Below are positions 1 through 64,000 of a DNA stretch of 64,000 bases, piece by piece. Position 1 is the first letter of the stretch, and each line of letters begins with the position of its first letter. A model generated the notes under the pieces. The model saw nothing but the letters and a program-made list of their open reading frames with translations. It had not been told where the DNA came from and did no database searches. Made by a program: the position numbers and the translations under genes. This DNA comes from Planktothricoides raciborskii GIHE-MW2 (lineage in GTDB: Bacteria; Cyanobacteriota; Cyanobacteriia; Cyanobacteriales; Laspinemataceae): NCBI RefSeq assembly GCF_040564635.1, contig NZ_CP159837.1, positions 5,567,001 through 5,631,000 of the forward strand. The letters are read 5' to 3'.

Positions 1-328
1 TTAAATCACCTAAAAACCAGGATTCTAGTTCGTGGCAGATGATCCGAATCATTACATTGCTTTGTTCCGCAGTTTCACAAATTTTTAATAGCTCAGATTT
101 GAGTTCTTGACAATCATGGGAGTCTTGGTCATGGACAATCATAAATTTTGTGGTGGGACTAAAGCGAAAGGCTTCAATTTTTCTGGGGATAGATTTCGCG
201 AGGTCTTGTTTGCCTTGATGGGAAATACAAATGTAGGTCATCTCAGCGGGAATCAGTTTAGATAATATGACCTCTAAAACGTTTTTTATCGAGGGTTCTT
301 CTAATAAAAAAATTAGGTCATAACTCAT
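1..328 (-). CDS. DUF4276-like protein, partial (runs off left edge)
   Basis: The reading frame starts at 328 and stays open to base 1, giving 109 N-terminal residues. It begins MSYDLIFLLEEPS, like the acidic first motif of TOPRIM-type folds, and later has IVHDQDSHDC (DxD) and a C-terminal CHELESWF motif. These are typical of the DUF4276/RloB-like group. The ATG overlaps the stop of the upstream ATPase by one base (TAATG), so the two are translationally coupled. AAA_21 ATPase plus DUF4276 pairs are widespread and thought to act as nuclease or defence modules; that role is inference here. The C-terminus is outside the window. Confidence 0.6.
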   Translation of the reverse strand, partial: MSYDLIFLLEEPSIKNVLEVILSKLIPAEMTYICISHQGKQDLAKSIPRKIEAFRFSPTTKFMIVHDQDSHDCQELKSELLKICETAEQSNVMIRIICHELESWFLGDL

Positions 329-1512
329 TAGGGGGCAACTCCTTTAAACCAGCCTTGATTCCAGAGATATCCCGGTAAGTCTCCTGCTTTAAATAAATTT
401 ATGAGAATTTCGTCATCGATCGCTTTTGAGATTTTTGCGATCCCTTGCTCTTTGGTTAGCCAAAAAATACTTTCTAAGGGAACAGCATTAAGAAATTCGG
501 GAGAATGGGTAGAAACAAAAACTTGTCCCCCTCGGTGAGCATAGCTGGCAAATTCTTCAGCAAGTTCATGTAAAAGGCTGGGATAGAGTTGATTTTCCGG
601 TTCTTCCACACAGAGTAAAGGGTGAGGTTTCGGATCGAATAGTAAGAGCAAATAGGCAAACATTTTCATTGTGCCATCAGAAACATAGCGATCGATAAAG
701 GGGTCTTTAAAGGCTTCCTCTTGAAATTTGAGAATTAAGCGCCCATCTTCTGTGTTTTTGGCTTTTACTTGGGAAATGCCGGGGACTCTTTCTTTCATTC
801 TCTGGAGAATCTGCTCGAATATTTCCGGGTGTTCTTGATAAATATATTGGGCAAATACTGCCATATTATCTCCGGTGGGAGATAGGTGTTCCGCATAGAG
901 TGCATCTTTGCTGCCTCTAGCTTCACTAATATGAAAGTCGGAAACGTGCCAATTTTCGATGAATGAACGCAATGCACTAGCAGCTTTAAAGCGTTGGAAT
1001 TGTCCTAAGCCTTTAATCGCTAAAATATCGCTAGATTCGAGTTGTTGTTCTTGCGGTTTTAGGTCTTCATCGGCTTGGCTAAAATATTCCTCGTTGATAA
1101 TAGCGTATCCTTTCCCGTTTTGAAAGTCGATAAAGTGAAATAATTGGCCATGTTCGCCTCTTTTATAGCGCAAGATTTCTCGTTTAACCACAGGTCGTCT
1201 TTTCTCTTGCCCAACGATTAAAATATAGGTGACTAAGCGTTCATTTCCTAAGATTTCCATGCGAAACTTCAACTCTATTTCTATGTCTTCTTGTTCTTGG
1301 CCTCTGGTGACAACTTCGTTAAATCCGCCGCGAACTTGGAGTGCTTGACGGATATTATTTTTTAGGGCATCGCGCAGAAACTCAAAGACATCAAATAGGG
1401 TTGATTTGCCTGTACCGTTTGCTCCGATAATTACACAGAATTCCGGTATATGATTAATTTCTAGAGATTTAAATAGTCGATAGTTTTTTATTCTGATATA
1501 AACAATTTTCAT
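328..1512 (-). CDS. AAA_21 (ABC/SMC-like) ATPase
   Basis: A 394-aa ATPase of the AAA_21/OLD-like ABC group. Walker A is GANGTGKST at residues 30-38, followed by a long middle insert. Near residue 305 is the Walker B stretch LLCVEEPENQLYP, then the H-loop QVFVSTHSPEFLN, with the signature serine region (DRYVSDGTMK) before it. It begins MKIVYIRIKNYRLF, the usual first strand of this family, so the start looks right. It is the first gene of a two-gene unit with the DUF4276-like gene. No membrane segment is seen. A role as the sensor or motor of a nuclease pair is likely from context but not shown. Confidence 0.8.
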   Translation of the reverse strand: MKIVYIRIKNYRLFKSLEINHIPEFCVIIGANGTGKSTLFDVFEFLRDALKNNIRQALQVRGGFNEVVTRGQEQEDIEIELKFRMEILGNERLVTYILIVGQEKRRPVVKREILRYKRGEHGQLFHFIDFQNGKGYAIINEEYFSQADEDLKPQEQQLESSDILAIKGLGQFQRFKAASALRSFIENWHVSDFHISEARGSKDALYAEHLSPTGDNMAVFAQYIYQEHPEIFEQILQRMKERVPGISQVKAKNTEDGRLILKFQEEAFKDPFIDRYVSDGTMKMFAYLLLLFDPKPHPLLCVEEPENQLYPSLLHELAEEFASYAHRGGQVFVSTHSPEFLNAVPLESIFWLTKEQGIAKISKAIDDEILINLFKAGDLPGYLWNQGWFKGVAP

Positions 1513-2444
1513 GGGTTAATTTTATTTTATTGGCAAAAAAATTAATTAATGTTTGTTTTCGCGTTATTTTTTTTTATTTATCACATTTTAACATAATAAA
1601 TGAATGAAAAATACTTAATTTTGTGATTATGGGGGTAATTTGTAAAATTTTTGAATGGCCATTTCTAGGGTTAGCATAATTTTATCCTATCTGGGGAAGC
1701 TACTAATAGTTTATCATAAATTTTATCTCCAGAGGTAGGGTGGGCAGGATTTTCTCGGTAAAATTTTTCTCCTGTAAGGTGAATCCCTGCCCACCTTTCG
1801 GCGCGGTGGGCAACTGACTTTTAAGCTTAGGGTTCGGGGGATAATGCCCCGATAATTGCTACTGTTGTATGATTTATTCAAAATGGTATTAGATAGCAGC
1901 AGCAGATCGCTATTCAGTGAAAATATCGTTAACAGAGGCGATCGCTATTTACAGCAGAGGAAATCACAAAAGTTTCTCTAGGTTATTGGAATAAATTTAA
2001 CCCAACGGCAGCAAGGCAGTCCTTACAATAGATCGCGATCGGGTTTTGGAGGATATCGAAGCCTTAACGGGTTAACCAGTGGGAACTTCCCAGCTTACCC
2101 TGACAGGTCACACGCTGGTCATGCTGGTTTAGCATTTAACGAGATACTTACAGTTTCACCCACTCCCGCTTGGTGCGAGAGTTGGAAAAAGTTTTGGGAC
2201 GACAAGCGCAAAAGGCACAAAACCAGCTAATCGATGATTGCGCTAAATAGCATAGGACTTACGCACGGTGCTGATATTTAGGGTTTTGTAGGGGCAATCC
2301 CCCCGTCGTTGCCCCTATATATAGGGTTAGTGCGTAAGTCTTATAGCAACAACACCATAGCCCAGATGCTTTGCACTACTGGACTCAACATTTCTATGCG
2401 GTTCAGCGCTGGCAAATGTAGCAAAAACTTTTCCTTGTTGTGAC
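1513..2444. other. Long intergenic region with repeats and a decayed reading frame
   Basis: No intact gene is seen. At about 1735-1800 is a copy of the dispersed GTAGGGTGGGCA hairpin family. Around 2160-2250 a short open stretch ends HSRLVRELEKVLG and is broken upstream by stops, suggesting a decayed gene of unknown kind. A MITE-like element lies at 2252-2344 (separate entry). Confidence 0.4.
2252..2344. repeat. MITE-like element with 15-bp terminal inverted repeats
   Basis: The ends ATAGGACTTACGCAC (2252-2266) and GTGCGTAAGTCTTAT (2330-2344) are inverted copies with one mismatch. Inside is a second hairpin (GTAGGGGCAA / TTGCCCCTA). The tip AGGACTTACGCA is shared with the inverted repeats of the IS at 61731-63009, so this may be a short derivative of that IS family. 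Confidence 0.6.
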
Positions 2445-2473
2445 TTGTTAAAGAATTGCTTTTGCTTTATAAT
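2445..2473 (+). promoter_or_regulatory. Probable sigma70-type promoter of the ParB-like operon
   Basis: TTGTTA (2445-2450), a spacer of exactly 17 nt, and a perfect TATAAT (2468-2473). It faces the ParB-like gene and leaves a leader of about 150 nt that contains a perfect hairpin (2499-2527). Confidence 0.55.
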
Positions 2474-2498
2474 GATTAATCGAGTAAACGAAAGCAAC

Positions 2499-2527
2499 TG
2501 GCAGATTGATCGTAGATCAATCTGCCA
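2499..2527 (+). promoter_or_regulatory. Perfect 13-bp inverted repeat, candidate operator or leader hairpin
   Basis: TGGCAGATTGATC (2499-2511), a 3-nt loop GTA, then GATCAATCTGCCA (2515-2527), with no mismatch. It lies just downstream of the predicted transcription start and about 100 bp before the ParB-like gene. There is no U-run after it, so an operator (perhaps bound by the ParB-like protein) or a 5' stabiliser is likelier than a terminator. Confidence 0.5.
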
Positions 2528-2630
2528 ATCTCGGCATAGTTCTTGGCTCTCTAGCCAACATAGGATAAACTAAACATTATAGCAGCTTTAGAGTAATTGC
2601 CCCGATTGTCAAGCTTAGGAATACAAAAAT

Positions 2631-3752
2631 ATGTACAGTGATGAACTTGAAAAACGTGAATTAGACCTGGATCACATATTTCTCGATCCTAATAACCCGC
2701 GCTTCTGCAGTGAACGAGAACGGAAGACTTTTGAAAAAAAAATTCCTGAAGAAACAATACAGACTAAAACCCAAAAGCGGATCGAGAATTTTGGAGTAAA
2801 AGAGCTTAGGGAAAGTATTTTACGCAATGGCTTTTTGCCAATGGATCGGATTGTTGTTCGCCCTATTCAAGGTCATGGCGATAAATATGTTGTTGTAGAA
2901 GGTAATCGTCGTTTAGCCGCTCTTAAAAGCATTCATCATCAAATAGAAGCTGGTGAGATAGACGAAGATGGAATTGATGATGAGTACCTAGAAAAACTTA
3001 AAGATTCAACAAAAAAAATAGAAGTCCTTCTTTACAAAGGAACTGAAGAGGATATTTCTTGGGTTCTTCAAGGTATTCGACATATATCGGGAATTAAAGA
3101 GTGGTCAGCCGCTCAAAGAGCTAATTTAGTGGCAAAGCAAGTAGACATACTTAAGTCAGATGATAATACAGCAGTGTTTGCTAGAGTAGGACAGCAATTT
3201 GGTCTGGGTAGAAAAGCAGTGGCTCGTTTATACAGAGTTTACAAGGCTCTTCAACAGATGCGTGATGATGATGAGTATGGCGATAAATGCCAAGATGACC
3301 ACTTTACTTTATTTGATGAGGCATACAGAAATGCAGGGGTTCGGAATTGGCTTAAATGGGATGAAGAAAAACAAATTTTCACAAATACTACTAATCTCAA
3401 GCAGTTTTATAGCTGGATTACTCCTGATGAAGAGAATAATAACAAAAGACGAATTCATAATCCAGATCATGTAAAAATTTTAGCCCAATTAATAGAAAAT
3501 AATCGGACTAACTTGATAGGAGCAATAGACCGTTACGATATGACGATAGAAGAAGCGAAGGGAAATATTAATGCTACGCAGGGGAATAACAATAATTGGG
3601 CTGCGGAAATCGGTACGGCAACAAAAATAGTAAGAACTTTACCTTTAGAAGTCATTACAGATCATCCTGACGAATGCAAAAAAGCGCTTTTGGAACTTCG
3701 TAATTATGTTAATCAAACCCTGAGTCTACTAGAAGGGAAAAGCAAAACATGA
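2631..3752 (+). CDS. ParB/Srx-fold DNA-binding or nucleotide-dependent protein
   Basis: A 373-aa protein with an N-terminal ParB-like domain: LDPNNPRF at residues 18-25 and YVVVEGNRRLAALKS at 86-100, the box that binds nucleotide in ParB proteins. A helix-turn-helix-like stretch (GQQFGLGRKAVARLYRVYKAL) follows near 187-207. No ParA is nearby, so a chromosome-partition role is unlikely. Its stop overlaps the start of the next gene by 4 bp (ATGA at 3749-3752), so it is co-translated with an Mrr-like nuclease. A promoter and perfect inverted repeat precede it. Function in a defence or conflict module is inference. Confidence 0.65.
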   Translation: MYSDELEKRELDLDHIFLDPNNPRFCSERERKTFEKKIPEETIQTKTQKRIENFGVKELRESILRNGFLPMDRIVVRPIQGHGDKYVVVEGNRRLAALKSIHHQIEAGEIDEDGIDDEYLEKLKDSTKKIEVLLYKGTEEDISWVLQGIRHISGIKEWSAAQRANLVAKQVDILKSDDNTAVFARVGQQFGLGRKAVARLYRVYKALQQMRDDDEYGDKCQDDHFTLFDEAYRNAGVRNWLKWDEEKQIFTNTTNLKQFYSWITPDEENNNKRRIHNPDHVKILAQLIENNRTNLIGAIDRYDMTIEEAKGNINATQGNNNNWAAEIGTATKIVRTLPLEVITDHPDECKKALLELRNYVNQTLSLLEGKSKT

Positions 3753-4645
3753 AGAAAGTTGCTAAAATTGTTCGAGAAGCCGCAGCTAATCTAGCTGATG
3801 CTTACCAGGATAAAGAAGTTGTTAATTTAGAACGCTTTCTAAGGAACAAGTTACAGCAGGCAGGATTTTCATCTTTACAATCCACAGAGTTAGCTGAGGA
3901 TTGGGTAAAATTGTTGCTTCAAGAACTGGAGAAAGAACTCAGGGAGTGGGATCTCTTAGGTCTTCCACGTCCCCTTGTGGAAAGCAGTTCTCCATCAACA
4001 TTTCTAACATTTAAACACCGTAACTATGAGTCAGTATTAGGAATGCAAGGTTTTTGCCAAGATTTTCCTGGTGTATATGAGTTTGTCGCATCCCTAACAC
4101 CCCAGGAATTTTTACTGGTTCCTGCTTGTTTGCTACAGTTAGCTGGCTGTGATCCCATTATTATTACTGATGGAAGTGGGGATGGGGGTGTAGACTGCAT
4201 AGGTCTAGTTCCATCAGGTTCTATCCGCTCATTGTGTGTTTTTGTACAAGCGCGGACGAGTTTACAGGAAATCACTAAAGAGGCTATACAGTTAGAAGTG
4301 GCAAAATTTCAAGATATGAAGCGAACAGGACTGTTTGCCGAATATTTAGGAGCATTAGGAAAAGGTAATTCGGCAGATGGTCTAGCTGTATGCTATGCCG
4401 TGGTTGCAAGTGCTGAATTTAAGGACTCTGCACGCGAGTATGCGCGACGTGAAGGTATTTTATTGCGTTCTCCTCGGCAAGCAGCATTTTGGCTGAGTCA
4501 CAGCTTTAGCTTAGATAACTTATTAGAGCTACGAGAAAAACTTAGTCCTATCTTAGTTCGGGATCTTAGCAGAAACTTAGCACCAGTTATTACAGAATCT
4601 CGTCGAGATACATCAGTCTGTACAGTTACACCGTCACATACATGA
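3749..4645 (+). CDS. Mrr-like PD-(D/E)xK restriction endonuclease-family protein
   Basis: 298 aa. Residues 1-75 are helical and charged. From about 117 the sequence follows the Mrr catalytic pattern: LTPQEFLLVPACLLQLAGCD, then GSGDGGVDC (142-150, candidate metal-binding D149), then VFVQART where Mrr proteins have the QxK motif (Q167, R169). The lysine is replaced by arginine, so activity is uncertain. The segment after it (KEAIQLEVAKFQ) also fits Mrr. Its start overlaps the ParB-like gene. Family assignment is fairly firm; a restriction or anti-phage role with the ParB partner is inferred. Confidence 0.6.
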   Translation: MKKVAKIVREAAANLADAYQDKEVVNLERFLRNKLQQAGFSSLQSTELAEDWVKLLLQELEKELREWDLLGLPRPLVESSSPSTFLTFKHRNYESVLGMQGFCQDFPGVYEFVASLTPQEFLLVPACLLQLAGCDPIIITDGSGDGGVDCIGLVPSGSIRSLCVFVQARTSLQEITKEAIQLEVAKFQDMKRTGLFAEYLGALGKGNSADGLAVCYAVVASAEFKDSAREYARREGILLRSPRQAAFWLSHSFSLDNLLELREKLSPILVRDLSRNLAPVITESRRDTSVCTVTPSHT

Positions 4646-4657
4646 AAACAAACTATT

Positions 4658-4726
4658 AGACATCTCCAATAATTGCCTGTCACTCCAGCCTGATCAAGGC
4701 TTTATATCTGATTTTTGGAGATGTCT
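4658..4726. repeat. Short inverted repeat after the Mrr-like gene
   Basis: AGACATCTCCAA (4658-4669) and TTGGAGATGTCT (4715-4726) are perfect inverted copies 45 nt apart. The element could be a small MITE-like insert or a large terminator hairpin. There is no strong U-run. Confidence 0.45.
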
Positions 4727-4923
4727 ATTGCCTCAAGCTTACTCGATCAAAGGATGGAGGGGATGAGAGCGATCGATTAATTAAAAAATCTAACGGACAT
4801 TAATAGCCTTAATTCCTGCCGTAGGTCAGCCAATAAAATGCTAAAAACCTGGTTAATGAACAGAAAATAACCTAGTGCAAATAACCCGGTACTCAGCGCC
4901 AGCCGGTTTTGATTGAGTTTCAA

Positions 4924-5340
4924 CTATTTGAGAAGTCGGACAAAACCCGCTTGCTCAAAATGATAATCATTGGTGAGTGCTTCGGTAATATTTTTTTGTT
5001 GCATAACCACAAAACTAGAACAGTCAACTAAACTCCAGTTTTTGTCTTCTCGACTGCTCAACAATTGCCATGCTTTAGTATCTGTTTCAGCGTCAATATG
5101 TAATATTTCAATGTAGGGAGATTGTCTTAAGCTTTCAACAAACGTAATAACTTGAGGTCTTGTAAGTCGTAAGGGACTGGTTAGTAATGCGACCAGTTCA
5201 GCCATGATGTAATTAGTGGTAATAATTTTGTGATTTTGTTGGCGGGCAAGTCGGTAGAGAGTTGCAGCTAGAGGATGAAACGGTTGGGATCTATCAACTA
5301 AGTTTCCCCAACCAGACGTATCTACAAAAAGTTTTGACAT
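4924..5340 (-). CDS. PIN-domain toxin (VapC family)
   Basis: 138 aa, the usual VapC length. The PIN acidic residues are visible: D in FVDTSGW (about residue 7), E in MAELVALL (about 48), D in SLVDCSSFV (about 104), and a C-terminal LTNDYHFEQAGF. VapC proteins are Mg-dependent RNases that cut tRNA or rRNA when the antitoxin is lost. The ATG directly follows the stop of the upstream antitoxin gene, giving a standard antitoxin-toxin pair. The gene looks intact. Confidence 0.8.
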   Translation of the reverse strand: MSKLFVDTSGWGNLVDRSQPFHPLAATLYRLARQQNHKIITTNYIMAELVALLTSPLRLTRPQVITFVESLRQSPYIEILHIDAETDTKAWQLLSSREDKNWSLVDCSSFVVMQQKNITEALTNDYHFEQAGFVRLLK

Positions 5341-5586
5341 TTAAATATTTCCTTCAGTTTTCAATAAATTTTCTCCCAAGTAATGGTCATGGTGTTCTGT
5401 CCAGTCTGGCATATTACTTTGAACTGAACCGATCAATGGTTCCAGAGGATCGTCGGTAAAATGTTGGATAGAAACCATTAACCATTGAAGCGTGAACTCT
5501 TCTGGAGACTGTCCACGGCGTTGGGCAATTTCTACCAAAGGCTGGTAAATTTCTTCGGGAATTTCTAAGTTCAATACTTGACTCAT
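5341..5586 (-). CDS. Antitoxin of the PIN toxin
   Basis: 81 aa from the ATG at 5586, chosen because AAAAGGAGCC lies just upstream; an upstream start would add 11 unlikely residues. The N-terminus MSQVLNLEIPEEIYQPLVE resembles ribbon-helix-helix-type antitoxins of cyanobacterial PIN pairs, and the acidic C-terminus would bind the toxin. It is the first gene of the pair, as usual for autoregulated toxin-antitoxin operons. Confidence 0.65.
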   Translation of the reverse strand: MSQVLNLEIPEEIYQPLVEIAQRRGQSPEEFTLQWLMVSIQHFTDDPLEPLIGSVQSNMPDWTEHHDHYLGENLLKTEGNI

Positions 5587-5902
5587 AATTGGCTCCTTTT
5601 CGGGATATAGTTTTAACAATTGGCTTGATGTTTTCCGGGCGATGGAGAATTAAAAAGGTTTATTCTGGAAGTCAACTTAACAGCGATCGCATTTTCTCAT
5701 TTCTGGTTGTGCTGCTACTAATAGTTTATCATAAATTTGGTTTTAAGTAATGGTTATGATATTTTGTCCTGAAATATTATAGGACTGAACCGATCGCCCT
5801 GACAGCATATCTCCCCAAAGCGCGTGAAGCGAAGCTATCCCGAAGGGAATCGCCCCCGGATTGAGAAAATAGTTATAATAAAGGGGAACTCATACAATCG
5901 TG
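5587..5902. other. Intergenic region with a repeat fragment
   Basis: No gene is seen. Around 5820-5855 is the repeat GCGAAGCTATCCCGAAGGGA, part of the same family as sequences at 24285-24300 inside a gene and within the 10-kb repeat block. HIP1-type sites are also present. Confidence 0.4.
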
Positions 5903-6472
5903 ATGGCAATGATGCAAACTGCCACTAAACAAGTCCGTTGGACAATTTCTGATTTAGACGGATTTCCTGACAATGGGAATCGCTATGAGATTATTGATGG
6001 AGAGTTATTTGTGACACGATCGCCCCACTGGAATCACCAAGAGGCTGCCGGTGCAATTGTAACTGAATTATACCTATGGTCAGAACAAAATGGTTTAGGT
6101 CAAGCAGTTATGAGCCCTGGCATTATATTTTCAGAAAGCGATCATGTCATCCCCGATGTAGTATGGATTAGCAATCAGAGATTAGCCGATCTATTGGATG
6201 ATGCGGGACATCTCACAGGTGCGCCAGAATTGATCGTAGAAGTGCTTTCTCAAACCGAGAAAGATAAGGAGCGAGACAAGAAAACCAAGTTAAAATTATA
6301 TTCTGTCCAAGGTGTCCAAGAATATTGGATTGTTGACTATCAGCAGCAACAAATTGAAGTATATCGCCGCGATCGCGCAATTTTAGAGCGAGTCCTGACT
6401 TTATTTGCTACTGATGAACTCACCAGCCCTCTTTTACCAGAGTTTCGCTGTTTGGTTGGGTCTTTATTTTAA
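5903..6472 (+). CDS. Uma2 family protein (DUF820, PD-(D/E)xK fold)
   Basis: About 189 aa. The family marks are clear: NRYEIIDGELFV near residue 25, IPDVVWIS near 93, APELIVEVLS near 112, and the K-rich helix ending YWIVDYQQQQIEVYR. These contribute the D, E and K of the restriction-endonuclease-like core. Uma2 genes are very numerous in filamentous cyanobacteria and their function is unknown; many sit near toxin genes and repeats, as here. The start is uncertain among several close ATG/GTG codons at 5900-5912. Confidence 0.8.
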   Translation: MAMMQTATKQVRWTISDLDGFPDNGNRYEIIDGELFVTRSPHWNHQEAAGAIVTELYLWSEQNGLGQAVMSPGIIFSESDHVIPDVVWISNQRLADLLDDAGHLTGAPELIVEVLSQTEKDKERDKKTKLKLYSVQGVQEYWIVDYQQQQIEVYRRDRAILERVLTLFATDELTSPLLPEFRCLVGSLF

Positions 6473-6507
6473 GGTGGATTTTAACATTTGTTGTTTTTTC
6501 GTAGTTA

Positions 6508-6578
6508 TGTAGGGTGGGCAGCCTAGAGCTTACAGGCTATGCAATATTCCATCTGCTCCACTTCCTGCCCACCCTACA
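6508..6578. repeat. Hairpin repeat with TGTAGGGTGGGCA ends
   Basis: Terminal inverted repeats TGTAGGGTGGGCA (6508-6520) and TGCCCACCCTACA (6566-6578) enclose an unrelated 45-nt interior. Related copies are at about 1735-1800 and 53797-53866. It follows the Uma2 gene and could also work as a transcript 3' hairpin. Confidence 0.55.
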
Positions 6579-6654
6579 AAAATGAATCTTGATAATTTAA
6601 TCCATGCCTTGTTTTGTCTGGGTTAAATCCAGATGATGCTCAAAAATTTCAACG

Positions 6655-7056
6655 TTAATCTATCTGTTCCAGGGGCATCAGCAAAAATTCTTCTGGTGAT
6701 ACTGCGGGAATGATGGAAGCCTCAAAATCAGGTATATTTCGGGTCACAATAACTTCTACTTCTGCGGCATTTGCCGCAGAAATCGTCACAGCATCTTCAA
6801 AGTCCGCCGTAGAGCTTTGCAATGCAGCCCTAATCACCCGATCGGTTACACTAGCAACCTGAAGATGCTGTAATAACCTTGATAAAAGCTGACGTGCTGT
6901 TTCACTGCCAACTTGACGACGCAAAATATAGAAAATATTGGTGACAGCATGACCTGAAACATACCCTTGCACTTGCATTTGTGTCACGACATTCAATGCC
7001 TGTGCAGAGGCAACAACAAATGGCTGTCTTCCAGCTAAAACATCGAGTAAAACATC
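6655..7056 (-). pseudogene. PIN-domain toxin, 5' end lost at a palindromic repeat
   Basis: The frame reads back from the stop at 6655 to DVLLDVLAGRQPF near 7056, where a VapC-type PIN domain should begin with M...DTN. Instead the frame runs into the palindromic repeat AGAAACCGGGTTTCT, encoding ETRFLG, with no in-frame ATG before it. The first catalytic Asp and the start codon are therefore missing, while the rest (DFEDAVTISAA, VTRNIPDF) is intact. The TTG at 6996 or ATG at 6978 could start only a crippled protein. It follows its antitoxin gene, so the module has lost its toxin. Confidence 0.7.
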
Positions 7057-7060
7057 ACCC

Positions 7061-7125
7061 AGAAACCGGGTTTCTATGTAGGTTTTGGTGGGGAGGCAGA
7101 CATTTCTGATAGAAACCCGGTTTCT
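7061..7125. repeat. Pair of AGAAACCCGGTTTCT palindromes
   Basis: AGAAACCGGGTTTCT (7061-7075) and AGAAACCCGGTTTCT (7111-7125) lie 35 nt apart between the antitoxin stop (7132) and the truncated PIN gene. This double-palindrome unit recurs across the window. Confidence 0.75.
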
Positions 7126-7131
7126 TTCGCT

Positions 7132-7374
7132 TCAACTGTATTTCTCCTCCAGGTAGTCCACATAAGAGTCTTTAGGCTCTTGGGAGTCTAACTGAATGAC
7201 ACCAATTAGGCTTTGAGTCCAGGGATCGAGCATTTTCAAATCATGGACATTTGGATCCGGAGAATTAGAAGCTAACGTTTCTTGTTGAATTGAACTTAAC
7301 AAGGACTGTACTAAACGCCAGCGATCTCCAATGGGTAATTCTAACGCTTGTTTTTGTAATTCTGTCAATGTCAT
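7132..7374 (-). CDS. Addiction module antidote (antitoxin)
   Basis: 80 aa from the ATG at 7374 (GGAAGG just upstream). The MTLTELQKQALELPIGDRWR start followed by LVQSLLSSI matches the addiction-module component family, in which a short helical protein neutralises a PIN or RelE toxin. The C-terminus VDYLEEKYS is typical of the partners of this PIN subgroup. Its toxin gene downstream has lost its start, so it may be an orphan antitoxin. Confidence 0.65.
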   Translation of the reverse strand: MTLTELQKQALELPIGDRWRLVQSLLSSIQQETLASNSPDPNVHDLKMLDPWTQSLIGVIQLDSQEPKDSYVDYLEEKYS

Positions 7375-7471
7375 CAGACCTTCCCAAACAATCATCAATT
7401 TCAACGATCAATTTTATCCATTAAACAATACAAACTGCCACGAAACAAGTCGGGGGATTGAACTTTCTGGT

Positions 7472-10135
7472 TTATACTTGCACCTGCTTCAAATCAAGGT
7501 TTTGATGGAAAATTTCATCAATCGGCAACATTTGCCCATCTTCGGTCATAAATTTATGGTCTTTTGTTGCCCGAATTACGCTGCCATCTTCTAGCAGATA
7601 TTCAAACACTTCTTGAGTGCCGCGATCGTGCCATTGCGCGATCGCCTGTGTATAAACAAAGCCATTGGCATCCACTGTATAAACCGTACAGTCAATTTGA
7701 TTTTCCACAATTTTGCCAATCGGCAGCGATCCATATTCCACCGTCATAATTTCCGTCTCATAAGTTAAGCAATATTCGGCAAACAATACCATTTGATCGA
7801 ATAAAGCTTCTGCCACTTTATGCGGCACCCCATTCTTAGTAGAACCATCCACAAAAATCTCCCGATGCTTCTGCATTTCCGAGACTTTTTTCTTACCCAT
7901 TGCCCGTCGCAATAAGTCCGCTTGACCCAAAGAATAGCCCGCTAAATCTTGAGCAATTTTCATAATTTGCTCTTGATAAACCATCACCGCGTAGGTTTCT
8001 TCTAAGATAGGTTCTAATAGCTTATGATCGTAAACGATCGCCTCTTCACCATGCTTGCGGTGAATAAACTTGGGAATCAGACCGGCATCCAAAGGCCCCG
8101 GACGATATAAAGCCAAAATCGAGGAAATATCCTCAATACAAGAAGGTTTTAAATCCCGCACAATTTGCCGCATTCCTTCAGATTCCAACTGAAAAATACC
8201 TTCTAAATCCCCTTTTTCAAACAAATGATAGGTTTCGCCAACATCTTTAGGAAACCTTTGTTCCCCCGTGCGTTTAATAATTTCTTGTGCTTTTCTTTCC
8301 TGGGCAGGAAAATTATATGGGTCTAGTCTTTCCCCGGTTTTTTTCTCAATATAATCTAGGGTTTTCTCAATCGTGGTGAGATTTTTCAAACCCAAAAAGT
8401 CCATCTTTAACAAACCCAGAGATTCCAGATTTTCCATAGAATACTGGGTAATCACTGCCCCTTCATTATTCCGTTGTAACGGCACAATTTCATCCAGGGG
8501 TTGCGCGGAAATCACCACCCCGGCAGCATGAACCCCAAAAGTTTTGTTGGTGCCTTCAATTCTGATCGCCATATCCAACCATTGCCGCACGGAAATGCTG
8601 CCAATTTCTACATCTTGATCGTTCTTTAAGGGAATAATTTCTGTTTCGTAGGCTTCTTTAAATTTCGGTTCGGGGGTATCATCAGAAATCATCACCGAAA
8701 GTTTCGCCGGTTTGCCCCGCGCAACGGGAATCATTTTCGCCATTTCATCGGCTTTCTTATAAGGAACGCCCAAAACTCTGGCTACATCTTTTAACACCGC
8801 TTTCGAGGTCATGCGGTTAAAAGTGATAATCTGGGCAACCCGATCTTCCCCATATCTTTCGGTGACATATTGAATCACGCGATCGCGTTTTTCAATACAA
8901 AAGTCCGTATCAATATCCGGCATTGACTTCCGTTCGGGATTGAGAAATCGCTCGAATAATAACCCATGATGCACCGGGTCAATATTGGTAATTCCCATCG
9001 TATAAGCGACCAAAGAACCCGCAGCGGATCCTCTTCCTGGCCCTACGGGAATATGATTATCTCTGGCAAATTTAATATAGTCCCAAACTACTAAAAAATA
9101 AGTGGAAAATCCCATCCGTTCAATCATTTTTAGCTCATATTCTAGCCGTTCTCGATAAACCGGAGGAATTTCCGATCGCGTCTTGGCATTTAAGCGGTCT
9201 AGAAGTCCTTGCCAAGCAATTTCTTCCACATAAGTATCGGCAGTGTGACCGGAGGGGACAGGAAAATCAGGGATGCGCGGTTCCCCTAACACTTTATACT
9301 CTTCAATTTTATTCGCTACTTCTACGGTATTCGCGATCGCGTCAGCAATCACATCATCGGGCAAATGATCGCGAAATAAATGTTTCATCTCTTCAGCGGA
9401 CTTTAAATATTCAGTCCCGCTATAGCGCATTCGCTTTTCTTCACTAATCAGCTTTTGGGTATTAATACAAATCAAAGCATCGTGGGCTTCCACATCATTA
9501 CAAGAAATAAAATGGGAGTCGTTAGTCGCCACAATTTTTACATTTAGTTCGCGGGATATTTTCACCAGTTCCACATTGACAATTCGGTCTTCTTGATAGC
9601 CGTGGTCTTGGATTTCTAAATAATAATCATCCCCAAAAACTTCTTTATACCATTTGACGATTTCCCTGGCTTCTGCTAATTTCCCTTGTAAAATATTTTG
9701 GGGAACTTCTCCACCCAAACAGCCGCTAGTCACGATTAAATCATCGTGATATTTTTGCAATAACTCTTTATTAATACAGGGTCGAGCAAAAATGCCTTTT
9801 CCCTGCATTCCATTTAAATGAGATTCGGTGGTTAACTTGACTAAGTTTTTATAACCTTGGGTATTTTTGGCTAAAACCACTTGATGATATTTGCGAACTT
9901 TCTGGGTCGTACCCAATGGCCCATTAATCACATACATTTCATTGCCAATAATGGGCTTAATACTTTTACCCCGGCAAGTTTTAATCAGGTCGATCGCCCC
10001 ATACATCACCCCATGATCCGTCAGGGCGATCGCGGGCATTTCTAACTCAATGGCTTTGGCAACTAATTGGGGGACTTGAGAAGCCCCATCAAGTAAACTG
10101 TAATCGGTATGAATGTGTAAACCAGCAAAAGACAT
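7472..10135 (-). CDS. dnaE: DNA polymerase III alpha subunit, N-terminal part with split intein
   Basis: 887 aa from the ATG at 10135 ([17 protein letters not shown]); the 28-codon upstream extension is repeat sequence. A PHP domain comes first, then the C-family polymerase core with the catalytic MPDIDTDF region. After about 788 residues the extein ends at FAEY and a 99-aa N-intein begins with Cys ([14 protein letters not shown]). Cyanobacterial DnaE is made from two separate genes joined by protein trans-splicing; the dnaE-C half is not in this window. The product is the replicative polymerase catalytic subunit. Confidence 0.95.
7475..7771 (-). other. N-terminal half of the DnaE split intein
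   Basis: It begins at Cys1 (TGC at 7771-7769) right after the extein sequence AEY and ends VQV before the stop. Block B is seen as [14 protein letters not shown] (T..H). It is 99 aa, about the normal size for naturally split cyanobacterial DnaE inteins. The C-intein must be supplied by a distant gene. Confidence 0.93.
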
Positions 10136-10138
10136 AAT

Positions 10139-10368
10139 TTTATTGGTTGTTGGTTGGTTGTTGGTTGTTGGTTGTTGTTGGTTGGTTGTTGGGTAGGGGC
10201 GAAGCATTCGCGCAGACAATTTATCGGTTCAAATGACAAATTTATCCGCGAATGCTTCGCCCTCCCCAGTATATTTGTATCAAAGACATAATTTTATTGG
10301 TTGTTGGTTGTTGGTTGTTGGTTGTTGGTTGTTGGTTGTTGGTTGTTGGTTGTTGTTTGTTGTTGGTT
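10139..10368. repeat. TTGGTTG microsatellite-like arrays beside dnaE
   Basis: Runs of a 7-nt GGTTGTT unit occur at about 10142-10193 and 10297-10368, directly upstream of the dnaE start and again between larger repeats. The dnaE promoter and leader must lie within or beyond this simple repeat, whose copy number could vary. Confidence 0.75.
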
Positions 10369-11237
10369 GGTTGTTGGGTAGGGGCGAAGCATATAGCCTT
10401 TGGCATGGCTTTGCTTACCGCGCAGACAATTTATCGGTTCAAATGACAAATTTATCCGCGAATGCTTCGCCCTCCCCAGTATATTTATATCATGGAAATG
10501 TTCGTGATTAGGTATTGTTTATTCATTATTCTTCTGTAGGGGCGAAGCATATAGCCTTTGGCATGGCTTCGCTTACCGCGCAGACAATTTATCGGTTCAA
10601 ATGACAAATTTATCCGCGAATGCTTCGCCCTCCCCAGTATATTTATATAGCGAGTCTAAATGAATGTGACAAATCGGCTCCCCTCTCCCCTTCTGGGCCG
10701 CCGACAGCCCGCCATCGTGAGGGTTTATTTGCAAACTGATTTAGACGCGCTATATCAAAGACATAATTTTATTGGTTGTTGGTTGTTGTTTGTTGGTTGT
10801 TGTTGGTTGTTGTTTATTCATTATTCTTCTGTAGGGGCGAAGCATATAGCCTTTGGCATGGCTTCGCTTACCGCGCAGACAATTTATCGGTTCAAATGAC
10901 AAATTTATCCGCGAATGCTTCGCCCTCCCCAGTATATTTATATAGCGAGTCTAAATGAATGTGACAAATCGGCTCCCCTCTCCCCTTCTGGGCCGCCGAC
11001 GGCCCGCCATCGTGAGGGTTTATTTGCAAACTGATTTAGACGCGCTATATCAAAGACATAATTTTATTGGTTGTTGGTTGTTGTTTGTTGGTTGTTGTTG
11101 GTTGTTGGTTGTTCATTATTCTTCTGTAGGGGCGAAGCATATAGCCTTTGGCATGGCTTCGCTTACCGCGCAGAAAATTTATCGGTTCAAATGACAGATT
11201 TATCCGCGAATGCTTCGCCCTCCCCGGTATATTTATA
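10195..11237. repeat. Block of 295-bp tandem repeats containing GGGCGAAGCAT hairpin elements
   Basis: A hairpin element with ends GGGGCGAAGCAT and ATGCTTCGCCC occurs about five times (near 10197, 10379, 10537, 10832 and 11127). From 10521 the order 'ATTCATTATTCTTCTG, hairpin element, AGCGAGTCTAAATGAATGTG segment, TTGGTTG array' repeats with a period of 295 bp: 10521, 10816, and a partial copy from about 11110. Copies differ at only a few positions, so the expansion is recent. Open frames here (proteins rich in GCWLLVVG) come from the repeat and are not genes. Confidence 0.85.
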
Positions 11238-11290
11238 TCATGGGAATGTTGGTTTTTGGTTATTCTTTATTCATTATGCTTCGTTGTCGA

Positions 11291-12184
11291 TTAATTATAG
11301 TCAACTAATTTCATAAATTCCCGAATGGTTTCAAAATATTTTTCCCCGCTGACCCTGGCGATATTATTATGATCCGCAGTGGGGACAATGAATAATTTCT
11401 TCGGCTCATTGGCAGCATCAAATAACTCTTGACTCATAGAATTGGGGACAGTTTCATCGGCAGTTCCGTGAGTAAAAAGAATCGGCATTTTTAAATCTTT
11501 TACTTTACTAATTGAGTCAAAGCGATGAGTCAGAATCCAGTCAATCGGGAAGATATTAAAATGAGGATATTGATAATCCACCATATCCCGCATGGAAGTA
11601 AAAGAAGCTTCAATAATTGCCCCAGCCGCATTCGGTTTGCGACTGGCTAGATCAATAGCGATCGCGCCCCCTAAAGAATGACCATAAATCACAATTTTTT
11701 CTGGGGGAATTCCCCGTTGATTCACCAAATAATTCCAGGCGGTTTCCACATCTTCATAAACTGTTGATTCTGTGGGAAACTTGCCTTGGGATAGACCATA
11801 TCCCCGATAATCTACCATAAAGACCGAAAAACCCAACTGATGAAATCGGTTACTATGCTTAAGATTCTCGCTAATATTATCAGCATTGCCATGCAGGAAA
11901 AGCAGCACCCATTCTGATTTCATTGGGCTGCGATTCTCAGCCGCTGCCGGTATCCACCAACCATGAACTTTTTCCGTAGTTGATGCTGATTGATTTTCCT
12001 CAGAAATCACCGGCAACCACACTTCTTGATAGTCCATTTGGAGGTCACTGGGAATTGTAGATATCTCCCGTGACGGGAAAAAGATAAACCTATTCTGTCT
12101 AACAAATAAAAACAGACAAGCACTCAGATATAGAACTGCCAACAAAGTCCCCAGAGCCACTAAAATTTTTACCCAGAATTGCAT
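11291..12184 (-). CDS. Alpha/beta hydrolase, membrane-anchored
   Basis: 297 aa. Residues 7-28 form one N-terminal hydrophobic helix, probably a membrane anchor. The hydrolase core follows: FLHGNADN (oxyanion region), DYRGYGLSQG, the nucleophile elbow YGHSLGGAIA, and a late TADETVP Asp and DHNNI His completing the Ser-Asp-His triad. The pattern matches the ABHD17/YqkD-like serine hydrolases, whose bacterial substrates are unknown. It is flanked by simple repeats and appears to be transcribed alone. Confidence 0.8.
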   Translation of the reverse strand: MQFWVKILVALGTLLAVLYLSACLFLFVRQNRFIFFPSREISTIPSDLQMDYQEVWLPVISEENQSASTTEKVHGWWIPAAAENRSPMKSEWVLLFLHGNADNISENLKHSNRFHQLGFSVFMVDYRGYGLSQGKFPTESTVYEDVETAWNYLVNQRGIPPEKIVIYGHSLGGAIAIDLASRKPNAAGAIIEASFTSMRDMVDYQYPHFNIFPIDWILTHRFDSISKVKDLKMPILFTHGTADETVPNSMSQELFDAANEPKKLFIVPTADHNNIARVSGEKYFETIREFMKLVDYN

Positions 12185-12227
12185 GGTTTGCTCATTAATA
12201 AAATGGATGATTGGTTATTCGTTTTTG

Positions 12228-12390
12228 GTTGTTAGTTGTTAGTTGTTAGTTGTTAGTTGTTAGTCCTTTGTTTGACGATCGCGGACTAAGAATTAGGGAC
12301 ACATAAACAATCGCTAATAACTAACAACCAAGAACTAACAACCAAGAAAAGAATCCCTACCCACTAACAACCAAGAACAAATAACCACTA
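12228..12390. repeat. TTGTTAG tandem repeats between gatA and the hydrolase gene
   Basis: A 7-nt TTGTTAG unit is repeated at 12228-12263, and the reverse-strand type ACTAACAACCAAGA recurs at about 12318-12390. Together they can form a long imperfect hairpin at the 3' end of gatA. Confidence 0.6.
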
Positions 12391-12394
12391 ACAG

Positions 12395-13855
12395 TTAATC
12401 TAATTTGGCTTCGTATTGAGTCCAATCCGTAGCTTGTTCATAAGCATAAGCAACCCGCAACAGCAAATCTTCTTTTAAAACATTGCTGATTAATTGAATC
12501 CCAATAGGTAGTCCTTTTTTATCAAAACCACAGGGAAGACTTAATGCAGGTAAACCAGCTAAATTAACGGGAATAGTCATTAAGTCAGAAAGATACATAC
12601 TTAGGGGATCGTTCATTTTTTCCCCAGCTTTAAACGCCGTAGTTGGCGAAGTGGGACAAACTAAGACATCCACTTGGGCAAAAGCGCGATCGAAATCTTC
12701 TTTAATTAGAGTCCGAACTTTTTGGGCTTTGAGATAGTAAGCGTCGTAATATCCCGCAGATAAAGTATAAGTGCCAATCATAATCCGGCGTTTGACTTCG
12801 GGACCAAATCCAGCAGCGCGAGTTTTGCCATACATTTCGATTAAGTTTTCGGCATCGTCGGCCCGGAAACCATATTTGACCCCATCATATCTGGCAAGGT
12901 TGGCCGATGCTTCTGATGGGGCAAGAATGTAGTAGGTGGGTAAACCATACCGAAATCGCGGACAAGAAACTACTTGAATTTCCGCCCCTAAATCTTGGAA
13001 AACCTCGATCGCCTTCGTCACCGTACTGGCAACTTCTGGATCGATTCCTTCCCCTAAAGTTTCTTGAATGATGCCAATTCGCAGTTGACCTTTGGGTTTT
13101 AAATTCGGTCTGATCCCGTGAACATAGTCGGGAATTTTCACGTTGAGACTCGTGGCATCTTTGGGGTCATAACCAGCGATCGCCTGTAATAAAATCGCCG
13201 TATCTTCCACGGTCCGACCAAACGGGCCAATTTGATCCAAGGATGAAGCATAAGCCACCAAGCCGAACCGAGACACCAGACCATAAGTGGGTTTCAAGCC
13301 CACCACCCCGCAAAAAGAGGCCGGTTGGCGGATTGAACCCCCGGTATCAGAACCCAGGGCGATCGGGCATTCTCCTGACGCCACCGCAGCAGCCGATCCC
13401 CCGGAAGACCCCCCCGGAACTCGTTCTAAATCCCACGGATTAGCGGTTAATTGATAGGCAGAAGTTTCCGTAGAACTGCCCATCGCAAACTCATCCATAT
13501 TGGTTTTACCCATCATCACCGCCCCAGCTTCCGCCAGTTTTTGGGTCACGGTGGACTCATAAGGGGGGACATAACTTTCCAAAATCCGGGAACCACAAGT
13601 AGTCCGAATTCCCTTGGTACACATATTATCTTTAATGGCAATAGGAATTCCTGCCAGCAGTCCAATTTCCTCCCCGGCGGCAATTTTGGCATCCACCAGG
13701 CGGGCTTGTGCTAAGGCTTTTTCTGGCGTCACCACCAGGAAACTACGGATTTTCGGTTCCAGCTTGGAAATCCGGTCTAAACTTTCTTGAGCAATTTCAA
13801 CAGCAGAGCGTTCTTTTTGAATGAGTTGTTTATGTAACTCGCGGATGGATGCCAT
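12395..13855 (-). CDS. gatA: Glutamyl/aspartyl-tRNA amidotransferase subunit A
   Basis: 486 aa, the normal length. It is the amidase subunit of GatCAB, which converts Glu-tRNA(Gln) to Gln-tRNA(Gln) using glutamine. The amidase-signature triad is present: Lys in PIAIKDNMC (about residue 76), the cis-Ser in [14 protein letters not shown], and the nucleophile Ser in the same loop, after the Gly/Ser-rich [16 protein letters not shown]. The start [11 protein letters not shown] is typical. It is not next to gatB or gatC, which is common in cyanobacteria. Confidence 0.95.
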
Positions 13856-14715
13856 GTCTTACCTTCTTATCTTCTATCCGGGCTTACCAGAGTTTATTGT
13901 AAAGTGGCAAGTCCCTGATCGTCGGTTTTGATCAATGGATCTTATGATTTTTTCATCTGTCGGTGCAAATCTGACCCATGAAGCAGGGGTGCTTCTGGTG
14001 CAGGGGTGCTTCTGGGACAAGCCATATGCTTGCGATCGGCATTCGTATATTTTTACACCAACAACAAGATTACAAAAAGATTAAGTGGTGGTTGTGGCGA
14101 TCGCTAAGTCTATCTTAAATCTGTTGCTACGTTGCCAGAGGTCTCACGTTAGAGCTTCCTGGCTTCTGCGGTGAGATAAATTGCTCATTCCCAGTCTAAG
14201 TCTGGGGTAACGAGGTTCGACAGAGGGAAGCCCACTCTAGGTCAACCCTTAATGTAATCACGAATAACCTTGCGGAGAGTTTGTAGCCTAAATACTTAGC
14301 GCTTTAACATCACGATCTTTCGGGTAAAAATGTTTACTGTGAAAATCGATAATTAACTGCCCGAATGCTGTCGCCCTGAAGCAAGAGTCCACTCCTCGTC
14401 AAATAGCCTTACTCTTAAAATTTTACTTTTTGACATAGAAGATATCCCCCTTCAATTCCCTCTTAATAATGGGGTTAGAGGGGGGGGGTGATGCACTCAT
14501 TATAACTAAGTGATTACAGCGGTTTTTAGATTGGTAAACCACAAATCGAAGATACACCCTACATATGCTCTGGGATCTATTCAGCAGAAAACCGCTGTAT
14601 AACAAACCGCTGTATAAGAATGAGAGTGTCAAGATAAATTGGTATGATATCGTAGAAAATGCCCCGATAATAACCGGATAATAACCGGATTTTCATGACT
14701 AAATTAAGACTTATT
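13856..14715. other. Intergenic region with possible IS200/IS605 relic
   Basis: No intact gene is seen. At about 14120-14400 the plus strand has a structured stretch ending GCCCTGAAGCAAGAGTCCAC, which resembles the 3' end of cyanobacterial tnpB genes and the RNA encoded there; it has no open frame of useful length. At 14440-14490 is a CCCCCTTCAA / GGGGGG repeat, and at 14518-14605 an AGCGGTTTT / AAAACCGCT inverted pair. Confidence 0.3.
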
Positions 14716-15795
14716 TCAGTCAAGGCATTCAGTTAATTGTTGACGAATTTGCTGGGTTGGCAAATGACGCCCAATAAAAATAATCTGGTTTTTTGGCGGA
14801 GTCTGCCACTCTGTATCATCGATGTCGAAACGTGGCCCGCTGAGTTGAAAAATATGCCGTAATTCGCTCTCACTAAACCAGAGAATGCCTTTTGCCCGGA
14901 ATACTTCCTGGGGTAATTGTTCTTGAAGAAATATTTCAAATTTCTTCACACTAAAAGGCCGATCACTCTCGTAAGATACCGAGACAAATCCATCATTTTC
15001 TAAGTGATGGGAATGATAGTGATGGGAATGATAGTGATGGTGTTCATGGTCATGTTCATGGTGATGGTGTTCATGGTCATGTTCATGGTGATGGTCATCC
15101 TCTTGGTTGTCTTCGACCAAAAATTCTTGATAAATGTCTAACTTAGTTAAATCCACATCTAAAATTAGTGGCAATGGCACCTGACCATATTCACTATGTA
15201 AAATTCTCGCTCCCCGTTTCACCGTTTTGATATATTGTTCTAACTCTTCCACCTTTGAACGGGGGACTAAATCGACTTTATTTAATATAGTGATATCCGC
15301 ATAAGCCACTTGCTTAAATGCTGCTTCACTTTCAAAATGTTCCTCGGTAAATGTTTCCGCATCGACTACAGTAATAATCGAGTCTAAATGAGTTAAATCC
15401 CGTAATTCAGTGCCTAAAAACGTGAGGGCGATGGGTAAAGGATCGGCGATGCCAGTGGTTTCAATCACCAAATAATCCACCCGGTCTTGTTCTAATACCC
15501 GATAAACTGCATCCACTAAGCCATCATTAATCGTACAGCAAATACAGCCATTACTTAATTCTACCATATCTTCATCGATAGATACCAATAATTGACTATC
15601 GATATTGATATCCCCAAATTCATTCACCAATACGGCGACTTTTAAATCCTGAGAGTTGCAGAGAATATGGTTGAGTAAAGTAGTTTTACCACTGCCTAAA
15701 AAACCCGTGATAATTGTCACCGGCATTCCTCGTTTAGGAATGTCCATAGTTGCTGGTTGACTGGTGGTTTCCTGGTGATTTTGATTTTTTAACAT
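14716..15795 (-). CDS. CobW/ZNG1-type GTPase with His-rich metal-binding loop
   Basis: 359 aa, G3E GTPase family (COG0523). The P-loop GFLGSGKTTLLN lies near residue 31, the metal-binding CICC within SNGCICCTINDGL near 85, NKVD near 170, and the C-terminal CobW_C domain at about 265-355. Between them (about 231-262) is a run dominated by His, Asp and Glu that should chelate Zn or Co. Members act as metallochaperones that load zinc proteins during scarcity. Its neighbourhood (hemB, a second CobW, znuABC) supports zinc rather than cobalt. A repeat element precedes it. Confidence 0.88.
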   Translation of the reverse strand: MLKNQNHQETTSQPATMDIPKRGMPVTIITGFLGSGKTTLLNHILCNSQDLKVAVLVNEFGDINIDSQLLVSIDEDMVELSNGCICCTINDGLVDAVYRVLEQDRVDYLVIETTGIADPLPIALTFLGTELRDLTHLDSIITVVDAETFTEEHFESEAAFKQVAYADITILNKVDLVPRSKVEELEQYIKTVKRGARILHSEYGQVPLPLILDVDLTKLDIYQEFLVEDNQEDDHHHEHDHEHHHHEHDHEHHHYHSHHYHSHHLENDGFVSVSYESDRPFSVKKFEIFLQEQLPQEVFRAKGILWFSESELRHIFQLSGPRFDIDDTEWQTPPKNQIIFIGRHLPTQQIRQQLTECLD

Positions 15796-15890
15796 AAATT
15801 ATTGTTGGTGGTAATGTGAGCAATAAATCAAACAATTAGGTAGATGAGCAATGTCTAACGTGGGCAGTTAGCATCCCATATTTGCCTCCT

Positions 15891-15990
15891 GTAGGGGCGA
15901 AGCATAAAGCCTGACGGCATAGCTTCGCTTACCGGGCAATAAATCTCCTGTTTCAGAGTTAATACCATTACCCGAATGCTTCGCCCTTAT
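15891..15990. repeat. GGGGCGAAGCAT hairpin element
   Basis: Ends GTAGGGGCGAAGCAT and ATGCTTCGCCCTTAT enclose an interior unlike that of the copies near 10 kb and 58.7 kb. It lies between cobW and hemB. Confidence 0.65.
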
Positions 15991-16027
15991 AGGCATTGGG
16001 GTATTCCTACCCACCGAAGAAAGCAAA

Positions 16028-17128
<1,101 letters not shown>

Positions 17129-17171
17129 TTCTTACGATACCATATCACTTCGACGATCAATCGCTGGATTT

Positions 17172-18254
17172 TTAGCCAAACCCTTGCCCAGCAATGGATT
17201 TTGCCCAAATTAATAACTCGCCATTCTGTCCCCCAGCGGCCAAAAATTGTCCCTGGGGTTGCCACGCAAGACAAGAAAAACCATCATCAGCCCCGGAGAG
17301 GATTTGCACTAATTCCTCGGCAGAGTCCCATAAGCAGACGCGGCCATCTTCCGATGCGGAGGCAAGGAGGAAGCGATCGGGACTAAAGGCGATCGCCGTC
17401 ACCGTTTCCGTATGTCCCTCTAACTCCCAAGCTTCCCATCCATCCGCCTCTTGCCATTGCTTTTCCCAGACGATCGCACTTTGGGTACTGGCGGCGGCAA
17501 GTAAAGGCGCCCCCAAGACAGTCTTGAGATTTGACCAGGCTAGAGATCGGACTTTGCCAGGAAATCCGCGCATCACCCAAGGGTGAGGATTGCCCCATTC
17601 CACCACCGCCAAAGTTTGATCCAGGTTGCCACAAGCCAGGTATTTACCATCGGGCGACCAGGCGATCGCTTGACTAGCGGATGGAATGGATAAAAGATAT
17701 GGGTCATCATGCCAATCTTCACCGCACCAAATTTTTACCCCTTGATAACCGGCGATCGCCAAATATGCGGCGATCGGATGCCAAGCCAAACTGAAAACCG
17801 AAGAGGCTTCAAAATTTAGAGTAGTCACCACTGCCTGAGTATCCAGATCCCAGACTTGCACAGAACGACCCAGACTAAACGCCAATTGATGACAACTACA
17901 ACTCCAAGCCAATTGGTCAACCCAAGCCGGGGCATTTTCTAAGGTGGTAACTAACTCTTTGGTTGGCAAATACCATATTTTCACCTGGCCATTTTGTCCA
18001 CCAGCGGCGAGGTATTTCCCATCGTGAGAAAAAGATAGGCAATCAATCGAGCTTTCTATTGGCTCTTGCAAGATTGAAATCGAATTGTTGCCTTGCCATA
18101 AAATCACTTCACCAGCGGCAGAACTCGCTGCCAAAGTCTTGCCATCACTAGACCAAACCACCCCAGTGACGTAATCGGAAAGCATCTGTTGAGAGGATTT
18201 TTCCAGCAGTTTTTGCGGTCTACGGCTCTTTTTCTTTCCCCCTAAACTAGACAT
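17172..18254 (-). CDS. WD40-repeat protein
   Basis: 360 aa made of about seven WD40 blades, each with a [LI]AWS or FSPD start and a VKIWY / VCLWD-like end (for example AFSPDRFLLASASEDGRVCLWD). It is a soluble beta-propeller with no signal peptide or extra domain. It overlaps the end of the upstream CobW gene by 13 bp, so the two are translationally coupled and probably act together. WD40 propellers usually hold protein partners; a scaffold role in metal handling is inferred only from position. Confidence 0.85.
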   Translation of the reverse strand: MSSLGGKKKSRRPQKLLEKSSQQMLSDYVTGVVWSSDGKTLAASSAAGEVILWQGNNSISILQEPIESSIDCLSFSHDGKYLAAGGQNGQVKIWYLPTKELVTTLENAPAWVDQLAWSCSCHQLAFSLGRSVQVWDLDTQAVVTTLNFEASSVFSLAWHPIAAYLAIAGYQGVKIWCGEDWHDDPYLLSIPSASQAIAWSPDGKYLACGNLDQTLAVVEWGNPHPWVMRGFPGKVRSLAWSNLKTVLGAPLLAAASTQSAIVWEKQWQEADGWEAWELEGHTETVTAIAFSPDRFLLASASEDGRVCLWDSAEELVQILSGADDGFSCLAWQPQGQFLAAGGQNGELLIWAKSIAGQGFG

Positions 18255-19219
18255 TGGCGAAAATCCTCTTTTAATTGAGTTTCATTTAAATTTCGACCAA
18301 TGAAAACCAGTTCATTTTTGCGCGTTTCCCCAGAATGCCAAGGGCGATCGGGTTTGCCATCAAATAGCATATGGACTCCCTGAAACACAAAGCGAAAATC
18401 TTCCCCAGCAATATTGAGAATCCCTTTCATCCGAAAAATATCCTGCCCTTGATTCCGCAATAAATCCCCAATCCAAGCATTCAGTTTTTCTCCATCTAAT
18501 GCCCCAGACTCTACCAGGGCAACTGACCCCACAGTTTCATCATGTTCATGGGCATTTTCATTTAAGAATTCTGGGTCAATTTCTAAAGCCCGATTCAAGT
18601 CAAATGCTTGCACTCCTAATAAGGCATTCATCTCGATTTCTTGCTGCGATAAGTGGGTGCGATAAATTTTGGCCATTGCATTTATGCCTTTGATGCGCTT
18701 TTCCAGTTCGTCTAATTCTGCGGTCACGACCAAATCCGTTTTGTTCAGCAAAATTACATCCGCAAAGGCGATTTGTTCTTGAGCTTCATCCGCTGACCAA
18801 TGCTGCCAAATATGTTTAGCATCCACCACCGTCACCACCGCATCCAGAGCCAGTTTACTTTGCAGGTCTTCATCCACAAAAAAAGTTTGAATCACTGGGG
18901 CTGGGTCGGCTAAACCTGTAGTTTCAATCACGAGACGATCGAACTTATTCCGCCGCTTCATTAAGTTACCAATGATGCGAATTAAGTCACCACGGACTGT
19001 ACAGCAAATACAGCCGTTGTTCATTTCAAATATTTCCTCTTCAGCATTAATTACTAGCTGATTATCAATACCTACTTCGCCAAATTCGTTGACAATTACC
19101 GCTACTTTTTTACCATGTTCTAATGTTAATATCCGGTTTAATAAGGTGGTTTTACCCGCTCCTAGATAGCCAGTGATTACGGTGACGGGTAATAAATTTG
19201 TCTGAGATTTGGTAGTCAT
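18242..19219 (-). CDS. CobW/ZNG1-type GTPase
   Basis: 325 aa from the ATG at 19219 (MTTKSQTNLLP), preceded by AGAGG; the 27-codon longer frame lacks a ribosome site. P-loop GYLGAGKTTLLN, CICC in NNGCICCTVRGDL, NKTD, and a C-terminal CobW_C domain ending in the NELVFIGRNL motif. It lacks the long His-run of the paralogue at 14716 but has HEHDE near residue 227. It is coupled to the WD40 gene and follows sufE, so it is probably part of the same zinc-homeostasis block. Confidence 0.88.
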   Translation of the reverse strand: MTTKSQTNLLPVTVITGYLGAGKTTLLNRILTLEHGKKVAVIVNEFGEVGIDNQLVINAEEEIFEMNNGCICCTVRGDLIRIIGNLMKRRNKFDRLVIETTGLADPAPVIQTFFVDEDLQSKLALDAVVTVVDAKHIWQHWSADEAQEQIAFADVILLNKTDLVVTAELDELEKRIKGINAMAKIYRTHLSQQEIEMNALLGVQAFDLNRALEIDPEFLNENAHEHDETVGSVALVESGALDGEKLNAWIGDLLRNQGQDIFRMKGILNIAGEDFRFVFQGVHMLFDGKPDRPWHSGETRKNELVFIGRNLNETQLKEDFRQCLV

Positions 19220-19290
19220 ATAACCTCTTTGTTGAATAAAAATGATCGTGTTTGACTTAGGGCGATCGTGGCCATTGCCCACCCTACAGA

Positions 19291-19716
19291 CTACAGACAT
19301 GACGCTTTGATTTTCATCATTTGCAGAATTTGATAAAATCCGTTAGTCCGAGAAGGAGTTAAGCTGATATTTAACCCCGTATCCACAATAAAATCTGGGG
19401 AAATTTGCCCTATTTGCGCTGGGGTTAATCCGCTTAATCCTTCAACTAATACGCCTACTAATCCTTTAACAATCTGCGAGTCAGCATCTCCTTGAAATAC
19501 AACTTTTCCCTGGTCAAGTTTGGCGGTGATATAAACCAGAGAAGTACATCCCGGAACCTTGTTTTCTGGAATTCTATCAATTTCCGAAAATTTAGGCAGA
19601 CGCTTGGCATAATAAATTAGTTGTTCATATTTTTGCTTGGGTTCAGAAAGCCGTTGAAACCGTTGGACAATTCGCTCTAAAGCCGGATAATTAGAAGCAG
19701 TAAAAATATCTGTCAT
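19291..19716 (-). CDS. sufE: SufE family cysteine-desulfurase activator
   Basis: 141 aa, normal for SufE. The sulfur-accepting Cys is in KVPGCTSLVY (about residue 55), with the family ending in SRTNGFYQILQMMK. SufE takes persulfide sulfur from SufS and passes it to the SufBCD scaffold for Fe-S assembly. It sits between an FAD protein and a CobW GTPase on the same strand, with 70-bp spacing to each start. Confidence 0.9.
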   Translation of the reverse strand: MTDIFTASNYPALERIVQRFQRLSEPKQKYEQLIYYAKRLPKFSEIDRIPENKVPGCTSLVYITAKLDQGKVVFQGDADSQIVKGLVGVLVEGLSGLTPAQIGQISPDFIVDTGLNISLTPSRTNGFYQILQMMKIKASCL

Positions 19717-19753
19717 TTTAGTTATATGTTAATTAAGCTTTCAGATTAAAACT

Positions 19754-20980
19754 TCACAAACCATCAACAATTTTTTGACTAGCCATTCTTGCTCCTGATA
19801 AGTTGCGGGCGACGGGGCCGACTTGCAATGCGGCTAAACTTCCCATTAAGAATAGGGGTAAACCAGGGATGCGTAAATGTCTATCGAGTACGGGTAAACC
19901 GTGAATCATTTCTGTGGGAAAATTGGCGAAAATTTCTCGGAGTAATGGATGGGTTAAGGCATCTAAGCGAGTGCCGGTGCCTAACCAAATGCGATCGCAT
20001 TCATAGTGATTGCCATCGTCACAAAGAACTTGCCAGCGATCGCCCTGCCATGAAGCTTTGACAATCTGACATTCTTGATAAATTTCTAGGTTGCCTTCCC
20101 GCTGTCTGCGATTGAGTTGCAGCATAATTGCCGGAGTTAAAGAACCGCCATTTCGGGCGGATTGAATTAACCGAAATCGGGTGAACCAATCTTGATGAAA
20201 AAATCCTTTTAAATATTTAGGGCCAAGCCATCCGGGGTCAGCATCAAATAATTTTTCTTGTAAGCGACGGCGATACATTAACATCACCTTCGCTCCTTTA
20301 TTCATAGCGCCTACAGCTAAATGTCCGCAGGTTAAACCCCCGCCAATAACTAATATTTTTTCCCCGGCTATTTTTTCCCCGGCTGAGTTCAGCGAACGCA
20401 AATCAATTTGCTGGGAATGCAATAGTCTATCTGGGGGATAGTTGGGCGGAATTTGTGCCACCCAGTCGGGTAAATTGACCGATCCTCCCCCAGTAGCTAA
20501 GACCACTCGACGGGCGATCGTCTCCTCTCCATTTGAATGTTGTAAACAAAATTTATAGCGACGATACCGCTGAGGAAAATTATCTTTTTTTTCTTTTTTT
20601 TGGTCGATAACACCGATAGAGGTAATCGCTGTCTGGACAAATTTATCCTCTAATTGCCAGCGTTTAATTGTATCGTTACAAAAATCCCAAAATAGTTGCG
20701 TTCCGGGCAAGTCATAAGGAGAAAATAATTCATTAGGACGAGACTCCGCAAACCGACGCAACCCATAAGGATCTGGGTCAGGATGGTGAACCGCAGGCGA
20801 TCGCAAATGGGGAATTTCCAAAGCAGCAAATTGCTGTTGCCATTGGTACATCCAACGGCTATTAGGGTCAAAAACTAAAAATCTATTCCGCATTCCCGGA
20901 CGTTTTTGCAGCAGGTGAGTCACCAAGGTTAAAGCATGAGGCCCACCGCCAACAATTGCTAGATCAATTTTATTTGTCAT
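19754..20980 (-). CDS. FAD/NAD(P)-binding oxidoreductase
   Basis: 408 aa. It starts with the dinucleotide fold LAIVGGGPHALTLVTHLL, and a second glycine motif ILVIGGGLTCGHLAVGAM lies near residue 205, so both FAD and NAD(P)H sites are likely. A C-terminal WLGTGTRLD completes the Rossmann pattern. It resembles the FAD_NAD_binding / SidA-like hydroxylase group, but the substrate is unknown. It is read in the same direction as sufE, 37 bp upstream of it, so an operon is plausible. Confidence 0.75.
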   Translation of the reverse strand: MTNKIDLAIVGGGPHALTLVTHLLQKRPGMRNRFLVFDPNSRWMYQWQQQFAALEIPHLRSPAVHHPDPDPYGLRRFAESRPNELFSPYDLPGTQLFWDFCNDTIKRWQLEDKFVQTAITSIGVIDQKKEKKDNFPQRYRRYKFCLQHSNGEETIARRVVLATGGGSVNLPDWVAQIPPNYPPDRLLHSQQIDLRSLNSAGEKIAGEKILVIGGGLTCGHLAVGAMNKGAKVMLMYRRRLQEKLFDADPGWLGPKYLKGFFHQDWFTRFRLIQSARNGGSLTPAIMLQLNRRQREGNLEIYQECQIVKASWQGDRWQVLCDDGNHYECDRIWLGTGTRLDALTHPLLREIFANFPTEMIHGLPVLDRHLRIPGLPLFLMGSLAALQVGPVARNLSGARMASQKIVDGL

Positions 20981-21132
20981 AAGAGATTTAATCGTTGACA
21001 GAGAATATATTTTATGGTGATTTTTTATTGGTTATTGCTTGTCTCAATAAATTATCAAGAATATTTTGACCAATAACAAGGCAATCCCATTAGCCAGTAA
21101 CCACAAAAATTTGCCATAATTTATAGAAATAT

Positions 21133-22203
21133 CTATTGTTTTAACTGAAAAGCTTGATCCTGTCCGCCTAAGCCTTGGACGATCGCTTCCGTATTCAGTT
21201 TCAACATTTTCTGATAAGTACCTGCTTGAGTGCCAGCTTTACCCAATCCATCAGCATATAATTTCTTTTCAGAAACTTTGACATTAGCTTCTTTAGCAAC
21301 TTGTTCGATTAATCTTGGATTAACACTACTTTCGGCAAAAATTGTCGGAACTCTGGCTGATTTAATTTGTTGGACGAGTTCCCCGATTCGGGATGCGGTG
21401 GGGGCTTCTTCGGTGCTTAATCCTGATAAAGCACCTTCAAATTTTAGCCCGTAAGCTTGAACATAATAACCCAGGGCGTCATGGGTAGTAACTAACTGCC
21501 TTTGTGCCGGTGGAATGGTGGCAATTGACTCGCCAATCCACCGATGAATTTGAGTAAGTTCATTTTTAATTTTTGCAGCGTTACTTTCATACAATGAAGT
21601 ATGACTCGGTGACAAATTTTTTAAAGCCTCCGAAATCACTGCTACCATGCGAATTCCATTTTCTGCATTGTGCCAAACGTGCGGATCTGGTGCAGTTTCC
21701 CCGGCAGAATGTTTTTCTGTTTTTTCATGGTCATGTTCTTCTTTCTCTTGTTCCTCATGGTTTCCATGAGCGTGAGGTTGGCCGATGATTGGGTTAGGAA
21801 CTGCCGCCTCATGGACGGCTATTTTGGGTGCTTGATTTTTGGTTGCTTTGACTAAGCGAATTAAACTCGGTTCAAAGTCATAACCCCCATATAAAATCAG
21901 GTTGGCGCGATCGATCGCTTTGCGATCTTCTGGTAATGGTTGATAAAGGTGGGGGTCTTCACCGGCTGCCACTAAACAATTCAGATTGATGGTTTCAGCG
22001 GCTAATTGTCGAGTTAAATCACAAATCACGCTGGTTGTCGCCACCACTTCAGGGAGATTTTGGGCGATCGCTGGTGGCTCGGTGACAACGGTTTCTGTGG
22101 CTTCTGGTCTTTGGGAAGCGATCGCACAGCCCGCCAAGCTCATCCCCATCGCCAAACTCGCCAGGGTTTTGAGTTTAACGCTTTGTAACACTTTTAGCCT
22201 CAT
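21133..22203 (-). CDS. znuA: Zinc ABC transporter substrate-binding lipoprotein
   Basis: 356 aa of the cluster A-1 binding-protein family. The N-terminus has a hydrophobic stretch ending LAGC, a lipobox, so the mature protein is lipid-anchored. Metal ligands are seen in GEDPHLYQP, the DPHVWHN segment and a late ESSVNP. Between the first two is a His/Glu loop starting HAHGNHEEQE (about residue 144), the mark of zinc- rather than manganese-specific proteins. It diverges from znuCB across a Zur-type box that lies 8 bp before its ATG. Confidence 0.92.
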   Translation of the reverse strand: MRLKVLQSVKLKTLASLAMGMSLAGCAIASQRPEATETVVTEPPAIAQNLPEVVATTSVICDLTRQLAAETINLNCLVAAGEDPHLYQPLPEDRKAIDRANLILYGGYDFEPSLIRLVKATKNQAPKIAVHEAAVPNPIIGQPHAHGNHEEQEKEEHDHEKTEKHSAGETAPDPHVWHNAENGIRMVAVISEALKNLSPSHTSLYESNAAKIKNELTQIHRWIGESIATIPPAQRQLVTTHDALGYYVQAYGLKFEGALSGLSTEEAPTASRIGELVQQIKSARVPTIFAESSVNPRLIEQVAKEANVKVSEKKLYADGLGKAGTQAGTYQKMLKLNTEAIVQGLGGQDQAFQLKQ

Positions 22204-22210
22204 TCAAGTA

Positions 22211-22225
22211 TGATAACGATTATCA
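22211..22225. promoter_or_regulatory. Zur box between znuA and znuCB
   Basis: TGATAACGATTATCA has perfect 6-bp inverted arms (TGATAA / TTATCA) around a 3-bp centre. It lies in the 40-bp divergent gap, 8 bp from znuA and 18 bp from znuC, so one repressor could switch off both directions when zinc is sufficient. Confidence 0.75.
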
Positions 22226-22243
22226 TTTTTATTTAATGTCAGT

Positions 22244-22975
22244 ATGTTAGAGGTTTTTCATCTGGCTGTCAACTACCAAGGAGTCTCTGCGGTTGAGGAT
22301 GTCAGCTTTTGCCTGGAACCGGGACAACTGGTGGGAGTTATTGGCCCAAATGGTGCAGGAAAAAGCACGATGGTGAAGGCGATGTTGGGTTTAATTCCCA
22401 CGAGTCAAGGGGTTGTCCGATATCGGCAACGCTCCTTAAAATCCCAGTTGGCACAAGTGGCTTATGTCCCACAGCGAGCCCAAATCGATTGGGACTATCC
22501 CATCACCGTAGAAAATGTGGTAATGATGGCCCGAACTCGGCATACTGGGTGGTTTCGTTCTCCGTCTCGTCAGTCAAAAGAAATCGTCACAGCGGCTTTA
22601 GAACGAGTTGGGATGTGGGAATTGAGAAGACGACAAATTGGCGAGTTATCCGGGGGACAACAACAGCGCGTCTTTTTAGCTCAAGCATTGGCACAAGAGG
22701 CAGAGTTATTCTTTTTTGATGAACCCTTTGTGGGGGTGGATAAAAAAACTGAGGCGATCTTGTTTGATGTGTTTGAGGAACTGAAACACCAAGGGAAAAT
22801 GTTACTGGTCATCGGCCATGAATTAGGAGAAGTCACTCGTAAATACGACCAATTTTTATTAATCAATAAGCAGCTAATTGCTGCGGGAAAACCATCAGAG
22901 GTGATTACGAAAGAAAATATTCAGTTAGCTTATGGGGATGGAGTAATTTTATTACAAATGAGGAAAGAGGAATGA
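22244..22975 (+). CDS. znuC: Zinc ABC transporter ATP-binding protein
   Basis: 243 aa ABC ATPase. Walker A GPNGAGKSTMVK is at about 34-45, the Q-loop VPQRAQIDWDYP is the form used by metal (znu/mnt) importers, the signature is LSGGQQQRVFLAQAL, and Walker B is LFFFDEPFVGVD with a C-terminal switch His (VIGHELGEV). It energises zinc import with ZnuB and ZnuA. It overlaps znuB by ATGA, so the two are co-translated. Confidence 0.92.
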   Translation: MLEVFHLAVNYQGVSAVEDVSFCLEPGQLVGVIGPNGAGKSTMVKAMLGLIPTSQGVVRYRQRSLKSQLAQVAYVPQRAQIDWDYPITVENVVMMARTRHTGWFRSPSRQSKEIVTAALERVGMWELRRRQIGELSGGQQQRVFLAQALAQEAELFFFDEPFVGVDKKTEAILFDVFEELKHQGKMLLVIGHELGEVTRKYDQFLLINKQLIAAGKPSEVITKENIQLAYGDGVILLQMRKEE

Positions 22976-23850
22976 TTTCGTTGCTAATAGAACCGCTCCA
23001 GTTTGAGTTTATGCGTCATGCCTTGCTCACAGCGGTGATGATGGGAGTGATTTGTGCGGTGGTCGGCAGCTATTTAATTGTGCAACACATGGGATTACTA
23101 GGGGATGTGATTGCTCATGCGGTGTTGCCCGGATTGGCGATCGCCTACTATTTTGGCATCGATATTTTTGTAGGGGCTTTTATATCTGGCACCCTGAGCA
23201 CTCTGATTATTTCCGTAATTCAATCTCAGTCTCGCTTAAAAGTTGATGTGGCAATGGCCTTAGTCTTTTCTGGGTTTTTAGCCTTGGGAATTATGCTGAT
23301 TACCTTGATGAGAAGTAAAATTGACCTACATAGTTTTTTATTTGGCGATATTTTAGCGGTGACATCCGATGATGTGGGGCGAACTTTTTGGATTACTCTG
23401 TTAATTTTAAGCTGCGTCAAACTATTTTATAAAGAATTGCTATTTTATACCTTTAATCCTTTGGGTGCTCAAGCCATTGGCTTGCCGGTGCATTGGATTC
23501 ATCTGGGATTAGTTTCTGCGATTACTTTAACGATTATCGCCAGTATGCAAGCAGTGGGGGTGGTGCTCGTAGTGTCTTTGCTGGTCGGACCTGCTAGTAC
23601 CGCTTATTTATTAGTCAAAGAATTACATCTTATGATGGGATTAGGTGCGATGATTGGGGCGATCGCTAGTGTAGCCGGAATGTATATGAGTTACTATTTA
23701 AATGTGCCTTCGGGCGCGGCCATTGTCTTAGCAGTTTCGGGATTATTTATTCTGGCTTTATTATTCAGCCCTTCTCAGGGAATTTTGACTCGACCTGAAA
23801 TCAAGAAGCGGCGAGTTAAAATTATCCAGAAAATAAAGCAGATCATATAG
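22972..23850 (+). CDS. znuB: Zinc ABC transporter permease
   Basis: 292 aa with about eight hydrophobic helices, of the ABC-3 permease family. The cytoplasmic coupling sequence GDVIAHAVLPGLAIAYYFG and the later VVVSLLVGPASTAYLL are typical. The basic tail (RPEIKKRRVKIIQK) is cytoplasmic. It pairs with ZnuC, and the ATGA overlap fixes its start. It is specific for zinc by context (ZnuA His loop, Zur box). Confidence 0.92.
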   Translation: MISLLIEPLQFEFMRHALLTAVMMGVICAVVGSYLIVQHMGLLGDVIAHAVLPGLAIAYYFGIDIFVGAFISGTLSTLIISVIQSQSRLKVDVAMALVFSGFLALGIMLITLMRSKIDLHSFLFGDILAVTSDDVGRTFWITLLILSCVKLFYKELLFYTFNPLGAQAIGLPVHWIHLGLVSAITLTIIASMQAVGVVLVVSLLVGPASTAYLLVKELHLMMGLGAMIGAIASVAGMYMSYYLNVPSGAAIVLAVSGLFILALLFSPSQGILTRPEIKKRRVKIIQKIKQII

Positions 23851-24169
23851 TTCTGGTGTGGCTTATAGTCAGGGTTAGCCAGCCTGATTTGCCCGGAAAA
23901 CGGATTCGCATTCGCGATCCGCGCTTGCGCGGAATTGCGCCATTAATAACTAATTCAATCAGAGAGTTATTTAGCAGACTTGATAAGTTTTGTAAGTAAG
24001 GGGCGCGATCGCGCAGTAGCTCGTATCGTTATCACCTTGCTCTGTATGCTCTAAACTGTAATCGGCTAACTGGCTCACCGATAACTACGCGAAATATAGA
24101 CTCTTGGCATCAGCGCTTGCCGAGACGAATGAGTTATATTACACCTAAAAATGAGCCGGAGATTAGGCC
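23851..24169. other. Intergenic region with a diverged 60-bp repeat
   Basis: No gene is seen. The stretch at about 23938-23998 (GCGCCATTAATAACTA...) recurs in diverged form at about 24653-24717, after the PIN remnant. The two copies flank the small toxin-antitoxin remnant, which may be the scar of a duplicated or inserted module. Confidence 0.4.
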
Positions 24170-24511
24170 ATGATTTATGACGTGATTCTCAGTCGAGAAA
24201 ATGATAAATATATCGCTCGTGCCAAAGAATGGCCGCAAGTCACGGTGAGCGAAAATAGCCGTGATGCCGCGATTCCCTCCGGGATAGCTTCGCTTACCGC
24301 TGGCCTTAAATCCCAACTGCTTGACTATCTAACCAATCAGATTGAAGTCGTTCAAGTGGAGATTCCACTGTCAACCCAGACTGGAAATCCTTGGCTTGAT
24401 AAATTTGGCTGGTTCAAGGACGACCCGACCTTTGACGATCTACAGGCTGAAATTGCCGCATATCGCCAAGACATCGATCGACAAATGGAACCTGACGGTG
24501 ACGTAGCCTAA
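24170..24511 (+). CDS. HicB-like antitoxin-type protein with repeat insertion
   Basis: 113 aa. The first 30 residues (MIYDVILSRENDKYIARAK) look like HicB-type antitoxin folds, and the C-terminus (NPWLDKFGWFKDDPTFDD) is a pattern common in cyanobacterial PIN-toxin partners. Residues about 34-45 (AIPSGIASLTAG) do not fit the family. They are encoded by a piece of the dispersed repeat CTCCGGGATAGCTTCGCTTA, which seems to have been inserted in frame. The following gene is a PIN-toxin remnant. Confidence 0.55.
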   Translation: MIYDVILSRENDKYIARAKEWPQVTVSENSRDAAIPSGIASLTAGLKSQLLDYLTNQIEVVQVEIPLSTQTGNPWLDKFGWFKDDPTFDDLQAEIAAYRQDIDRQMEPDGDVA

Positions 24512-24778
24512 GTGACGGCACAGGACTACGATGTTCAAGCAGAAGCCCGTTTTCAATTCCTTCTCGCCCAAAAGATTCGGATTGGCACACAAGATTTGAA
24601 AATCGCCGCGATCGCCTTAAGCCAAGGAGCAAAATTACCCGTAATCGGAGCGATCGCGCCATTAATAACTACAGAAATCAAGAGATTATCTAGCAGAATT
24701 AATAAATTTTGTAAATCCGCCTGCGATCACCACAATCATTTAAAAAAAATTAACTTAAAAATATTAGCAATTCAATAA
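24512..24778 (+). pseudogene. PIN-domain toxin remnant
   Basis: From the GTG at 24512 the frame reads TAQDYDVQAEARFQFLLAQ and then RIGTQDLKIAAIALSQGA, the third acidic block of VapC-type PIN domains. The N-terminal half with the first two catalytic acids is absent, and after KLPV the expected TRNRRDF block is replaced by unrelated sequence that contains a copy of the 60-bp repeat. It cannot be an active nuclease. It directly follows its likely antitoxin. Confidence 0.6.
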
Positions 24779-24877
24779 ATAACGAGTATAATAAATTAAA
24801 AGCTGGGGACAGTAATCAAGCATAAAAAAGTCCCCATTTCCAAAACAACCATAGCCTATATAACCAACCAAATTATT

Positions 24878-25450
24878 ATGATTGCAGCCAAAGACAATTC
24901 CCCACAACTCACCCCTGAAGAGTATTTCCTTTGGGAAGAACAACAAATAGAAAAACATGAATATATTGATGGACAAGTCTATGCCATGAGTGGCGGCACC
25001 GTGAATCATGGCCGCATTGCCATCCGGTTTACCGCCATGTTCGACGCTCATTTAGAAGGTAGCGGTTGTATCACGGGCAATTCGGACATTAAGGTTAACA
25101 TTGTCGAAACCAATGACTATACCTATCCGGATGCCAGTGTCACCTGCGACGAACGGGATAAGACCACGACTCAATACATCACCTATCCATGTTTAATTGT
25201 TGAGGTTTTATCAGATAGCACCGAAGCTTACGACCGAGGTGGCAAGTTTAGAATGTATCGCAAAAACCCCGTGTTAAAAGACTATTTATTAGTCAATTAT
25301 ACCCGAATCGAAATGGATTTATATCACAAAAATGATGCCGGTGAATGGATTATCATTAATTACCAAGCAGGAGATACCGTAGAACTAAAAAGTATTAACC
25401 TCAGTTTCCCCATTGAGCAAGTTTATCGCGGCCTGACCCTGACGCCATAG
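24878..25450 (+). CDS. Uma2 family protein (DUF820)
   Basis: 190 aa. Family motifs in order: LTPEEYFLWEE, KHEYIDGQVYAMSGG (about 25-39), TYPDASVTCD (about 84-93), CLIVEVLSDSTE (about 105-116) and the YRKNPVLKDYLLV helix, giving the D-ExK core of the fold. It is of a different subgroup from the genes at 5903 and 28157. Function is unknown. It stands alone before the cobalamin genes. Confidence 0.82.
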   Translation: MIAAKDNSPQLTPEEYFLWEEQQIEKHEYIDGQVYAMSGGTVNHGRIAIRFTAMFDAHLEGSGCITGNSDIKVNIVETNDYTYPDASVTCDERDKTTTQYITYPCLIVEVLSDSTEAYDRGGKFRMYRKNPVLKDYLLVNYTRIEMDLYHKNDAGEWIIINYQAGDTVELKSINLSFPIEQVYRGLTLTP

Positions 25451-25614
25451 TTGCTATATGCTTTCATGGAAATCAAGGAAATCCAATTTCATCAGGAAAA
25501 TTAGAGAAAATATCTGGGCTAAATTCCGGGAAATAAATCGCCAAACATCGCCAAAAAAGGCAAAATTTTGTATAATTTAAGCGGAAAAAAATATATATAA
25601 ATTTAGTCCCAACA

Positions 25615-26706
25615 ATGGCTCGTACAGGTTATACACTGCCGGTTTTTGCGGCTGCGGCGGCAAAAGCAGCCTTTTTACACTTACAAAATCCTCTGGAAAC
25701 TCTCTCAGAAGTCTCTCTGGATTTGCTACCAGAACGCGCTAAGATTCCCGTGCAACAAGTGGCTAATATTGACGACAATAGCGCTTTGGCAATTACGATT
25801 AGCGACCCCGGAGATAATTTAGATTTAACCCGGAATACGCCGATTTGGGCTTATGTGAAATGCCAAGCCCGTGAATCAGAACCACTGATTTTAGCCGCTG
25901 GGGAAGGCTTAGGCAAAACCGCCGCTGGAGAAGCGGCTATTTATCAATATGCTCGACGCTTATTTGATGCGAATTTGTTGCCTTTAATTCCTGAAAATAA
26001 AACAGTCACGGTATCAATTATTTTACCGGAAGGTCGTCAGTTAGCTCAACGCACTTCTAATGAAGCATTTGGTATTTTAGCCGGGCTATCTTTGTTGGGA
26101 ACCAGTGGGATTTCTCAGCCTCTTTCTACCGAAGAACATTTGGCAGAATTGCGGGAAAAATTGCAAATTGTAGTCCAGAAACATCAGGATTTAGTGTTTT
26201 GTATTGGCAGTCATGGGATGAATATCGCTCAACAGTTAGGAATTCCCGAAAGCGCGATCGCCCAGACGGGAAACTGGATTGGCCCATTGTTAGTAGAAGC
26301 GGGGTTGCGGGGGGCTAATTCCGTGTTGTTACTCGGCTATCAAGGCAAGTTAATTAAGTTAGCTGGAGGGATTTTCAACACATCCAGTCATTTGGCAGAT
26401 GCCAAGTTAGAAATTATTAGTGCGGCGGTGGTGAAATCTGGGGGCAATTTGGCCGCAGTAGCAGCGGTTTTAGGGGCAAAAACTGCTGATGCCGCGAATA
26501 AAATTTTAGCGGAACAGGGATTAGAGTCGCCGGTGTTTTCTGCTTTAGCTGAAGCCATTTGTGAAAAAGCCCAAGGATATGTACATAAATATGGCAATGT
26601 TGCCCTAAAAATTGGCACAGTGTTGTTTAATCGCCAAGGGAAAATTATTGCCCAAAGTGCGATTGCCCCTGAGTTAATTGCCCAAATATTGCCCAAAATA
26701 AAATAG
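25615..26706 (+). CDS. cbiD: Cobalt-precorrin-5B C1-methyltransferase
   Basis: 363 aa, normal for CbiD. The N-terminus MARTGYTLPVFAAAAAKAAF has the T/S-G-T-x-A-like entry of the family, and GSHGMNIAQQLG and GYQGKLIKLAGGIFNTSSH are the conserved middle blocks. CbiD methylates C1 of the corrin ring in the early-cobalt pathway. A TATAAT-like box lies about 40 bp upstream. It converges with the cbiG-cobJ gene, whose stop is only 9 bp away. Confidence 0.92.
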   Translation: MARTGYTLPVFAAAAAKAAFLHLQNPLETLSEVSLDLLPERAKIPVQQVANIDDNSALAITISDPGDNLDLTRNTPIWAYVKCQARESEPLILAAGEGLGKTAAGEAAIYQYARRLFDANLLPLIPENKTVTVSIILPEGRQLAQRTSNEAFGILAGLSLLGTSGISQPLSTEEHLAELREKLQIVVQKHQDLVFCIGSHGMNIAQQLGIPESAIAQTGNWIGPLLVEAGLRGANSVLLLGYQGKLIKLAGGIFNTSSHLADAKLEIISAAVVKSGGNLAAVAAVLGAKTADAANKILAEQGLESPVFSALAEAICEKAQGYVHKYGNVALKIGTVLFNRQGKIIAQSAIAPELIAQILPKIK

Positions 26707-26714
26707 TCCCAGGG

Positions 26715-28154
26715 TTAATAATGCCGGGGGGTATAAATCCACTTTTTATCCCCTTGCTGAATCAGCCTAGTTTTACTAGATCCAATTAAAATTACTGTTC
26801 GCATATCCGCATCGGTAACGGCTAATTCTTCTAAAAATTTCACAGTGACAGTTTGCCCTTTTCTGCCCAAATTGCGGGCTAAGACCACCGGAGTTTTAGG
26901 CGATCGCCATTGTAATAAAATCTCTTTGGCCTTTTCTAGTTGCCAAGTGCGTTGTTTAGACACCGGGTTATAAAAGGCGATCGCCAAATCTGCTTGAGCG
27001 GCTAAGGAAATCCTTTGGGAAATAATTTCCCAAGATTTAAGAATATCCGAGAGAGAAATCGCACAAAAATCATGGCCTAACGGGGCACCGACCGTCGCAG
27101 CGGCAGCTTGCATGGCGGAAATTCCTGGACATACTTGAATCGCGATCGCCTCCCACTCTGGTTTCGCTTTTTTTTCTAACACTTCAAACACTGCCGAAGC
27201 CATTGCATAAATTCCCGGATCTCCCGAAGAAACCACCACCACAGATCGCCCCTGGGCAGCTAAATCTAAAGCTATTTCAGCGCGATCGAGTTCCACCCGA
27301 TTATCCGACTCATGGCGAACAATATTCGGTTTTCTCAAGGGTTCTACTAAATCTAAATAAGTTTTATAACCCACCCAGTCCGTAGCTTTTTCTAGCACTA
27401 ATCTCACTTCCGGGGACATCCAATGAATTGCCCCAGGGCCAGTTCCCACAATAGCTAAATTCCCCTGAATCTTATTCTGTTCCCCAGTTTGATTTTGCTC
27501 ATCACACAAATAAACCAAACAATTTGGACTCGGTTTGGCCAATTCCCGGTTATTTTTAGGAATAATGTCAATAGTTAAGGTTCCTTCTGAAGAAATGGGT
27601 AACTGACTATTTTGTAGCCAGTTAGCCTGTAACCAGTTATCGGTGCCATTTACGTCATTTAATTTCACCGTTGCCCCGGCCAACAAATTAGAAATAAAAG
27701 TCTTAGCATCATCGGGATTAACTAACTCATAACCCGATGGCGGCGATAATAAAGTAGTTCTAAATCTAAGATAGCCTGTGGTAGTAATCCCTGGGGAAAC
27801 TTGCAATGTTTCGGCAATCTGACGAGCCAAATCGTTCACCCCTTGTAACCCTCCCAATAAAGGCACCACTGCACTGCCATCTTCGGCGATCGCTAATACC
27901 GGCGGTTCCTGCCATTTATTATTTAAAACAGGTGCTAAAGTGCGAATCAAAATTCCTGCCGCACAAACCCCAATAATCGGGGTTCCGGTCTGGAAAAACT
28001 CTCGCACCGTTTCGCCAAATTTAGTATAGGTAAAATCAGCGGATTGGGTGCGACTTTCTAAGCCATAAACCTGAGCTTCTGGCAGGGAAATTTGAATTTG
28101 TCGCGCCACAGGAATACTGGTTTCTCCTAAAATGATAATAGCCGGAGATTTCAT
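26715..28154 (-). CDS. cobJ: CbiG-CobJ fusion: precorrin-3B C17-methyltransferase
   Basis: 479 aa from the ATG at 28154 (MKSPAIIILG); a longer frame only copies the tail of the gene before it. Residues 1-200 are a CbiG-like region (GVCAAGILIRTLAPVL, AVVPLLGGLQGVNDLA). From about 230 comes the SAM-dependent CobJ/CbiH domain: GNLAIVGTGPGAIHWMSPEV, VSSGDPGIYAMAS, CPGISAMQAAAA. CobJ contracts the ring and methylates C17; CbiG opens the lactone. Such fusions occur in cyanobacteria. It is 2 bp from the Uma2 gene upstream. Confidence 0.9.
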   Translation of the reverse strand: MKSPAIIILGETSIPVARQIQISLPEAQVYGLESRTQSADFTYTKFGETVREFFQTGTPIIGVCAAGILIRTLAPVLNNKWQEPPVLAIAEDGSAVVPLLGGLQGVNDLARQIAETLQVSPGITTTGYLRFRTTLLSPPSGYELVNPDDAKTFISNLLAGATVKLNDVNGTDNWLQANWLQNSQLPISSEGTLTIDIIPKNNRELAKPSPNCLVYLCDEQNQTGEQNKIQGNLAIVGTGPGAIHWMSPEVRLVLEKATDWVGYKTYLDLVEPLRKPNIVRHESDNRVELDRAEIALDLAAQGRSVVVVSSGDPGIYAMASAVFEVLEKKAKPEWEAIAIQVCPGISAMQAAAATVGAPLGHDFCAISLSDILKSWEIISQRISLAAQADLAIAFYNPVSKQRTWQLEKAKEILLQWRSPKTPVVLARNLGRKGQTVTVKFLEELAVTDADMRTVILIGSSKTRLIQQGDKKWIYTPRHY

Positions 28155-28156
28155 AA

Positions 28157-28915
28157 TTATTCTGGTTGATTCTGGTTGATGATTCTGGTTGATGATTCTG
28201 GTTTGAGTGCGATTAATTGCTGGAGAAATTCTTGATGCGCCGCCGAATTGATACCTGTTTGTAACGTCGTCAAAACTTGCAGCATATTTCCTGACAAAAT
28301 GGCAGTAACATCTAACCACAATCCGGGAAACATCTTACTAGAGCAAATTATCCCTTGTTGATTTGGTGGCAACGTCACATAATCCCCTTGTTCTAAACCA
28401 AACCAATCAATTTTTTGCTCAAATACTTGCCAAACTATATATTCTTGAATACCACTGCGCCGATAGGCTCGTTTTTTATCCGCTAAATCGATCGCGGCAC
28501 TACTGGCGGCAATTTCTACCACCAACTCTGGAGATCCCTCTAGATATCCATCGGCAGTTAAACTTGATTTGCCGCCACTTTCTTGGCTAATTCTTAATAC
28601 CCCATCTGGTTGTGGTTCATTGTCGATATCTAACCGAATCGTTGGCTCAATGCCCATCTCCACTTGAGGTGTAGCCGCTTGATAGGCTCCCAGCCAAGTG
28701 ATAATTCGTCCGTGGGGTTCGGCATGGGATTTAAAACGTAATGGGGATGCCATGTAAACGACTCCTTCGATTAATTCGGCTTTTTTGACTCCCGGCATCG
28801 CCTGATAACGACGCTCAAATTCAGGACGAATTAAGCGATCGCCATTTTCTAAAGGTGGCAAATTTTTGCCGAAGGTAGACTGAGAATTTAAGGATTTCAG
28901 CGGTGAATAAGTCAT
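28157..28915 (-). CDS. Uma2 family protein embedded among cobalamin genes
   Basis: 252 aa from the ATG at 28915. Core motifs: KKAELIEGVVYMAS near residue 45, QPDGVLRIS near 108, SPELVVEIAASS near 129, and GIQEYIVWQVFEQKIDWFG near 152. It belongs to the longer Uma2 subgroup with an extra C-terminal helix region. Its end carries a TTCTGGTTGATGA tandem repeat that codes for NQ/RII residues. It lies between cobI and cbiG-cobJ on the same strand, an odd place for a gene with no known corrin role. Confidence 0.78.
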   Translation of the reverse strand: MTYSPLKSLNSQSTFGKNLPPLENGDRLIRPEFERRYQAMPGVKKAELIEGVVYMASPLRFKSHAEPHGRIITWLGAYQAATPQVEMGIEPTIRLDIDNEPQPDGVLRISQESGGKSSLTADGYLEGSPELVVEIAASSAAIDLADKKRAYRRSGIQEYIVWQVFEQKIDWFGLEQGDYVTLPPNQQGIICSSKMFPGLWLDVTAILSGNMLQVLTTLQTGINSAAHQEFLQQLIALKPESSTRIINQNQPE

Positions 28916-28935
28916 ACTGGCAGACTCTCCCAACT

Positions 28936-28998
28936 ATGAGCTATTATACGAGCCATTATATGAGCTATTATATGAGCCATTATATGAGCCATTATATG
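28936..28998. repeat. 12-bp tandem repeat ATGAGCCATTAT
   Basis: About five copies of ATGAGC[C/T]ATTAT with small changes fill the gap between cobI and the Uma2 gene. No function is evident. Confidence 0.75.
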
Positions 28999-29003
28999 TG
29001 GTT

Positions 29004-29717
29004 TTATTGGGGTTTGGTTTGGCTAGGAATCAGAATTAAAGCCCAGTAGGTAGCCGCTGCTGGATCGACTTCCCGAATGGGAATAATTTTTTGATTGGGC
29101 AAGGTAGCTCGTTCAATATAAAGGGCGCGATCCAACAAGCCTAACTCATCGAGAATTTGCCGAACTTTGGCAAAATGTCTGCCTAATTTAATAATGGCAG
29201 CAGCATCGACCACGGATAGGCGATCACGCAAAATTTCCGCCTCTAATGTGGCAGGCATAATGGCAAATACATCATTGCGATAAGTAATAGGAACGCCCAG
29301 CATCGCCGCACTAGCCATTACCGAAGAAATTCCCGGTACAACTTCCACGGAAAACCCCCCCGATAAGCGATTAAAAATATACATAAACGTGCCATATAAC
29401 ATGGGATCGCCTAGACATAAGACGGCCACATCTCGCCCGGCACTGAGATGTTCGGCAATATTTGCCGCAGCCATATCATAATGGGGCTGAGAACTGCGTT
29501 TCACACTAAAGGGCAATGGCATAGGAATTTCTATTTGGTCAGGGCGAATAAATTCAGCCACGATCCCCCGGGCGAAAACTTTGCCATTCTCTAAAGTCGG
29601 ATAAGCAATCACCGGAACCGTTGTCAAAATCCGGTGGGCTTTAAGGGTGAGCAATTCTGGATCCCCTGGGCCAATTCCCAATCCGTAAAGTTTGCCTAAT
29701 TTGCCTAATTCAGTCAT
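29004..29717 (-). CDS. cobI: Precorrin-2 C20-methyltransferase
   Basis: 237 aa. The tetrapyrrole methylase start is clear (LYGLGIGPGDPELLTLKAHRI), then VLCLGDPMLYGTFMYI (SAM site) and VVPGISSVMASAAMLGVP. CobI/CbiL uses SAM to methylate C20 of precorrin-2, the first committed step to cobalamin. Its start overlaps the end of cobH (ATGA at 29714-29717), so the two are co-translated. Confidence 0.93.
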   Translation of the reverse strand: MTELGKLGKLYGLGIGPGDPELLTLKAHRILTTVPVIAYPTLENGKVFARGIVAEFIRPDQIEIPMPLPFSVKRSSQPHYDMAAANIAEHLSAGRDVAVLCLGDPMLYGTFMYIFNRLSGGFSVEVVPGISSVMASAAMLGVPITYRNDVFAIMPATLEAEILRDRLSVVDAAAIIKLGRHFAKVRQILDELGLLDRALYIERATLPNQKIIPIREVDPAAATYWALILIPSQTKPQ

Positions 29718-30343
29718 AATTCATTCTCTTTTGCTAACGCATTGACTGCCGCTGCCGCGATCGCACTTCCACCTCTGCGTCCGTGCAGAGTAATAAATGG
29801 CACACCGCGACTATTAGCGGCTAATTCGACTTTGGATTCTGCCGCGCCTACAAATCCCACGGGAAAACCTAAAATCAATGCCGGTTTTGCGACTCCTTCA
29901 TCTAGCAATTCTAATAATCTAAATAGCGCCGTTGGTGCATTGCCAATCGCCACCACAGATCCGGCTAAATAAGGTTGCCAAAATTCTAAAGCTGCCGCTG
30001 ACCGGGTATTATTAATTTTCTTGGCGATCGCCGGAACTTCTGGATGATTCAAAGTGCAAATAATCGGATTATTTTTCGGCAAACGAGCCTTAGTAATCCC
30101 ATTAGCTACCATCTGAGAATCACAAAGAATCGACGCCCCCTGAGATAGGGCATTTCGTCCCACTTGTACCGCATCTGGTGACGCGGCTAAATCTTCTACA
30201 ATATCGGTCATGCCACAGGAGTGAATTAGCCGAACCGCTACATGAGCTAAATCTTCAGATAACTTTTCTAATTTAGCTTCAGCGCGAATTATCGCAAAAG
30301 ATTTACGATAAATTTCTTCGCCATTTTTAATGTAATCAATCAT
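29714..30343 (-). CDS. cobH: Precorrin-8X methylmutase
   Basis: 209 aa, normal length. It moves the methyl group from C11 to C12, giving hydrogenobyrinic or cobyrinic acid. Conserved blocks: the active His in RLIHSCGMTD (about residue 42), ILCDSQMVANGI, NAPTALFRLLELL and GFPVGFVGAAESK. The downstream GRRGGSAIAAAAVNAL tail is typical. It is the upstream member of the cobH-cobI overlap. Confidence 0.94.
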   Translation of the reverse strand: MIDYIKNGEEIYRKSFAIIRAEAKLEKLSEDLAHVAVRLIHSCGMTDIVEDLAASPDAVQVGRNALSQGASILCDSQMVANGITKARLPKNNPIICTLNHPEVPAIAKKINNTRSAAALEFWQPYLAGSVVAIGNAPTALFRLLELLDEGVAKPALILGFPVGFVGAAESKVELAANSRGVPFITLHGRRGGSAIAAAAVNALAKENEL

Positions 30344-30394
30344 ATTAACTGCATTTTTTATTATACTAAATTATTGATATTTTTGTGATGTTTT

Positions 30395-30510
30395 GGTGCC
30401 TTACGGCGATCGCCTAACGCACCCTACAACTACTACAAATAAACCAGCCAAATTTTTGTGAGGTTTTTTTCGGTGCGTTACGGCGATCGCCTAACGCACC
30501 CTACAACTAC
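30395..30510. repeat. Two GGTGCGTTACGGCGATCGCC hairpin repeats
   Basis: The palindromic unit GGTGCgTTACGGCGATCGCC-TAACGCACC followed by CTACAACTAC occurs at 30395-30432 and 30472-30510, and each copy has a HIP1-type core. The second copy touches the end of cobG. The pair may also act as a transcription terminator. Confidence 0.65.
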
Positions 30511-32012
30511 ACGAGCCAATTTTTCTGTGATTTTTTTAAGTTTAATTGATTTTGGCGCAAAAAATCTTCTAGCCTGGGAAGAATTTCCGCAAAATTGCCC
30601 TGGAAAATTTGAGTCTTGAACGAGTCTTTCTCATCCCCCACATAGACTTCATAGCCTTCAAGTATTTCGCCATTTTGCTCAATGGTCGTGCCTAAAAGGG
30701 TAATTTCGGCTGGACTCGGTTGAGCACAGGATTTAGGACAACCTGTAACATGAATATTCACCCCCCCTTGATCCCCCCCTTCAAAGGGGGGGCTGATGGA
30801 GAAGCGAGCGCGCAAATAATCTGCCAAGATTAAAGCATGAACTTGGGTTTGAGTTGCCGCTGCTGCACAACCAGGTTTTCCCGCACAAGCAACAATCCCA
30901 TCATCCCATCCCCGGTCTGGGGACAATCCTAATGATGTCAATTTGGGCAACAATTCTGACACTTTTTCATTCGGGATATTCGGAATTAAAATAGTCTGCC
31001 AAGGCGTTAATCGCAACTGACCGCTGCCAAAAGTTTCTGAAATTTCTACTAATGCCCACAGTTGCTCCGCCGTTAGTTTTCCTAATCTTAAACCTAAGCC
31101 AATATAGGATAATCCGGCCTGCTTTTGGTGGTGAATCCCCAGATGATTATAGGGCTGACTTGGTAATACTGATTCAGTAACAATTTGAGGTAAGGGATGC
31201 CCCCCTAAATGAGAAACTAAATGCCCCTGAACTTTTTCAACATATTTGGCAATGCCCCAATCTTTTAACAAGTGTTTCATCCGACTTTTTTTGCCTTTTT
31301 TAGCTGTCGTTTCTGGATTTTTCTGTACATAATCCAGATAAACTTGGACTAGGGCAGCGACTAAGGATATACAATTTTCTGGTTTAATCACTACATTGGT
31401 ATCATCCAATTGCCGATCGCCTCCCAGGGACAATCGATAGTAAACCCCTGGGGTTAAATCCGGTTGATTTTCCGGTTGATTTTCTAAGGCAATTGCTGAT
31501 AGCTGAATTTCGTTATAGCGGTGTTCCCAGGGGCGGGGCGATCGCATCCCAATGCCTACGGAACCTCCGCTATCAATGCCAATACTAAATTTAGGACTCA
31601 GGGCGGTAATTGCCGGATGATTCTGAATAAAATGATCTAATTCTTGGACTAAAGGCCGAGGATCGATTAATTCTTGAGGGTCAATACCAGCGGTAGGACT
31701 ACACATAATATTCCGCAGATGATCGATCTGCGGATTCTGGGCAGCTAATCCTAACTTTTGTAAAGTTTGAAAATCTTCTAAGGTGGGCGATGTTTGCACG
31801 GCACGAATTTGCAGATTTGCCCGATTAGTCACTTGTATTGTAGTATGCCACCGGGCGAGCAAATTAGCGATCGCGTGAACCTGTTCCGCATTCAGCCAAC
31901 CCCCAGGGGTGCGGATGCGAATTAAAAAGCCATCTTGGGCAGGAGTGCCGTAAAATAACCCTGGACAAACATTCGGTTTAACTAACCAATTCACAGTTGT
32001 TTTTTTCTCCAT
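30507..32012 (-). CDS. cobG: Precorrin-3B synthase (CobG-like, sulfite-reductase fold)
   Basis: 501 aa. It has two nitrite/sulfite-reductase ferredoxin-like half domains and Fe-S/sirohaem-type Cys motifs: a first pair in CAGKPGC and a second in HVTGCPKSCAQ. CobG is the oxygen-using monooxygenase that makes precorrin-3B in the aerobic pathway. Just before the second Cys motif is SPPFEGGDQGG, encoded by a dispersed CCCCCCTTGATC / AAAGGGGGG repeat that seems to be inserted in frame. It starts about 48 nt after a cobalamin riboswitch. Confidence 0.85.
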   Translation of the reverse strand: MEKKTTVNWLVKPNVCPGLFYGTPAQDGFLIRIRTPGGWLNAEQVHAIANLLARWHTTIQVTNRANLQIRAVQTSPTLEDFQTLQKLGLAAQNPQIDHLRNIMCSPTAGIDPQELIDPRPLVQELDHFIQNHPAITALSPKFSIGIDSGGSVGIGMRSPRPWEHRYNEIQLSAIALENQPENQPDLTPGVYYRLSLGGDRQLDDTNVVIKPENCISLVAALVQVYLDYVQKNPETTAKKGKKSRMKHLLKDWGIAKYVEKVQGHLVSHLGGHPLPQIVTESVLPSQPYNHLGIHHQKQAGLSYIGLGLRLGKLTAEQLWALVEISETFGSGQLRLTPWQTILIPNIPNEKVSELLPKLTSLGLSPDRGWDDGIVACAGKPGCAAAATQTQVHALILADYLRARFSISPPFEGGDQGGVNIHVTGCPKSCAQPSPAEITLLGTTIEQNGEILEGYEVYVGDEKDSFKTQIFQGNFAEILPRLEDFLRQNQLNLKKSQKNWLV

Positions 32013-32059
32013 GCGACGCAGAGAAGTAGTCAGAAACTAAGTTTCTAGCAGAGAGTGAA

Positions 32060-32240
32060 AAAACTTGTCGTTGGCGTTCTGACTTCACTTGCGGAAAAAA
32101 TAGAATGCCTGCCTAAGTAGCATTCCAAGAAACCCGGTTTCTTCAAGAAACCGGGTTTCTAATAACCGGCTTTTCTCTTGATTACAGTTGCGGCACAGTA
32201 CCGGAATCCCACCGGACTTTCCCAACGACAAGTGAAAGCA
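32060..32240 (-). ncRNA. Cobalamin riboswitch controlling cobG
   Basis: On the minus strand the core reads GGGAAAGTCCGGTGGGATT and then CCGCAACTGTAAT, the typical cobalamin-riboswitch core. A 12-bp closing helix is perfect: ACTTGTCGTTGG (revcomp of 32222-32233) with CCAACGACAAGT (revcomp of 32063-32074). A B12-box-like AGTCAGAACGCC lies at the 3' side. The cobG ATG is about 48 nt downstream, so cobalamin binding should block its translation or transcription. The palindrome at 32127-32160 sits in a peripheral arm. Confidence 0.88.
32127..32160. repeat. AAGAAACCCGGTTTCTT double palindrome inside the riboswitch
   Basis: AGAAACCCGGTTTCT, TCA, then AGAAACCGGGTTTCT lie between the riboswitch core and its 3' box. 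In RNA this forms an extra strong hairpin. Confidence 0.8.
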
Positions 32241-32307
32241 CTATAGCACAAGTTAAATTTTTTTTAGAGACATTTAGAGACATTTAGAGACAAAGGATGA
32301 GAATCTC

Positions 32308-33543
32308 ATGGAGAAATGGCTATCGATTGTCGGCATTGGTGAAGATGGCTTAGAGGGATTAAACCAGGTGGGGCGAAGTCTTCTTTCCCAGGCATCGGTA
32401 ATTGTTGGCGGTGAACGTCATTTAGCCATGTTGCCCCCAGAGGATTGTCGAGAAAAGTTGGTCTGGAGAACGCCGATCCAAGACTCCGTGAATGAGATTA
32501 TTCGCCGTCGCGGTCAAAGGGTCTGTGTTTTAGCTAGTGGCGATCCTATGTGGTATGGCATTGGCGTCACCCTGACTCGGCACATTCCTATGACAGAAAT
32601 CACGATTATTCCATCGGTTTCTACCTTAAGTCTGGCCTGTAGTCGCTTGGGGTGGTCCCTGACCGAGGTGGAAACCGTGAGTTTATGCGGTCGTCCTCCG
32701 GCTTTATTGAATGCCTGGGTTTATCCAGGGGCAAAACTTTTAGTCCTGAGTGAGAGCGGCCAAACTCCGGCTATTGTGGCGGAAATTCTTACTCAGCAGG
32801 GCTTTGGCGATAGTCTTATGGTGGTTTTAGAGCATCTAGGAGGGAAGCGCGAAAGGTTAATTGAAGGCACCGCTGCATCTTGGAATGCCAAAGATATTGC
32901 CAAAGATATTGCCGACTTGAATGCGATCGCGATTAACTGTAGAAGAAACCCGGTTTCTTCAAGAAACCGGGTTTCTCTAATTGGGCGCTTGCCCGGACTG
33001 CCGGACACAGCCTATCACCATGATGGACAGTTAACAAAAAGAGAAGTGCGGGCGATTACCCTGACAGCTTTAGCCCCTAACCCTGGACAACTGTTGTGGG
33101 ACGTAGGTGCCGGTTGTGGTTCTATTGGCATTGAGTGGATGCGCTGCGATCGCCGTTGCCGGAGTATTGCGATCGAACATCACCCCAGCCGATTGCAATA
33201 CATTGCCGATAATGCCAGCGCCTTGGGTACTCCCGATTTGCAAATTGTCGCAGGAATTGCACCCGCTGCCCTGAAAGATTTACCTCAACCAGATGCGATT
33301 TTTATTGGCGGTGGCATCACCGTCCCAGAATTGTTTGAAACCTGCTGGTCGGCACTGCGATCTGGCGGTCGTCTTGTCGCCAATGCGGTTACAGTAGAAA
33401 GCGAATTAATCTTATTTCAATGGCATAGTCAATTAGGGGGAGAACTAACCAGAATTGGCATTCAAAGAGCCGAACCTGTGGGCAAGTTTTTAGGCTGGAA
33501 AGCGATGGCTCCCATAACCCAGTGGACTGTACAAAAACCATAG
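32308..33543 (+). CDS. cobL: Precorrin-6Y C5,15-methyltransferase (CbiE-CbiT fusion)
   Basis: 411 aa. The first half is a CbiE tetrapyrrole methylase (SIVGIGEDGLEGL, VLASGDPMWYGIG). The second half, from about 245, is CbiT, a SAM-dependent decarboxylating methylase (LLWDVGAGCGSIGIEW, AIEHHPSRLQYI, DAIFIGGG). The linker at about 212-222 reads RRNPVSSRNRVS, encoded by the double palindrome at 32943-32975, a clear in-frame repeat insertion. It reads away from cobG; the gap holds the riboswitch. Confidence 0.92.
   Translation: MEKWLSIVGIGEDGLEGLNQVGRSLLSQASVIVGGERHLAMLPPEDCREKLVWRTPIQDSVNEIIRRRGQRVCVLASGDPMWYGIGVTLTRHIPMTEITIIPSVSTLSLACSRLGWSLTEVETVSLCGRPPALLNAWVYPGAKLLVLSESGQTPAIVAEILTQQGFGDSLMVVLEHLGGKRERLIEGTAASWNAKDIAKDIADLNAIAINCRRNPVSSRNRVSLIGRLPGLPDTAYHHDGQLTKREVRAITLTALAPNPGQLLWDVGAGCGSIGIEWMRCDRRCRSIAIEHHPSRLQYIADNASALGTPDLQIVAGIAPAALKDLPQPDAIFIGGGITVPELFETCWSALRSGGRLVANAVTVESELILFQWHSQLGGELTRIGIQRAEPVGKFLGWKAMAPITQWTVQKP
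32943..32975. repeat. Double palindrome inserted in frame in cobL
   Basis: AGAAACCCGGTTTCT-TCA-AGAAACCGGGTTTCT keeps the frame and codes for NPVSSRNRV between the two enzyme domains. It is the same unit as at 32127-32160. Confidence 0.8.
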
Positions 33544-33545
33544 TC

Positions 33546-33573
33546 AGAAACCGGGGGAGAAACCCGGTTTCTT
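33546..33573. repeat. Palindromic AGAAACCGGG repeat between cobL and cobK
   Basis: CAGAAACCGGGGGAGAAACCCGGTTTCTTC follows the cobL stop. It lies in the short gap between the convergent cobL and cobK genes, where it could form a hairpin for both transcripts. Confidence 0.65.
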
Positions 33574-33576
33574 CAT

Positions 33577-34410
33577 TTAGCATCGGTTCTTCAACCACTC
33601 TAAAACCCTTTCTACATCCGCCACTTTTTCCCCTTCGGGAACCGATGGCCGTTGCACCATTACCACCGGAATTCCTAACTCTCGTGCGGCGACGATTTTG
33701 GCATAAGTGGCATCCCCGCCACTATTTTTACTGACGATCGCGCCGATTTGATATTCTTGCAAAAGCGATCGCTCTTGTGTCAAAGAAAAAGGCCCTCTTT
33801 CTAACAGTAACTTACCCGGTGGTACGGGAACATCTGCTGCCGGTGGATCGATCATTCGCATCAAAAACCAGATAGTTTTTAAATGGGCATAAGCGGAAAG
33901 TTCTTGCCGACCAATAGTGAGAAATATCCGTTCGGCTAACCCAGGTAAAGCCTCTGCTGCGGCTTGATTATTTGCCACCGAAATCCAATTGTCTCCCGGC
34001 TGTTTTTCCCAAGCGGGACGGACTAACATTAAGCGAGGAATGCCACATTCATCGGCTGCTTGAGCGGCATTAAAAGAAATTTGGGCAGCAAAAGGATGAG
34101 TAACATCAATTAAAATATCAATTCGTTCTTGCCGCAGATAATCGACTAACCCATTTACACCGCCAAATCCCCCGGTGCGAGTAGAAACCCGGTTTCTTGA
34201 AGAAACCGGGTTTCTTTGGTTGGTTGAAGAAACCGGGTTTATTTCAGCCCTAGTTTTTTCTGTGCGACCGGCAAAAGATGCGATCGCTTCTACACCGGGA
34301 ATTTGCTCAATTTTAGTCGTTAATTCTGCGGCTTCTCCAGTACCCCCTAAAATCAACACTCTTTTCTGATTGGTCTTTTTCTGACTGGTCAAGGGAAAAT
34401 TGCCCATCAT
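33577..34410 (-). CDS. cobK: Precorrin-6A reductase, with repeat insertion
   Basis: 277 aa, a little longer than the usual ~250. The N-terminus RVLILGGTGEAAELTTKI is the NAD(P)H Rossmann motif, then DVTHPFAAQISFNAAQA, WFLMRMIDPPA and VSKNSGGDATYAKI are family blocks. Residues about 57-80 (INPVSSTNQRNPVSSRNRVS) come from palindromic repeats at 34185-34240 and account for the extra length. CobK reduces the macrocycle at C18-C19. It converges with cobL. Confidence 0.9.
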   Translation of the reverse strand: MMGNFPLTSQKKTNQKRVLILGGTGEAAELTTKIEQIPGVEAIASFAGRTEKTRAEINPVSSTNQRNPVSSRNRVSTRTGGFGGVNGLVDYLRQERIDILIDVTHPFAAQISFNAAQAADECGIPRLMLVRPAWEKQPGDNWISVANNQAAAEALPGLAERIFLTIGRQELSAYAHLKTIWFLMRMIDPPAADVPVPPGKLLLERGPFSLTQERSLLQEYQIGAIVSKNSGGDATYAKIVAARELGIPVVMVQRPSVPEGEKVADVERVLEWLKNRC

Positions 34411-34570
34411 TTATTCTTCTTCAGATTGTTCTTTAGATCCATTTCATTTTCTCAAAAAATCTGTCGAAATCGAATCATAAGCATCAAAAAGATATCCTCC
34501 AGTTTCTCAGGAGAAACCGGAGGACTCTGAACAGGAATTACATCACAACCCGCTGGATGCAGGGGATAAG

Positions 34571-36124
34571 TCAAGGTTGAACAACGGGCGTGACTTCCAA
34601 CTCACCTGTAGGGGTGAGTACCACTTGGAAAGAAGCCAAAGGTGCTTGTGAATCTGAAGTGGCTGCGGGGTTGGCGGTATCGACCAAATCCGGGAAAGGC
34701 GTTTCTTGGAGATAGTCTGATGCGGCTTGATTGCTGGGCTGGTAGCTAAAGATATCCCCAGATGAGTTAACTTTGACCAAGTAAATCAAATCCTCGGTGA
34801 AAGTGGGGAATTGCTGCCAATTTTGGTCGATGAGATCGTACAGTTTCCAGTTCAATTCAGAAATTTGAGTCGGATCGGTAATTTCTGGGGTTACAGATGT
34901 CACCGATGGTGAGGAGATGCTGGGTGTGGCTGTGGTTTCTGGCTGATTAGTTGTTATTTCTGATGGCTGCGTCGCGGGGTCAGAAGCGATTGGCGGCAGC
35001 GATTCGCTTTGAGAGATCGCACTCGGTGCGGAAACCTGCGGTGCCGGGGTAATCTTGTCAGCATTGCCTCGTTGTAACTGGTTATTTTGTAACTGGGCAT
35101 AAAGCACAGAACCCAACAAACAAATCGAAGCGGTGGCGGCTAAAGCAATCGAGCCATTGCGGAGAGAAAACGCTCTTAAAGCATTGGAAGCATTGGAAGC
35201 ATTGGAAGCATTGGAAGCATTGGAAGCATTGGAAGCATATTCTGAACTGGGACTGACGGAATTTACCGCTATCGTGGGGGCGGGTTCTTCACTGTGAGCA
35301 AACCTGTGGAACAAGAAGTCCAAAGCACTGTTACGCAGTTCCTTGTAACGGGGATCGTCCATGACCTGAGTTCTGACGCGAGGACGGGGAAAAGGGATTT
35401 CCAGCACTTCGCCAATTTTAGCCGCAGGCCCGTTAGTCATCATTACCAATTTATCCGCGAGAAACAATGCCTCGTCAATGTCATGGGTAATCATCAAAAC
35501 GGTACAGGGATGGTCTTGCCAAATTTGCAGCAGTTCTTCTTGTAATTCTTCTTTGGTGATGGCGTCGAGGGCGCCGAAGGGTTCGTCGAGAATTAGGACT
35601 TCGGGGCGAATGGCCAAAGCCCGAGCGATCGCCACCCGCTGTTTCATCCCCCCAGACATTTGTCCGGGACGCTTGTGTCGGGCTTCGGTGAGTCCGACCA
35701 TTGCCAAGTGTTCTTCGGCGATCGCCACTCTTTCAGCGTGGGATTTTTTGGGATAGGCCGACTTGACTGCCAGGTAAACATTTTCAAACGCCGTTTTCCA
35801 AGGCAAAAGGCAATAGTTTTGAAACACCATCATGCGATCGAGGCCAGGTTTGGCGATGCGCTGGTTGCGTAGGCGCACCTCTCCCTCGCTGGGGTGGAGA
35901 AAACCCGCCACCATATTCAGTAGGGTGGATTTGCCACAGCCAGAATGTCCGATCAAGCAGATAAACTCGCCTTCAGACACGGTGAGATTGACATTTTCCA
36001 GGACAGGATAAGATCCTTTGGCGGTGTCATAAACCTTGGAAACGTTATCGATCGCCAGAAATGCTTCGCGACTTGCCAGAGGGTTAGTTGTCGGGTTAGT
36101 TGTCGGTAAGGTTTGGATTTGCAT
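34571..36124 (-). CDS. nrtD: Nitrate ABC transporter ATPase with unusual C-terminal extension
   Basis: 517 aa; NrtD is usually about 275. Residues 1-275 are a complete ABC ATPase: GHSGCGKSTLLN, QMSGGMKQRVAIARAL, VLILDEPFGALDA. After about 290 come six to seven Ala-Ser-Asn triplets from a 9-bp DNA repeat (35186-35243), a hydrophobic helix (SIALAATASICLLGSVLYA), a Ser/Thr/Pro-rich linker, and a roughly 90-residue end domain starting ISELNWKLYDLIDQNW. The end domain would lie outside the membrane. It is the last gene of nrtABCD. Confidence 0.85.
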   Translation of the reverse strand: MQIQTLPTTNPTTNPLASREAFLAIDNVSKVYDTAKGSYPVLENVNLTVSEGEFICLIGHSGCGKSTLLNMVAGFLHPSEGEVRLRNQRIAKPGLDRMMVFQNYCLLPWKTAFENVYLAVKSAYPKKSHAERVAIAEEHLAMVGLTEARHKRPGQMSGGMKQRVAIARALAIRPEVLILDEPFGALDAITKEELQEELLQIWQDHPCTVLMITHDIDEALFLADKLVMMTNGPAAKIGEVLEIPFPRPRVRTQVMDDPRYKELRNSALDFLFHRFAHSEEPAPTIAVNSVSPSSEYASNASNASNASNASNASNALRAFSLRNGSIALAATASICLLGSVLYAQLQNNQLQRGNADKITPAPQVSAPSAISQSESLPPIASDPATQPSEITTNQPETTATPSISSPSVTSVTPEITDPTQISELNWKLYDLIDQNWQQFPTFTEDLIYLVKVNSSGDIFSYQPSNQAASDYLQETPFPDLVDTANPAATSDSQAPLASFQVVLTPTGELEVTPVVQP

Positions 36125-36258
36125 AATTGATGGCTATTGATGACTGATGAGGGATGGGGCATTTGGCGGCACAACTGTTGAGGCAGGAGGCAGGACTGTT
36201 AGGGCGCATCGGCCAAGGCTAAAGTGCTCCGCACTGCGAGAGCGAACGGACGACCGCC

Positions 36259-38352
36259 CTACAAAGCTTTAGTGGTTTCAGAAGTGGTTTCAGCATCGAG
36301 GAAAACTTCTTCGATGCGAATGTCGCGCTTGATGGTGAGGCGCTGGAGGTAGCCAATCGGATCGTCAGGGTTGAACACCATGCGATCGAAGAGTTGAAAT
36401 GATTGGCGATTGGGTTCGGTATCTGGCCAACCTAATTGACGGGCGGCTTCGCCGTACAAGTCCACCCGGCGCAATCGTTCCAGAACAGAAATCCAGTTTT
36501 TCGGAAATGGAGTAATTCCCCAGCGAGCGAGTTGGGTGAGAATCCATAATCCCTCGACCCGCCCAGGACAGTTGCTATGATCCACATGAAATTGGTGGTA
36601 TTGCCGTAGGATCTGGGGTTCTGCATCGGTTCCCAAGTGGTAGGGTTCGGCGAATCCGGGCGCTACCCAGGCGATATCGCAGCCGATATCGCCGCCGATA
36701 TATTGGGGCTGAGACAGCATTGTGGCGATTTCCGAACGGTGCCGGAAATCGTCGCAGTATTCGCAAGCTTCCATTAAGGCTTTGAGAAGGGCGATATGAG
36801 TTTCGGGATATTTATTTGCCCATTCCTCGCGCACCCCCAAGACTTTTTCTGGATGACCGGGCCAAATATCCAGATCGGTGGCGATCGCAAATCCCAATTC
36901 TTGTTGGATAGCGCCGGTGTTCCAGGGCTCCCCAGCACAATAGCCGTCAAGATTCCCTTGCTTCAGATTGGCGGTCATTTCCTGCGGCGGCACCACCGTT
37001 AAATTCACATCTAAATCCGGGTCGATGCCCCCAGATGCCAGCCAGTAGCGCAGGATTAAGTTATGAATTGAGGCTTGGTTAGGAACACCCAGGGTACTGA
37101 CCCGATCGGGATTTGCCGCGATCGCTGCTTTGAAATCTGCCAGAGTTCGCACCCCTTGCTGGTAAAACCGCTTGCTCAAAGTAATCGCATTGCCATTGCG
37201 GGAGAGAACCATTGCGGTGACGACAGGAACAGGCAGTCGATTGGAAGATTGCTTGCCCATGCCGATAGTCAAGGCGAGGGGCATCGCTGCCGCCATCATC
37301 GCCGCATCCAAGCTGCCAGAGGAAATCCCAGAAGCGATCGCCGGCCAGCTTTTTTCCCGAACCAGATTGACGTTTTCTAAGCCGTGTTTTTGGAAAAAGC
37401 CTTTTTCTTTGGCCACGATTAAAGGGGCGCAGTCAGTCACCGGCAAAAAGCCGATATCGAGGCTAACTTTTTCCAGGACTTGTGCCTGCTGGGAGAAACC
37501 CGGTTGCTTCAAGAAACCGGGTTTCTTGGTCTCGATCGCGATCGATTTGGATTGTTTTGCCTTGCGTTGTTTATCCCGCTTTTGCTGATTGAGGAAATCA
37601 ATTATTTCACTTCGCAAGCCGTAATAGCTGGGATGCTTAACTACTTCCATCCGTTCGCGGGGGCGAGGAATGGGAACTTCTAAAATCCGACCGATGTGAG
37701 ATTCCGGGCCATTTGTCAACATCACGATGCGATCGGATAGCAATAAGGCTTCGTCTACATCGTGCGTCACCATAATCGCAGTGACATTACTTTCTTGGCA
37801 AATTTGCATTAATTTTTCCTGCAAACCGCCTCTTGTCAAAGCGTCTAAGGCGCCGAAGGGTTCATCAAGCAGCAGCAATTTCGGACGAATTGCCAGGGCA
37901 CGGGCGATCGCCACCCGTTGTTTCATCCCCCCGGACAATTCTCCCGGTCGCTTGTCCGCAGCGTGTCGCAATCCCACCAAATCGATATGGTGTTCGACAA
38001 TTCCCCGCCTTTCCCCTTTCGGCTGATGTCGCAAAACTCGATTCACCGCCAGACCAATATTTTGGCGTACCGTCAACCAAGGCAACAGGGAATAATTTTG
38101 AAACACCACCATGCGATCGGGACCTGGGCCTTTTACTTGTCGCCCTTCCAGAATCACTCCTCCGGTAGAAGGTTGATCCAAACCGGCAATCATATTTAGC
38201 AGAGTAGACTTGCCACAACCAGAATGCCCGATTAAGGAGATAAATTCTCCTTGATTAATTTTTAATTGAATATTCTTCAGTGCGATATAGCTACCGCCGT
38301 TGTCCAAACGAAAAATCTTATCAATGTGATCGACTTCAACAAATACTGACAT
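36259..38352 (-). CDS. nrtC: Nitrate ABC transporter ATPase with NrtA-like regulatory domain
   Basis: 697 aa. Residues 1-260 are an ABC ATPase (GHSGCGKSTLLN, LSGGMKQRVAIARAL, LLLLDEPFGALDA). From about 295 follows an NrtA-like solute-binding domain (LDIGFLPVTDCAPLIVAKEKGFF, GEPWNTGAIQQELG), known in NrtC to give nitrogen-dependent inhibition of uptake. At about 273-284 KKPGFLKQPGFS is encoded by the palindromic repeat at 37492-37528, inserted in frame between the domains. Confidence 0.92.
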   Translation of the reverse strand: MSVFVEVDHIDKIFRLDNGGSYIALKNIQLKINQGEFISLIGHSGCGKSTLLNMIAGLDQPSTGGVILEGRQVKGPGPDRMVVFQNYSLLPWLTVRQNIGLAVNRVLRHQPKGERRGIVEHHIDLVGLRHAADKRPGELSGGMKQRVAIARALAIRPKLLLLDEPFGALDALTRGGLQEKLMQICQESNVTAIMVTHDVDEALLLSDRIVMLTNGPESHIGRILEVPIPRPRERMEVVKHPSYYGLRSEIIDFLNQQKRDKQRKAKQSKSIAIETKKPGFLKQPGFSQQAQVLEKVSLDIGFLPVTDCAPLIVAKEKGFFQKHGLENVNLVREKSWPAIASGISSGSLDAAMMAAAMPLALTIGMGKQSSNRLPVPVVTAMVLSRNGNAITLSKRFYQQGVRTLADFKAAIAANPDRVSTLGVPNQASIHNLILRYWLASGGIDPDLDVNLTVVPPQEMTANLKQGNLDGYCAGEPWNTGAIQQELGFAIATDLDIWPGHPEKVLGVREEWANKYPETHIALLKALMEACEYCDDFRHRSEIATMLSQPQYIGGDIGCDIAWVAPGFAEPYHLGTDAEPQILRQYHQFHVDHSNCPGRVEGLWILTQLARWGITPFPKNWISVLERLRRVDLYGEAARQLGWPDTEPNRQSFQLFDRMVFNPDDPIGYLQRLTIKRDIRIEEVFLDAETTSETTKAL
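37492..37528. repeat. Palindromic repeat inserted in frame in nrtC
   Basis: GAGAAACCCGGTTGCTTCAA followed by GAAACCGGGTTTCTT is a slightly changed double palindrome. It lies between the ATPase and binding-protein-like domains. Confidence 0.75.
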
Positions 38353-38471
38353 TGCTAACCCAAATAATTAGTAATAGTGAATTGATAATTTGCCTATTGA
38401 TTACTTGCCTAATGCTAATGAGTAATTAATCATTTTTTATTTCTTACGATTTATTACCCATTAAACATTTG

Positions 38472-39323
38472 CTATTTTTGTTGTTCTTTCGGCACCACAA
38501 TAGAACCGATATAGGCCACAAATCTGTCCAACAACAAACCGACAACTCCTACATAAACCAACGCCAATATAATCTGACTAATCAGAGAATTATTGTAGGC
38601 ATCCCAAATAAAGAAACCGATACCAACGCCACCGACCAGCATTTCCGCTGCCACAATTGCTAACCAAGACAAGCCGATGCCAATTCTCAACCCGGTAAAA
38701 ATATAGGGAACTGTCGCCGGAAATACGATATTCAAGAAATATTCAAAACCAGATAATTGGAGAACTCTAGCCACATTTCGGTAGTCTTGTGGTAGTTGTT
38801 GAACTCCCGCCGTTGTATTGATAATGATCGGCCAAATCGAAGTAATAAATATGACAAAAATAGCTGAGGGATTGCTTTGCTGAAAAGCAGCGAGGGCAAT
38901 AGGCAGCCAAGCCAAGGGAGGAATGGTTCGCAACACTTGAAAAATCGGGTCTACGGCTTCGTAGATTAGTTTATTAATACCGATGACAATGCCTAGGGTG
39001 ATGCCAACCACCGCAGACAGGGAAAAACCGATCGCCACCCGCTGTAAGCTGGCAAAAATTTGCAAAGCTAGACCTTTATCGGTGCCGCCGTTGTCAAAAA
39101 AGGGATTAATCAAATAAGGATTCCAAGTGTCAGCCAGCACTTGCATCGGTCCAGGCAATCCTTTTGAGCCAGGAGGACAGAGAATTTGCCATACCACCAT
39201 TACGATCGCAAGAGCGATTAGGGGTCTAACCAGCTTTGGGGAAGTGTTTTGGAGAAAATTGCGGATTGGCTTGGGCAAAAATAGGGGCAGCCTGGAACGT
39301 CTGTTTCTGTTGATAGCAGTCAT
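38472..39323 (-). CDS. nrtB: Nitrate ABC transporter permease
   Basis: 283 aa with about six hydrophobic helices. The EAA loop coupling the permease to the ATPases is seen in QDYRNVARVLQLSGFEYF and the following VFPATVPYIFTGLRIG. It is of the NrtB/SsuC/TauC inner-membrane family. The first 40 residues are basic and cytoplasmic. It lies between nrtA and nrtC on the same strand. Confidence 0.93.
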   Translation of the reverse strand: MTAINRNRRSRLPLFLPKPIRNFLQNTSPKLVRPLIALAIVMVVWQILCPPGSKGLPGPMQVLADTWNPYLINPFFDNGGTDKGLALQIFASLQRVAIGFSLSAVVGITLGIVIGINKLIYEAVDPIFQVLRTIPPLAWLPIALAAFQQSNPSAIFVIFITSIWPIIINTTAGVQQLPQDYRNVARVLQLSGFEYFLNIVFPATVPYIFTGLRIGIGLSWLAIVAAEMLVGGVGIGFFIWDAYNNSLISQIILALVYVGVVGLLLDRFVAYIGSIVVPKEQQK

Positions 39324-39422
39324 AGTTTTTATGGACTCGTGGGCAAGTGGGTATATGGGTACAGTCGTAATTAAAAAAGATGAGTATGGGGTATGGGGCG
39401 GGATGCCTCACCTGGAGTGCGA

Positions 39423-40751
39423 CTAAACTTTCTTAATCGCTAGGCTCTTTAAGTATTCCTCTGGTTTGTCAGGGTCAAATTTGACCCCATCAAAGAAAGT
39501 TTCAATGCCGCGAGATGTGCTGGTGGGAATTTCGGCGGCGGCAACACCGAGAGTTTTGGCCGCTTCTCGCCACAAATCTTCGCGATTTACTTTGTCAACG
39601 ATTTCCTTAATATTCGTGTCCGCAGGAATGTTGCCCCAGCGAATATTTTCAGTTAAGAACCACAAATCGTGGCTCTTGTAGGGATAGGAAGCATTATCAG
39701 CCCAAAATTTCATCCGCAGAGGGCTGTTGGTGACAAGGGGACGCCCGTCGCCGTAGTCGATATTGCCTTTGGAGCGCTCGATAATATCTGTGGCTGGTAC
39801 TTTGAACCACTTCGCCTGAGAAACGATTTGGCACATTTCCTCTTTATTTTCCGGCTTTTCACACCACTGTTGGGCTTCTTGAACCGCCATTAAGATTGCT
39901 TTGGCTGCTTTGGGATGTTTGTCAACCCAATCCGATCGCATCGCCAAAGCTTTTTCTGGGTGGTCTTGCCAAAGTTCTCCGGTTACTAAAGCGGTATAGC
40001 CGATGCCTTGATTGACCAGTTGGGCGTTCCAGGGTTCGCCCACACAGAAGGCTTCCATATTGCCGGTTCTCATATTGGCAACCATCTGGGGCGGAGGGAT
40101 AGGAACAACGGAAACATCTTGTTCGGGAACAATGCCGCCCGCTGCCAGCCAATAGCGCATCCACAGGTCGTGAGTGCCGCCGGGAAAGGTCATGGCTACG
40201 TTAAAATCAGTTTTGCCCCCTGACTTGGCTTGGGCGAAAGCATTTTTCAGCCCCTTGCTATCCAGACTAATTTTTAAGTCTTTATAGGCATTGGCAACAG
40301 AAATCCCCTGCCCGTTGGTATTCAACCGCGCTAAAATGTACATCGGCACGGGTTGCTTGTTCTTGGTTTGGCCCAAAGACATGAAGTACGGCATCGGGGT
40401 GAGAATATGCGCCCCATCAATACCGCCACCTTGGGAACCGATTTCTAAGTTATCTCGTGTCACTGGCCATGAAGCTTGTTTGACTACTTCGACATCTTTC
40501 ATGCCGTATTTGTCAAATAAGCCTTTTTCTTTGGCAATAATCAGGGGTGCAGAATCGGTCAGAGCGATAAATCCTAACTTGGCTGCGGTGACTTCTGGGG
40601 CATCAGCAGGGTTGACGTTGACTGCTGGCACGGTGGTAGATGTGCTCGTGCTGGTGTTGGTCGGAGCGGAACTACAGCCGTGAGCCAGTAGGCTGGCTGC
40701 TGTCGCTGCTCCGGCGGTGAGAATGAATTGGCGTCGGGAAAATTTCGTCAT
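39423..40751 (-). CDS. nrtA: Nitrate/nitrite-binding lipoprotein
   Basis: 442 aa. The N-terminus SRRQFILTAGAATAASLLAHGC combines a twin-Arg motif (SRRQFI) with a lipobox ending at Cys26, so it is exported folded by Tat and lipid-anchored. A Ser/Thr linker follows, then the binding domain (LGFIALTDSAPLIIAKEKGLF, GNMEAFCVGEPWNAQL). It captures nitrate or nitrite for NrtBCD. A long leader of about 330 nt separates it from a probable NtcA promoter. Confidence 0.94.
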   Translation of the reverse strand: MTKFSRRQFILTAGAATAASLLAHGCSSAPTNTSTSTSTTVPAVNVNPADAPEVTAAKLGFIALTDSAPLIIAKEKGLFDKYGMKDVEVVKQASWPVTRDNLEIGSQGGGIDGAHILTPMPYFMSLGQTKNKQPVPMYILARLNTNGQGISVANAYKDLKISLDSKGLKNAFAQAKSGGKTDFNVAMTFPGGTHDLWMRYWLAAGGIVPEQDVSVVPIPPPQMVANMRTGNMEAFCVGEPWNAQLVNQGIGYTALVTGELWQDHPEKALAMRSDWVDKHPKAAKAILMAVQEAQQWCEKPENKEEMCQIVSQAKWFKVPATDIIERSKGNIDYGDGRPLVTNSPLRMKFWADNASYPYKSHDLWFLTENIRWGNIPADTNIKEIVDKVNREDLWREAAKTLGVAAAEIPTSTSRGIETFFDGVKFDPDKPEEYLKSLAIKKV

Positions 40752-41525
40752 TTTCTTCCAAGTATCAGATTTCTGGAGGTTTGGGCGGACTAAAAAGGTA
40801 CAAAGGGGGGTAAAAAGGGGGGTTTTGCCCTCACTTAATGAAAGTTTGTTGCTTTAGGTTTCGATATTGCATCCGCAACGTTTCGCGAACGGCTTATGGG
40901 CTTTGCTTATAGGAACAATGACAAATATTTATTTGTATAGAGGGCAGCAAAACCAGAATTTTAATTCTCGTCAGAATTCCGAGCGATTCCCTCGCCCTCC
41001 GCAAGACGAGCGCACGGAATATATTTGGATAGGTTGATGGATTTGGCTGTCTCCTTGGTTTGTTGAACGTGAATTGTTGATAACTTAAGGGGATAAATCA
41101 GGCAAATTCGTATCTTTTGTGACAATATATTGCAAATTATGAATTTACTGCATTTTGTCTATGCAGCTTTTACATGGAGATGGGTTTAATCTCTAGGTTG
41201 GTCGTTTTTAGATGCGATATTTTGTGACCATAAAATCAATAGATGTAGCCCACAGAGACACAAAAAATACAAAAAGCTTTGTGAATCTTCTCTCTCTGTG
41301 TTCTCTGTGTATGTGTGGTTTAAAATAATTTGTTTTTTGGCAATTAAATTCAATACTAAATGGGTAAAAATCAGGTGAATAAAATCACGGCGATCGCGCT
41401 AATAATGGAATTAATAATATTCACAATTTTATTGGTTAACCAAGTGTAACGCGATGGCTTGCCCCAATCACAGTTTATAAATTCGTGGCAAGAAAAGCGG
41501 CAATCTAAACAAAAATGTAGAACTT
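40752..41525. other. nrt leader and upstream region
   Basis: No gene is seen. The nrtA leader contains GGGGGG-rich runs (40805-40825) and a GCGAACGGCTTATGGGCTTT segment. A probable NtcA-type promoter lies at 41082-41123. Beyond about 41210 the sequence is AT-rich with no evident feature. Confidence 0.4.
41082..41123 (-). promoter_or_regulatory. Probable NtcA-activated promoter of nrtABCD
   Basis: On the minus strand: GTC-ACAAAAGA-TAC (41123-41110; consensus GTA-N8-TAC with one mismatch), then 22 nt, then TAAGTT (41087-41082), matching the TAN3T -10 box. This is the class II NtcA layout, in which the site replaces the -35 box. It points to nrtA and fits nitrogen control of nitrate uptake. Confidence 0.6.
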
Positions 41526-41657
41526 ATGGTATTTTCTGAAGTAACTTTGGCGTTTCCCTTGATGGCTGGCTATGCTTATGGCCAAGGTAACTGGCGCGAT
41601 CGCTCGGTGCGTCGGTTGGCAAACTTATTTAGTCAACCGAGTTTAGTGACAGCCTAA
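41526..41657 (+). CDS. Possible 43-aa small protein
   Basis: The frame from ATG 41526 reads MVFSEVTLAFPLMAGYAYGQ, then GNWRDRSVRRLANLF and ends in TA. A HIP1-type site lies in the middle. The first half is mildly hydrophobic and the second basic. It has no clear ribosome site and I know no family; it could be a decayed gene end. It lies between the nrt promoter and an IS630 element. Confidence 0.3.
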   Translation: MVFSEVTLAFPLMAGYAYGQGNWRDRSVRRLANLFSQPSLVTA

Positions 41658-41796
41658 TAAAATAGCAGAAACTGGGTTGCTAATACTTCAGAGAAAAACC
41701 CCGGTTCCTAAATGTTTCTAAATATTCTGTAGTTTCTATGTTTTCTGTATTGATACAATTACAGATTAGTAACTAAAATAAATGATACCACCGCTT

Positions 41797-42537
41797 TTAT
41801 AGCAGTAGCCAACGCGATTAGGACACGAGAGCTAGAAGATGATCCATCGCTTTATGCAAAGAATCAAATTGGTCAAGACATTTACTCTTCCGGGCTTTTA
41901 GCCAAGACCAACAGCGCTCAATTTTGTTGAGATCCGGCGAATAGGGCGGCAGATATAGTAATCGACACCCAGCCAGCGCCTAGAATCAACTCTTGAATCC
42001 GTCCTCCTTTATGAAAAGTGGCATTGTCAATCACCACCAATAGACAATATCTTCTGGATATATACCTGATATTTCTTCTAGAAATTCAGCCCATTTTTGC
42101 TCATATGTGTCTTTGTAGCCGAATGTTTTTTTCGGGTAAATCCTATTTTGCCTAAAGCTCTCGAAATTGTACGTTGCCTGATATCTTCCGGCCACAATTG
42201 AGTCCTGTACGGCTTGTGTCTTGTCACCATGAAGCTGAACCTTCCTCACGAAATGTCTCCCAGCAGATAATTTTGTGGTTATTTCCCTGCGATTGGGCAA
42301 AGCCTTGTAACTACCGGAAAGGGCGTGACGCTTCAGCCACAAGTAAGTGGTATTGCGACTGATGTTAAACACCCGAATGGCTTCGGTTTTAGACAGACTA
42401 TCGTTGAGAATCGCATAACTTTTTGAAGTAAATCTTCACTATAAGGCTTGGCCATTTTGTGCCTCTATTTCGAGCGTGTTTTCTGTTTTTCTCTTTCGTA
42501 TTATTATATGTTATAACTGCCTTGGCTACTGCTATAA
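41797..42537 (-). mobile_element. IS630-family element, internally deleted
   Basis: Perfect 16-bp terminal inverted repeats TTATAGCAGTAGCCAA (41797-41812) and TTGGCTACTGCTATAA (42522-42537), with TA at both ends as expected for IS630/Tc1-type insertion. It is about 740 bp, short for the family (usually ~1.1 kb), because the middle of the transposase is missing. Confidence 0.85.
41818..42455 (-). pseudogene. IS630-family transposase, broken
   Basis: The N-terminus (MAKPYSEDLLQKVM, then a frameshift) continues as a helix-turn-helix (EAIRVFNISRNTTYLWLKRH). The middle reads through TFGYKDTYEQKWAEFLEEI and stops at YWW. In another frame the DDE end is clear: PPYSPDLNKIERCWSWLKAR carrying the catalytic Glu, ending LLALVS at 41818. 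The first frame shift near 42420, the stop near 42031 and the missing segment make it inactive. The HTH part lacks an own ribosome site. Confidence 0.8.
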
Positions 42538-42657
42538 ATAACTATAAAAGCTAAAAAAATAAAAAAATTGTTAATTGTTATTGGTTTTCATGGACAAATA
42601 ACCAATAACAATTAACAATTAAAAATTAGCAATTAACGATGAATCATCCATCATAAA

Positions 42658-43098
42658 TTATTTGGGTTCCCAGTCCGGGCATTCTTTTTCCTCCCAGCCA
42701 TAAGGATGCATCCCACACACTAACACATTGCCTGCGTAAACGTAGCCGTGATAATTTTGGCAGCCCACACAAGCGGGATATTGTTCGGGACTGGGTTCCA
42801 CATAGTTGATAAAGATTTCCGCTTCCGGGTTGACTTCATCTACTTCGATTTCAAACTCAAAAATCGGGTCAATAAATTGCTGAAAAAAGTCTTCAATTTC
42901 AGTCAGAATTAGCTGGTTGAATTCTGCCCCAAATTCCTCCGCTTCCCGGAAAATATCTTCGGGAAATTCCCGTAATTCATCAACAATTTCTGTCACCTCT
43001 TCAGTGAGGGCTTGGAAATACTGATCCACCTCAGCCGAAACTTTGGTAGTCAGTGTTTCCAGCATTTTTAACCAATCATAATTTGGCCAATATTCCAT
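42658..43098 (-). CDS. Conserved hypothetical acidic protein with C-terminal Cys motif
   Basis: 146 aa from the ATG at 43098. Most of the chain is strongly acidic and helical (VTEIVDELREFPEDIF, FNQLILTEIEDFFQQF). The end has CVGC...CGMHPYG...CPDW, four Cys and a His that could bind a metal or Fe-S cluster. I recognise the type as a cyanobacterial hypothetical but know no function. It precedes no obvious partner; the phasin-like gene lies about 60 bp upstream on the same strand. Confidence 0.65.
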   Translation of the reverse strand: MEYWPNYDWLKMLETLTTKVSAEVDQYFQALTEEVTEIVDELREFPEDIFREAEEFGAEFNQLILTEIEDFFQQFIDPIFEFEIEVDEVNPEAEIFINYVEPSPEQYPACVGCQNYHGYVYAGNVLVCGMHPYGWEEKECPDWEPK

Positions 43099-43155
43099 GA
43101 GCAAGAAAAATGTTTTTTTGCGATCGCCCTTAATCCGTTACTGATTCTATTGATT

Positions 43156-43533
43156 CTATTGATTCTGTAGCCGACGTAGTTCGTCTTTTAAGGCGTCTAC
43201 TTGTTGCCGCAACCGATCTACATTATCCGGCTGTTTCGAGGCTGGTTGTTCCTCGTCATCTTCGATAATTTCAATCCGTCGCGGTTCTTTATTTTGATTT
43301 GTGGCTGCCGTCGGGGACTCAGAGGCCGTTTTTTGCCCCTGCTGCATCACATCTTCCACAAACCGGCGGGCTTCTTCCGTACTCATTTCACCCCGTTGGA
43401 CTAATTCCGCCGCCAGTTTTTGGGCTTGATCCCGTAATTCCCCTAACGTTCCTCCGGCTTTTTCCCCAGCTAATGAAGCTAACCCCACACCTAGGTAAAA
43501 GGCTTTTTGAACCATATCTCCAAAACCAGCCAT
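43156..43533 (-). CDS. Phasin-like (PHA granule-associated-type) protein
   Basis: 125 aa from the ATG at 43533. It starts MAGFGDMVQKAFYLGVGLAS, followed by amphipathic helices (LGELRDQAQKLAAELVQRG, STEEARRFVEDVM), an acidic/polar linker, and a C-terminal coiled coil (RLRQQVDALKDELRRLQ). This matches the phasin-superfamily proteins found in most cyanobacteria, whether or not they store polyhydroxyalkanoate. It may be a surface or membrane-associated coiled-coil protein. Confidence 0.65.
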   Translation of the reverse strand: MAGFGDMVQKAFYLGVGLASLAGEKAGGTLGELRDQAQKLAAELVQRGEMSTEEARRFVEDVMQQGQKTASESPTAATNQNKEPRRIEIIEDDEEQPASKQPDNVDRLRQQVDALKDELRRLQNQ

Positions 43534-43649
43534 TGCCAATCGAGCTCCTTTGACTTATTTGATCAATCAGATTATCTTGTGGACTTATTCCAGCTTATGC
43601 CAGAATTTCGCCAACTGCCCACTGACAACCTGGAAGAATTGGCCAAAAA

Positions 43650-43750
43650 AAGTGACCCGGATACCACGCCTGTTCCAAGCATCCCGTGTTGCTGCTACCT
43701 TCCGGTCCTGACAAGATTTGGGCGTTGGCACCGCATGGGTCCGAGTCACT
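43650..43750 (-). ncRNA. ffs: Signal recognition particle RNA (4.5S)
   Basis: The minus strand carries the invariant SRP apical loop GTCAGGACCGGAAGGTAGCAGC (given here in two parts: GTCAGGACCGG and AAGGTAGCAGC), with GGAA-type tetraloop and asymmetric loop. The outer ends AGTGACTCGGACCC and GGGTCACTTTTTT pair to close a roughly 100-nt hairpin, and the T-run after 43650 is the terminator. It binds Ffh to target membrane proteins. No splicing or long domain is seen. Confidence 0.93.
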
Positions 43751-43937
43751 TATGAATATATCATGGTTTTTGTAAAATTGAACCATCTCGGAAAAAAATT
43801 TATTTGCACTATCGTCAGCCAAGGGGTTGAACCCCTGGCTACAGGAACAAAATCCGCAGGTGGATGCTGATTTGATTTTTACCCAGAGTCCCGCCCCGGG
43901 GCTGACTGGGTTCATCTAGCCACAAGTTGCAACTCCT

Positions 43938-44015
43938 ATGCTACAAGAACTGATGCGTGACTTCTTCGCAGAATTGAAGGGGTATGGGGAGACTGCTGCT
44001 AGGTTCGGGGACTAA
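43938..44015 (+). CDS. Possible 25-aa small ORF before a terminator
   Basis: ATG 43938 to TAA 44013-44015 codes for MLQELMRDFFAELKGYGETA then ARFGD. It is polar and helical, and is followed without a gap by the hairpin terminator at 44014-44051. It may be a short translated peptide or the 3' part of a small RNA. Confidence 0.25.
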   Translation: MLQELMRDFFAELKGYGETAARFGD

Positions 44016-44051
44016 AAGGTGCGATTCCCGCTTCGGGATCCGCACCTTTTT
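44014..44051 (+). terminator. Strong bidirectional hairpin terminator
   Basis: AAAAGGTGCG-ATTCCCG-CTT-CGGGATC-CGCACCTTTTT: about 16 paired bases with A- and T-runs on both sides. It ends whatever is transcribed from about 43930 and could also end the minus-strand gene at 44106. Confidence 0.8.
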
Positions 44052-44105
44052 GAACATATAAAATCTAATAAAAATGGCGATAAAACACTGTCCGGGTACA
44101 AATTC

Positions 44106-44402
44106 TTAATTATTAGGATGAATATTGTGGTACTGATAAAATGCATAGGTGTCAAATAAACCTCCAACCAGTCCACAAGAGAGGGCAATTGCTAACACGC
44201 CTTGCCAGGGATCCCCACTGCCAAAGACAATTAAGAATTGTAACAAGCGATCGCCACTAAATTGAGTAAAACCTTGCAGTCCGGGCAAATAACTTAACAA
44301 ATAGATACAAAGAAACAGTAGCCCGAGCAATAAACTCGGCGCCATAAAACTAACCAGGGTCGTGAGGAACAATGAACGCAGAAAACTTGGTAAGATACTC
44401 AT
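44106..44402 (-). CDS. Small membrane protein, unknown
   Basis: 98 aa from the ATG at 44402. Two strong hydrophobic segments (FMAPSLLLGLLFLCIYLLSY and VLAIALSCGLVGGLFDTYAF) flank a polar loop with GDRLLQFLIVFGSGDPW. No known domain is recognised; the pattern occurs in cyanobacterial hypothetical proteins. It diverges from the MlaE-type permease, and the hairpin at 44014 could end its transcript. Confidence 0.6.
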   Translation of the reverse strand: MSILPSFLRSLFLTTLVSFMAPSLLLGLLFLCIYLLSYLPGLQGFTQFSGDRLLQFLIVFGSGDPWQGVLAIALSCGLVGGLFDTYAFYQYHNIHPNN

Positions 44403-44531
44403 CAATCGTCTATCAGACTCCCTAAATTACATTAAGCGGACGAGGTTTAGGCTCGTTCTGATTTCTAGAATAAGCCTAATTTCCCGACGGGCGATCAAAA
44501 TGTTATAAATATTCAGTTTTGATCAAAAAAC

Positions 44532-45389
44532 TTGTTGAAGATTCGTAAATTTTTTAAAGTTGATTTAGTCCTTACTTTTATTGTCATCGTCTTGAGTCAA
44601 ACAAATTCTAATTCCCCCCTTGGATTATGGTCAAAACGCTTACTGGCCGCCATCTTACTCGGAGGCCAAGTAATCACCCATTTGCTCTTTGCCAAAATTC
44701 ACCGCCGCAACACCTTAGAGCAAATGGTCAGCGTTGGCCCGGATTCTCTTTTAATCGCCCTACTCACAGCGGCAACCGTGGGCATGGTGTTTACCATTCA
44801 AGTAGCCAGAGAGTTTCTCAACTTTGGGGCAGGCAGTGTCGTTGGCGGTGTTTTAGCCCTCTCTTTATCCAGAGAACTCTCCCCAGTGCTGACCGCTGTA
44901 ATTTTAGCTGGGCGTGTCGGTTCAGCATTTGCGGCAGAACTTGGCACCATGCGCGTCACCGAGCAGATAGATGCCCTCTATATTCTGAAAACCGATCCGA
45001 TTGATTATCTGGTAATTCCCAGGGTAATCGCCTGTTGTTTGATGTTGCCCTTGTTGACCATTTTCTGTTTGGTGATGGGACTACTTGGGGGCATGGGGGT
45101 GGCTGAGATTATGTACAGCATTCCGCCCAGTGTCTTTATGTCATCGGTGCAAAACTTCCTTGCCCCTTGGGATTTGATTAGCGCGATGGTGAAAGCCTTT
45201 GTGTTTGGTGGATTGATTGGGGTGATTGGCTGTAGCTGGGGTTTAACCACCACGGGTGGCGCTAAAGGGGTGGGACAATCAACGACCACAGCAGTTGTCA
45301 CCTCTCTGTTGGCAATTTTTATTTTTAATTTCTTTTTATCCTGGTTGATGTTTCAGGGCATCGGTGCGGGAATGAATCAAGCCCTGTGA
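44532..45389 (+). CDS. MlaE-family ABC transporter permease
   Basis: 285 aa from a TTG at 44532; a later start is possible because the family is usually about 250-265 aa. Conserved parts: LLIALLTAATVGMVFTIQVAREF, SRELSPVLTAVILAGRVGSAFAAELGTM (the coupling region), MRVTEQIDAL, and five or six membrane helices. In cyanobacteria and plastids (TGD1) the protein moves lipids between membranes together with MlaF- and MlaD-type partners, which are not adjacent here. Confidence 0.88.
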   Translation: MLKIRKFFKVDLVLTFIVIVLSQTNSNSPLGLWSKRLLAAILLGGQVITHLLFAKIHRRNTLEQMVSVGPDSLLIALLTAATVGMVFTIQVAREFLNFGAGSVVGGVLALSLSRELSPVLTAVILAGRVGSAFAAELGTMRVTEQIDALYILKTDPIDYLVIPRVIACCLMLPLLTIFCLVMGLLGGMGVAEIMYSIPPSVFMSSVQNFLAPWDLISAMVKAFVFGGLIGVIGCSWGLTTTGGAKGVGQSTTTAVVTSLLAIFIFNFFLSWLMFQGIGAGMNQAL

Positions 45390-45410
45390 TCTGGGGTGGG
45401 GAAAGGTCGA

Positions 45411-45594
45411 ACGGTAGGGTGCGTTAGTCGCAGCACTAAATATTTGACCCCGAACAAAAAATTTAAATTCCGCGACGTAATGCACCACCTCATTTTAAAA
45501 ATGGACACAACGGTAGGGTGCGTTAGTCGCAGCACTAAATATTTGACCCCGAACAAAAAATTTAAATTCCGCGACGTAACGCACCACCTCATTT
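45411..45594. repeat. 98-bp direct repeat pair
   Basis: The sequence ACGGTAGGGTGCGTTAGTCG ... GACGTAA[T/C]GCACCACCTCATTT occurs at 45411-45498 and again at 45509-45594 (period 98 bp) with almost no change. Each copy is itself a hairpin with ends GTAGGGTGCGTTA and TAACGCACC. Confidence 0.8.
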
Positions 45595-45647
45595 GCACAA
45601 TCGAGCGTGGATAGTGAATCATGGATAATTATTAATAATTATCCATT

Positions 45648-48080
45648 TCAATTCTTTGCCGATGGTTTAAAGTCTGTTAAAATACCATAGATTCCCCAAA
45701 TTGCCATCGCCCGAAGATAATGACTTGCCCGGAATGTTTGATTCGCCGTCACCGCTTCGGGAGTGCGGAATTGCAGGCCATTTTCATATACTTGATTTAC
45801 CACCGCTTTGGTAATCTCAAAAGCCTCATTTTTCATGCCCATTTGTAACATGAATGCGGCTAATCCAAAGTTAATTCCTGTCCAAACTTCTAGGGGATGA
45901 GTGGCTTTGGGGTTTTCCGGGTAACCATCTAGCATTACCCCATTGGCCATACCAAATTCACCGTTTTGGAATTTTCGGAAGCAAGCATCATAGACGGTTT
46001 TTAAGGCAGATTCGGCGCGATCGCACGGCACAATATCTGGTAATCCCAATAAACGGGCATAAAATTGACCGCATAATTGGTCAGCCATCACCACCTCAGA
46101 ACCGCTTTCACTATCCAGGCGATAATATTGCCCATTCCAGAGTTTTTCTTGATAGATTGGTTGGGCTTTTTCTAACCAATTATAATAAGTTTCTATGGTG
46201 GATGTAACTGCTTCTGGATCGGGAATTGACCAATCATAAATGCCGTCAATCGGTGGGTGATCGATTAGGGTTTTACCGATCGCGATCGCTGCTTCCAAAG
46301 CTGCCAACCATAAGCCCCCACAATAAGCGCTCACCCCTTGCATCCGCCAATCATCAAAAGTCTGGTCAGGGGCCCCACTATTTTCGGGAATCCCATCATC
46401 ATCGCGATCGAAAGTTTTCAGATAAGCCAAGGTTTGCACAATGGAAGGCCAACATTCGCATAAAAACTCATAATCATCGGCCCCAGTCAGCAGAAAATCC
46501 CGATAAACCTGCAACACAAAATCACAGGGCAAATCTTTCCATAAATTACAGTCTTGATAACTGGTGTAATTGCTTTTTTGCCAAGGATGCTCATTCGGTG
46601 CCCCCAAATCGTGAGGGGTTGCCCCGGTAATGCCGCGTACTGCTTGGGCTTGGTTATAGCCAATAATCCGCACCGTATCATCACTGGTGGGGATGGCATG
46701 GGCAAAAGCCCGCAACACCGATTTATCCAATTCCGGCCATAGCATCAGTAGGGCAAAAGACCCATACAGTCGGACATCCAGGCTTTCATACCAGCGATAA
46801 TCAAGACATTCCAGCACCGCAAACCGTCCCTGGGGGTTTTCTTCATCCGCTGGCGACCAGAGGGTGCCCCCTTGGGTGAGAATGTAGAGCTCGTTAAATA
46901 AGGCCATTTTCAACCAACTGGGCAAATCTTGTCGATCTAATACCGACTGCTGCCAGGTTTCAATTTGATTGCGCCATAAGTCATAGTCTTTCAGGGTCGC
47001 CCGAATCATTGACCAGACTCCTTGCCCGTTGCGACCAAAAAAGTCGGTATAACGGCGGTATTGGCAAACCCCAGCGGCAAATTCCGTCACGGGCAAGTCC
47101 CAAGCCAGAATAAAGGGAATTTTCCGGGTTTTGCCCGGTCTGAGGGTAAATTTGACCGCCAAAGCTACGGCTGTCCGTTCTCCCGGTGCAGCAGGTCTTT
47201 CGTCTTCTTGGTCGAGGAGAAAGCCGTCTTTGGCGAAGTAGTTCCAAATATCGGCACCATTGCTGGTAGGATTCCATCGGGTGTGGTAGTAAACTTCGAC
47301 CGCTGCATTGGTCATGGTGGCGATCGCTAAACTTCCTTCTCCTTCTTGGGGTTCGGGACTGCTGATGGTTCCGGTCATGGAACAGCCAAGCCGATGGAAA
47401 TCTTCTACTAAAGTATTGATATTGCCGCTACTTTCTCCCCAGCGGGGTTGATATTCATAAACCGGCGATCCATCATCCCGCACTTTCACTTCGGGATTTT
47501 TCAACACATTGGTAAACCAACCGACAATATTTTCCCAAGTGAGCATAATACTCACGGTGATGGGTTGGTCCGTGGGGTTATGGGCTGTCCATTCAAAAAT
47601 CGCTACGGGATAACTGGTTTGCTGGTAATTTCCCGGCAAAATTGGCGAAAACTGCTCGCAAGTTAGTTCCGCTTGAAACACATTTTCATAGACAAACCAA
47701 CTGCGGGGATATAAAGCGTGATAAGTCCCGGTGGTTTTCTCTGGGGTTGATGGGGGATACCATTTCCAGGCGGAAAGGCTGCCATCTTCTGGCGGTTGCG
47801 TGGACATGGCGTAAGCTTGCCGCCGTCCGTTGGCTTCTTCAAAGACGCTAAATTGACAAGCGGGCAAGGTTTGATAAGTATGTTCGCCCCCGTCTAGGTG
47901 CCAGAGATTAAAGTCACCGCGAGGCGATCGGCCAATGCAACCAGCCCCAAATCCTCCCAAGGGCATACCATGCCAAGGGCCATCGTCTAAATTGCTGGCA
48001 TAGCGGACAGTGTAGGGGTTGTCCCAACCAAGACCAATGGGACGATTCCAAGTATAAGCAGGGATATCTGGGCGCGTCAT
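45648..48080 (-). CDS. GH116 glucosylceramidase (GBA2-type beta-glucosidase)
   Basis: 810 aa from the ATG at 48080 (MTRPDIPAYTWNRPIGLGW). The N-terminal half is a beta-sandwich beginning MPLGGFGAGCIGRSPRGDFNLWHLDGG; the C-terminal half is an (alpha/alpha)6 barrel with YESLDVRLYGSFALLMLWPELD and APDQTFDDWRMQGVSAYCGGLWLAAL (candidate acid/base Asp in FDDW). Related enzymes hydrolyse glucosylceramide or other beta-glucosides. No signal peptide, so it is cytoplasmic. It stands alone, convergent with the MlaE gene. Confidence 0.88.
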   Translation of the reverse strand: MTRPDIPAYTWNRPIGLGWDNPYTVRYASNLDDGPWHGMPLGGFGAGCIGRSPRGDFNLWHLDGGEHTYQTLPACQFSVFEEANGRRQAYAMSTQPPEDGSLSAWKWYPPSTPEKTTGTYHALYPRSWFVYENVFQAELTCEQFSPILPGNYQQTSYPVAIFEWTAHNPTDQPITVSIMLTWENIVGWFTNVLKNPEVKVRDDGSPVYEYQPRWGESSGNINTLVEDFHRLGCSMTGTISSPEPQEGEGSLAIATMTNAAVEVYYHTRWNPTSNGADIWNYFAKDGFLLDQEDERPAAPGERTAVALAVKFTLRPGKTRKIPFILAWDLPVTEFAAGVCQYRRYTDFFGRNGQGVWSMIRATLKDYDLWRNQIETWQQSVLDRQDLPSWLKMALFNELYILTQGGTLWSPADEENPQGRFAVLECLDYRWYESLDVRLYGSFALLMLWPELDKSVLRAFAHAIPTSDDTVRIIGYNQAQAVRGITGATPHDLGAPNEHPWQKSNYTSYQDCNLWKDLPCDFVLQVYRDFLLTGADDYEFLCECWPSIVQTLAYLKTFDRDDDGIPENSGAPDQTFDDWRMQGVSAYCGGLWLAALEAAIAIGKTLIDHPPIDGIYDWSIPDPEAVTSTIETYYNWLEKAQPIYQEKLWNGQYYRLDSESGSEVVMADQLCGQFYARLLGLPDIVPCDRAESALKTVYDACFRKFQNGEFGMANGVMLDGYPENPKATHPLEVWTGINFGLAAFMLQMGMKNEAFEITKAVVNQVYENGLQFRTPEAVTANQTFRASHYLRAMAIWGIYGILTDFKPSAKN

Positions 48081-48393
48081 AGATATTTTGGCTTTTTGAT
48101 GTGATTCGATGATGGATAAAACCAAGATATCAATTAGTTGACCTTAGTCCTTGGTTCTTTGTTATTCGTTATTGGTTATTTGTTGTTGGTTATTTGTTGT
48201 TGGTTGTTGGTTGTTTGTTCAGCAGCCACCATCCAATAACGAATAACGAATAACCAATAACTAAGATCATCCGGGGATTGACAAAAGCCTAAATTTTAGG
48301 TGTAAATGCGATCGCTAATAATCGCTAATAATCGCTAATAATCGCTAATAATCGCTAATAATCACTACTACAATTATAGAGTAAAAATCATTC
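48081..48393. other. Intergenic region with two simple repeats
   Basis: TTGTTGGTTATTTG-type repeats at about 48160-48217 and their inverted AATAACGAATAACCAATAAC at 48235-48262 can pair. At 48309-48362 a 10-bp unit AATCGCTAAT occurs five to six times just before the molybdate-transporter gene. Nothing else is seen. Confidence 0.65.
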
Positions 48394-49545
48394 ATGTTTG
48401 GTAAATTTGGTAAAAAAGTTCAATTTAATCGCCATGAAATCGCGGGCAGTTTCGGGGATATCGGTACTGACTTACCCTTAATTGTCGGCATGATTCAAGC
48501 CGTTAATTTAAACAGTGCCAGTGTCTTTATTATCTTTGGTATTTCTCAGATGTTCGCCGGGTTTTTCTATGGCTTACCCATGCCCATGCAGCCCCTGAAA
48601 GCGATGGCAGTATTAGTGATTACCCAAAAAGTACCTGGGGAAATTTTGTTTGGTGCCGGTTTAGCTATTGGCATTTTTATGCTGATACTTACCCTCAGTG
48701 GGGGTCTGAATTTACTGGCTCGGTTGATTCCGTTATGTGTGGTTCGAGGGCTTCAATTTGGCTTAGGACTTTCCTTAGCATCCCTAGCTCTCAAAACTTA
48801 TATTCCCTCAGCAGGAATTCCCGGCTATATAATCGCCGCTTTAGGATTTTTAATTCTGATTACTACCCCAAAATCTAGTCGGATTCCCGCTGGGATTGCG
48901 GTGATTTTATTGGGATTACTATATGCGGGATTGTTTAGTTTAAACTTTCAGGAGATCGGGTCAAATATTGGGTTAGCAATTCCCGAATTTTATCAGCCGA
49001 AATGGTCAGATATTTTGACTGGTTTTGTGATTTTAGCGTTACCACAAATTCCTTTGTCAATTTCCAATTCTTTGATTGCGACGGAGCAGACGGTAAAAGA
49101 TTTGTTTCCAGAGCAAAGGGTTTCCATTAGACGAATTGGTCTGACTTATGCGATCGCGAATGTAATTGCACCTTTTTTTGGCGGAATTCCGGTGTGTCAT
49201 GGGTGTGGCGGTTTAGCGGGTCATTATGCCCTCGGTGCCCGCACGGGGGGTTCCGTTATTTTATATGGTTCAATGTATTTGATTATTGGCTTATTTTTTA
49301 GCCCAGTTTTTGGCGAAGTTGTGCAAGTTTTCCCCCAGCCAATTTTGGGAGTAATTCTTTTATTTGAATCTTTAACCTTGCTGTTATTGATTGCTGACCA
49401 AGCTGCGGAACGAAGCAAGTTTATAATTGCCTTAATTGTGGGGCTTTTTGCTTTGTTAGTGCCTCAAGGTTATATCCTGGGAATGATTATTGGTACAGGA
49501 CTTTATTATTTATCCAACCGATTAACTTTTTTTACGCAAATGTAG
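48394..49545 (+). CDS. MOT1-type molybdate/sulfate transporter
   Basis: 383 aa with about ten hydrophobic helices. The family signature is clear: EIAGSFGDIGTDLPLIVGMI at 13-32, GLPMPMQPLKAMAVLVI at 63-79, and VCHGCGGLAGHYALGARTGG near 272. It resembles plant and algal MOT1 molybdate carriers and bacterial homologues. Molybdate is needed by nitrate reductase, which fits the nitrate genes nearby, but sulfate cannot be excluded. A 10-bp tandem repeat lies in its leader. Confidence 0.87.
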   Translation: MFGKFGKKVQFNRHEIAGSFGDIGTDLPLIVGMIQAVNLNSASVFIIFGISQMFAGFFYGLPMPMQPLKAMAVLVITQKVPGEILFGAGLAIGIFMLILTLSGGLNLLARLIPLCVVRGLQFGLGLSLASLALKTYIPSAGIPGYIIAALGFLILITTPKSSRIPAGIAVILLGLLYAGLFSLNFQEIGSNIGLAIPEFYQPKWSDILTGFVILALPQIPLSISNSLIATEQTVKDLFPEQRVSIRRIGLTYAIANVIAPFFGGIPVCHGCGGLAGHYALGARTGGSVILYGSMYLIIGLFFSPVFGEVVQVFPQPILGVILLFESLTLLLLIADQAAERSKFIIALIVGLFALLVPQGYILGMIIGTGLYYLSNRLTFFTQM

Positions 49546-49738
49546 GTGTTAAGGAATCTGGAATTTCCGCCCCAGGGCTTTACCCCCGCGCAGGTTTCGC
49601 GCCTTCGCGGGAACCGGATTTGGTATTATTTTAAATCTCGCTATTGTGGTAAAAGCAACGGAGAACCCGGTTTCTTGGTTTGACCGCGTTGACTGTAAGT
49701 TATAATAGGGAAAATTTCAACAGACGAAATCAACGACT

Positions 49739-50005
49739 ATGAATTTTTATACGGTTATTTTAAGAAAAAGCCAAGAATATTGGGTTTCATTATGTTTAGA
49801 GAATGGCTTAGTTGGGCAAGGCAATAGTCCAGAAGAGGCGATTGATCGACTTCAAGAAGCGATCGCCTCTATGGAAGAGATATATCAATCAGAAAGTGAT
49901 GTTTATTCTGGATCTATATCAATTCAAGAACTCCATGAATTTTTAACCATAGAAGACCAAGAGGAAAAAACAGATGTTTATGAATTGAGGAAAGTGTATG
50001 CCTAA
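49739..50005 (+). CDS. hicB: HicB-type antitoxin
   Basis: 88 aa with the HicB fold: FYTVILRKSQEYWVSLCLEN, then GQGNSPEEAIDRLQEAIASM. It lacks an obvious C-terminal DNA-binding domain beyond the short acidic tail. Its last codons overlap the first codons of hicA by 8 bp, so the two are translationally coupled, here in the antitoxin-first order common in cyanobacteria. Confidence 0.82.
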   Translation: MNFYTVILRKSQEYWVSLCLENGLVGQGNSPEEAIDRLQEAIASMEEIYQSESDVYSGSISIQELHEFLTIEDQEEKTDVYELRKVYA

Positions 50006-50237
50006 AAATATACCTGCCCTCAAACCCAAACAACTGATTAAAATTTTGGAAAAAGCCGGTTGTGAATTTTATCGAGAAGGAAAAGGAGACCATTCTTTAT
50101 ACATTCGAGAGTTTCAAGACCTAAAAAGAATTGTGCCGATTGATATGGGGGCAAAAGAAATGTCTCCTGCTTATGTTTTAAGAATTTTTAGACAATTTGG
50201 TTTCACCGATGAGGAAATTGAAATTTTCATTAAATAA
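49998..50237 (+). CDS. hicA: HicA-type mRNA interferase toxin
   Basis: 79 aa, normal for HicA/YcfA. The double-stranded-RNA-binding-like fold is seen in LKPKQLIKILEKAGCEFYR, followed by GKGDHSLYI with the catalytic His, and the C-terminal YVLRIFRQFGFTDEEIEIF. HicA cuts mRNA when HicB is degraded. Palindromic repeats lie immediately after it. Confidence 0.85.
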   Translation: MPKNIPALKPKQLIKILEKAGCEFYREGKGDHSLYIREFQDLKRIVPIDMGAKEMSPAYVLRIFRQFGFTDEEIEIFIK

Positions 50238-50248
50238 TCAGCGTGGAG

Positions 50249-50322
50249 TCTCAGAAACCGGGTTTCTTATTTTAAATCTCGGTATTGTGGCAAAAATTGG
50301 AGGCAGAAACCCGGTTTCTTGG
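50249..50322. repeat. Palindromic AGAAACCGGGTTTCT pair after hicA
   Basis: AGAAACCGGGTTTCTT (50252-50267) and AGAAACCCGGTTTCTT (50305-50320) with a 37-nt spacer. Same family as at 7061, 32127 and 58565. Confidence 0.75.
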
Positions 50323-50352
50323 TTTCTTTGCCGTTATTTACGCGATCGTCAA

Positions 50353-51723
50353 TCAATCTTGGCAATAATTTCTCACATATTCACTAAATACTGGAGACAA
50401 TTTAAACAAAATTTTATCTGACTTAATTTTTGTAACTATATATCTGTATTGTAAAGATTGTAAACCCTTAACAAAATCCACTGAAGACAAAGCTAAATTT
50501 TCTTTTAACTCTTCTCTCGACATAGGTCGATCTAATTTACTGAACTCTAAAATTATTTGCTGTTCTATTGGTGACAATCTGTGAAATAAATTATTAAAAC
50601 AAAATTGCATATTTTGAGTAATAACCAAGCTATTTTCTGCCAAAAAATCTGCTGCATCACCATCATAAACATCTTGAATTAACCTGGCAATATCTTTTAA
50701 GTAAGTGGGATTACCTTGATAAAGCTGAATTAATTTTAACCAACTATCTTGATTATTTAAACCTGTATTGTCTAAAATATTAATGTCATCTAAACCTAAT
50801 AATTCTAAAGCTTTAACGGGATATAGGCGATCGTCTAAACATTGCATCTCAGCACATTTTTCTTGACTGATTAATATAATATTACTTTGATGCTCTGTTT
50901 CAGCGATCGTTGTGAAAAACTTTTGATAATCTTTAGATTCAGCTTGATATTGTCCAGCAAATTGTCCCGGAGTAAAGATATGCTGCACATCATCAATAAT
51001 GATTAAACATCGCTTTTCTTTTAATAAAGTTAATAACTGGCAAACCGGCGAATTATTTAAATTTTCTGGAGTTTCAACTGTGGTTAATATTTCGGCGATA
51101 ATTTGATTTAAGGAGGGAGTTAATTCAAGATTTTTCCAAATAATGACTTCAAAGCTATCTAAGTTTAAATCAATAAATCTTCTCACTAAAGAAGTTTTGC
51201 CAATTCCTGATAATCCTAAAACCGAGATTAAAGGAGTATTTTGATTAAATATCCAGTTATAAAGGGTTTGTAATTCAGTTTCTCTGTTAGAAAATTTGAT
51301 TACTTTAGGCGCTAAGATTAAATCGCGATAAGCTGATATTGACTTCTTATGAGGCTCACTTTTTTGAGTATTATTTTTTTGAAAATTATTGTCTAATATC
51401 TGTGGAGGATATACATTATTATTTCCATTAATATTATAAACATTTAAAGAATTGTCACATGATTGAATATATACTCTTTCTAATACAGAGCGACAATTAG
51501 TTTTTTTTATATCCTCACCTAAAGCTTCAGACAAAAGTTTCCATAAGTCACCCCCCACTTCACCAACATGACTTTTATTAAAATGATTCTTTTCGCCAAT
51601 CTCATTATAGGTGTCTCCTTCATAAGATCCTTTAACCACAGCCCTCTGCACATCATCGAGGTGTTTTCCGGTGTGTTGATAAACTAGGCCATCCACAAAT
51701 TGTAAAATTTCCGTTACATTCAT
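50353..51723 (-). CDS. NB-ARC/STAND ATPase with vMAP-type N-terminal HTH domain
   Basis: 456 aa from the ATG at 51723. Residues 1-95 (VTEILQFVDGLVYQHTGKHL, DVQRAVVKGSYEGDTYNEIG) match the vWA-MoxR-associated N-terminal domain of cyanobacterial signalling ATPases. The NB-ARC domain follows: Walker A VLGLSGIGKTSLVRRF near 170, Walker B RCLIIIDDVQHIF near 243, and a winged-helix-like end (SREELKENLALSSVDFV). It reads away from the graspetide genes; a regulatory link is possible but unproved. Confidence 0.8.
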   Translation of the reverse strand: MNVTEILQFVDGLVYQHTGKHLDDVQRAVVKGSYEGDTYNEIGEKNHFNKSHVGEVGGDLWKLLSEALGEDIKKTNCRSVLERVYIQSCDNSLNVYNINGNNNVYPPQILDNNFQKNNTQKSEPHKKSISAYRDLILAPKVIKFSNRETELQTLYNWIFNQNTPLISVLGLSGIGKTSLVRRFIDLNLDSFEVIIWKNLELTPSLNQIIAEILTTVETPENLNNSPVCQLLTLLKEKRCLIIIDDVQHIFTPGQFAGQYQAESKDYQKFFTTIAETEHQSNIILISQEKCAEMQCLDDRLYPVKALELLGLDDINILDNTGLNNQDSWLKLIQLYQGNPTYLKDIARLIQDVYDGDAADFLAENSLVITQNMQFCFNNLFHRLSPIEQQIILEFSKLDRPMSREELKENLALSSVDFVKGLQSLQYRYIVTKIKSDKILFKLSPVFSEYVRNYCQD

Positions 51724-51928
51724 AAAAGCCATATAGGGTAAAGGTTACAACTATTATAGCTTACCTTGATCCCGATTTTTCCGTATTTTTCCGTATTTTT
51801 GCTTAACACTTTGTAACAAAACACCCGTAAAAATCCGTTTTTTTGGTATTGGAATCAGAGCAATAAGTAGATTATCTTGATAAAAACTAGGTTTAAGCTA
51901 GAAACAAAGGACGAAAGGATAATCAAAT

Positions 51929-52159
51929 ATGAAAACAGCAACACCAATCGCAATGCTTACCCGTGATGAATTTGATCTGGAAAAAAGAGGATATGAACCT
52001 ATACCCGATCAATGGGATTATAATCCCAAAACTCAAGTTTCATCATTAATAGAAATGGGAGGACCAAGTGAACCTACTACAACAAGTTCAGTAGCGGGTA
52101 CAACTGGCCTAATTAATACCGATAGCGATAACTCTAATGATGATAAAGGTACTGATTAA
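51929..52159 (+). CDS. Candidate graspetide precursor peptide
   Basis: 76 aa. The leader (about 1-45) is charged: TRDEFDLEKRGYEP, then DQWDYNPKTQVSSLIEMGGP. The C-terminal part has Thr/Ser donors (SEPTTTSSVAGTTG, residues 47-60) followed by many acids (DSDNSNDD, 65-72; last residue D76), the composition needed for ester or amide rings. There is no PFFARFLE-type leader motif and no TxKYPSD core, so it is not a microviridin. GNAT and ATP-grasp genes follow. The precursor role is inferred from size, composition and position. Confidence 0.7.
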   Translation: MKTATPIAMLTRDEFDLEKRGYEPIPDQWDYNPKTQVSSLIEMGGPSEPTTTSSVAGTTGLINTDSDNSNDDKGTD

Positions 52160-52180
52160 AATGAGATTTTAATTCTTCTA

Positions 52181-52208
52181 GGGTGGTTCTATCTATTCTT
52201 AGAACCAC
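52181..52208 (+). promoter_or_regulatory. Hairpin between graspetide precursor and enzyme genes
   Basis: GGTGGTTCT (52181-52189) pairs perfectly with AGAACCACC (52200-52208) across a 10-nt loop, followed by a weak TTGATAAAAT. As in many RiPP operons, a partial terminator or processing hairpin here could raise precursor output over enzyme output. Confidence 0.6.
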
Positions 52209-52237
52209 CTTGATAAAATACAATTTTAGCATTAAAT

Positions 52238-52804
52238 ATGTTTCAAAATCTACAACTTAGAAACGCTGTAGCTGAAATAGATCGGGAATTTTATCTAAAG
52301 TGTTTTTTATCTGATAAGTGGTCATTACCATTTGACTTAAATTTACATAATCCTAATCTTGATAAAGAACAATATATAAATCAAAAAATTTATGGTCAAT
52401 ATCCAGATGTCAATCGTCTGATGGTTTATGATTTGAAAACTCTTAGCCAAATTGTTTTTGGTAATATTTTAATAGAAGATCGTCAAACAAAAAGATGTTC
52501 TTTAGTTGGAGGAGTCGATCCAGATTTACTAGCTAAAGGTTATGGATCGGTTGGACTTTACTTTTTTCTAAAATATATTTTTTTAGAAATGAAAATGAAT
52601 AAAGTTACTTGTCAAGTTTATAGTTTTAACTTTCCGAGTTTTCAACTATTAGCAAGTTCTGGCTTTCAATTAGAAGGAATTTTAAGACAACACGCTTTTA
52701 ATTATATTACACAAGAATTTGTAGATGTCAAAATTTATTCTTTGCTAAAAAATGAATTTCTTGATAGCCGTATTTGTCAAACATTCGCCAAATTAAATTA
52801 CTAA
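52238..52804 (+). CDS. GNAT-family acetyltransferase of the graspetide cluster
   Basis: 188 aa. The GNAT fold is visible: GVDPDLLAKGYGSVGLYFFL (acetyl-CoA-binding region with GxG) near 90-109, and the C-terminal NFPSFQLLASSGFQLEGILR near 143-162. Microviridin clusters contain a GNAT (MdnD) that acetylates the peptide N-terminus; a similar tailoring step is likely here. It ends 8 bp before the ATP-grasp gene, in the same operon. Confidence 0.75.
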   Translation: MFQNLQLRNAVAEIDREFYLKCFLSDKWSLPFDLNLHNPNLDKEQYINQKIYGQYPDVNRLMVYDLKTLSQIVFGNILIEDRQTKRCSLVGGVDPDLLAKGYGSVGLYFFLKYIFLEMKMNKVTCQVYSFNFPSFQLLASSGFQLEGILRQHAFNYITQEFVDVKIYSLLKNEFLDSRICQTFAKLNY

Positions 52805-52812
52805 AGAATATT

Positions 52813-53793
52813 ATGTCAAAACAAATAATTTTAATTGTAACTTCTAAAGAAGATTCTCATGCGGATTTAGTGATTTATAAACTTAATCACCGTAATTTAC
52901 AAGATAGAGTCATCAGATTAAATACAGAAGATTTGTGGTCAAACACAGAAATAACAAGTAATGGTTCTGATTTTGATGTTAAAATTGTTGATTCTCAACG
53001 TATTTTTAACAGTCAAGATGTTTTAAGTGTCTGGTTTAGAAGACCAAAAGATATAGAAGTTTCTCATTTGGAAGAAGGAAGTCAAGCCTTTATTAAATCT
53101 CAATGTAATGCTCTTTTAAGAGGACTTTATTTTTGTACTCATGATACAGCAATGTGGGTTAATCCTTTACCTTCTCTCCATCGAGCTAGAATTAAATTAC
53201 AACAACTACAATTAGCTAAAAAATTAGGTATAAAAATCCCGAAAACTTTAGTGACAAATAATCCTCAAGAAGTGCTTAATTTTTTTGAAAAAAATCCAAA
53301 AGTTTGCACAAAAAGTTTAGATGAGCCTAGTTTTGAAATTGATGGACATATTTTTCCTTTTTATACTCGTCTTATTGATATTAATGAAGTTAAAGACAAT
53401 ATAGAAGGAATAAAAATTTGTCCTACTTTATTTCAAGAATATATAGAAAAAACTTATGAGTTAAGAATTAATGTTATTGGCGATCGCATTTTTGCTTTAG
53501 CAATATATTCTCAAGATAACGAGCTTTCTCGGATTGACTTTAGGGGGTTATCACCAGCAAACATGAAACAAGAATTAGTAGAAATTCCTGATATTTTAAA
53601 AAAACAAATTTTTCAATTTGTTAACCATCAAGGCTTAGTTTTTTCAGCAATGGATTTTATTGTTACTCCTAATAATGAATATATTTTCCTAGAAAATAAT
53701 TGTAATGGTCAATGGCAATGGGTGGATGAAGTTGCTAACGGAAAACTAAGTGAAGCAATGATTGATTTATTGTTAATATCAAAAGTCAAATAA
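52813..53793 (+). CDS. ATP-grasp ligase, MvdC/MvdD-type graspetide synthetase
   Basis: 326 aa from the ATG at 52813. An N-terminal MvdD-pre-ATP-like domain has VWFRRPKD (73-80). The ATP-grasp core follows: KIPKTLVTNNPQEVL, the FQEYIEKTYELRINVIGD strand (about 212-229) with ligand-contact residues, and the Mg-binding end MDFIVTPNNEYIFLENNCNG followed by QWQW (about 285-308). The NxNGQW form is the hallmark of peptide-modifying graspetide ligases. It should join Asp/Glu side chains of the precursor to Ser/Thr or Lys. There is only one ligase. Confidence 0.83.
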   Translation: MSKQIILIVTSKEDSHADLVIYKLNHRNLQDRVIRLNTEDLWSNTEITSNGSDFDVKIVDSQRIFNSQDVLSVWFRRPKDIEVSHLEEGSQAFIKSQCNALLRGLYFCTHDTAMWVNPLPSLHRARIKLQQLQLAKKLGIKIPKTLVTNNPQEVLNFFEKNPKVCTKSLDEPSFEIDGHIFPFYTRLIDINEVKDNIEGIKICPTLFQEYIEKTYELRINVIGDRIFALAIYSQDNELSRIDFRGLSPANMKQELVEIPDILKKQIFQFVNHQGLVFSAMDFIVTPNNEYIFLENNCNGQWQWVDEVANGKLSEAMIDLLLISKVK

Positions 53794-53796
53794 GTT

Positions 53797-53879
53797 TGTA
53801 GGGTGGGCAATGCTTTTTTAATGTTTTATTATCACTAACAATTTAGATACACTGCCCACCTTAAATTTACATTGTAGGG
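53797..53879. repeat. GTAGGGTGGGCA hairpin element after the graspetide operon
   Basis: TGTAGGGTGGGCA and TGCCCACCTT enclose an unrelated interior, followed by TTGTAGGGGCATGACAAC and a matching GCCCC later. It belongs to the family at 1735 and 6508. Confidence 0.5.
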
Positions 53880-54079
53880 GCATGACAACATCAAATATGA
53901 TACATACAGTTAAATTTTAAAATATCATGCCCCAATTTTGTGATTTAAATCATTAATTTAATTATCAATTATTGATGGGTTTGGGCATCGCATTTTTTAG
54001 GTTATTTATTAGTAAAATAAGAATAAATTAACGATGCCATGCTGCTACATTTGTTAAAAATCAGTTGATTAATAAAATT

Positions 54080-54485
54080 TTATAAATCCACCCAATTCTC
54101 TAAATTCAAACCCTCAACCCTAGCTAAGTCAGTATCATTAGAAACCACAATTAAATCTTTAATTATCGCAGTCGCCGCAATTAAAATATCCTCAGTTTGA
54201 ATCGGTAAACCCCTTAATCTCAGGTTAGCATGGATTTCAGCAGCTTTTTCTAATATTGCCAAATCATCTAAAAGAATAATCGGATATCTGTGACAAAAAT
54301 CCTCAAATCTTGCCCGTTGTTTAGGAGCATCAACAGCTAAAAATCCTCTCCTAATTTCAAAATAAGTTATGCAACTCATAAAGATGCTTTTTCTTTGAGC
54401 TTTAAGTTCTCTAATTTTTTGATTAATTGAGATATTATTCTTAATAGCTAAAAGAAACAATATTAGTATCAAATAAGTAATCCAT
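54080..54485 (-). pseudogene. PIN-domain toxin, copy 1 (frameshifted)
   Basis: From the ATG at 54485 the frame reads MDYLFDTNIVS and then shifts by one extra T near 54456; the rest (SCITYFEIRRGFLAVDAPKQ, ILIAATAIIKDLIVVSNDTD) is almost identical to the intact copy at 54971. An upstream start read through the shifted frame gives an unnatural N-terminus. All later catalytic acids are present, but the first Asp block is out of frame, so it is inactive unless slippage occurs. Confidence 0.75.
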
Positions 54486-54491
54486 GATCGC

Positions 54492-54788
54492 CTATTTTCG
54501 TTTAATCGCGTCTTCAAAAATTGCCATTTGTTCGGGAGTAAAATTTTCTCCAATCTTTGATAAAAGTTCTATGGCTAATATGCCACGTGAATGTTGTTTC
54601 AATTCTTCATCTGACATACTATTAAACTCATCAAAAGGTAAATTATCTTCAAATAACTTAACTAAAAGCTTTACCATTTCTGAATAATTCAGATCCTCCT
54701 TGAATAAAGGATCCTCTTCCATCAAAAGGGAAACGATATTTTCAATTCTTTTAACCATTGATTCTTGTCTAATATCTGTTGATAACAT
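54492..54788 (-). CDS. PIN-toxin antitoxin, copy 1
   Basis: 98 aa from the ATG at 54788, preceded by GAGAGGTAAT. MLSTDIRQESMVKRIENIVS starts an acidic helical protein ending in EQMAIFEDAIKRK. It is about 70% identical to copy 2 at 55378; the divergence is mostly in the middle. It does not match a standard VapB DNA-binding motif that I can see. It lies 6 bp upstream of the frameshifted toxin. Confidence 0.6.
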   Translation of the reverse strand: MLSTDIRQESMVKRIENIVSLLMEEDPLFKEDLNYSEMVKLLVKLFEDNLPFDEFNSMSDEELKQHSRGILAIELLSKIGENFTPEQMAIFEDAIKRK

Positions 54789-54970
54789 AATTATTACCTC
54801 TCTACCGTTGATGACTATTATATCAGGTTTTTGAATTTTCGGCCATATCATGCGATAATGCGATCGCTCATCTATCCTAACATAGACATCTCCAAATATC
54901 CTTGCGGTTACAATTATCACTAATTACCATTATTGGTAAGAGAATTGTTAGGGTTAGGGGTGCGATCGCT

Positions 54971-55375
54971 TTATAAAGCTACCCAATTCTCTAAATTCAA
55001 ACCCTCAACCCTAGCTAAATCAGTATCATTAGAAACCACAATTAAATCTTTGACTATCGCAGTCGCCGCAATTAAGATATCTTCAGTTTGAATCGGTAAA
55101 CCCCTTAATCTTAAATTAGCATGGATCTCGGCGGCTTTTTCTAAAATTGCCAAATCATCTAAAAGAATAATCGGATATTTTTGACAAAAATCCTCAAATC
55201 TTGCCCGTTGTTTAGGAGCATTAACAGCTAAAAATCCTCTCCTAATTTCAAAGTAAGTTATACAGCTAATAAAAATATTTTCTTCTTTAGCATCAACAGC
55301 TAAAATTTTTTGCAAAATTTGAATATTTTGCTTAATTGCCAAAGACACGATATTAGTATCTAATAAATAATTCAT
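54971..55375 (-). CDS. PIN-domain toxin, copy 2 (intact)
   Basis: 134 aa. The full PIN set is present: D7 in LLDTNIVS, E in YFEIRRGF, D in TEDILIAATA, and D in SNDTDLARVEGL. It starts 2 bp after its antitoxin. It is a VapC-type RNase toxin, and the only complete toxin of the three related copies in the block 54080-56205. Confidence 0.82.
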   Translation of the reverse strand: MNYLLDTNIVSLAIKQNIQILQKILAVDAKEENIFISCITYFEIRRGFLAVNAPKQRARFEDFCQKYPIILLDDLAILEKAAEIHANLRLRGLPIQTEDILIAATAIVKDLIVVSNDTDLARVEGLNLENWVAL

Positions 55376-55377
55376 AA

Positions 55378-55674
55378 TTATTTCCGTTTAATTGCGTCTT
55401 CAAAAATAGCCATTTGCTCAGGGGTAAAATCTTCACCTATTTTAGCCAAAACTTGTACCGCCATCATTTTATCACAACGATTTTTTAAGCTTTCCTCTGA
55501 TATACTATTAAATTCTTCAAAAGATAAGCATTTCTCAAACACTTCAGCTAAGTGTGCCACGATTTCTGAATAATTCAGATCCTCTTTGAATAAAGGATCT
55601 TCCTCCATCAAAATGGAAACGATATTTTCAATTCTTTTAACTATTGATTCTTGTCTAATATCTGTTGATAACAT
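55378..55674 (-). CDS. PIN-toxin antitoxin, copy 2
   Basis: 98 aa from the ATG at 55674, where AGGTACTAATT precedes it. Starts MLSTDIRQESIVKRIENIVS and ends EQMAIFEDAIKRK, like copy 1. The middle (LAEVFEKCLSFEEFNSISEE) differs, perhaps for partner specificity. Probably neutralises the intact toxin 2 bp downstream. Confidence 0.62.
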   Translation of the reverse strand: MLSTDIRQESIVKRIENIVSILMEEDPLFKEDLNYSEIVAHLAEVFEKCLSFEEFNSISEESLKNRCDKMMAVQVLAKIGEDFTPEQMAIFEDAIKRK

Positions 55675-55881
55675 AATTAGTACCTCGCTACTGTTGATGA
55701 CTATTATATCAGATTTTTTAATTTTCGGCCATATAATGCGATAATGCGATCGCTCATCTATCCTAACATAGACATCTCCAAATATCCTTGCGGTTACACT
55801 TATCACTAATTACCATTATTGGTAAGAGAATTTTTAGGGTTAGGGGTGCGATCGCTTGTTTGTGGGAAAAGTGCGATCGCT

Positions 55882-56205
55882 TTATAAGTCTGACCAATTC
55901 TCTAAATTTAACCCCTTAACTCTGGCTAAATCAGTATTATTAGAAACCACAATTAAATCTTTGACTATCGCAGTCGCCGCAATTAAAATATCTTCAGCTT
56001 GAATCGGTAAACCTCTTAATCTTAGATTAGCACGCCACTTGGCGCCAGTTGACGCCACTTGCTCTACTTGGGGAGACCCCAAGACCGCAGTGGCTTCTCT
56101 ACTTGGGGAGACCCCAAGATCGCACTGGCTTCTCTACTTGGGGAGACCCCAAGACCGCAGTGGCTTATGAACTTCGGCGGCTTTTTCTAAAATTGCCAAA
56201 TCATC
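55882..56205 (-). pseudogene. PIN-domain toxin, copy 3, split by a repeat insertion
   Basis: The C-terminal part (RGLPIQAEDILIAATAIVKD, LARVKGLNLENWSDL) is colinear with copy 2. It is then interrupted by a 140-bp insert (about 56031-56172), after which LDDLAILEKAAE continues near 56174-56205 and the match ends. No antitoxin copy follows. It is dead. Confidence 0.72.
56031..56172. repeat. Insert of three 35-bp tandem repeats within PIN copy 3
   Basis: A short palindrome CGCCACTTGGCGCCAGTTGA is followed by three copies of a 35-bp unit around CTTGGGGAGACCCCAAG, itself a hairpin. The flanks match the intact gene copy up to the insert on both sides. Confidence 0.8.
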
Positions 56206-56250
56206 TCCTAGGGAAGGGGCAACGGGGTGTGGAGCAGAGGGGCAGAGGAT

Positions 56251-56345
56251 CTTCTGGTGCTTCTGGTGCTTCTGGTGCTTCTGGTGCGGGGGAGAGCAAC
56301 CAAAGAATCCCTACCCAAAGAATCCCTACCCAATAATCAATAATC
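56251..56345. repeat. CTTCTGGTG minisatellite and CCCTACCCAAAGAAT repeat
   Basis: A 9-bp unit CTTCTGGTG occurs four times at about 56251-56284, then CAAAGAATCCCTACC twice and AATCAATA three times. No gene. Confidence 0.7.
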
Positions 56346-56358
56346 AATAACCAATAAC

Positions 56359-56388
56359 AAAAGGGCTCAGATTACTCTGAACCCTTTT
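56359..56388 (-). terminator. Rho-independent terminator of the small peptide gene
   Basis: AAAAGGGTTCAGA-GTAA-TCTGAGCCCTTTT on the minus strand, with 12 nearly perfect pairs and a T-rich end. It lies 56 bp after the 44-aa ORF at 56444-56578. Confidence 0.75.
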
Positions 56389-56443
56389 GCATAATTTTGA
56401 AAAATAAAAGTTGCCATTTGTTTAATAGCGAAAATTAAAGGAG

Positions 56444-56578
56444 CTAATCAACCGCAAGCATGGATAAAACTTGAGATAAGTTCATATTAACGCTGGTCGA
56501 AGCTTTCGGCGGACTCAGGTTGAGGACTAACTGAAGTAAGCCGGTAATAATCGCCGCTTGAATAAATTTTTGTAACAT
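56444..56578 (-). CDS. Candidate 44-aa small protein with hydrophobic N-terminus
   Basis: The ATG at 56578 follows a GGGAG site at a suitable distance. The frame reads MLQKFIQAAIITGLLQLVLN then LSPPKASTSVNMNLSQ and ends LAVD. The N-terminal half is one hydrophobic segment and the rest polar, like a small membrane or exported peptide. It has its own ribosome site and terminator, which supports real expression, but I know no family. Confidence 0.5.
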   Translation of the reverse strand: MLQKFIQAAIITGLLQLVLNLSPPKASTSVNMNLSQVLSMLAVD

Positions 56579-56599
56579 AATTGGGTGTCTCCCATATCA

Positions 56600-57105
56600 G
56601 AGCAGTATCAGCCAGAAACTCTATATAAATAGAATGTAGAAAATACTCATAAGTTTCAGACCCCGTTATGTGCCACTGTTTCAAGTGGCTAACGGTAATG
56701 ACACTCCCTCAAACCGGGCTACCGGGGAAAATATTCTTTTTTTATTGCCCGTTCAGACCATCTCTAGCGATCGCCATTCTCGCAAAAAGGAGGTAAGTCA
56801 TAAGATTAATCTCAGTCTACGCCACTGGAAGTCATCAAAACTGATGCCTGAATCACAAAAATGATTAGAATTTGAGTGGACGAGGCGCAGGTCTTGGGTG
56901 GGCGAGGGTGGGCGAGGGTGGACGAGGGTGCAGAAAACAAAGATCATATTAAACTACACTGGACAATCTCTCGACTGGCACTGACAAAGGATTACTCAAT
57001 GGTTCCGTTAGTGGATGCAGTCGAGGGAAAATTTTCCTAAGAGGGAGTATCAATTATACATACTATAACATAGTACATAAGGGGTTTCACCTATCATCGG
57101 AGAAA
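56600..57105. other. Intergenic region with GGCGAGGGTG minisatellite
   Basis: Nothing coding is supported. At 56897-56931 a 10-bp GGCGAGGGTG unit occurs about four times. The stretch 57050-57090 is AT-rich and may hold a promoter. Confidence 0.4.
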
Positions 57106-57117
57106 TTACAGATTTTG

Positions 57118-57181
57118 CGGGAAATTTTTGCGGGAAATTTTTGCGGGAAATTTTTGCGGGAAATTTTTGCGGGAAATTTTA
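57118..57181. repeat. 14-bp tandem repeat GCGGGAAATTTTT
   Basis: Five copies of a 13-14-bp unit at 57118-57181, just after the stop of the DUF58 gene. Confidence 0.8.
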
Positions 57182-57208
57182 TTTGATCCTTCTGCTGGTA
57201 AGCGGGAA

Positions 57209-58450
57209 TTATTTGCTCCTCGATTGCAGTTGCAGTTGCAGCGATCGCTCTGGGTCAATTTGGATGCCGGGGAAAGTCTGATGAGAAACCGGGTTTCTTT
57301 GTATAATCTCTGCCACCCCACCAACATTCTTATAGAAACCCGGTTTCTTTGCCTCTAAGTTCGGCCAGAATACCCAACGACTGCCCGGAGGTAAATTATT
57401 AAGACTTTCTGGATTTTGGGTGAGCCAAATTACAGGAATACTGGGTAATTCTGCTGAGGTCGGTTCTTGGGCATTGGTGGCGGCTAAAGTTTCCAAAACT
57501 CGGCGGTTGCCATGAACTAAACCTGTGGTGGCAGTCCAAAGTCGGACATTCATTTGATTTCGACTGGCGTAAAAATATAGCGAGGCAGCGGCAATGACCG
57601 CTTGTTCAAAGTAGTCAAAATTCCACGGACTGCCACTATCAAGGGCGATCGCTACTTCTTGTCCCCCGGTGGAAGTTTCTAATTCTCGGACGCGGAGTTC
57701 TCCGTAACGCGCACTACTACGCCAGTGAACCATGCGGATCGGATCGCCATAGCGGTAGGGTCTCAGGTTCCGGGTGATTCCTTCGTTGGCGTTATGGAAT
57801 CGGCGATCGCTTTGATTTTGGTTGGTTTCTTGATCGCCGATATTTTCGATCAGGGGACAGGTGTTTAAGGGTAAAACTTTGGGATAAACGATCGCCGTTG
57901 CCGGGACTTGGCGCGATCGCCGACACCAAAATAAGCCCAAAGGAGTTCCGGTTCTCAGTTGGACTTCATGCCAATGGTAAACTCCCCGTCGTTGGGTTGG
58001 TTGATAATAAACCCAGCGATAAACCTGATTTGCGGGAATTTCTTCGATCGCGGTGGTTACGGGTTCGCCCAAGACCCAAGGTAAAATATCTTGGATTTGT
58101 AATAGAGTTTTCGGTTGGGACGTAGGATTGGTAATTTCTATTTCAATTCTGAGGTCATCCCCCGCGCTAATGGGTTGAGTAGAAATACGGTGAAGTTGCA
58201 AAGAACGCAGCGATCGCACGGGCAACACCGCAGCGATCGATAAAAGTGCGATCGTCACCCCACTAATCACATACAACCAACCGGACATAGTATTAGTAGC
58301 CGCCCCAAAGAAGAAAATCGCCAAAGCCAACAGTAACCAACCGGCATAAGCGGGTGTGGCCCACCGAGTTTCCAGCCAGTTGGCAATTTTGTGGCGGATT
58401 TTCTCACGGGCTTTTTTGGTAGAGATGCGATCGCTGTGATTCATATCCAT
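57209..58450 (-). CDS. DUF58 domain protein
   Basis: 413 aa. Two N-terminal hydrophobic segments (GWLLLALAIFFFGAATNTMS, VISGVTIALLSIAAVLPV) anchor it. Then comes a beta-rich region and the DUF58 block RNLRPYRYGDPIRMVHWRSSARYGELRVRELE (given here only as the family signature RYGDP...HWRSSARYGEL). The C-terminus (EAKKPGFYKNVGG, IIQRNPVSHQ) is encoded by palindromic repeats. DUF58 proteins often sit with MoxR ATPases; none is here. Confidence 0.85.
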   Translation of the reverse strand: MDMNHSDRISTKKAREKIRHKIANWLETRWATPAYAGWLLLALAIFFFGAATNTMSGWLYVISGVTIALLSIAAVLPVRSLRSLQLHRISTQPISAGDDLRIEIEITNPTSQPKTLLQIQDILPWVLGEPVTTAIEEIPANQVYRWVYYQPTQRRGVYHWHEVQLRTGTPLGLFWCRRSRQVPATAIVYPKVLPLNTCPLIENIGDQETNQNQSDRRFHNANEGITRNLRPYRYGDPIRMVHWRSSARYGELRVRELETSTGGQEVAIALDSGSPWNFDYFEQAVIAAASLYFYASRNQMNVRLWTATTGLVHGNRRVLETLAATNAQEPTSAELPSIPVIWLTQNPESLNNLPPGSRWVFWPNLEAKKPGFYKNVGGVAEIIQRNPVSHQTFPGIQIDPERSLQLQLQSRSK

Positions 58451-58539
58451 GTTTATTCGGCCTTGTTGCTACGTCTATAAAGGGATTTTCTAGGACAATC
58501 TTAACTTTATGCGGTCGGAAAACTCCCATCTGCCTGTAG

Positions 58540-58972
58540 GGGCGATCGCTTTTCTGCCAACTCTAAGAAACCGGGTTTCTTTTTTGGGTGATAAAGATAA
58601 CTGTTGGTAGCCCAGAAGAAACCCGGTTTCTGGGTATATGCGATCGCTTTTCTGCCAAGTAGGGGCGAAGCATTCCCGCAAAAAGTCTCCGCTTTTCACC
58701 AATAACCTATATACGGGAATGCTTCGCCCTCCGGGATAATCATAATAATATATCTGCCTGTAGGGGCGATCGCATTCCCGCAGAAAATCTCCGCTTTTCA
58801 AGTCTAAGAAACCGGGTTTCTTTTTTCGGTGACAAAGATAACTGTTGGTAGCCCAGAAGAAACCCGGTTTCTGGGTATAAAAACATGGGGTTTAGGGCGA
58901 AGCATGACCGGAATAAATTTCTAGTTTTAACCGATAAATTATTTGCGGTCATGCTTCGCCCCTACAATTATA
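58540..58972. repeat. Cluster of palindromic and GGGCGAAGCAT repeats
   Basis: Two AGAAACCGGGTTTCT / GAAACCCGGTTTCT double palindromes (58564-58632 and 58805-58873) share the spacer GATAACTGTTGGTAGCCCAG. Between and after them are two GGGCGAAGCAT hairpin elements (about 58661-58733 and 58893-58965) with different interiors. No gene is seen from 58451 to 59180. Confidence 0.8.
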
Positions 58973-59180
58973 TAAAATATATAAAATAAATAAAATAAAA
59001 AATCAAACCGGGGATGGGTTTCTATTCGCCTATCTGTCCGACTTGGGTCGCCCCACCAAATTCAGATCGCAATTAAAACCCATTCATTTATCAATAGCTT
59101 GGCCATTTTATTGACATATAAACCACCGGACACAGGAATACCCTGTTAAGTAGGTGGGCAGAAATAAATGCACCACAGAC

Positions 59181-59274
59181 CATATCAAAAGAAAAACTGT
59201 CATTCCCGCGAAGGCGGGAATCCAAAGCCTATCGGCGGAGAACGAAAAGTGCAATTAATTATGTTCACCTACTT
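59181..59274. repeat. 94-bp inverted repeat, left of the HEAT gene
   Basis: CATATCA...CCTACTT, containing the hairpin ATTCCCGCGAAGGCGGGAAT. It is matched, in opposite orientation and equal length, by 61507-61600. Confidence 0.8.
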
Positions 59275-59295
59275 ATAAGTTGCTGAAGATATTGT

Positions 59296-61476
59296 TTATA
59301 AATGAGGATTTCCAGGGTCTATTTTTCTTAAACTCTCTATCGCTCGCAAACGGATATTTTTATTCTGAGTAGTTTTGATAACTTTAACCAAACCCGCGAT
59401 CGCCTCTAGATTGCCTGGATCGATTTTCCCTAAACTCTCTGCTGCCTCCCCACGGGTATATTCATTCCGAGTAGTTTTGATAACTTTAACCAAACCCGCG
59501 ATCGCCTCTAGATTGCCTGGATCGATTTTCCATAAACTCTCTGCTGCCTGAATCCGGGTATATTTATTCTGAGTAGTTTGGATAACTTTAAGCAAACCCG
59601 CGATCGCCTCTTGATTGCCTTGTCCGATTTTCTCTAAACTCCGAATTGCCAGCCTACGGATATATTCATTCGGAGTAGTTTTGATAACTTTAACCAAACC
59701 CGCGATCGCCTCTTGATTGCCTTGTCCGATTTTCTCTAAACTCTCTGCTGCTTGCAAACGGGTATTTTCATCCTGAGTAGTTTCGATAACTTTAAGCAAA
59801 CCCGCGATCGCCTCTTGATTGCCTTGTCCGATTTTCCCTAAACTCTCAATTGCCTCCCTACGGGTATTTTCATTTCGAGTGGTTTCGATAACTTTAAGCA
59901 AACCCGCGATCGCCTCTTGATTGCCTTGTCCGATTTTCTCTAAACTCCGAATTGCCAGCCTACGGATATATTCATTCTGAGTAGTTTGGATAACTTTAAC
60001 CAAACCCGCGATCGCCCCTGGATTGCCTGGATCGATTTTCCATAAACTCTCTGCTGCCTGAATCCGGGTATATTGATCCTGAGTAGTTTCGATAACTTTA
60101 ACCAAACCCGCGATCGCCCCTGGATTGCCTGGATCGATTTCCTCTAAACTCACTGCTGCCTGAATACGGATATTGTCATCCTGAGTAGTTTGGATAACTT
60201 TAACCAAACCCGCGATCGCCTCTAGATTGCCTTGTCCGATTTTCCCTAAACTCACTGCTGCCTGAATACGGATATTGTCATCCTGAGTAGTTTGGATAAC
60301 TTTAACCAAACCCGCGATCGCCTCTAGATTGCCTTGTCCGATTTTCCCTAAACTCACTGCTGCCTGAATACGGATATTGTCATCCTGAGTAGTTTGGATA
60401 ACTTTAACCAAACCCGCGATCGCCCCTGGATTGCCTGGATCGATTTTCCATAAACTCTCTGCTGCCTGAATCCGGGTATATTGATCCTGAGTAGTTTCGA
60501 TAAGTTTAACCAAACCCGCGATCACAATAGGAATGCCTTGTCCGATTTTCCCTAAAGTCTCGGCTGCCTGCCTACGGGTATATTCATTCTGAGTAGTTTC
60601 AATAACTTTAACCAAACCCGCGATCGCCGCTGGATTGCCTTGTCCGATTTTCCCTAAACTCTCTATCGCTTGCCAACGGGTAGATTCACTATGAGTAGTT
60701 TCGATAACTTTAAGCAACTCAGCGATTTGATTCTGAGTTGCTTCATCCTGGGGAGTATCCGGGGGACTGGCAATCAGTTCCAACAACTCTGGGGGAATAG
60801 AGATAGTAATATTATTCCCCAAATCAACTCGATCGCCTTTAATCGTTAACTGAATAACTTCACCTTTTGCCTCCTCATATCTCTTGCGGCGATAATGCCC
60901 CATTGCGCGGGCAAAAATCAGTAACTTTTCAAACTCTGGAATCGGTTGATGCAGCATTTCCGTCAGAGAAACCAAGCGCATTAAATCCGCTGGATTCTCT
61001 CCAAGCGCCCGTTCAAAAGCTGCCACCAACCGTCTCACGGACTCTTGCGGATTAATATAAGCTAAAGCCGCCCAAGTTTGAGACTCCGCAAAATCTTTAT
61101 AATAGAAATCAGGATGATCTAAATCCCGCCGTACATAAGCCAGCAACAACCCCGCCACTTCTTGCAAGCGTTTTTCCGTAAACTTAGGATGATTTTTAAA
61201 CTGGTTCAGCAACTCTTGACGAACTGTACTATCCATTTCATAAAGTTCATCCCCCACCTCATCACAAAGACTAGAAAGAATTAAATCAGAAACCGCAATC
61301 CAAGGAATCCCTAGCGGTTTCTGCTCAATATCTCGTTGAAAATTTCCCCAGATACAATAGAGTAAATCCGGGGTTAAAGCCAAGGGTAAAGCCGCATGGT
61401 AAGCTAAATAAACATGGGCATCACTAAACCTTTTTTTAAAAGCAGCAATTCGCCGTTGGGCAGCATCAAGTTTCAT
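59296..61476 (-). CDS. HEAT-repeat protein (14 near-identical repeats)
   Basis: 726 aa. Residues 1-245 form a unique helical domain (DAHVYLAYHAALPLALTPDL, WAALAYINPQESVRRLVAAF). From about 248 come 14 tandem 34-residue HEAT units built on AIAGLVKVIETTQDEYTR then QAAESLGKIGQG. Each is encoded by 102 bp with a HIP1-type CGCGATCGCC inside, and neighbours are almost identical. Such solenoids bind proteins or peptides. It is enclosed by 94-bp inverted repeats and has no signal peptide. Confidence 0.83.
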   Translation of the reverse strand: MKLDAAQRRIAAFKKRFSDAHVYLAYHAALPLALTPDLLYCIWGNFQRDIEQKPLGIPWIAVSDLILSSLCDEVGDELYEMDSTVRQELLNQFKNHPKFTEKRLQEVAGLLLAYVRRDLDHPDFYYKDFAESQTWAALAYINPQESVRRLVAAFERALGENPADLMRLVSLTEMLHQPIPEFEKLLIFARAMGHYRRKRYEEAKGEVIQLTIKGDRVDLGNNITISIPPELLELIASPPDTPQDEATQNQIAELLKVIETTHSESTRWQAIESLGKIGQGNPAAIAGLVKVIETTQNEYTRRQAAETLGKIGQGIPIVIAGLVKLIETTQDQYTRIQAAESLWKIDPGNPGAIAGLVKVIQTTQDDNIRIQAAVSLGKIGQGNLEAIAGLVKVIQTTQDDNIRIQAAVSLGKIGQGNLEAIAGLVKVIQTTQDDNIRIQAAVSLEEIDPGNPGAIAGLVKVIETTQDQYTRIQAAESLWKIDPGNPGAIAGLVKVIQTTQNEYIRRLAIRSLEKIGQGNQEAIAGLLKVIETTRNENTRREAIESLGKIGQGNQEAIAGLLKVIETTQDENTRLQAAESLEKIGQGNQEAIAGLVKVIKTTPNEYIRRLAIRSLEKIGQGNQEAIAGLLKVIQTTQNKYTRIQAAESLWKIDPGNLEAIAGLVKVIKTTRNEYTRGEAAESLGKIDPGNLEAIAGLVKVIKTTQNKNIRLRAIESLRKIDPGNPHL

Positions 61477-61506
61477 AGTTAATTAATAATATTATTCTGA
61501 TTATTT

Positions 61507-61600
61507 AAGTAGGTGAACATAATTAATTGCACTTTTCGTTCCGCGCCGTAAATCCTTGGATTCCCGCCTTCGCGGGAATGACAGTTTTTCTTCTGATATG
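61507..61600. repeat. 94-bp inverted repeat, right of the HEAT gene
   Basis: Reverse complement of 59181-59274, with differences mainly in a 15-nt inner part (AATCCAAGGATTTACGGC against AATCCAAAGCCTATCGGC). Confidence 0.8.
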
Positions 61601-61703
61601 ATCTGTGAGTAAACTCCTCGTAGGTTGGGTTGAGGAACGAAACCCAACATTGATCTGTGAGTAAACTCCTCGTAGGTTGGGTTGAGGAACGAAACCCAAC
61701 ATT
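61600..61703. repeat. 52-bp direct repeat, two copies
   Basis: GATCTGTGAGTAAACTCCTC...GAACGAAACCCAACATT at 61600-61651 and 61652-61703, identical. Each contains TTGGGTT...AACCCAA, a hairpin. Confidence 0.85.
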
Positions 61704-61876
61704 TTTCTGTTAAGCATTGCTTTATTTCATCAGGACTTACGCAAGGACGCTATATATAGCGCATTAAGGATCAGGCGATCGCTTGATTCAGACAGAAGCA
61801 CGATATGCTTCCGGCACGCTACGTGCAAATCGCTGATAATAAAGAGAATCAATCTGTGTTTGAATTGATGAGTAAA

Positions 61877-62398
61877 CTAAATAAAAGAAAGTTTCAGAGA
61901 GGGATGTTTAAGCTCTTGGCTCAGGTAATCTGCTAATAAACCAGCTTTTAACTGATAGACAGTTTGAGAAACTTTCTTAGCCATACGAGTCAGAAAAACC
62001 CAAACCAATAAAGCGCAAGCAATGTGATTTTTTTGAATATTCGCTCGACGGCATTGACAAGATTCGATCCCGGTTAATTGTTTAATCTCTCGGTGGAATT
62101 CCTCAATTTTCCATCGCCGTTTACATTCAGATATGACTTCATCTATTGAAGACTGATTTAAATCATTTGTAGCTACATATTCCGTTCTGTTGGCAGAAAC
62201 AGTCACCCGAAATAGTTTGACTTTTTTATCCTTAGGAAATTTGTTGATTTTGATTATTTTTCCCTGTTTTTTTTCAATCTCAGACCAAATTAACTGTTCA
62301 ATAGGCTGATATTTTTTTTGACCTCCTGTATCATCAACCAACCGGTTTTTTTTGAGCGGAACATAATAAATTTTCCCCAAATTATCAATCAAAGCCAT
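61877..62398 (-). pseudogene. IS701-like transposase, C-terminal fragment
   Basis: 173 aa, the second part of one transposase. MALIDNLGKIYYVPLKKNRL begins just where the first part stops (TAATG). The catalytic Glu region is RRWKIEEFHREIKQLTGIE with YREK-like spacing. Natural re-start on the overlapping ATG is possible, but the sequence at the junction has lost the D.WYA catalytic block, see the next entry. Confidence 0.8.
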
Positions 62399-62925
62399 TA
62401 GCTTTTGGGCTGCATACCAGCTATAAGCACTTTCGCTACAGGAATCTTTTTTTTAAAGACGACATCATTCAGCATATCTGCTACATGATCCAGCTTGGTG
62501 TGACCATCCCCATCTGGATCGTAAATTCGATAATCAATCACTGAATAGTATCCCGTTTCGGGATTTACATAAATACAGCTTATTAAACCAATTCCTCGAA
62601 TCACTCGATGTTCATTGCCACTATATTGACGGCGGACAAGTTCAATTTTCGAGGAAAATCTCTTGTCGAGTACCGTATCATCAAAAACCAAACAAGCTTC
62701 GGGATGGCGAGGAAGTTCTGAATGCACTTTTTCCCAAATCACTTCGGGTGTTAAGTTTTCTGAATTCAAGTAACGATTAATTGTATCATGGCTAAACTCT
62801 TGAATATGTTCAGCGAAGTTGGTTAGAGTATAATTGATTTGGCTAGTCAGGAGATACTGGCAATAGTATAAATAATTGATGCTCATAGTTTTGGGCATGA
62901 ATTCTGATGCTATTTTAACATTCAT
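62398..62925 (-). pseudogene. IS701-like transposase, N-terminal fragment (frameshifted)
   Basis: 176 aa from the ATG at 62925 (MNVKIASEFMPKTMSINYLY). It carries the first catalytic Asp in ACLVFDDTVLDKRF (the DDT motif). Near 62412 the expected V-L-[MI]-D-S-W-Y-A is disturbed: the frame gives VLIAGMQPKS, while SWYAAQKLMA appears in the next frame, so a few bases were lost together with the second catalytic Asp. The transposase is therefore inactive. Confidence 0.8.
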
Positions 62926-63058
62926 TATTCTCCATTTCCAGATTTTTTTGGGGTTGGCGATCGCGCTTCTCCTTAGTACGCTACATATAGCGTCACTGCG
63001 TAAGTCCTGTTCATGTAGGAACCCAATGCCCAATCTACGTTATAAAGCTGATGCTAAA

Positions 63059-63553
63059 TTATCTTTTTTTCAGATATTTTTGAAAATATTCTCCGGCTTC
63101 TCTAACATCTGGATCTTCATGTTGTAACGCTCGTTGCGCTAACCTTTCAGTCAGGCAATGGTCAATCTTAATATACAGTTCTAATAACCGCCGATACTCT
63201 TCATGCGTCCCATCAGTCAACCACTCCTCTGCACTGTTTTCAATATTGGCTAATAACCAATTTTTCGGCAGAGAAAGAATCGCTTCTCGGCATAGTTCAA
63301 TATCGGCATGAGCAACAGTAGCTAAAGAGACTAAATCATTGAATAAACGCTGACGTTCTGATAAATTTAGGTAAAAAAATAATCGTAATGCCGTCCCTCT
63401 TTCTCTGGGATTTTGTAATCCTTGTTGAAGCATAGCTACTCGATCTGTACAACTGTTCAGAAATTCTTGACGACTCTGAATATAGCCTAATTCTCTGGTG
63501 ACAACGGATTGCCACAAGTCAATATTTTGAGCAGTTAATTGTTGACTTAGCAT
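63059..63553 (-). CDS. All-helical protein, possible immunity protein
   Basis: 164 aa. Helical throughout with HEAT/ARM-like turns (RGTALRLFFYLNLSERQRLF, ERLAQRALQHEDPDVREAGE). It starts after AAGGAGAATT, 31 bp downstream of the stop of a large gene that ends GWVYVGKKELK. I know no family. Small acidic helical genes directly after large toxin genes are often immunity proteins; that is an inference from position. Confidence 0.5.
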   Translation of the reverse strand: MLSQQLTAQNIDLWQSVVTRELGYIQSRQEFLNSCTDRVAMLQQGLQNPRERGTALRLFFYLNLSERQRLFNDLVSLATVAHADIELCREAILSLPKNWLLANIENSAEEWLTDGTHEEYRRLLELYIKIDHCLTERLAQRALQHEDPDVREAGEYFQKYLKKR

Positions 63554-63584
63554 AATTCTCCTTTTTTACTTTTTAGGTTTTAAG

Positions 63585-64000
63585 TTATTTTAGTTCTTTC
63601 TTCCCAACGTAAACCCACCCACTGTTTAGAAATTTATCCACAAATTCTGTGAATAGCATTTTTCGGTTAGGATAGATAGTATGATGAGTTGGTGAATGAG
63701 GACCGCCAACATCTCGGCCATCAGCGATTACGTCAAGACCTTCAGGCAACAGAGTATTTTTCTCTAGTCTATGATAGTGTCCGGTCAAAGGTGCAGAGTC
63801 AATATCTGCAAAAGTTGATGCACCTGTTGGGGGTTGGGTTGGTTGAACCTGATTATTTTCAACCGCAATATCTTTACCCTGACGTGGTGTACGAGGACTC
63901 TGTTTGTTGCCAAATGTGTATAGTGTTGTAGATAGTACAACTTGCTTAAGTCCATTAACAGACTCTTTAGGTTCTATGGGTTGACCATTGATATTATTAT
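63585..64000 (-). CDS. C-terminus of a large protein, possible polymorphic toxin (runs off right edge)
   Basis: The frame is open from 64000 to the stop at 63585 (138 codons), without a start. It reads through a polar, Pro/Gln/Thr-rich linker (NQVQPTQPPTGASTF) and ends in a compact domain: APLTGHYHRLEKNTLLPEGLD, VIADGRDVGGPHSPTHHTIYP, LFTEFVDKFLNSGWVYVGKK. A linker plus short catalytic-looking end with several His and Asp is the usual design of polymorphic toxins. The assignment is tentative. A possible immunity gene follows. Confidence 0.5.
   Translation of the reverse strand, partial: NNINGQPIEPKESVNGLKQVVLSTTLYTFGNKQSPRTPRQGKDIAVENNQVQPTQPPTGASTFADIDSAPLTGHYHRLEKNTLLPEGLDVIADGRDVGGPHSPTHHTIYPNRKMLFTEFVDKFLNSGWVYVGKKELK

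Follow-up and report, generated by a model that had tools for sequence, protein, structure and literature searches.

A graspetide operon in the cyanobacterium Planktothricoides raciborskii that is probably controlled by a divergent NLR-like switch

The 64,000-nucleotide stretch of the Planktothricoides raciborskii GIHE-MW2 genome analysed here (the window; NZ_CP159837.1, positions 5,567,001 to 5,631,000) carries on its plus strand, between 51929 and 53793, the genes for a 76-aa precursor peptide, a GNAT acetyltransferase and one ATP-grasp ligase of the MvdC/D type, in that order, and divergent from them a gene for a STAND (NLR-like) protein. We consider it probable that these genes together represent a graspetide operon controlled by the divergent NLR-like switch. 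An initial annotation had described the plus-strand genes as a graspetide cluster, and all the parts it listed are present: the 76-aa precursor with its TTTSS and TTG blocks and Asp-rich end, the GNAT, a ligase with the LENNxNGQW motif, their arrangement on one strand and a hairpin; the list of open reading frames also bears out its statement that the cluster has a single ligase. Neither the NLR-like gene nor a nearby array of 10-bp repeats featured in that annotation. It had proposed looking for precursor, GNAT and ligase together in other species, and we found them in three other cyanobacterial records, Planktothricoides SR001 (L053), Dolichospermum UHCC 0259 (L054) and a Nostoc S4 MAG (L055), in the same order and with precursors 93%, 75% and 69-71% identical to that of the window, respectively. 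This recurrence places the gene set of the window beyond chance.

The ligase gene (52813..53793, plus strand, ATG start) encodes 326 aa with LENNCNGQW near the end; initiation at an alternative TTG, in frame at 52774, would make it overlap the GNAT gene. Profile comparison with solved graspetide synthetases gave strong matches to AMdnB (1.1e-58) and CdnC (1.9e-56), and one to 7drm (1.2e-13), and residues D281, E294 and N296 are invariant across six relatives. The subfamily models all scored under their cut-offs (TIGR04187, 221.9 bits against 350; MvdC, 179.5 against 425; MvdD, 168.7 against 475), and Pfam ATPgraspMvdD, the MvdD pre-ATP-grasp domain, scored 28.5 bits, above its cut-off of 27. 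Judged by its sequence, the enzyme is a member of the MvdC/D-CdnC-PsnB graspetide synthetase family. In a ligase tree, from which 4 of 102 ligase rows were dropped, it belongs to a clade (support 98/91) of 13 cyanobacterial rows and one Elusimicrobia row that is separate from the microviridin ligases MvdC and MvdD and from six Streptomyces TgmB. The second ATP-grasp ligase of the genome, 1.85 Mb away, is very divergent and was kept out of the clade because its branch is very long. The ligase also matched 38 plasmid records, at 27-33% identity among the 30 matches listed.

The precursor (51929-52159, plus strand) consists of a leader of 45 codons ending in IEMGG (51929..52063), which is identical in SR001, and a core of codons 46-76 plus stop (PSEPTTTSSVAGTTGLINTDSDNSNDDKGTD; 52064..52159). 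Leader positions P6 and Y31 are invariant, and P33 and Q36 conserved in at least 90%, of 15 aligned precursors; in the core, T50, T51, S53, T58 and T59 and D65, D67, D71, D72 and D76 are invariant among four sequences including that of the window, with variable spacer positions between them. The dN/dS values (0.205/0.78 against Dolichospermum, 0.285/1.79 against Nostoc S4) and the alignments indicate that the precursor is a real gene, under purifying selection, that recurs beside a GNAT and a ligase. Between the window and SR001 the gene differs at ten nucleotides, confined to codons 46-77 and leaving codons 1-45 untouched, and all five core codons that differ alter the amino acid (path-averaged, 9.67 nonsynonymous and 0.33 synonymous changes). 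Set against the ligase and GNAT genes together, the contrast is 10 nonsynonymous and 0 synonymous versus 5 and 6 (Fisher p 0.012, on small counts), and non-coding DNA nearby also differs between these two strains of one species (5/78 and 9/196 bases). The core loops appear to be diversifying, and cleavage would be expected after the GG of the leader.

How far does this precursor extend? Across 388 genomes of the order there were three credible matches (the window genome, G011 and G619), three further ones at E ~0.006 being treated as chance on account of internal stops, and a search of plasmids gave none. Within the ligase clade the leader pattern is present at 13 of 13 cyanobacterial loci (the window and 12 fetched loci, counts that include the near-identical pairs window/L053 and L056/L057) and also in L063, and a small Asp-rich precursor with this common leader accompanies all 14 clade loci. 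The initial annotation had held that ligase homologues with no acidic or Thr-rich small gene nearby would speak against it; an Asp-rich precursor at each of the 13 cyanobacterial loci, together with the profile matches of the ligase, instead upholds the graspetide assignment. Its remark that the PFFARFLE leader and TxKYPSD core of microviridins are missing holds for the window precursor, which has neither, and needs qualifying for sister precursors, which keep a related PFTLxFxE/PFAMLFAVE block. By pattern scan PFFARFLE occurs neither in the window precursor nor in L053-L062, L043 and L044, and no clade precursor, the window's included, has a TxKxPSD core. The Nostoc S4 locus contains one TWKRPSD match, at 2700, outside its precursor at 5002-5247.

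The GNAT (52238..52804, plus strand, 188 aa) is assigned from sub-cut-off models (Acetyltransf_3, E 0.0013; PseH, 3.7e-8) and from its predicted fold (AF2 mean pLDDT 75.7, from an alignment of four sequences), for which Foldseek returned 1yre (PA3270) and SpeG structures at E ~1e-9. Since no homologue was found at 9 of the 13 cyanobacterial clade loci, the GNAT is not part of the core gene set. Between precursor and GNAT lies a hairpin (52182..52209, plus strand) with a perfect 10-bp stem, GGTGGTTCTA..TAGAACCACC; the 78-nt spacer has an MFE of -22.6 kcal/mol, and no T run follows the hairpin. It is imperfect in SR001, has only an analogue in Dolichospermum and is not evident in Nostoc S4; perhaps it lowers expression of the enzymes relative to the precursor.

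The divergent gene (50353..51732, minus strand) encodes a 459-aa protein with a putative HTH followed by NB-ARC, and most aligned relatives begin at its Met4. Pfam NB-ARC scored 35.5 bits, above the cut-off of 23.5, and the AF2 model (mean pLDDT 76.3) matched wheat resistosomes (9h2l, Sr35), CED-4 and Apaf-1, among others, in Foldseek, plant NLRs and CED-4 being the PDB entries nearest to the NB-ARC core. For the N-terminal domain the best PDB match is GerE (E 0.36); among seven paralogues scanned, GerE, Sigma70_r4 or HTH_23 matched at the same place in six (Pfam E 0.0007-0.24, all sub-cut-off), and no HTH model matched in the seventh, L178. No sensor repeats were recognised in the protein.

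Is this gene tied to the cluster? A gene of its family stands beside 11 of the 13 cyanobacterial clade clusters (the window and 10 of the 12 fetched). At L043 its place is taken by a STAND-like protein with a LuxR-type HTH and TPRs, and no STAND match was found within the 12.9-kb locus of Nostoc S4; at L058 a stop codon at position 310 of the protein breaks the gene. At other cyanobacterial ligase loci the family occurred once in 11, the sole case, L045, being a decayed version of this very cluster; the count is 0/9 at other intact cyanobacterial loci (seven of the nine with TxKxPSD cores) and 0/66 at non-cyanobacterial ligase loci. The protein, a relative of plant and animal immune receptors, is probably a local regulator of the divergent cluster and may switch the peptide genes through a row of 10-bp repeats.

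These repeats (51772..51802) run CCG-ATTTTT/CCG-TATTTTT/CCG-TATTTTTGC, and a second CCG-spaced block, CCCGTAAAAATCCGTTTTTTTGG, can be read at 51824..51846. A TATAAT matching the -10 consensus (51753..51758, minus strand), possibly that of the STAND gene, adjoins the array. At lag 10 the window array has a self-match of 18/20 (shuffle p 0.003, which is the floor for 300 shuffles). The mean best 20-base self-match at this lag was 14.7 in 10 graspetide loci (two near-duplicate pairs within them; L044 and L055 left out), 14.4 in 37 rows upstream of paralogues and 14.5 in 40 regions of other genomes, versus 10.4 in 122 controls, with scores of at least 14/20 in 9/10, 25/37 (24/36 distinct), 24/40 and 9/122, respectively. 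Lag 20 was also raised in STAND upstream regions, lags 9 and 11 rose by at most about 1, and L043, with its LuxR-type protein, had no lag-10 signal. A shuffle test gave p < 0.05 in 6/10 graspetide, 28/37 paralogue and 21/40 other-genome regions but also in 10/30 window controls, which makes it too coarse, and for this reason the lag spectrum with 122 controls was used instead. Similarity of the HTH region tracks similarity of the array with NB-ARC similarity removed (partial Mantel r 0.28, p 0.0005, n 32); NB-ARC similarity does so too with HTH similarity removed (r 0.23, p 0.004), so shared descent explains part of the correlation. We regard the array as a probable operator.

The STAND family has 67 matches in the window genome, fragments included, beside very different genes. 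We fetched 40 of these regions (one gene is present in both L161 and L175) and ran family searches on the divergent proteins of 16, chosen by reading with RiPP-like ones first. RiPP-type enzymes were beside five of the 16: L172 (754 bits, above cut-off), L145 and L159 (HExxH hydroxylase model above cut-off), and L142 and L143, which, like L159, had Pfam Radical_SAM above cut-off and radical SAM family models below it. L165 has a C39 peptidase, and other neighbours are a GTPase (L147), a helicase (L168), a formyltransferase-like protein (L162), repeats or proteins of no family. In other genomes, where we took the 40 homologues that came next in the list (omitting G000, G011 and a G632 copy with two stops) and classed them by ORF reading and short motifs only, seven of 40 regions were RiPP-like: L212, L213, L219 and L220 with a CxxxCxxC and HExxH pair, L237 and L249 with a 58-aa peptide and a 464-aa ORF, and L226 with a peptide that is Nif11-like by eye; six had a DNA-methyltransferase-like ORF, also by eye. 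This varied cargo rules out a regulator of RiPPs only. A broader proposal, which we make tentatively, is that cyanobacteria possess a large family of NLR-like switches that bind DNA and are minimal in build, with an HTH and an NB-ARC but no sensor repeats; that each reads a private 10-bp-repeat operator, its protomers stacked along the same face of the DNA, and fires a divergent cassette; and that here an apoptosome-like switch deploys a diversifying crosslinked RiPP as a weapon.

How might the operon work? The HTH-like domain would bind the array with one protomer per helical turn, and ATP binding and oligomerisation of the NB-ARC core would change how active the two divergent promoters are. 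The precursor would be made in excess, the hairpin possibly thinning the enzyme message. By the chemistry of its family, the ligase would recognise the leader, phosphorylate core Asp residues and couple these with hydroxyls of Thr/Ser; the resulting esters would form rings within rings that connect the T/S block, N-terminal in the core, with the D block at its C-terminal side, and an amide via Lys73 is also possible. A general double-glycine peptidase could then cut after IEMGG; a search for C39 peptidases gave none near the cluster and two matches elsewhere in the genome, in open reading frames 715 and 220 aa long. The GNAT might acetylate the new N-terminus or another group, and the finished peptide probably acts as an inhibitor of proteases or as an antagonist.

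Several other readings have to be weighed. That the STAND gene is autonomous, for defence or self-regulation, and beside the cluster by chance, its array controlling itself alone, would suit the adjoining promoter-like box and the many family members with dissimilar neighbours, but it is hard to reconcile with the presence of the family at most clade loci and at none of the other intact cyanobacterial ones, or with L043, where the arrangement persists although the STAND-like protein is another one, of LuxR type; we think it quite unlikely. As to the enzymes, a ligase that adds free amino acids in the manner of RimK, or links the peptide to some other molecule, without side-chain rings, could appeal to a RimK Pfam score of 25.7 bits (cut-off 21), yet the MvdD pre-ATP-grasp domain, the strong match to solved macrocyclases and the graspetide-like precursor make it very improbable. 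It is rather doubtful, too, that the GNAT serves self-protection or is unrelated, leaving the peptide unmodified: it is confined to one sub-clade and its nearest folds are general acetyltransferases, but its position is kept in the window, SR001, Dolichospermum and Nostoc S4, and in another operon linked to a STAND gene a radical SAM enzyme is accompanied by a protein that weakly resembles GNATs (E 0.001-0.009, below cut-offs).

A further alternative concerns origin: the precursor could belong to the actinobacterial TgmA/GRASP_targ family, transferred with loss of the methyltransferase, so that the peptide chemistry is not new. The leader block YNPKTQ..IEMGG resembles LDPETQ..MEMPG (for the Y/L-[DN]-P-x-T-Q..EM block shared with Streptomyces TgmA, hhalign P 3.4e-4, probability 38%; in a wider alignment, P 7.8e-4, probability 25%), TIGR04187 is the best ligase model, and the Nostoc S4 precursor aligns weakly with positions 22-71 of the 72 of TIGR04186 (E 0.071, 13.2 bits, cut-off 25). 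Against this, the cut-offs of both models are not reached, the window precursor has no match to TIGR04186, the ligases form a different clade from Streptomyces TgmB, and reading of the ORF list revealed no unexplained methyltransferase-sized ORF between 49000 and 57000 of the window and no isoaspartyl methyltransferase (TgmC) there or at the clade loci. We judge such a transfer unlikely. The likeness of the leaders nevertheless means that the "new graspetide group" of the initial annotation is only partly supported, by the separation of the ligases from MvdC, MvdD and TgmB, and the clade may already equal a numbered group of published graspetide surveys.

With its probable NLR-like switch, the operon connects NLR-like ATPases in cyanobacteria with a class of natural products that are crosslinked peptides, a link that we did not find in print in the open-licence literature. 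A survey that counted the neighbours of graspetide genes was restricted to same-direction genes (PMC8939145), so that a divergent regulator would have been missed. If the array is an operator, it provides a simple sequence mark for switch and cargo, silent RiPP clusters included, and a small, testable model of an NB-ARC protein controlling DNA.

Among known systems, microviridin clusters (MdnB/MdnC, MvdC/MvdD) have ligases of the same ATP-grasp family and also a GNAT, MvdB, and sister precursors of the window clade keep a PFTLxFxE-type block. They differ in having two ligases, MvdC and MvdD, where the window cluster has one from a separate clade, and in a PFFARFLE leader and TxKxPSD core that clade precursors lack; these have in addition a Y[DN]P.TQ leader element. 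The tgmA/tgmB/tgmC genes of Streptomyces (TIGR04186/04187/04188), which are linked to graspimiditides, are alike in their single ligase, their [DN]P.TQ leader block and their EM block before a Thr/Ser-rich and then Asp-rich core, but their ligase clade differs, and the window cluster has a GNAT and STAND gene instead. The STAND transcription factors MalT and AfsR also join a DNA-binding domain to a STAND ATPase; in the window protein the putative HTH is N-terminal, no sensor repeats are recognised and the repeats are spaced by 10 bp. In the FxSxx-COOH systems, too, a processed small peptide is genetically coupled to AP-ATPase (STAND) proteins, which are presented as actinobacterial effectors with TPR or TIR parts (PMC7159879), whereas here the partner is a cyanobacterial HTH-STAND protein of 459 aa whose upstream region has an iterated repeat.

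On the + strand of the window, ORFs of 76, 188 and 326 aa encode the precursor (51929..52159), a GNAT (52238..52804) and an ATP-grasp ligase (52813..53793) in a cyanobacterial genome of 7.2 Mb assembled as a single contig, whose nearest named relative is Planktothricoides sp. SR001 (ligase identity 100%, rounded). The ligase passes the Pfam models MvdD pre-ATP-grasp, RimK and GSH-S_ATP, and it matches the NCBIfam-type models TIGR04187 (221.9 bits), MvdC (179.5) and MvdD (168.7), all under the curated cut-off. The 188-aa protein gave matches to GNAT models under cut-off only, and its AF2 model (mean pLDDT 75.7, four sequences) resembles many GNAT structures, the best with an E of about 1e-9. 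The initial annotation had proposed a graspetide cluster, and this is supported by the match of the ligase profile (six relatives) to the solved chains AMdnB, 5ig9, 5ig8, CdnC, 9bou and 7drm, together with the recurrence of the precursor ahead of a GNAT and a ligase; we regard the assignment as very likely correct. Beyond the cluster, tandem two-gene units at 54080-56082 on the - strand, some seemingly broken, look by eye like PIN-domain toxin-antitoxin genes, and SR001 has ORFs like them in the same place. Also by eye, 88-aa and 79-aa ORFs at 49739-50237 resemble a HicB/HicA pair.

Conservation of the small ORF had been singled out as a check on the proposal, and the ORF is indeed kept in three other records, SR001, Dolichospermum UHCC 0259 and a Nostoc S4 MAG, each with the order precursor-GNAT-ligase. 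Its dN/dS is 0.205/0.78 against Dolichospermum and 0.285/1.79 against Nostoc; judged from sequence, the 76-aa ORF is a genuine gene. When it is aligned with its SR001 counterpart (L053, 5117-5347), codons 1-45, a leader of 135 bases, are identical, and all ten nucleotide differences fall in codons 54, 57, 61, 64 and 68, with the amino acid altered at each of the five codons (path-averaged, 9.67 non-synonymous and 0.33 synonymous). The ligase has one non-synonymous and three synonymous changes and the GNAT four and three, such that the precursor stands at 10/0 (non-synonymous/synonymous) versus 5/6 for ligase plus GNAT (Fisher p 0.012). Nearby non-coding DNA has 5 differences in 78 bases and 9 in 196; the core, with 10 in 96, exceeds that level, but not by far. 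What led to these changes? Four of the five altered codons carry two or three base differences each, and multi-base changes beside an identical leader could reflect either strong selection or sequence exchange with another allele by recombination. Among the four precursors, T50, T51, S53, T58, T59, D65, D67, D71, D72, K73 and D76 are invariant while the spacer residues of the core vary, and we infer that rings joining Thr/Ser to Asp, with these residues fixed and the loops free to change, would fit this pattern.

A maximum-likelihood tree built from 98 ligases places the 13 cyanobacterial ligases of the window type and that of an Elusimicrobia locus (L063, flagged as a long row by the tree program) in one clade (support 98/91), separate from MvdC, MvdD, six Streptomyces TgmB and the clades of Bacteroidota and proteobacteria. 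We scanned 90 loci for a two-part leader (P[FI], 12-45 residues, [YL][DN][PA] and Q) with an Asp-containing tail after it. Every one of the 12 fetched clade loci has this pattern, as does L063; elsewhere it occurred in three of the other 77 loci, all Bacteroidota (L083, L128, L132). Among the other cyanobacterial loci, six contain PFFARFLE and seven TxKxPSD; the Nostoc locus (L055) has a lone TWKRPSD at 2700, outside the precursor. At the microviridin PFFARFLE site, sister precursors read PFTLNFVE, PFTLCFLEE or PFAMLFAVE, and the second leader element is similar to that of Streptomyces TgmA; the leader thus combines features of both known kinds. The core is of type 1 (PTT.S.VA.TTG..DSD..NDDKG.D, accompanied by the GNAT), type 2 (STS.[KR][KR]ST..G..D-rich) or type 3 ([TS][TS].TY..[TS]..acidic..D), and these ligases may form a new numbered graspetide group. 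One contig, titled as a Flavobacterium UBA8409 MAG (L056), is near-identical to the cyanobacterial L057, so its bin is probably contaminated.

Upstream of the precursor, on the - strand, lies a gene overlooked in the initial annotation (50353..51732), whose 459-aa product scores above threshold for Pfam NB-ARC and ATPase_2. A profile of this protein hits the NB-ARC domains of plant NLRs as well as PH0952, a STAND protein; its AF2 model resembles plant resistosomes, CED-4 and Apaf-1, and no sensor repeats were recognised in the protein. The N-terminal ~90 residues are predicted by AF2 to form five helices, and in paralogues this stretch gave weak GerE, Sigma70_r4 or HTH_23 matches at about residues 21-57 (six of seven domains scanned). 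A STAND-family gene is divergent from the precursor in the window and in 10 of the 12 fetched clade loci, although that of L058 is broken by a stop at residue 310. The STAND search of L055 returned no family gene. At the corresponding position L043 encodes a protein that combines a LuxR-type HTH with TPRs and weakly matches a P-loop model (23% identity to a family STAND over 249 residues, E 7e-6), and the match of this locus in the STAND scan is that protein itself. STAND matches were found in one of 11 other cyanobacterial ligase loci and in none of 66 non-cyanobacterial ones. The single case, L045, is a decayed cluster copy (6992-7677) in which STAND residues 286-312 abut a truncated ligase whose match lacks the first 122 residues. 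L046, whose 6486-9344 region carries the other ATP-grasp ligase of the window genome, very divergent in sequence and preceded by small ORFs, has only an HTH-bearing relative (P0010), encoded divergently and with no NB-ARC part.

Self-similarity at lags of 5 to 21 in the 180 bp upstream of STAND genes peaks at lag 10 (14.4-14.7 versus 10.4 in controls) and again at lag 20 (12.4-13.0 versus 9.8), with lags 9 and 11 raised by about 1 at most and the remaining lags near control. At least 14 of 20 matches at lag 10 were reached in 25 of 37 paralogue rows of the window genome (24 of 36 distinct), 24 of 40 homologues from other genomes and nine of ten graspetide loci versus 9 of 122 control upstream regions; no lag-10 array precedes the LuxR-type protein of L043. 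In the window, CCG-(T)ATTTTT units occupy 51772-51802 and a second block 51824-51846. Units vary from paralogue to paralogue, and their similarity is predicted by HTH-region similarity beyond NB-ARC similarity (partial correlation), a pattern as expected of private operators, for which the arrays are candidates. The reverse partial correlation is likewise significant, and shared descent therefore contributes to unit similarity. We think it reasonably probable that the STAND protein is a DNA-binding regulator of the cluster acting through the array, a confidence lowered slightly because the hit counted for L043 was that locus's own protein and the L058 gene is interrupted. An immune or weapon role for the system is speculative.

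What else might such a family control? The window genome has 67 STAND matches, fragments included. The divergent neighbours in its paralogue regions include further operons of RiPP type. L142 pairs a radical SAM with a weakly GNAT-like protein; in L143 a radical SAM enzyme stands beside a 60-aa peptide that contains Cys; L145 has a peptide hydroxylase and a methyltransferase; in L159 two 58-aa peptides, with a WRDFSSHN block close to the end, are accompanied by a hydroxylase and a radical SAM enzyme of the cyclophane type; and L172 encodes a RiPP radical SAM C-methyltransferase (754 bits). Many other members stand beside other cargo, so that the family looks like a general cassette regulator rather than a RiPP-only one. 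In other cyanobacteria (L211, L231, L232, L234, L241, L243), close STAND homologues are divergent to an ORF that by eye is DNA-methyltransferase-like, which suggests other cargo for the same family.

PMC8939145, which gives 174 precursor families and counts as neighbours genes transcribed in the same direction, names no STAND or NB-ARC protein in its sections 3, 5, 6 and 7. PMC13097080, which adds 19 graspetide groups to 24, does not use the words STAND, NB-ARC or NACHT in its main text. In the open-licence literature we found nothing on NB-ARC with microviridin, with ATP-grasp plus RiPP or with cyanobacterial radical SAM. PMC8195603 describes TRADD-N proteins to which an ECF-like HTH is joined, and the nearest precedent found is the coupling of AP-ATPases to FxSxx-type peptide processing (PMC7159879).
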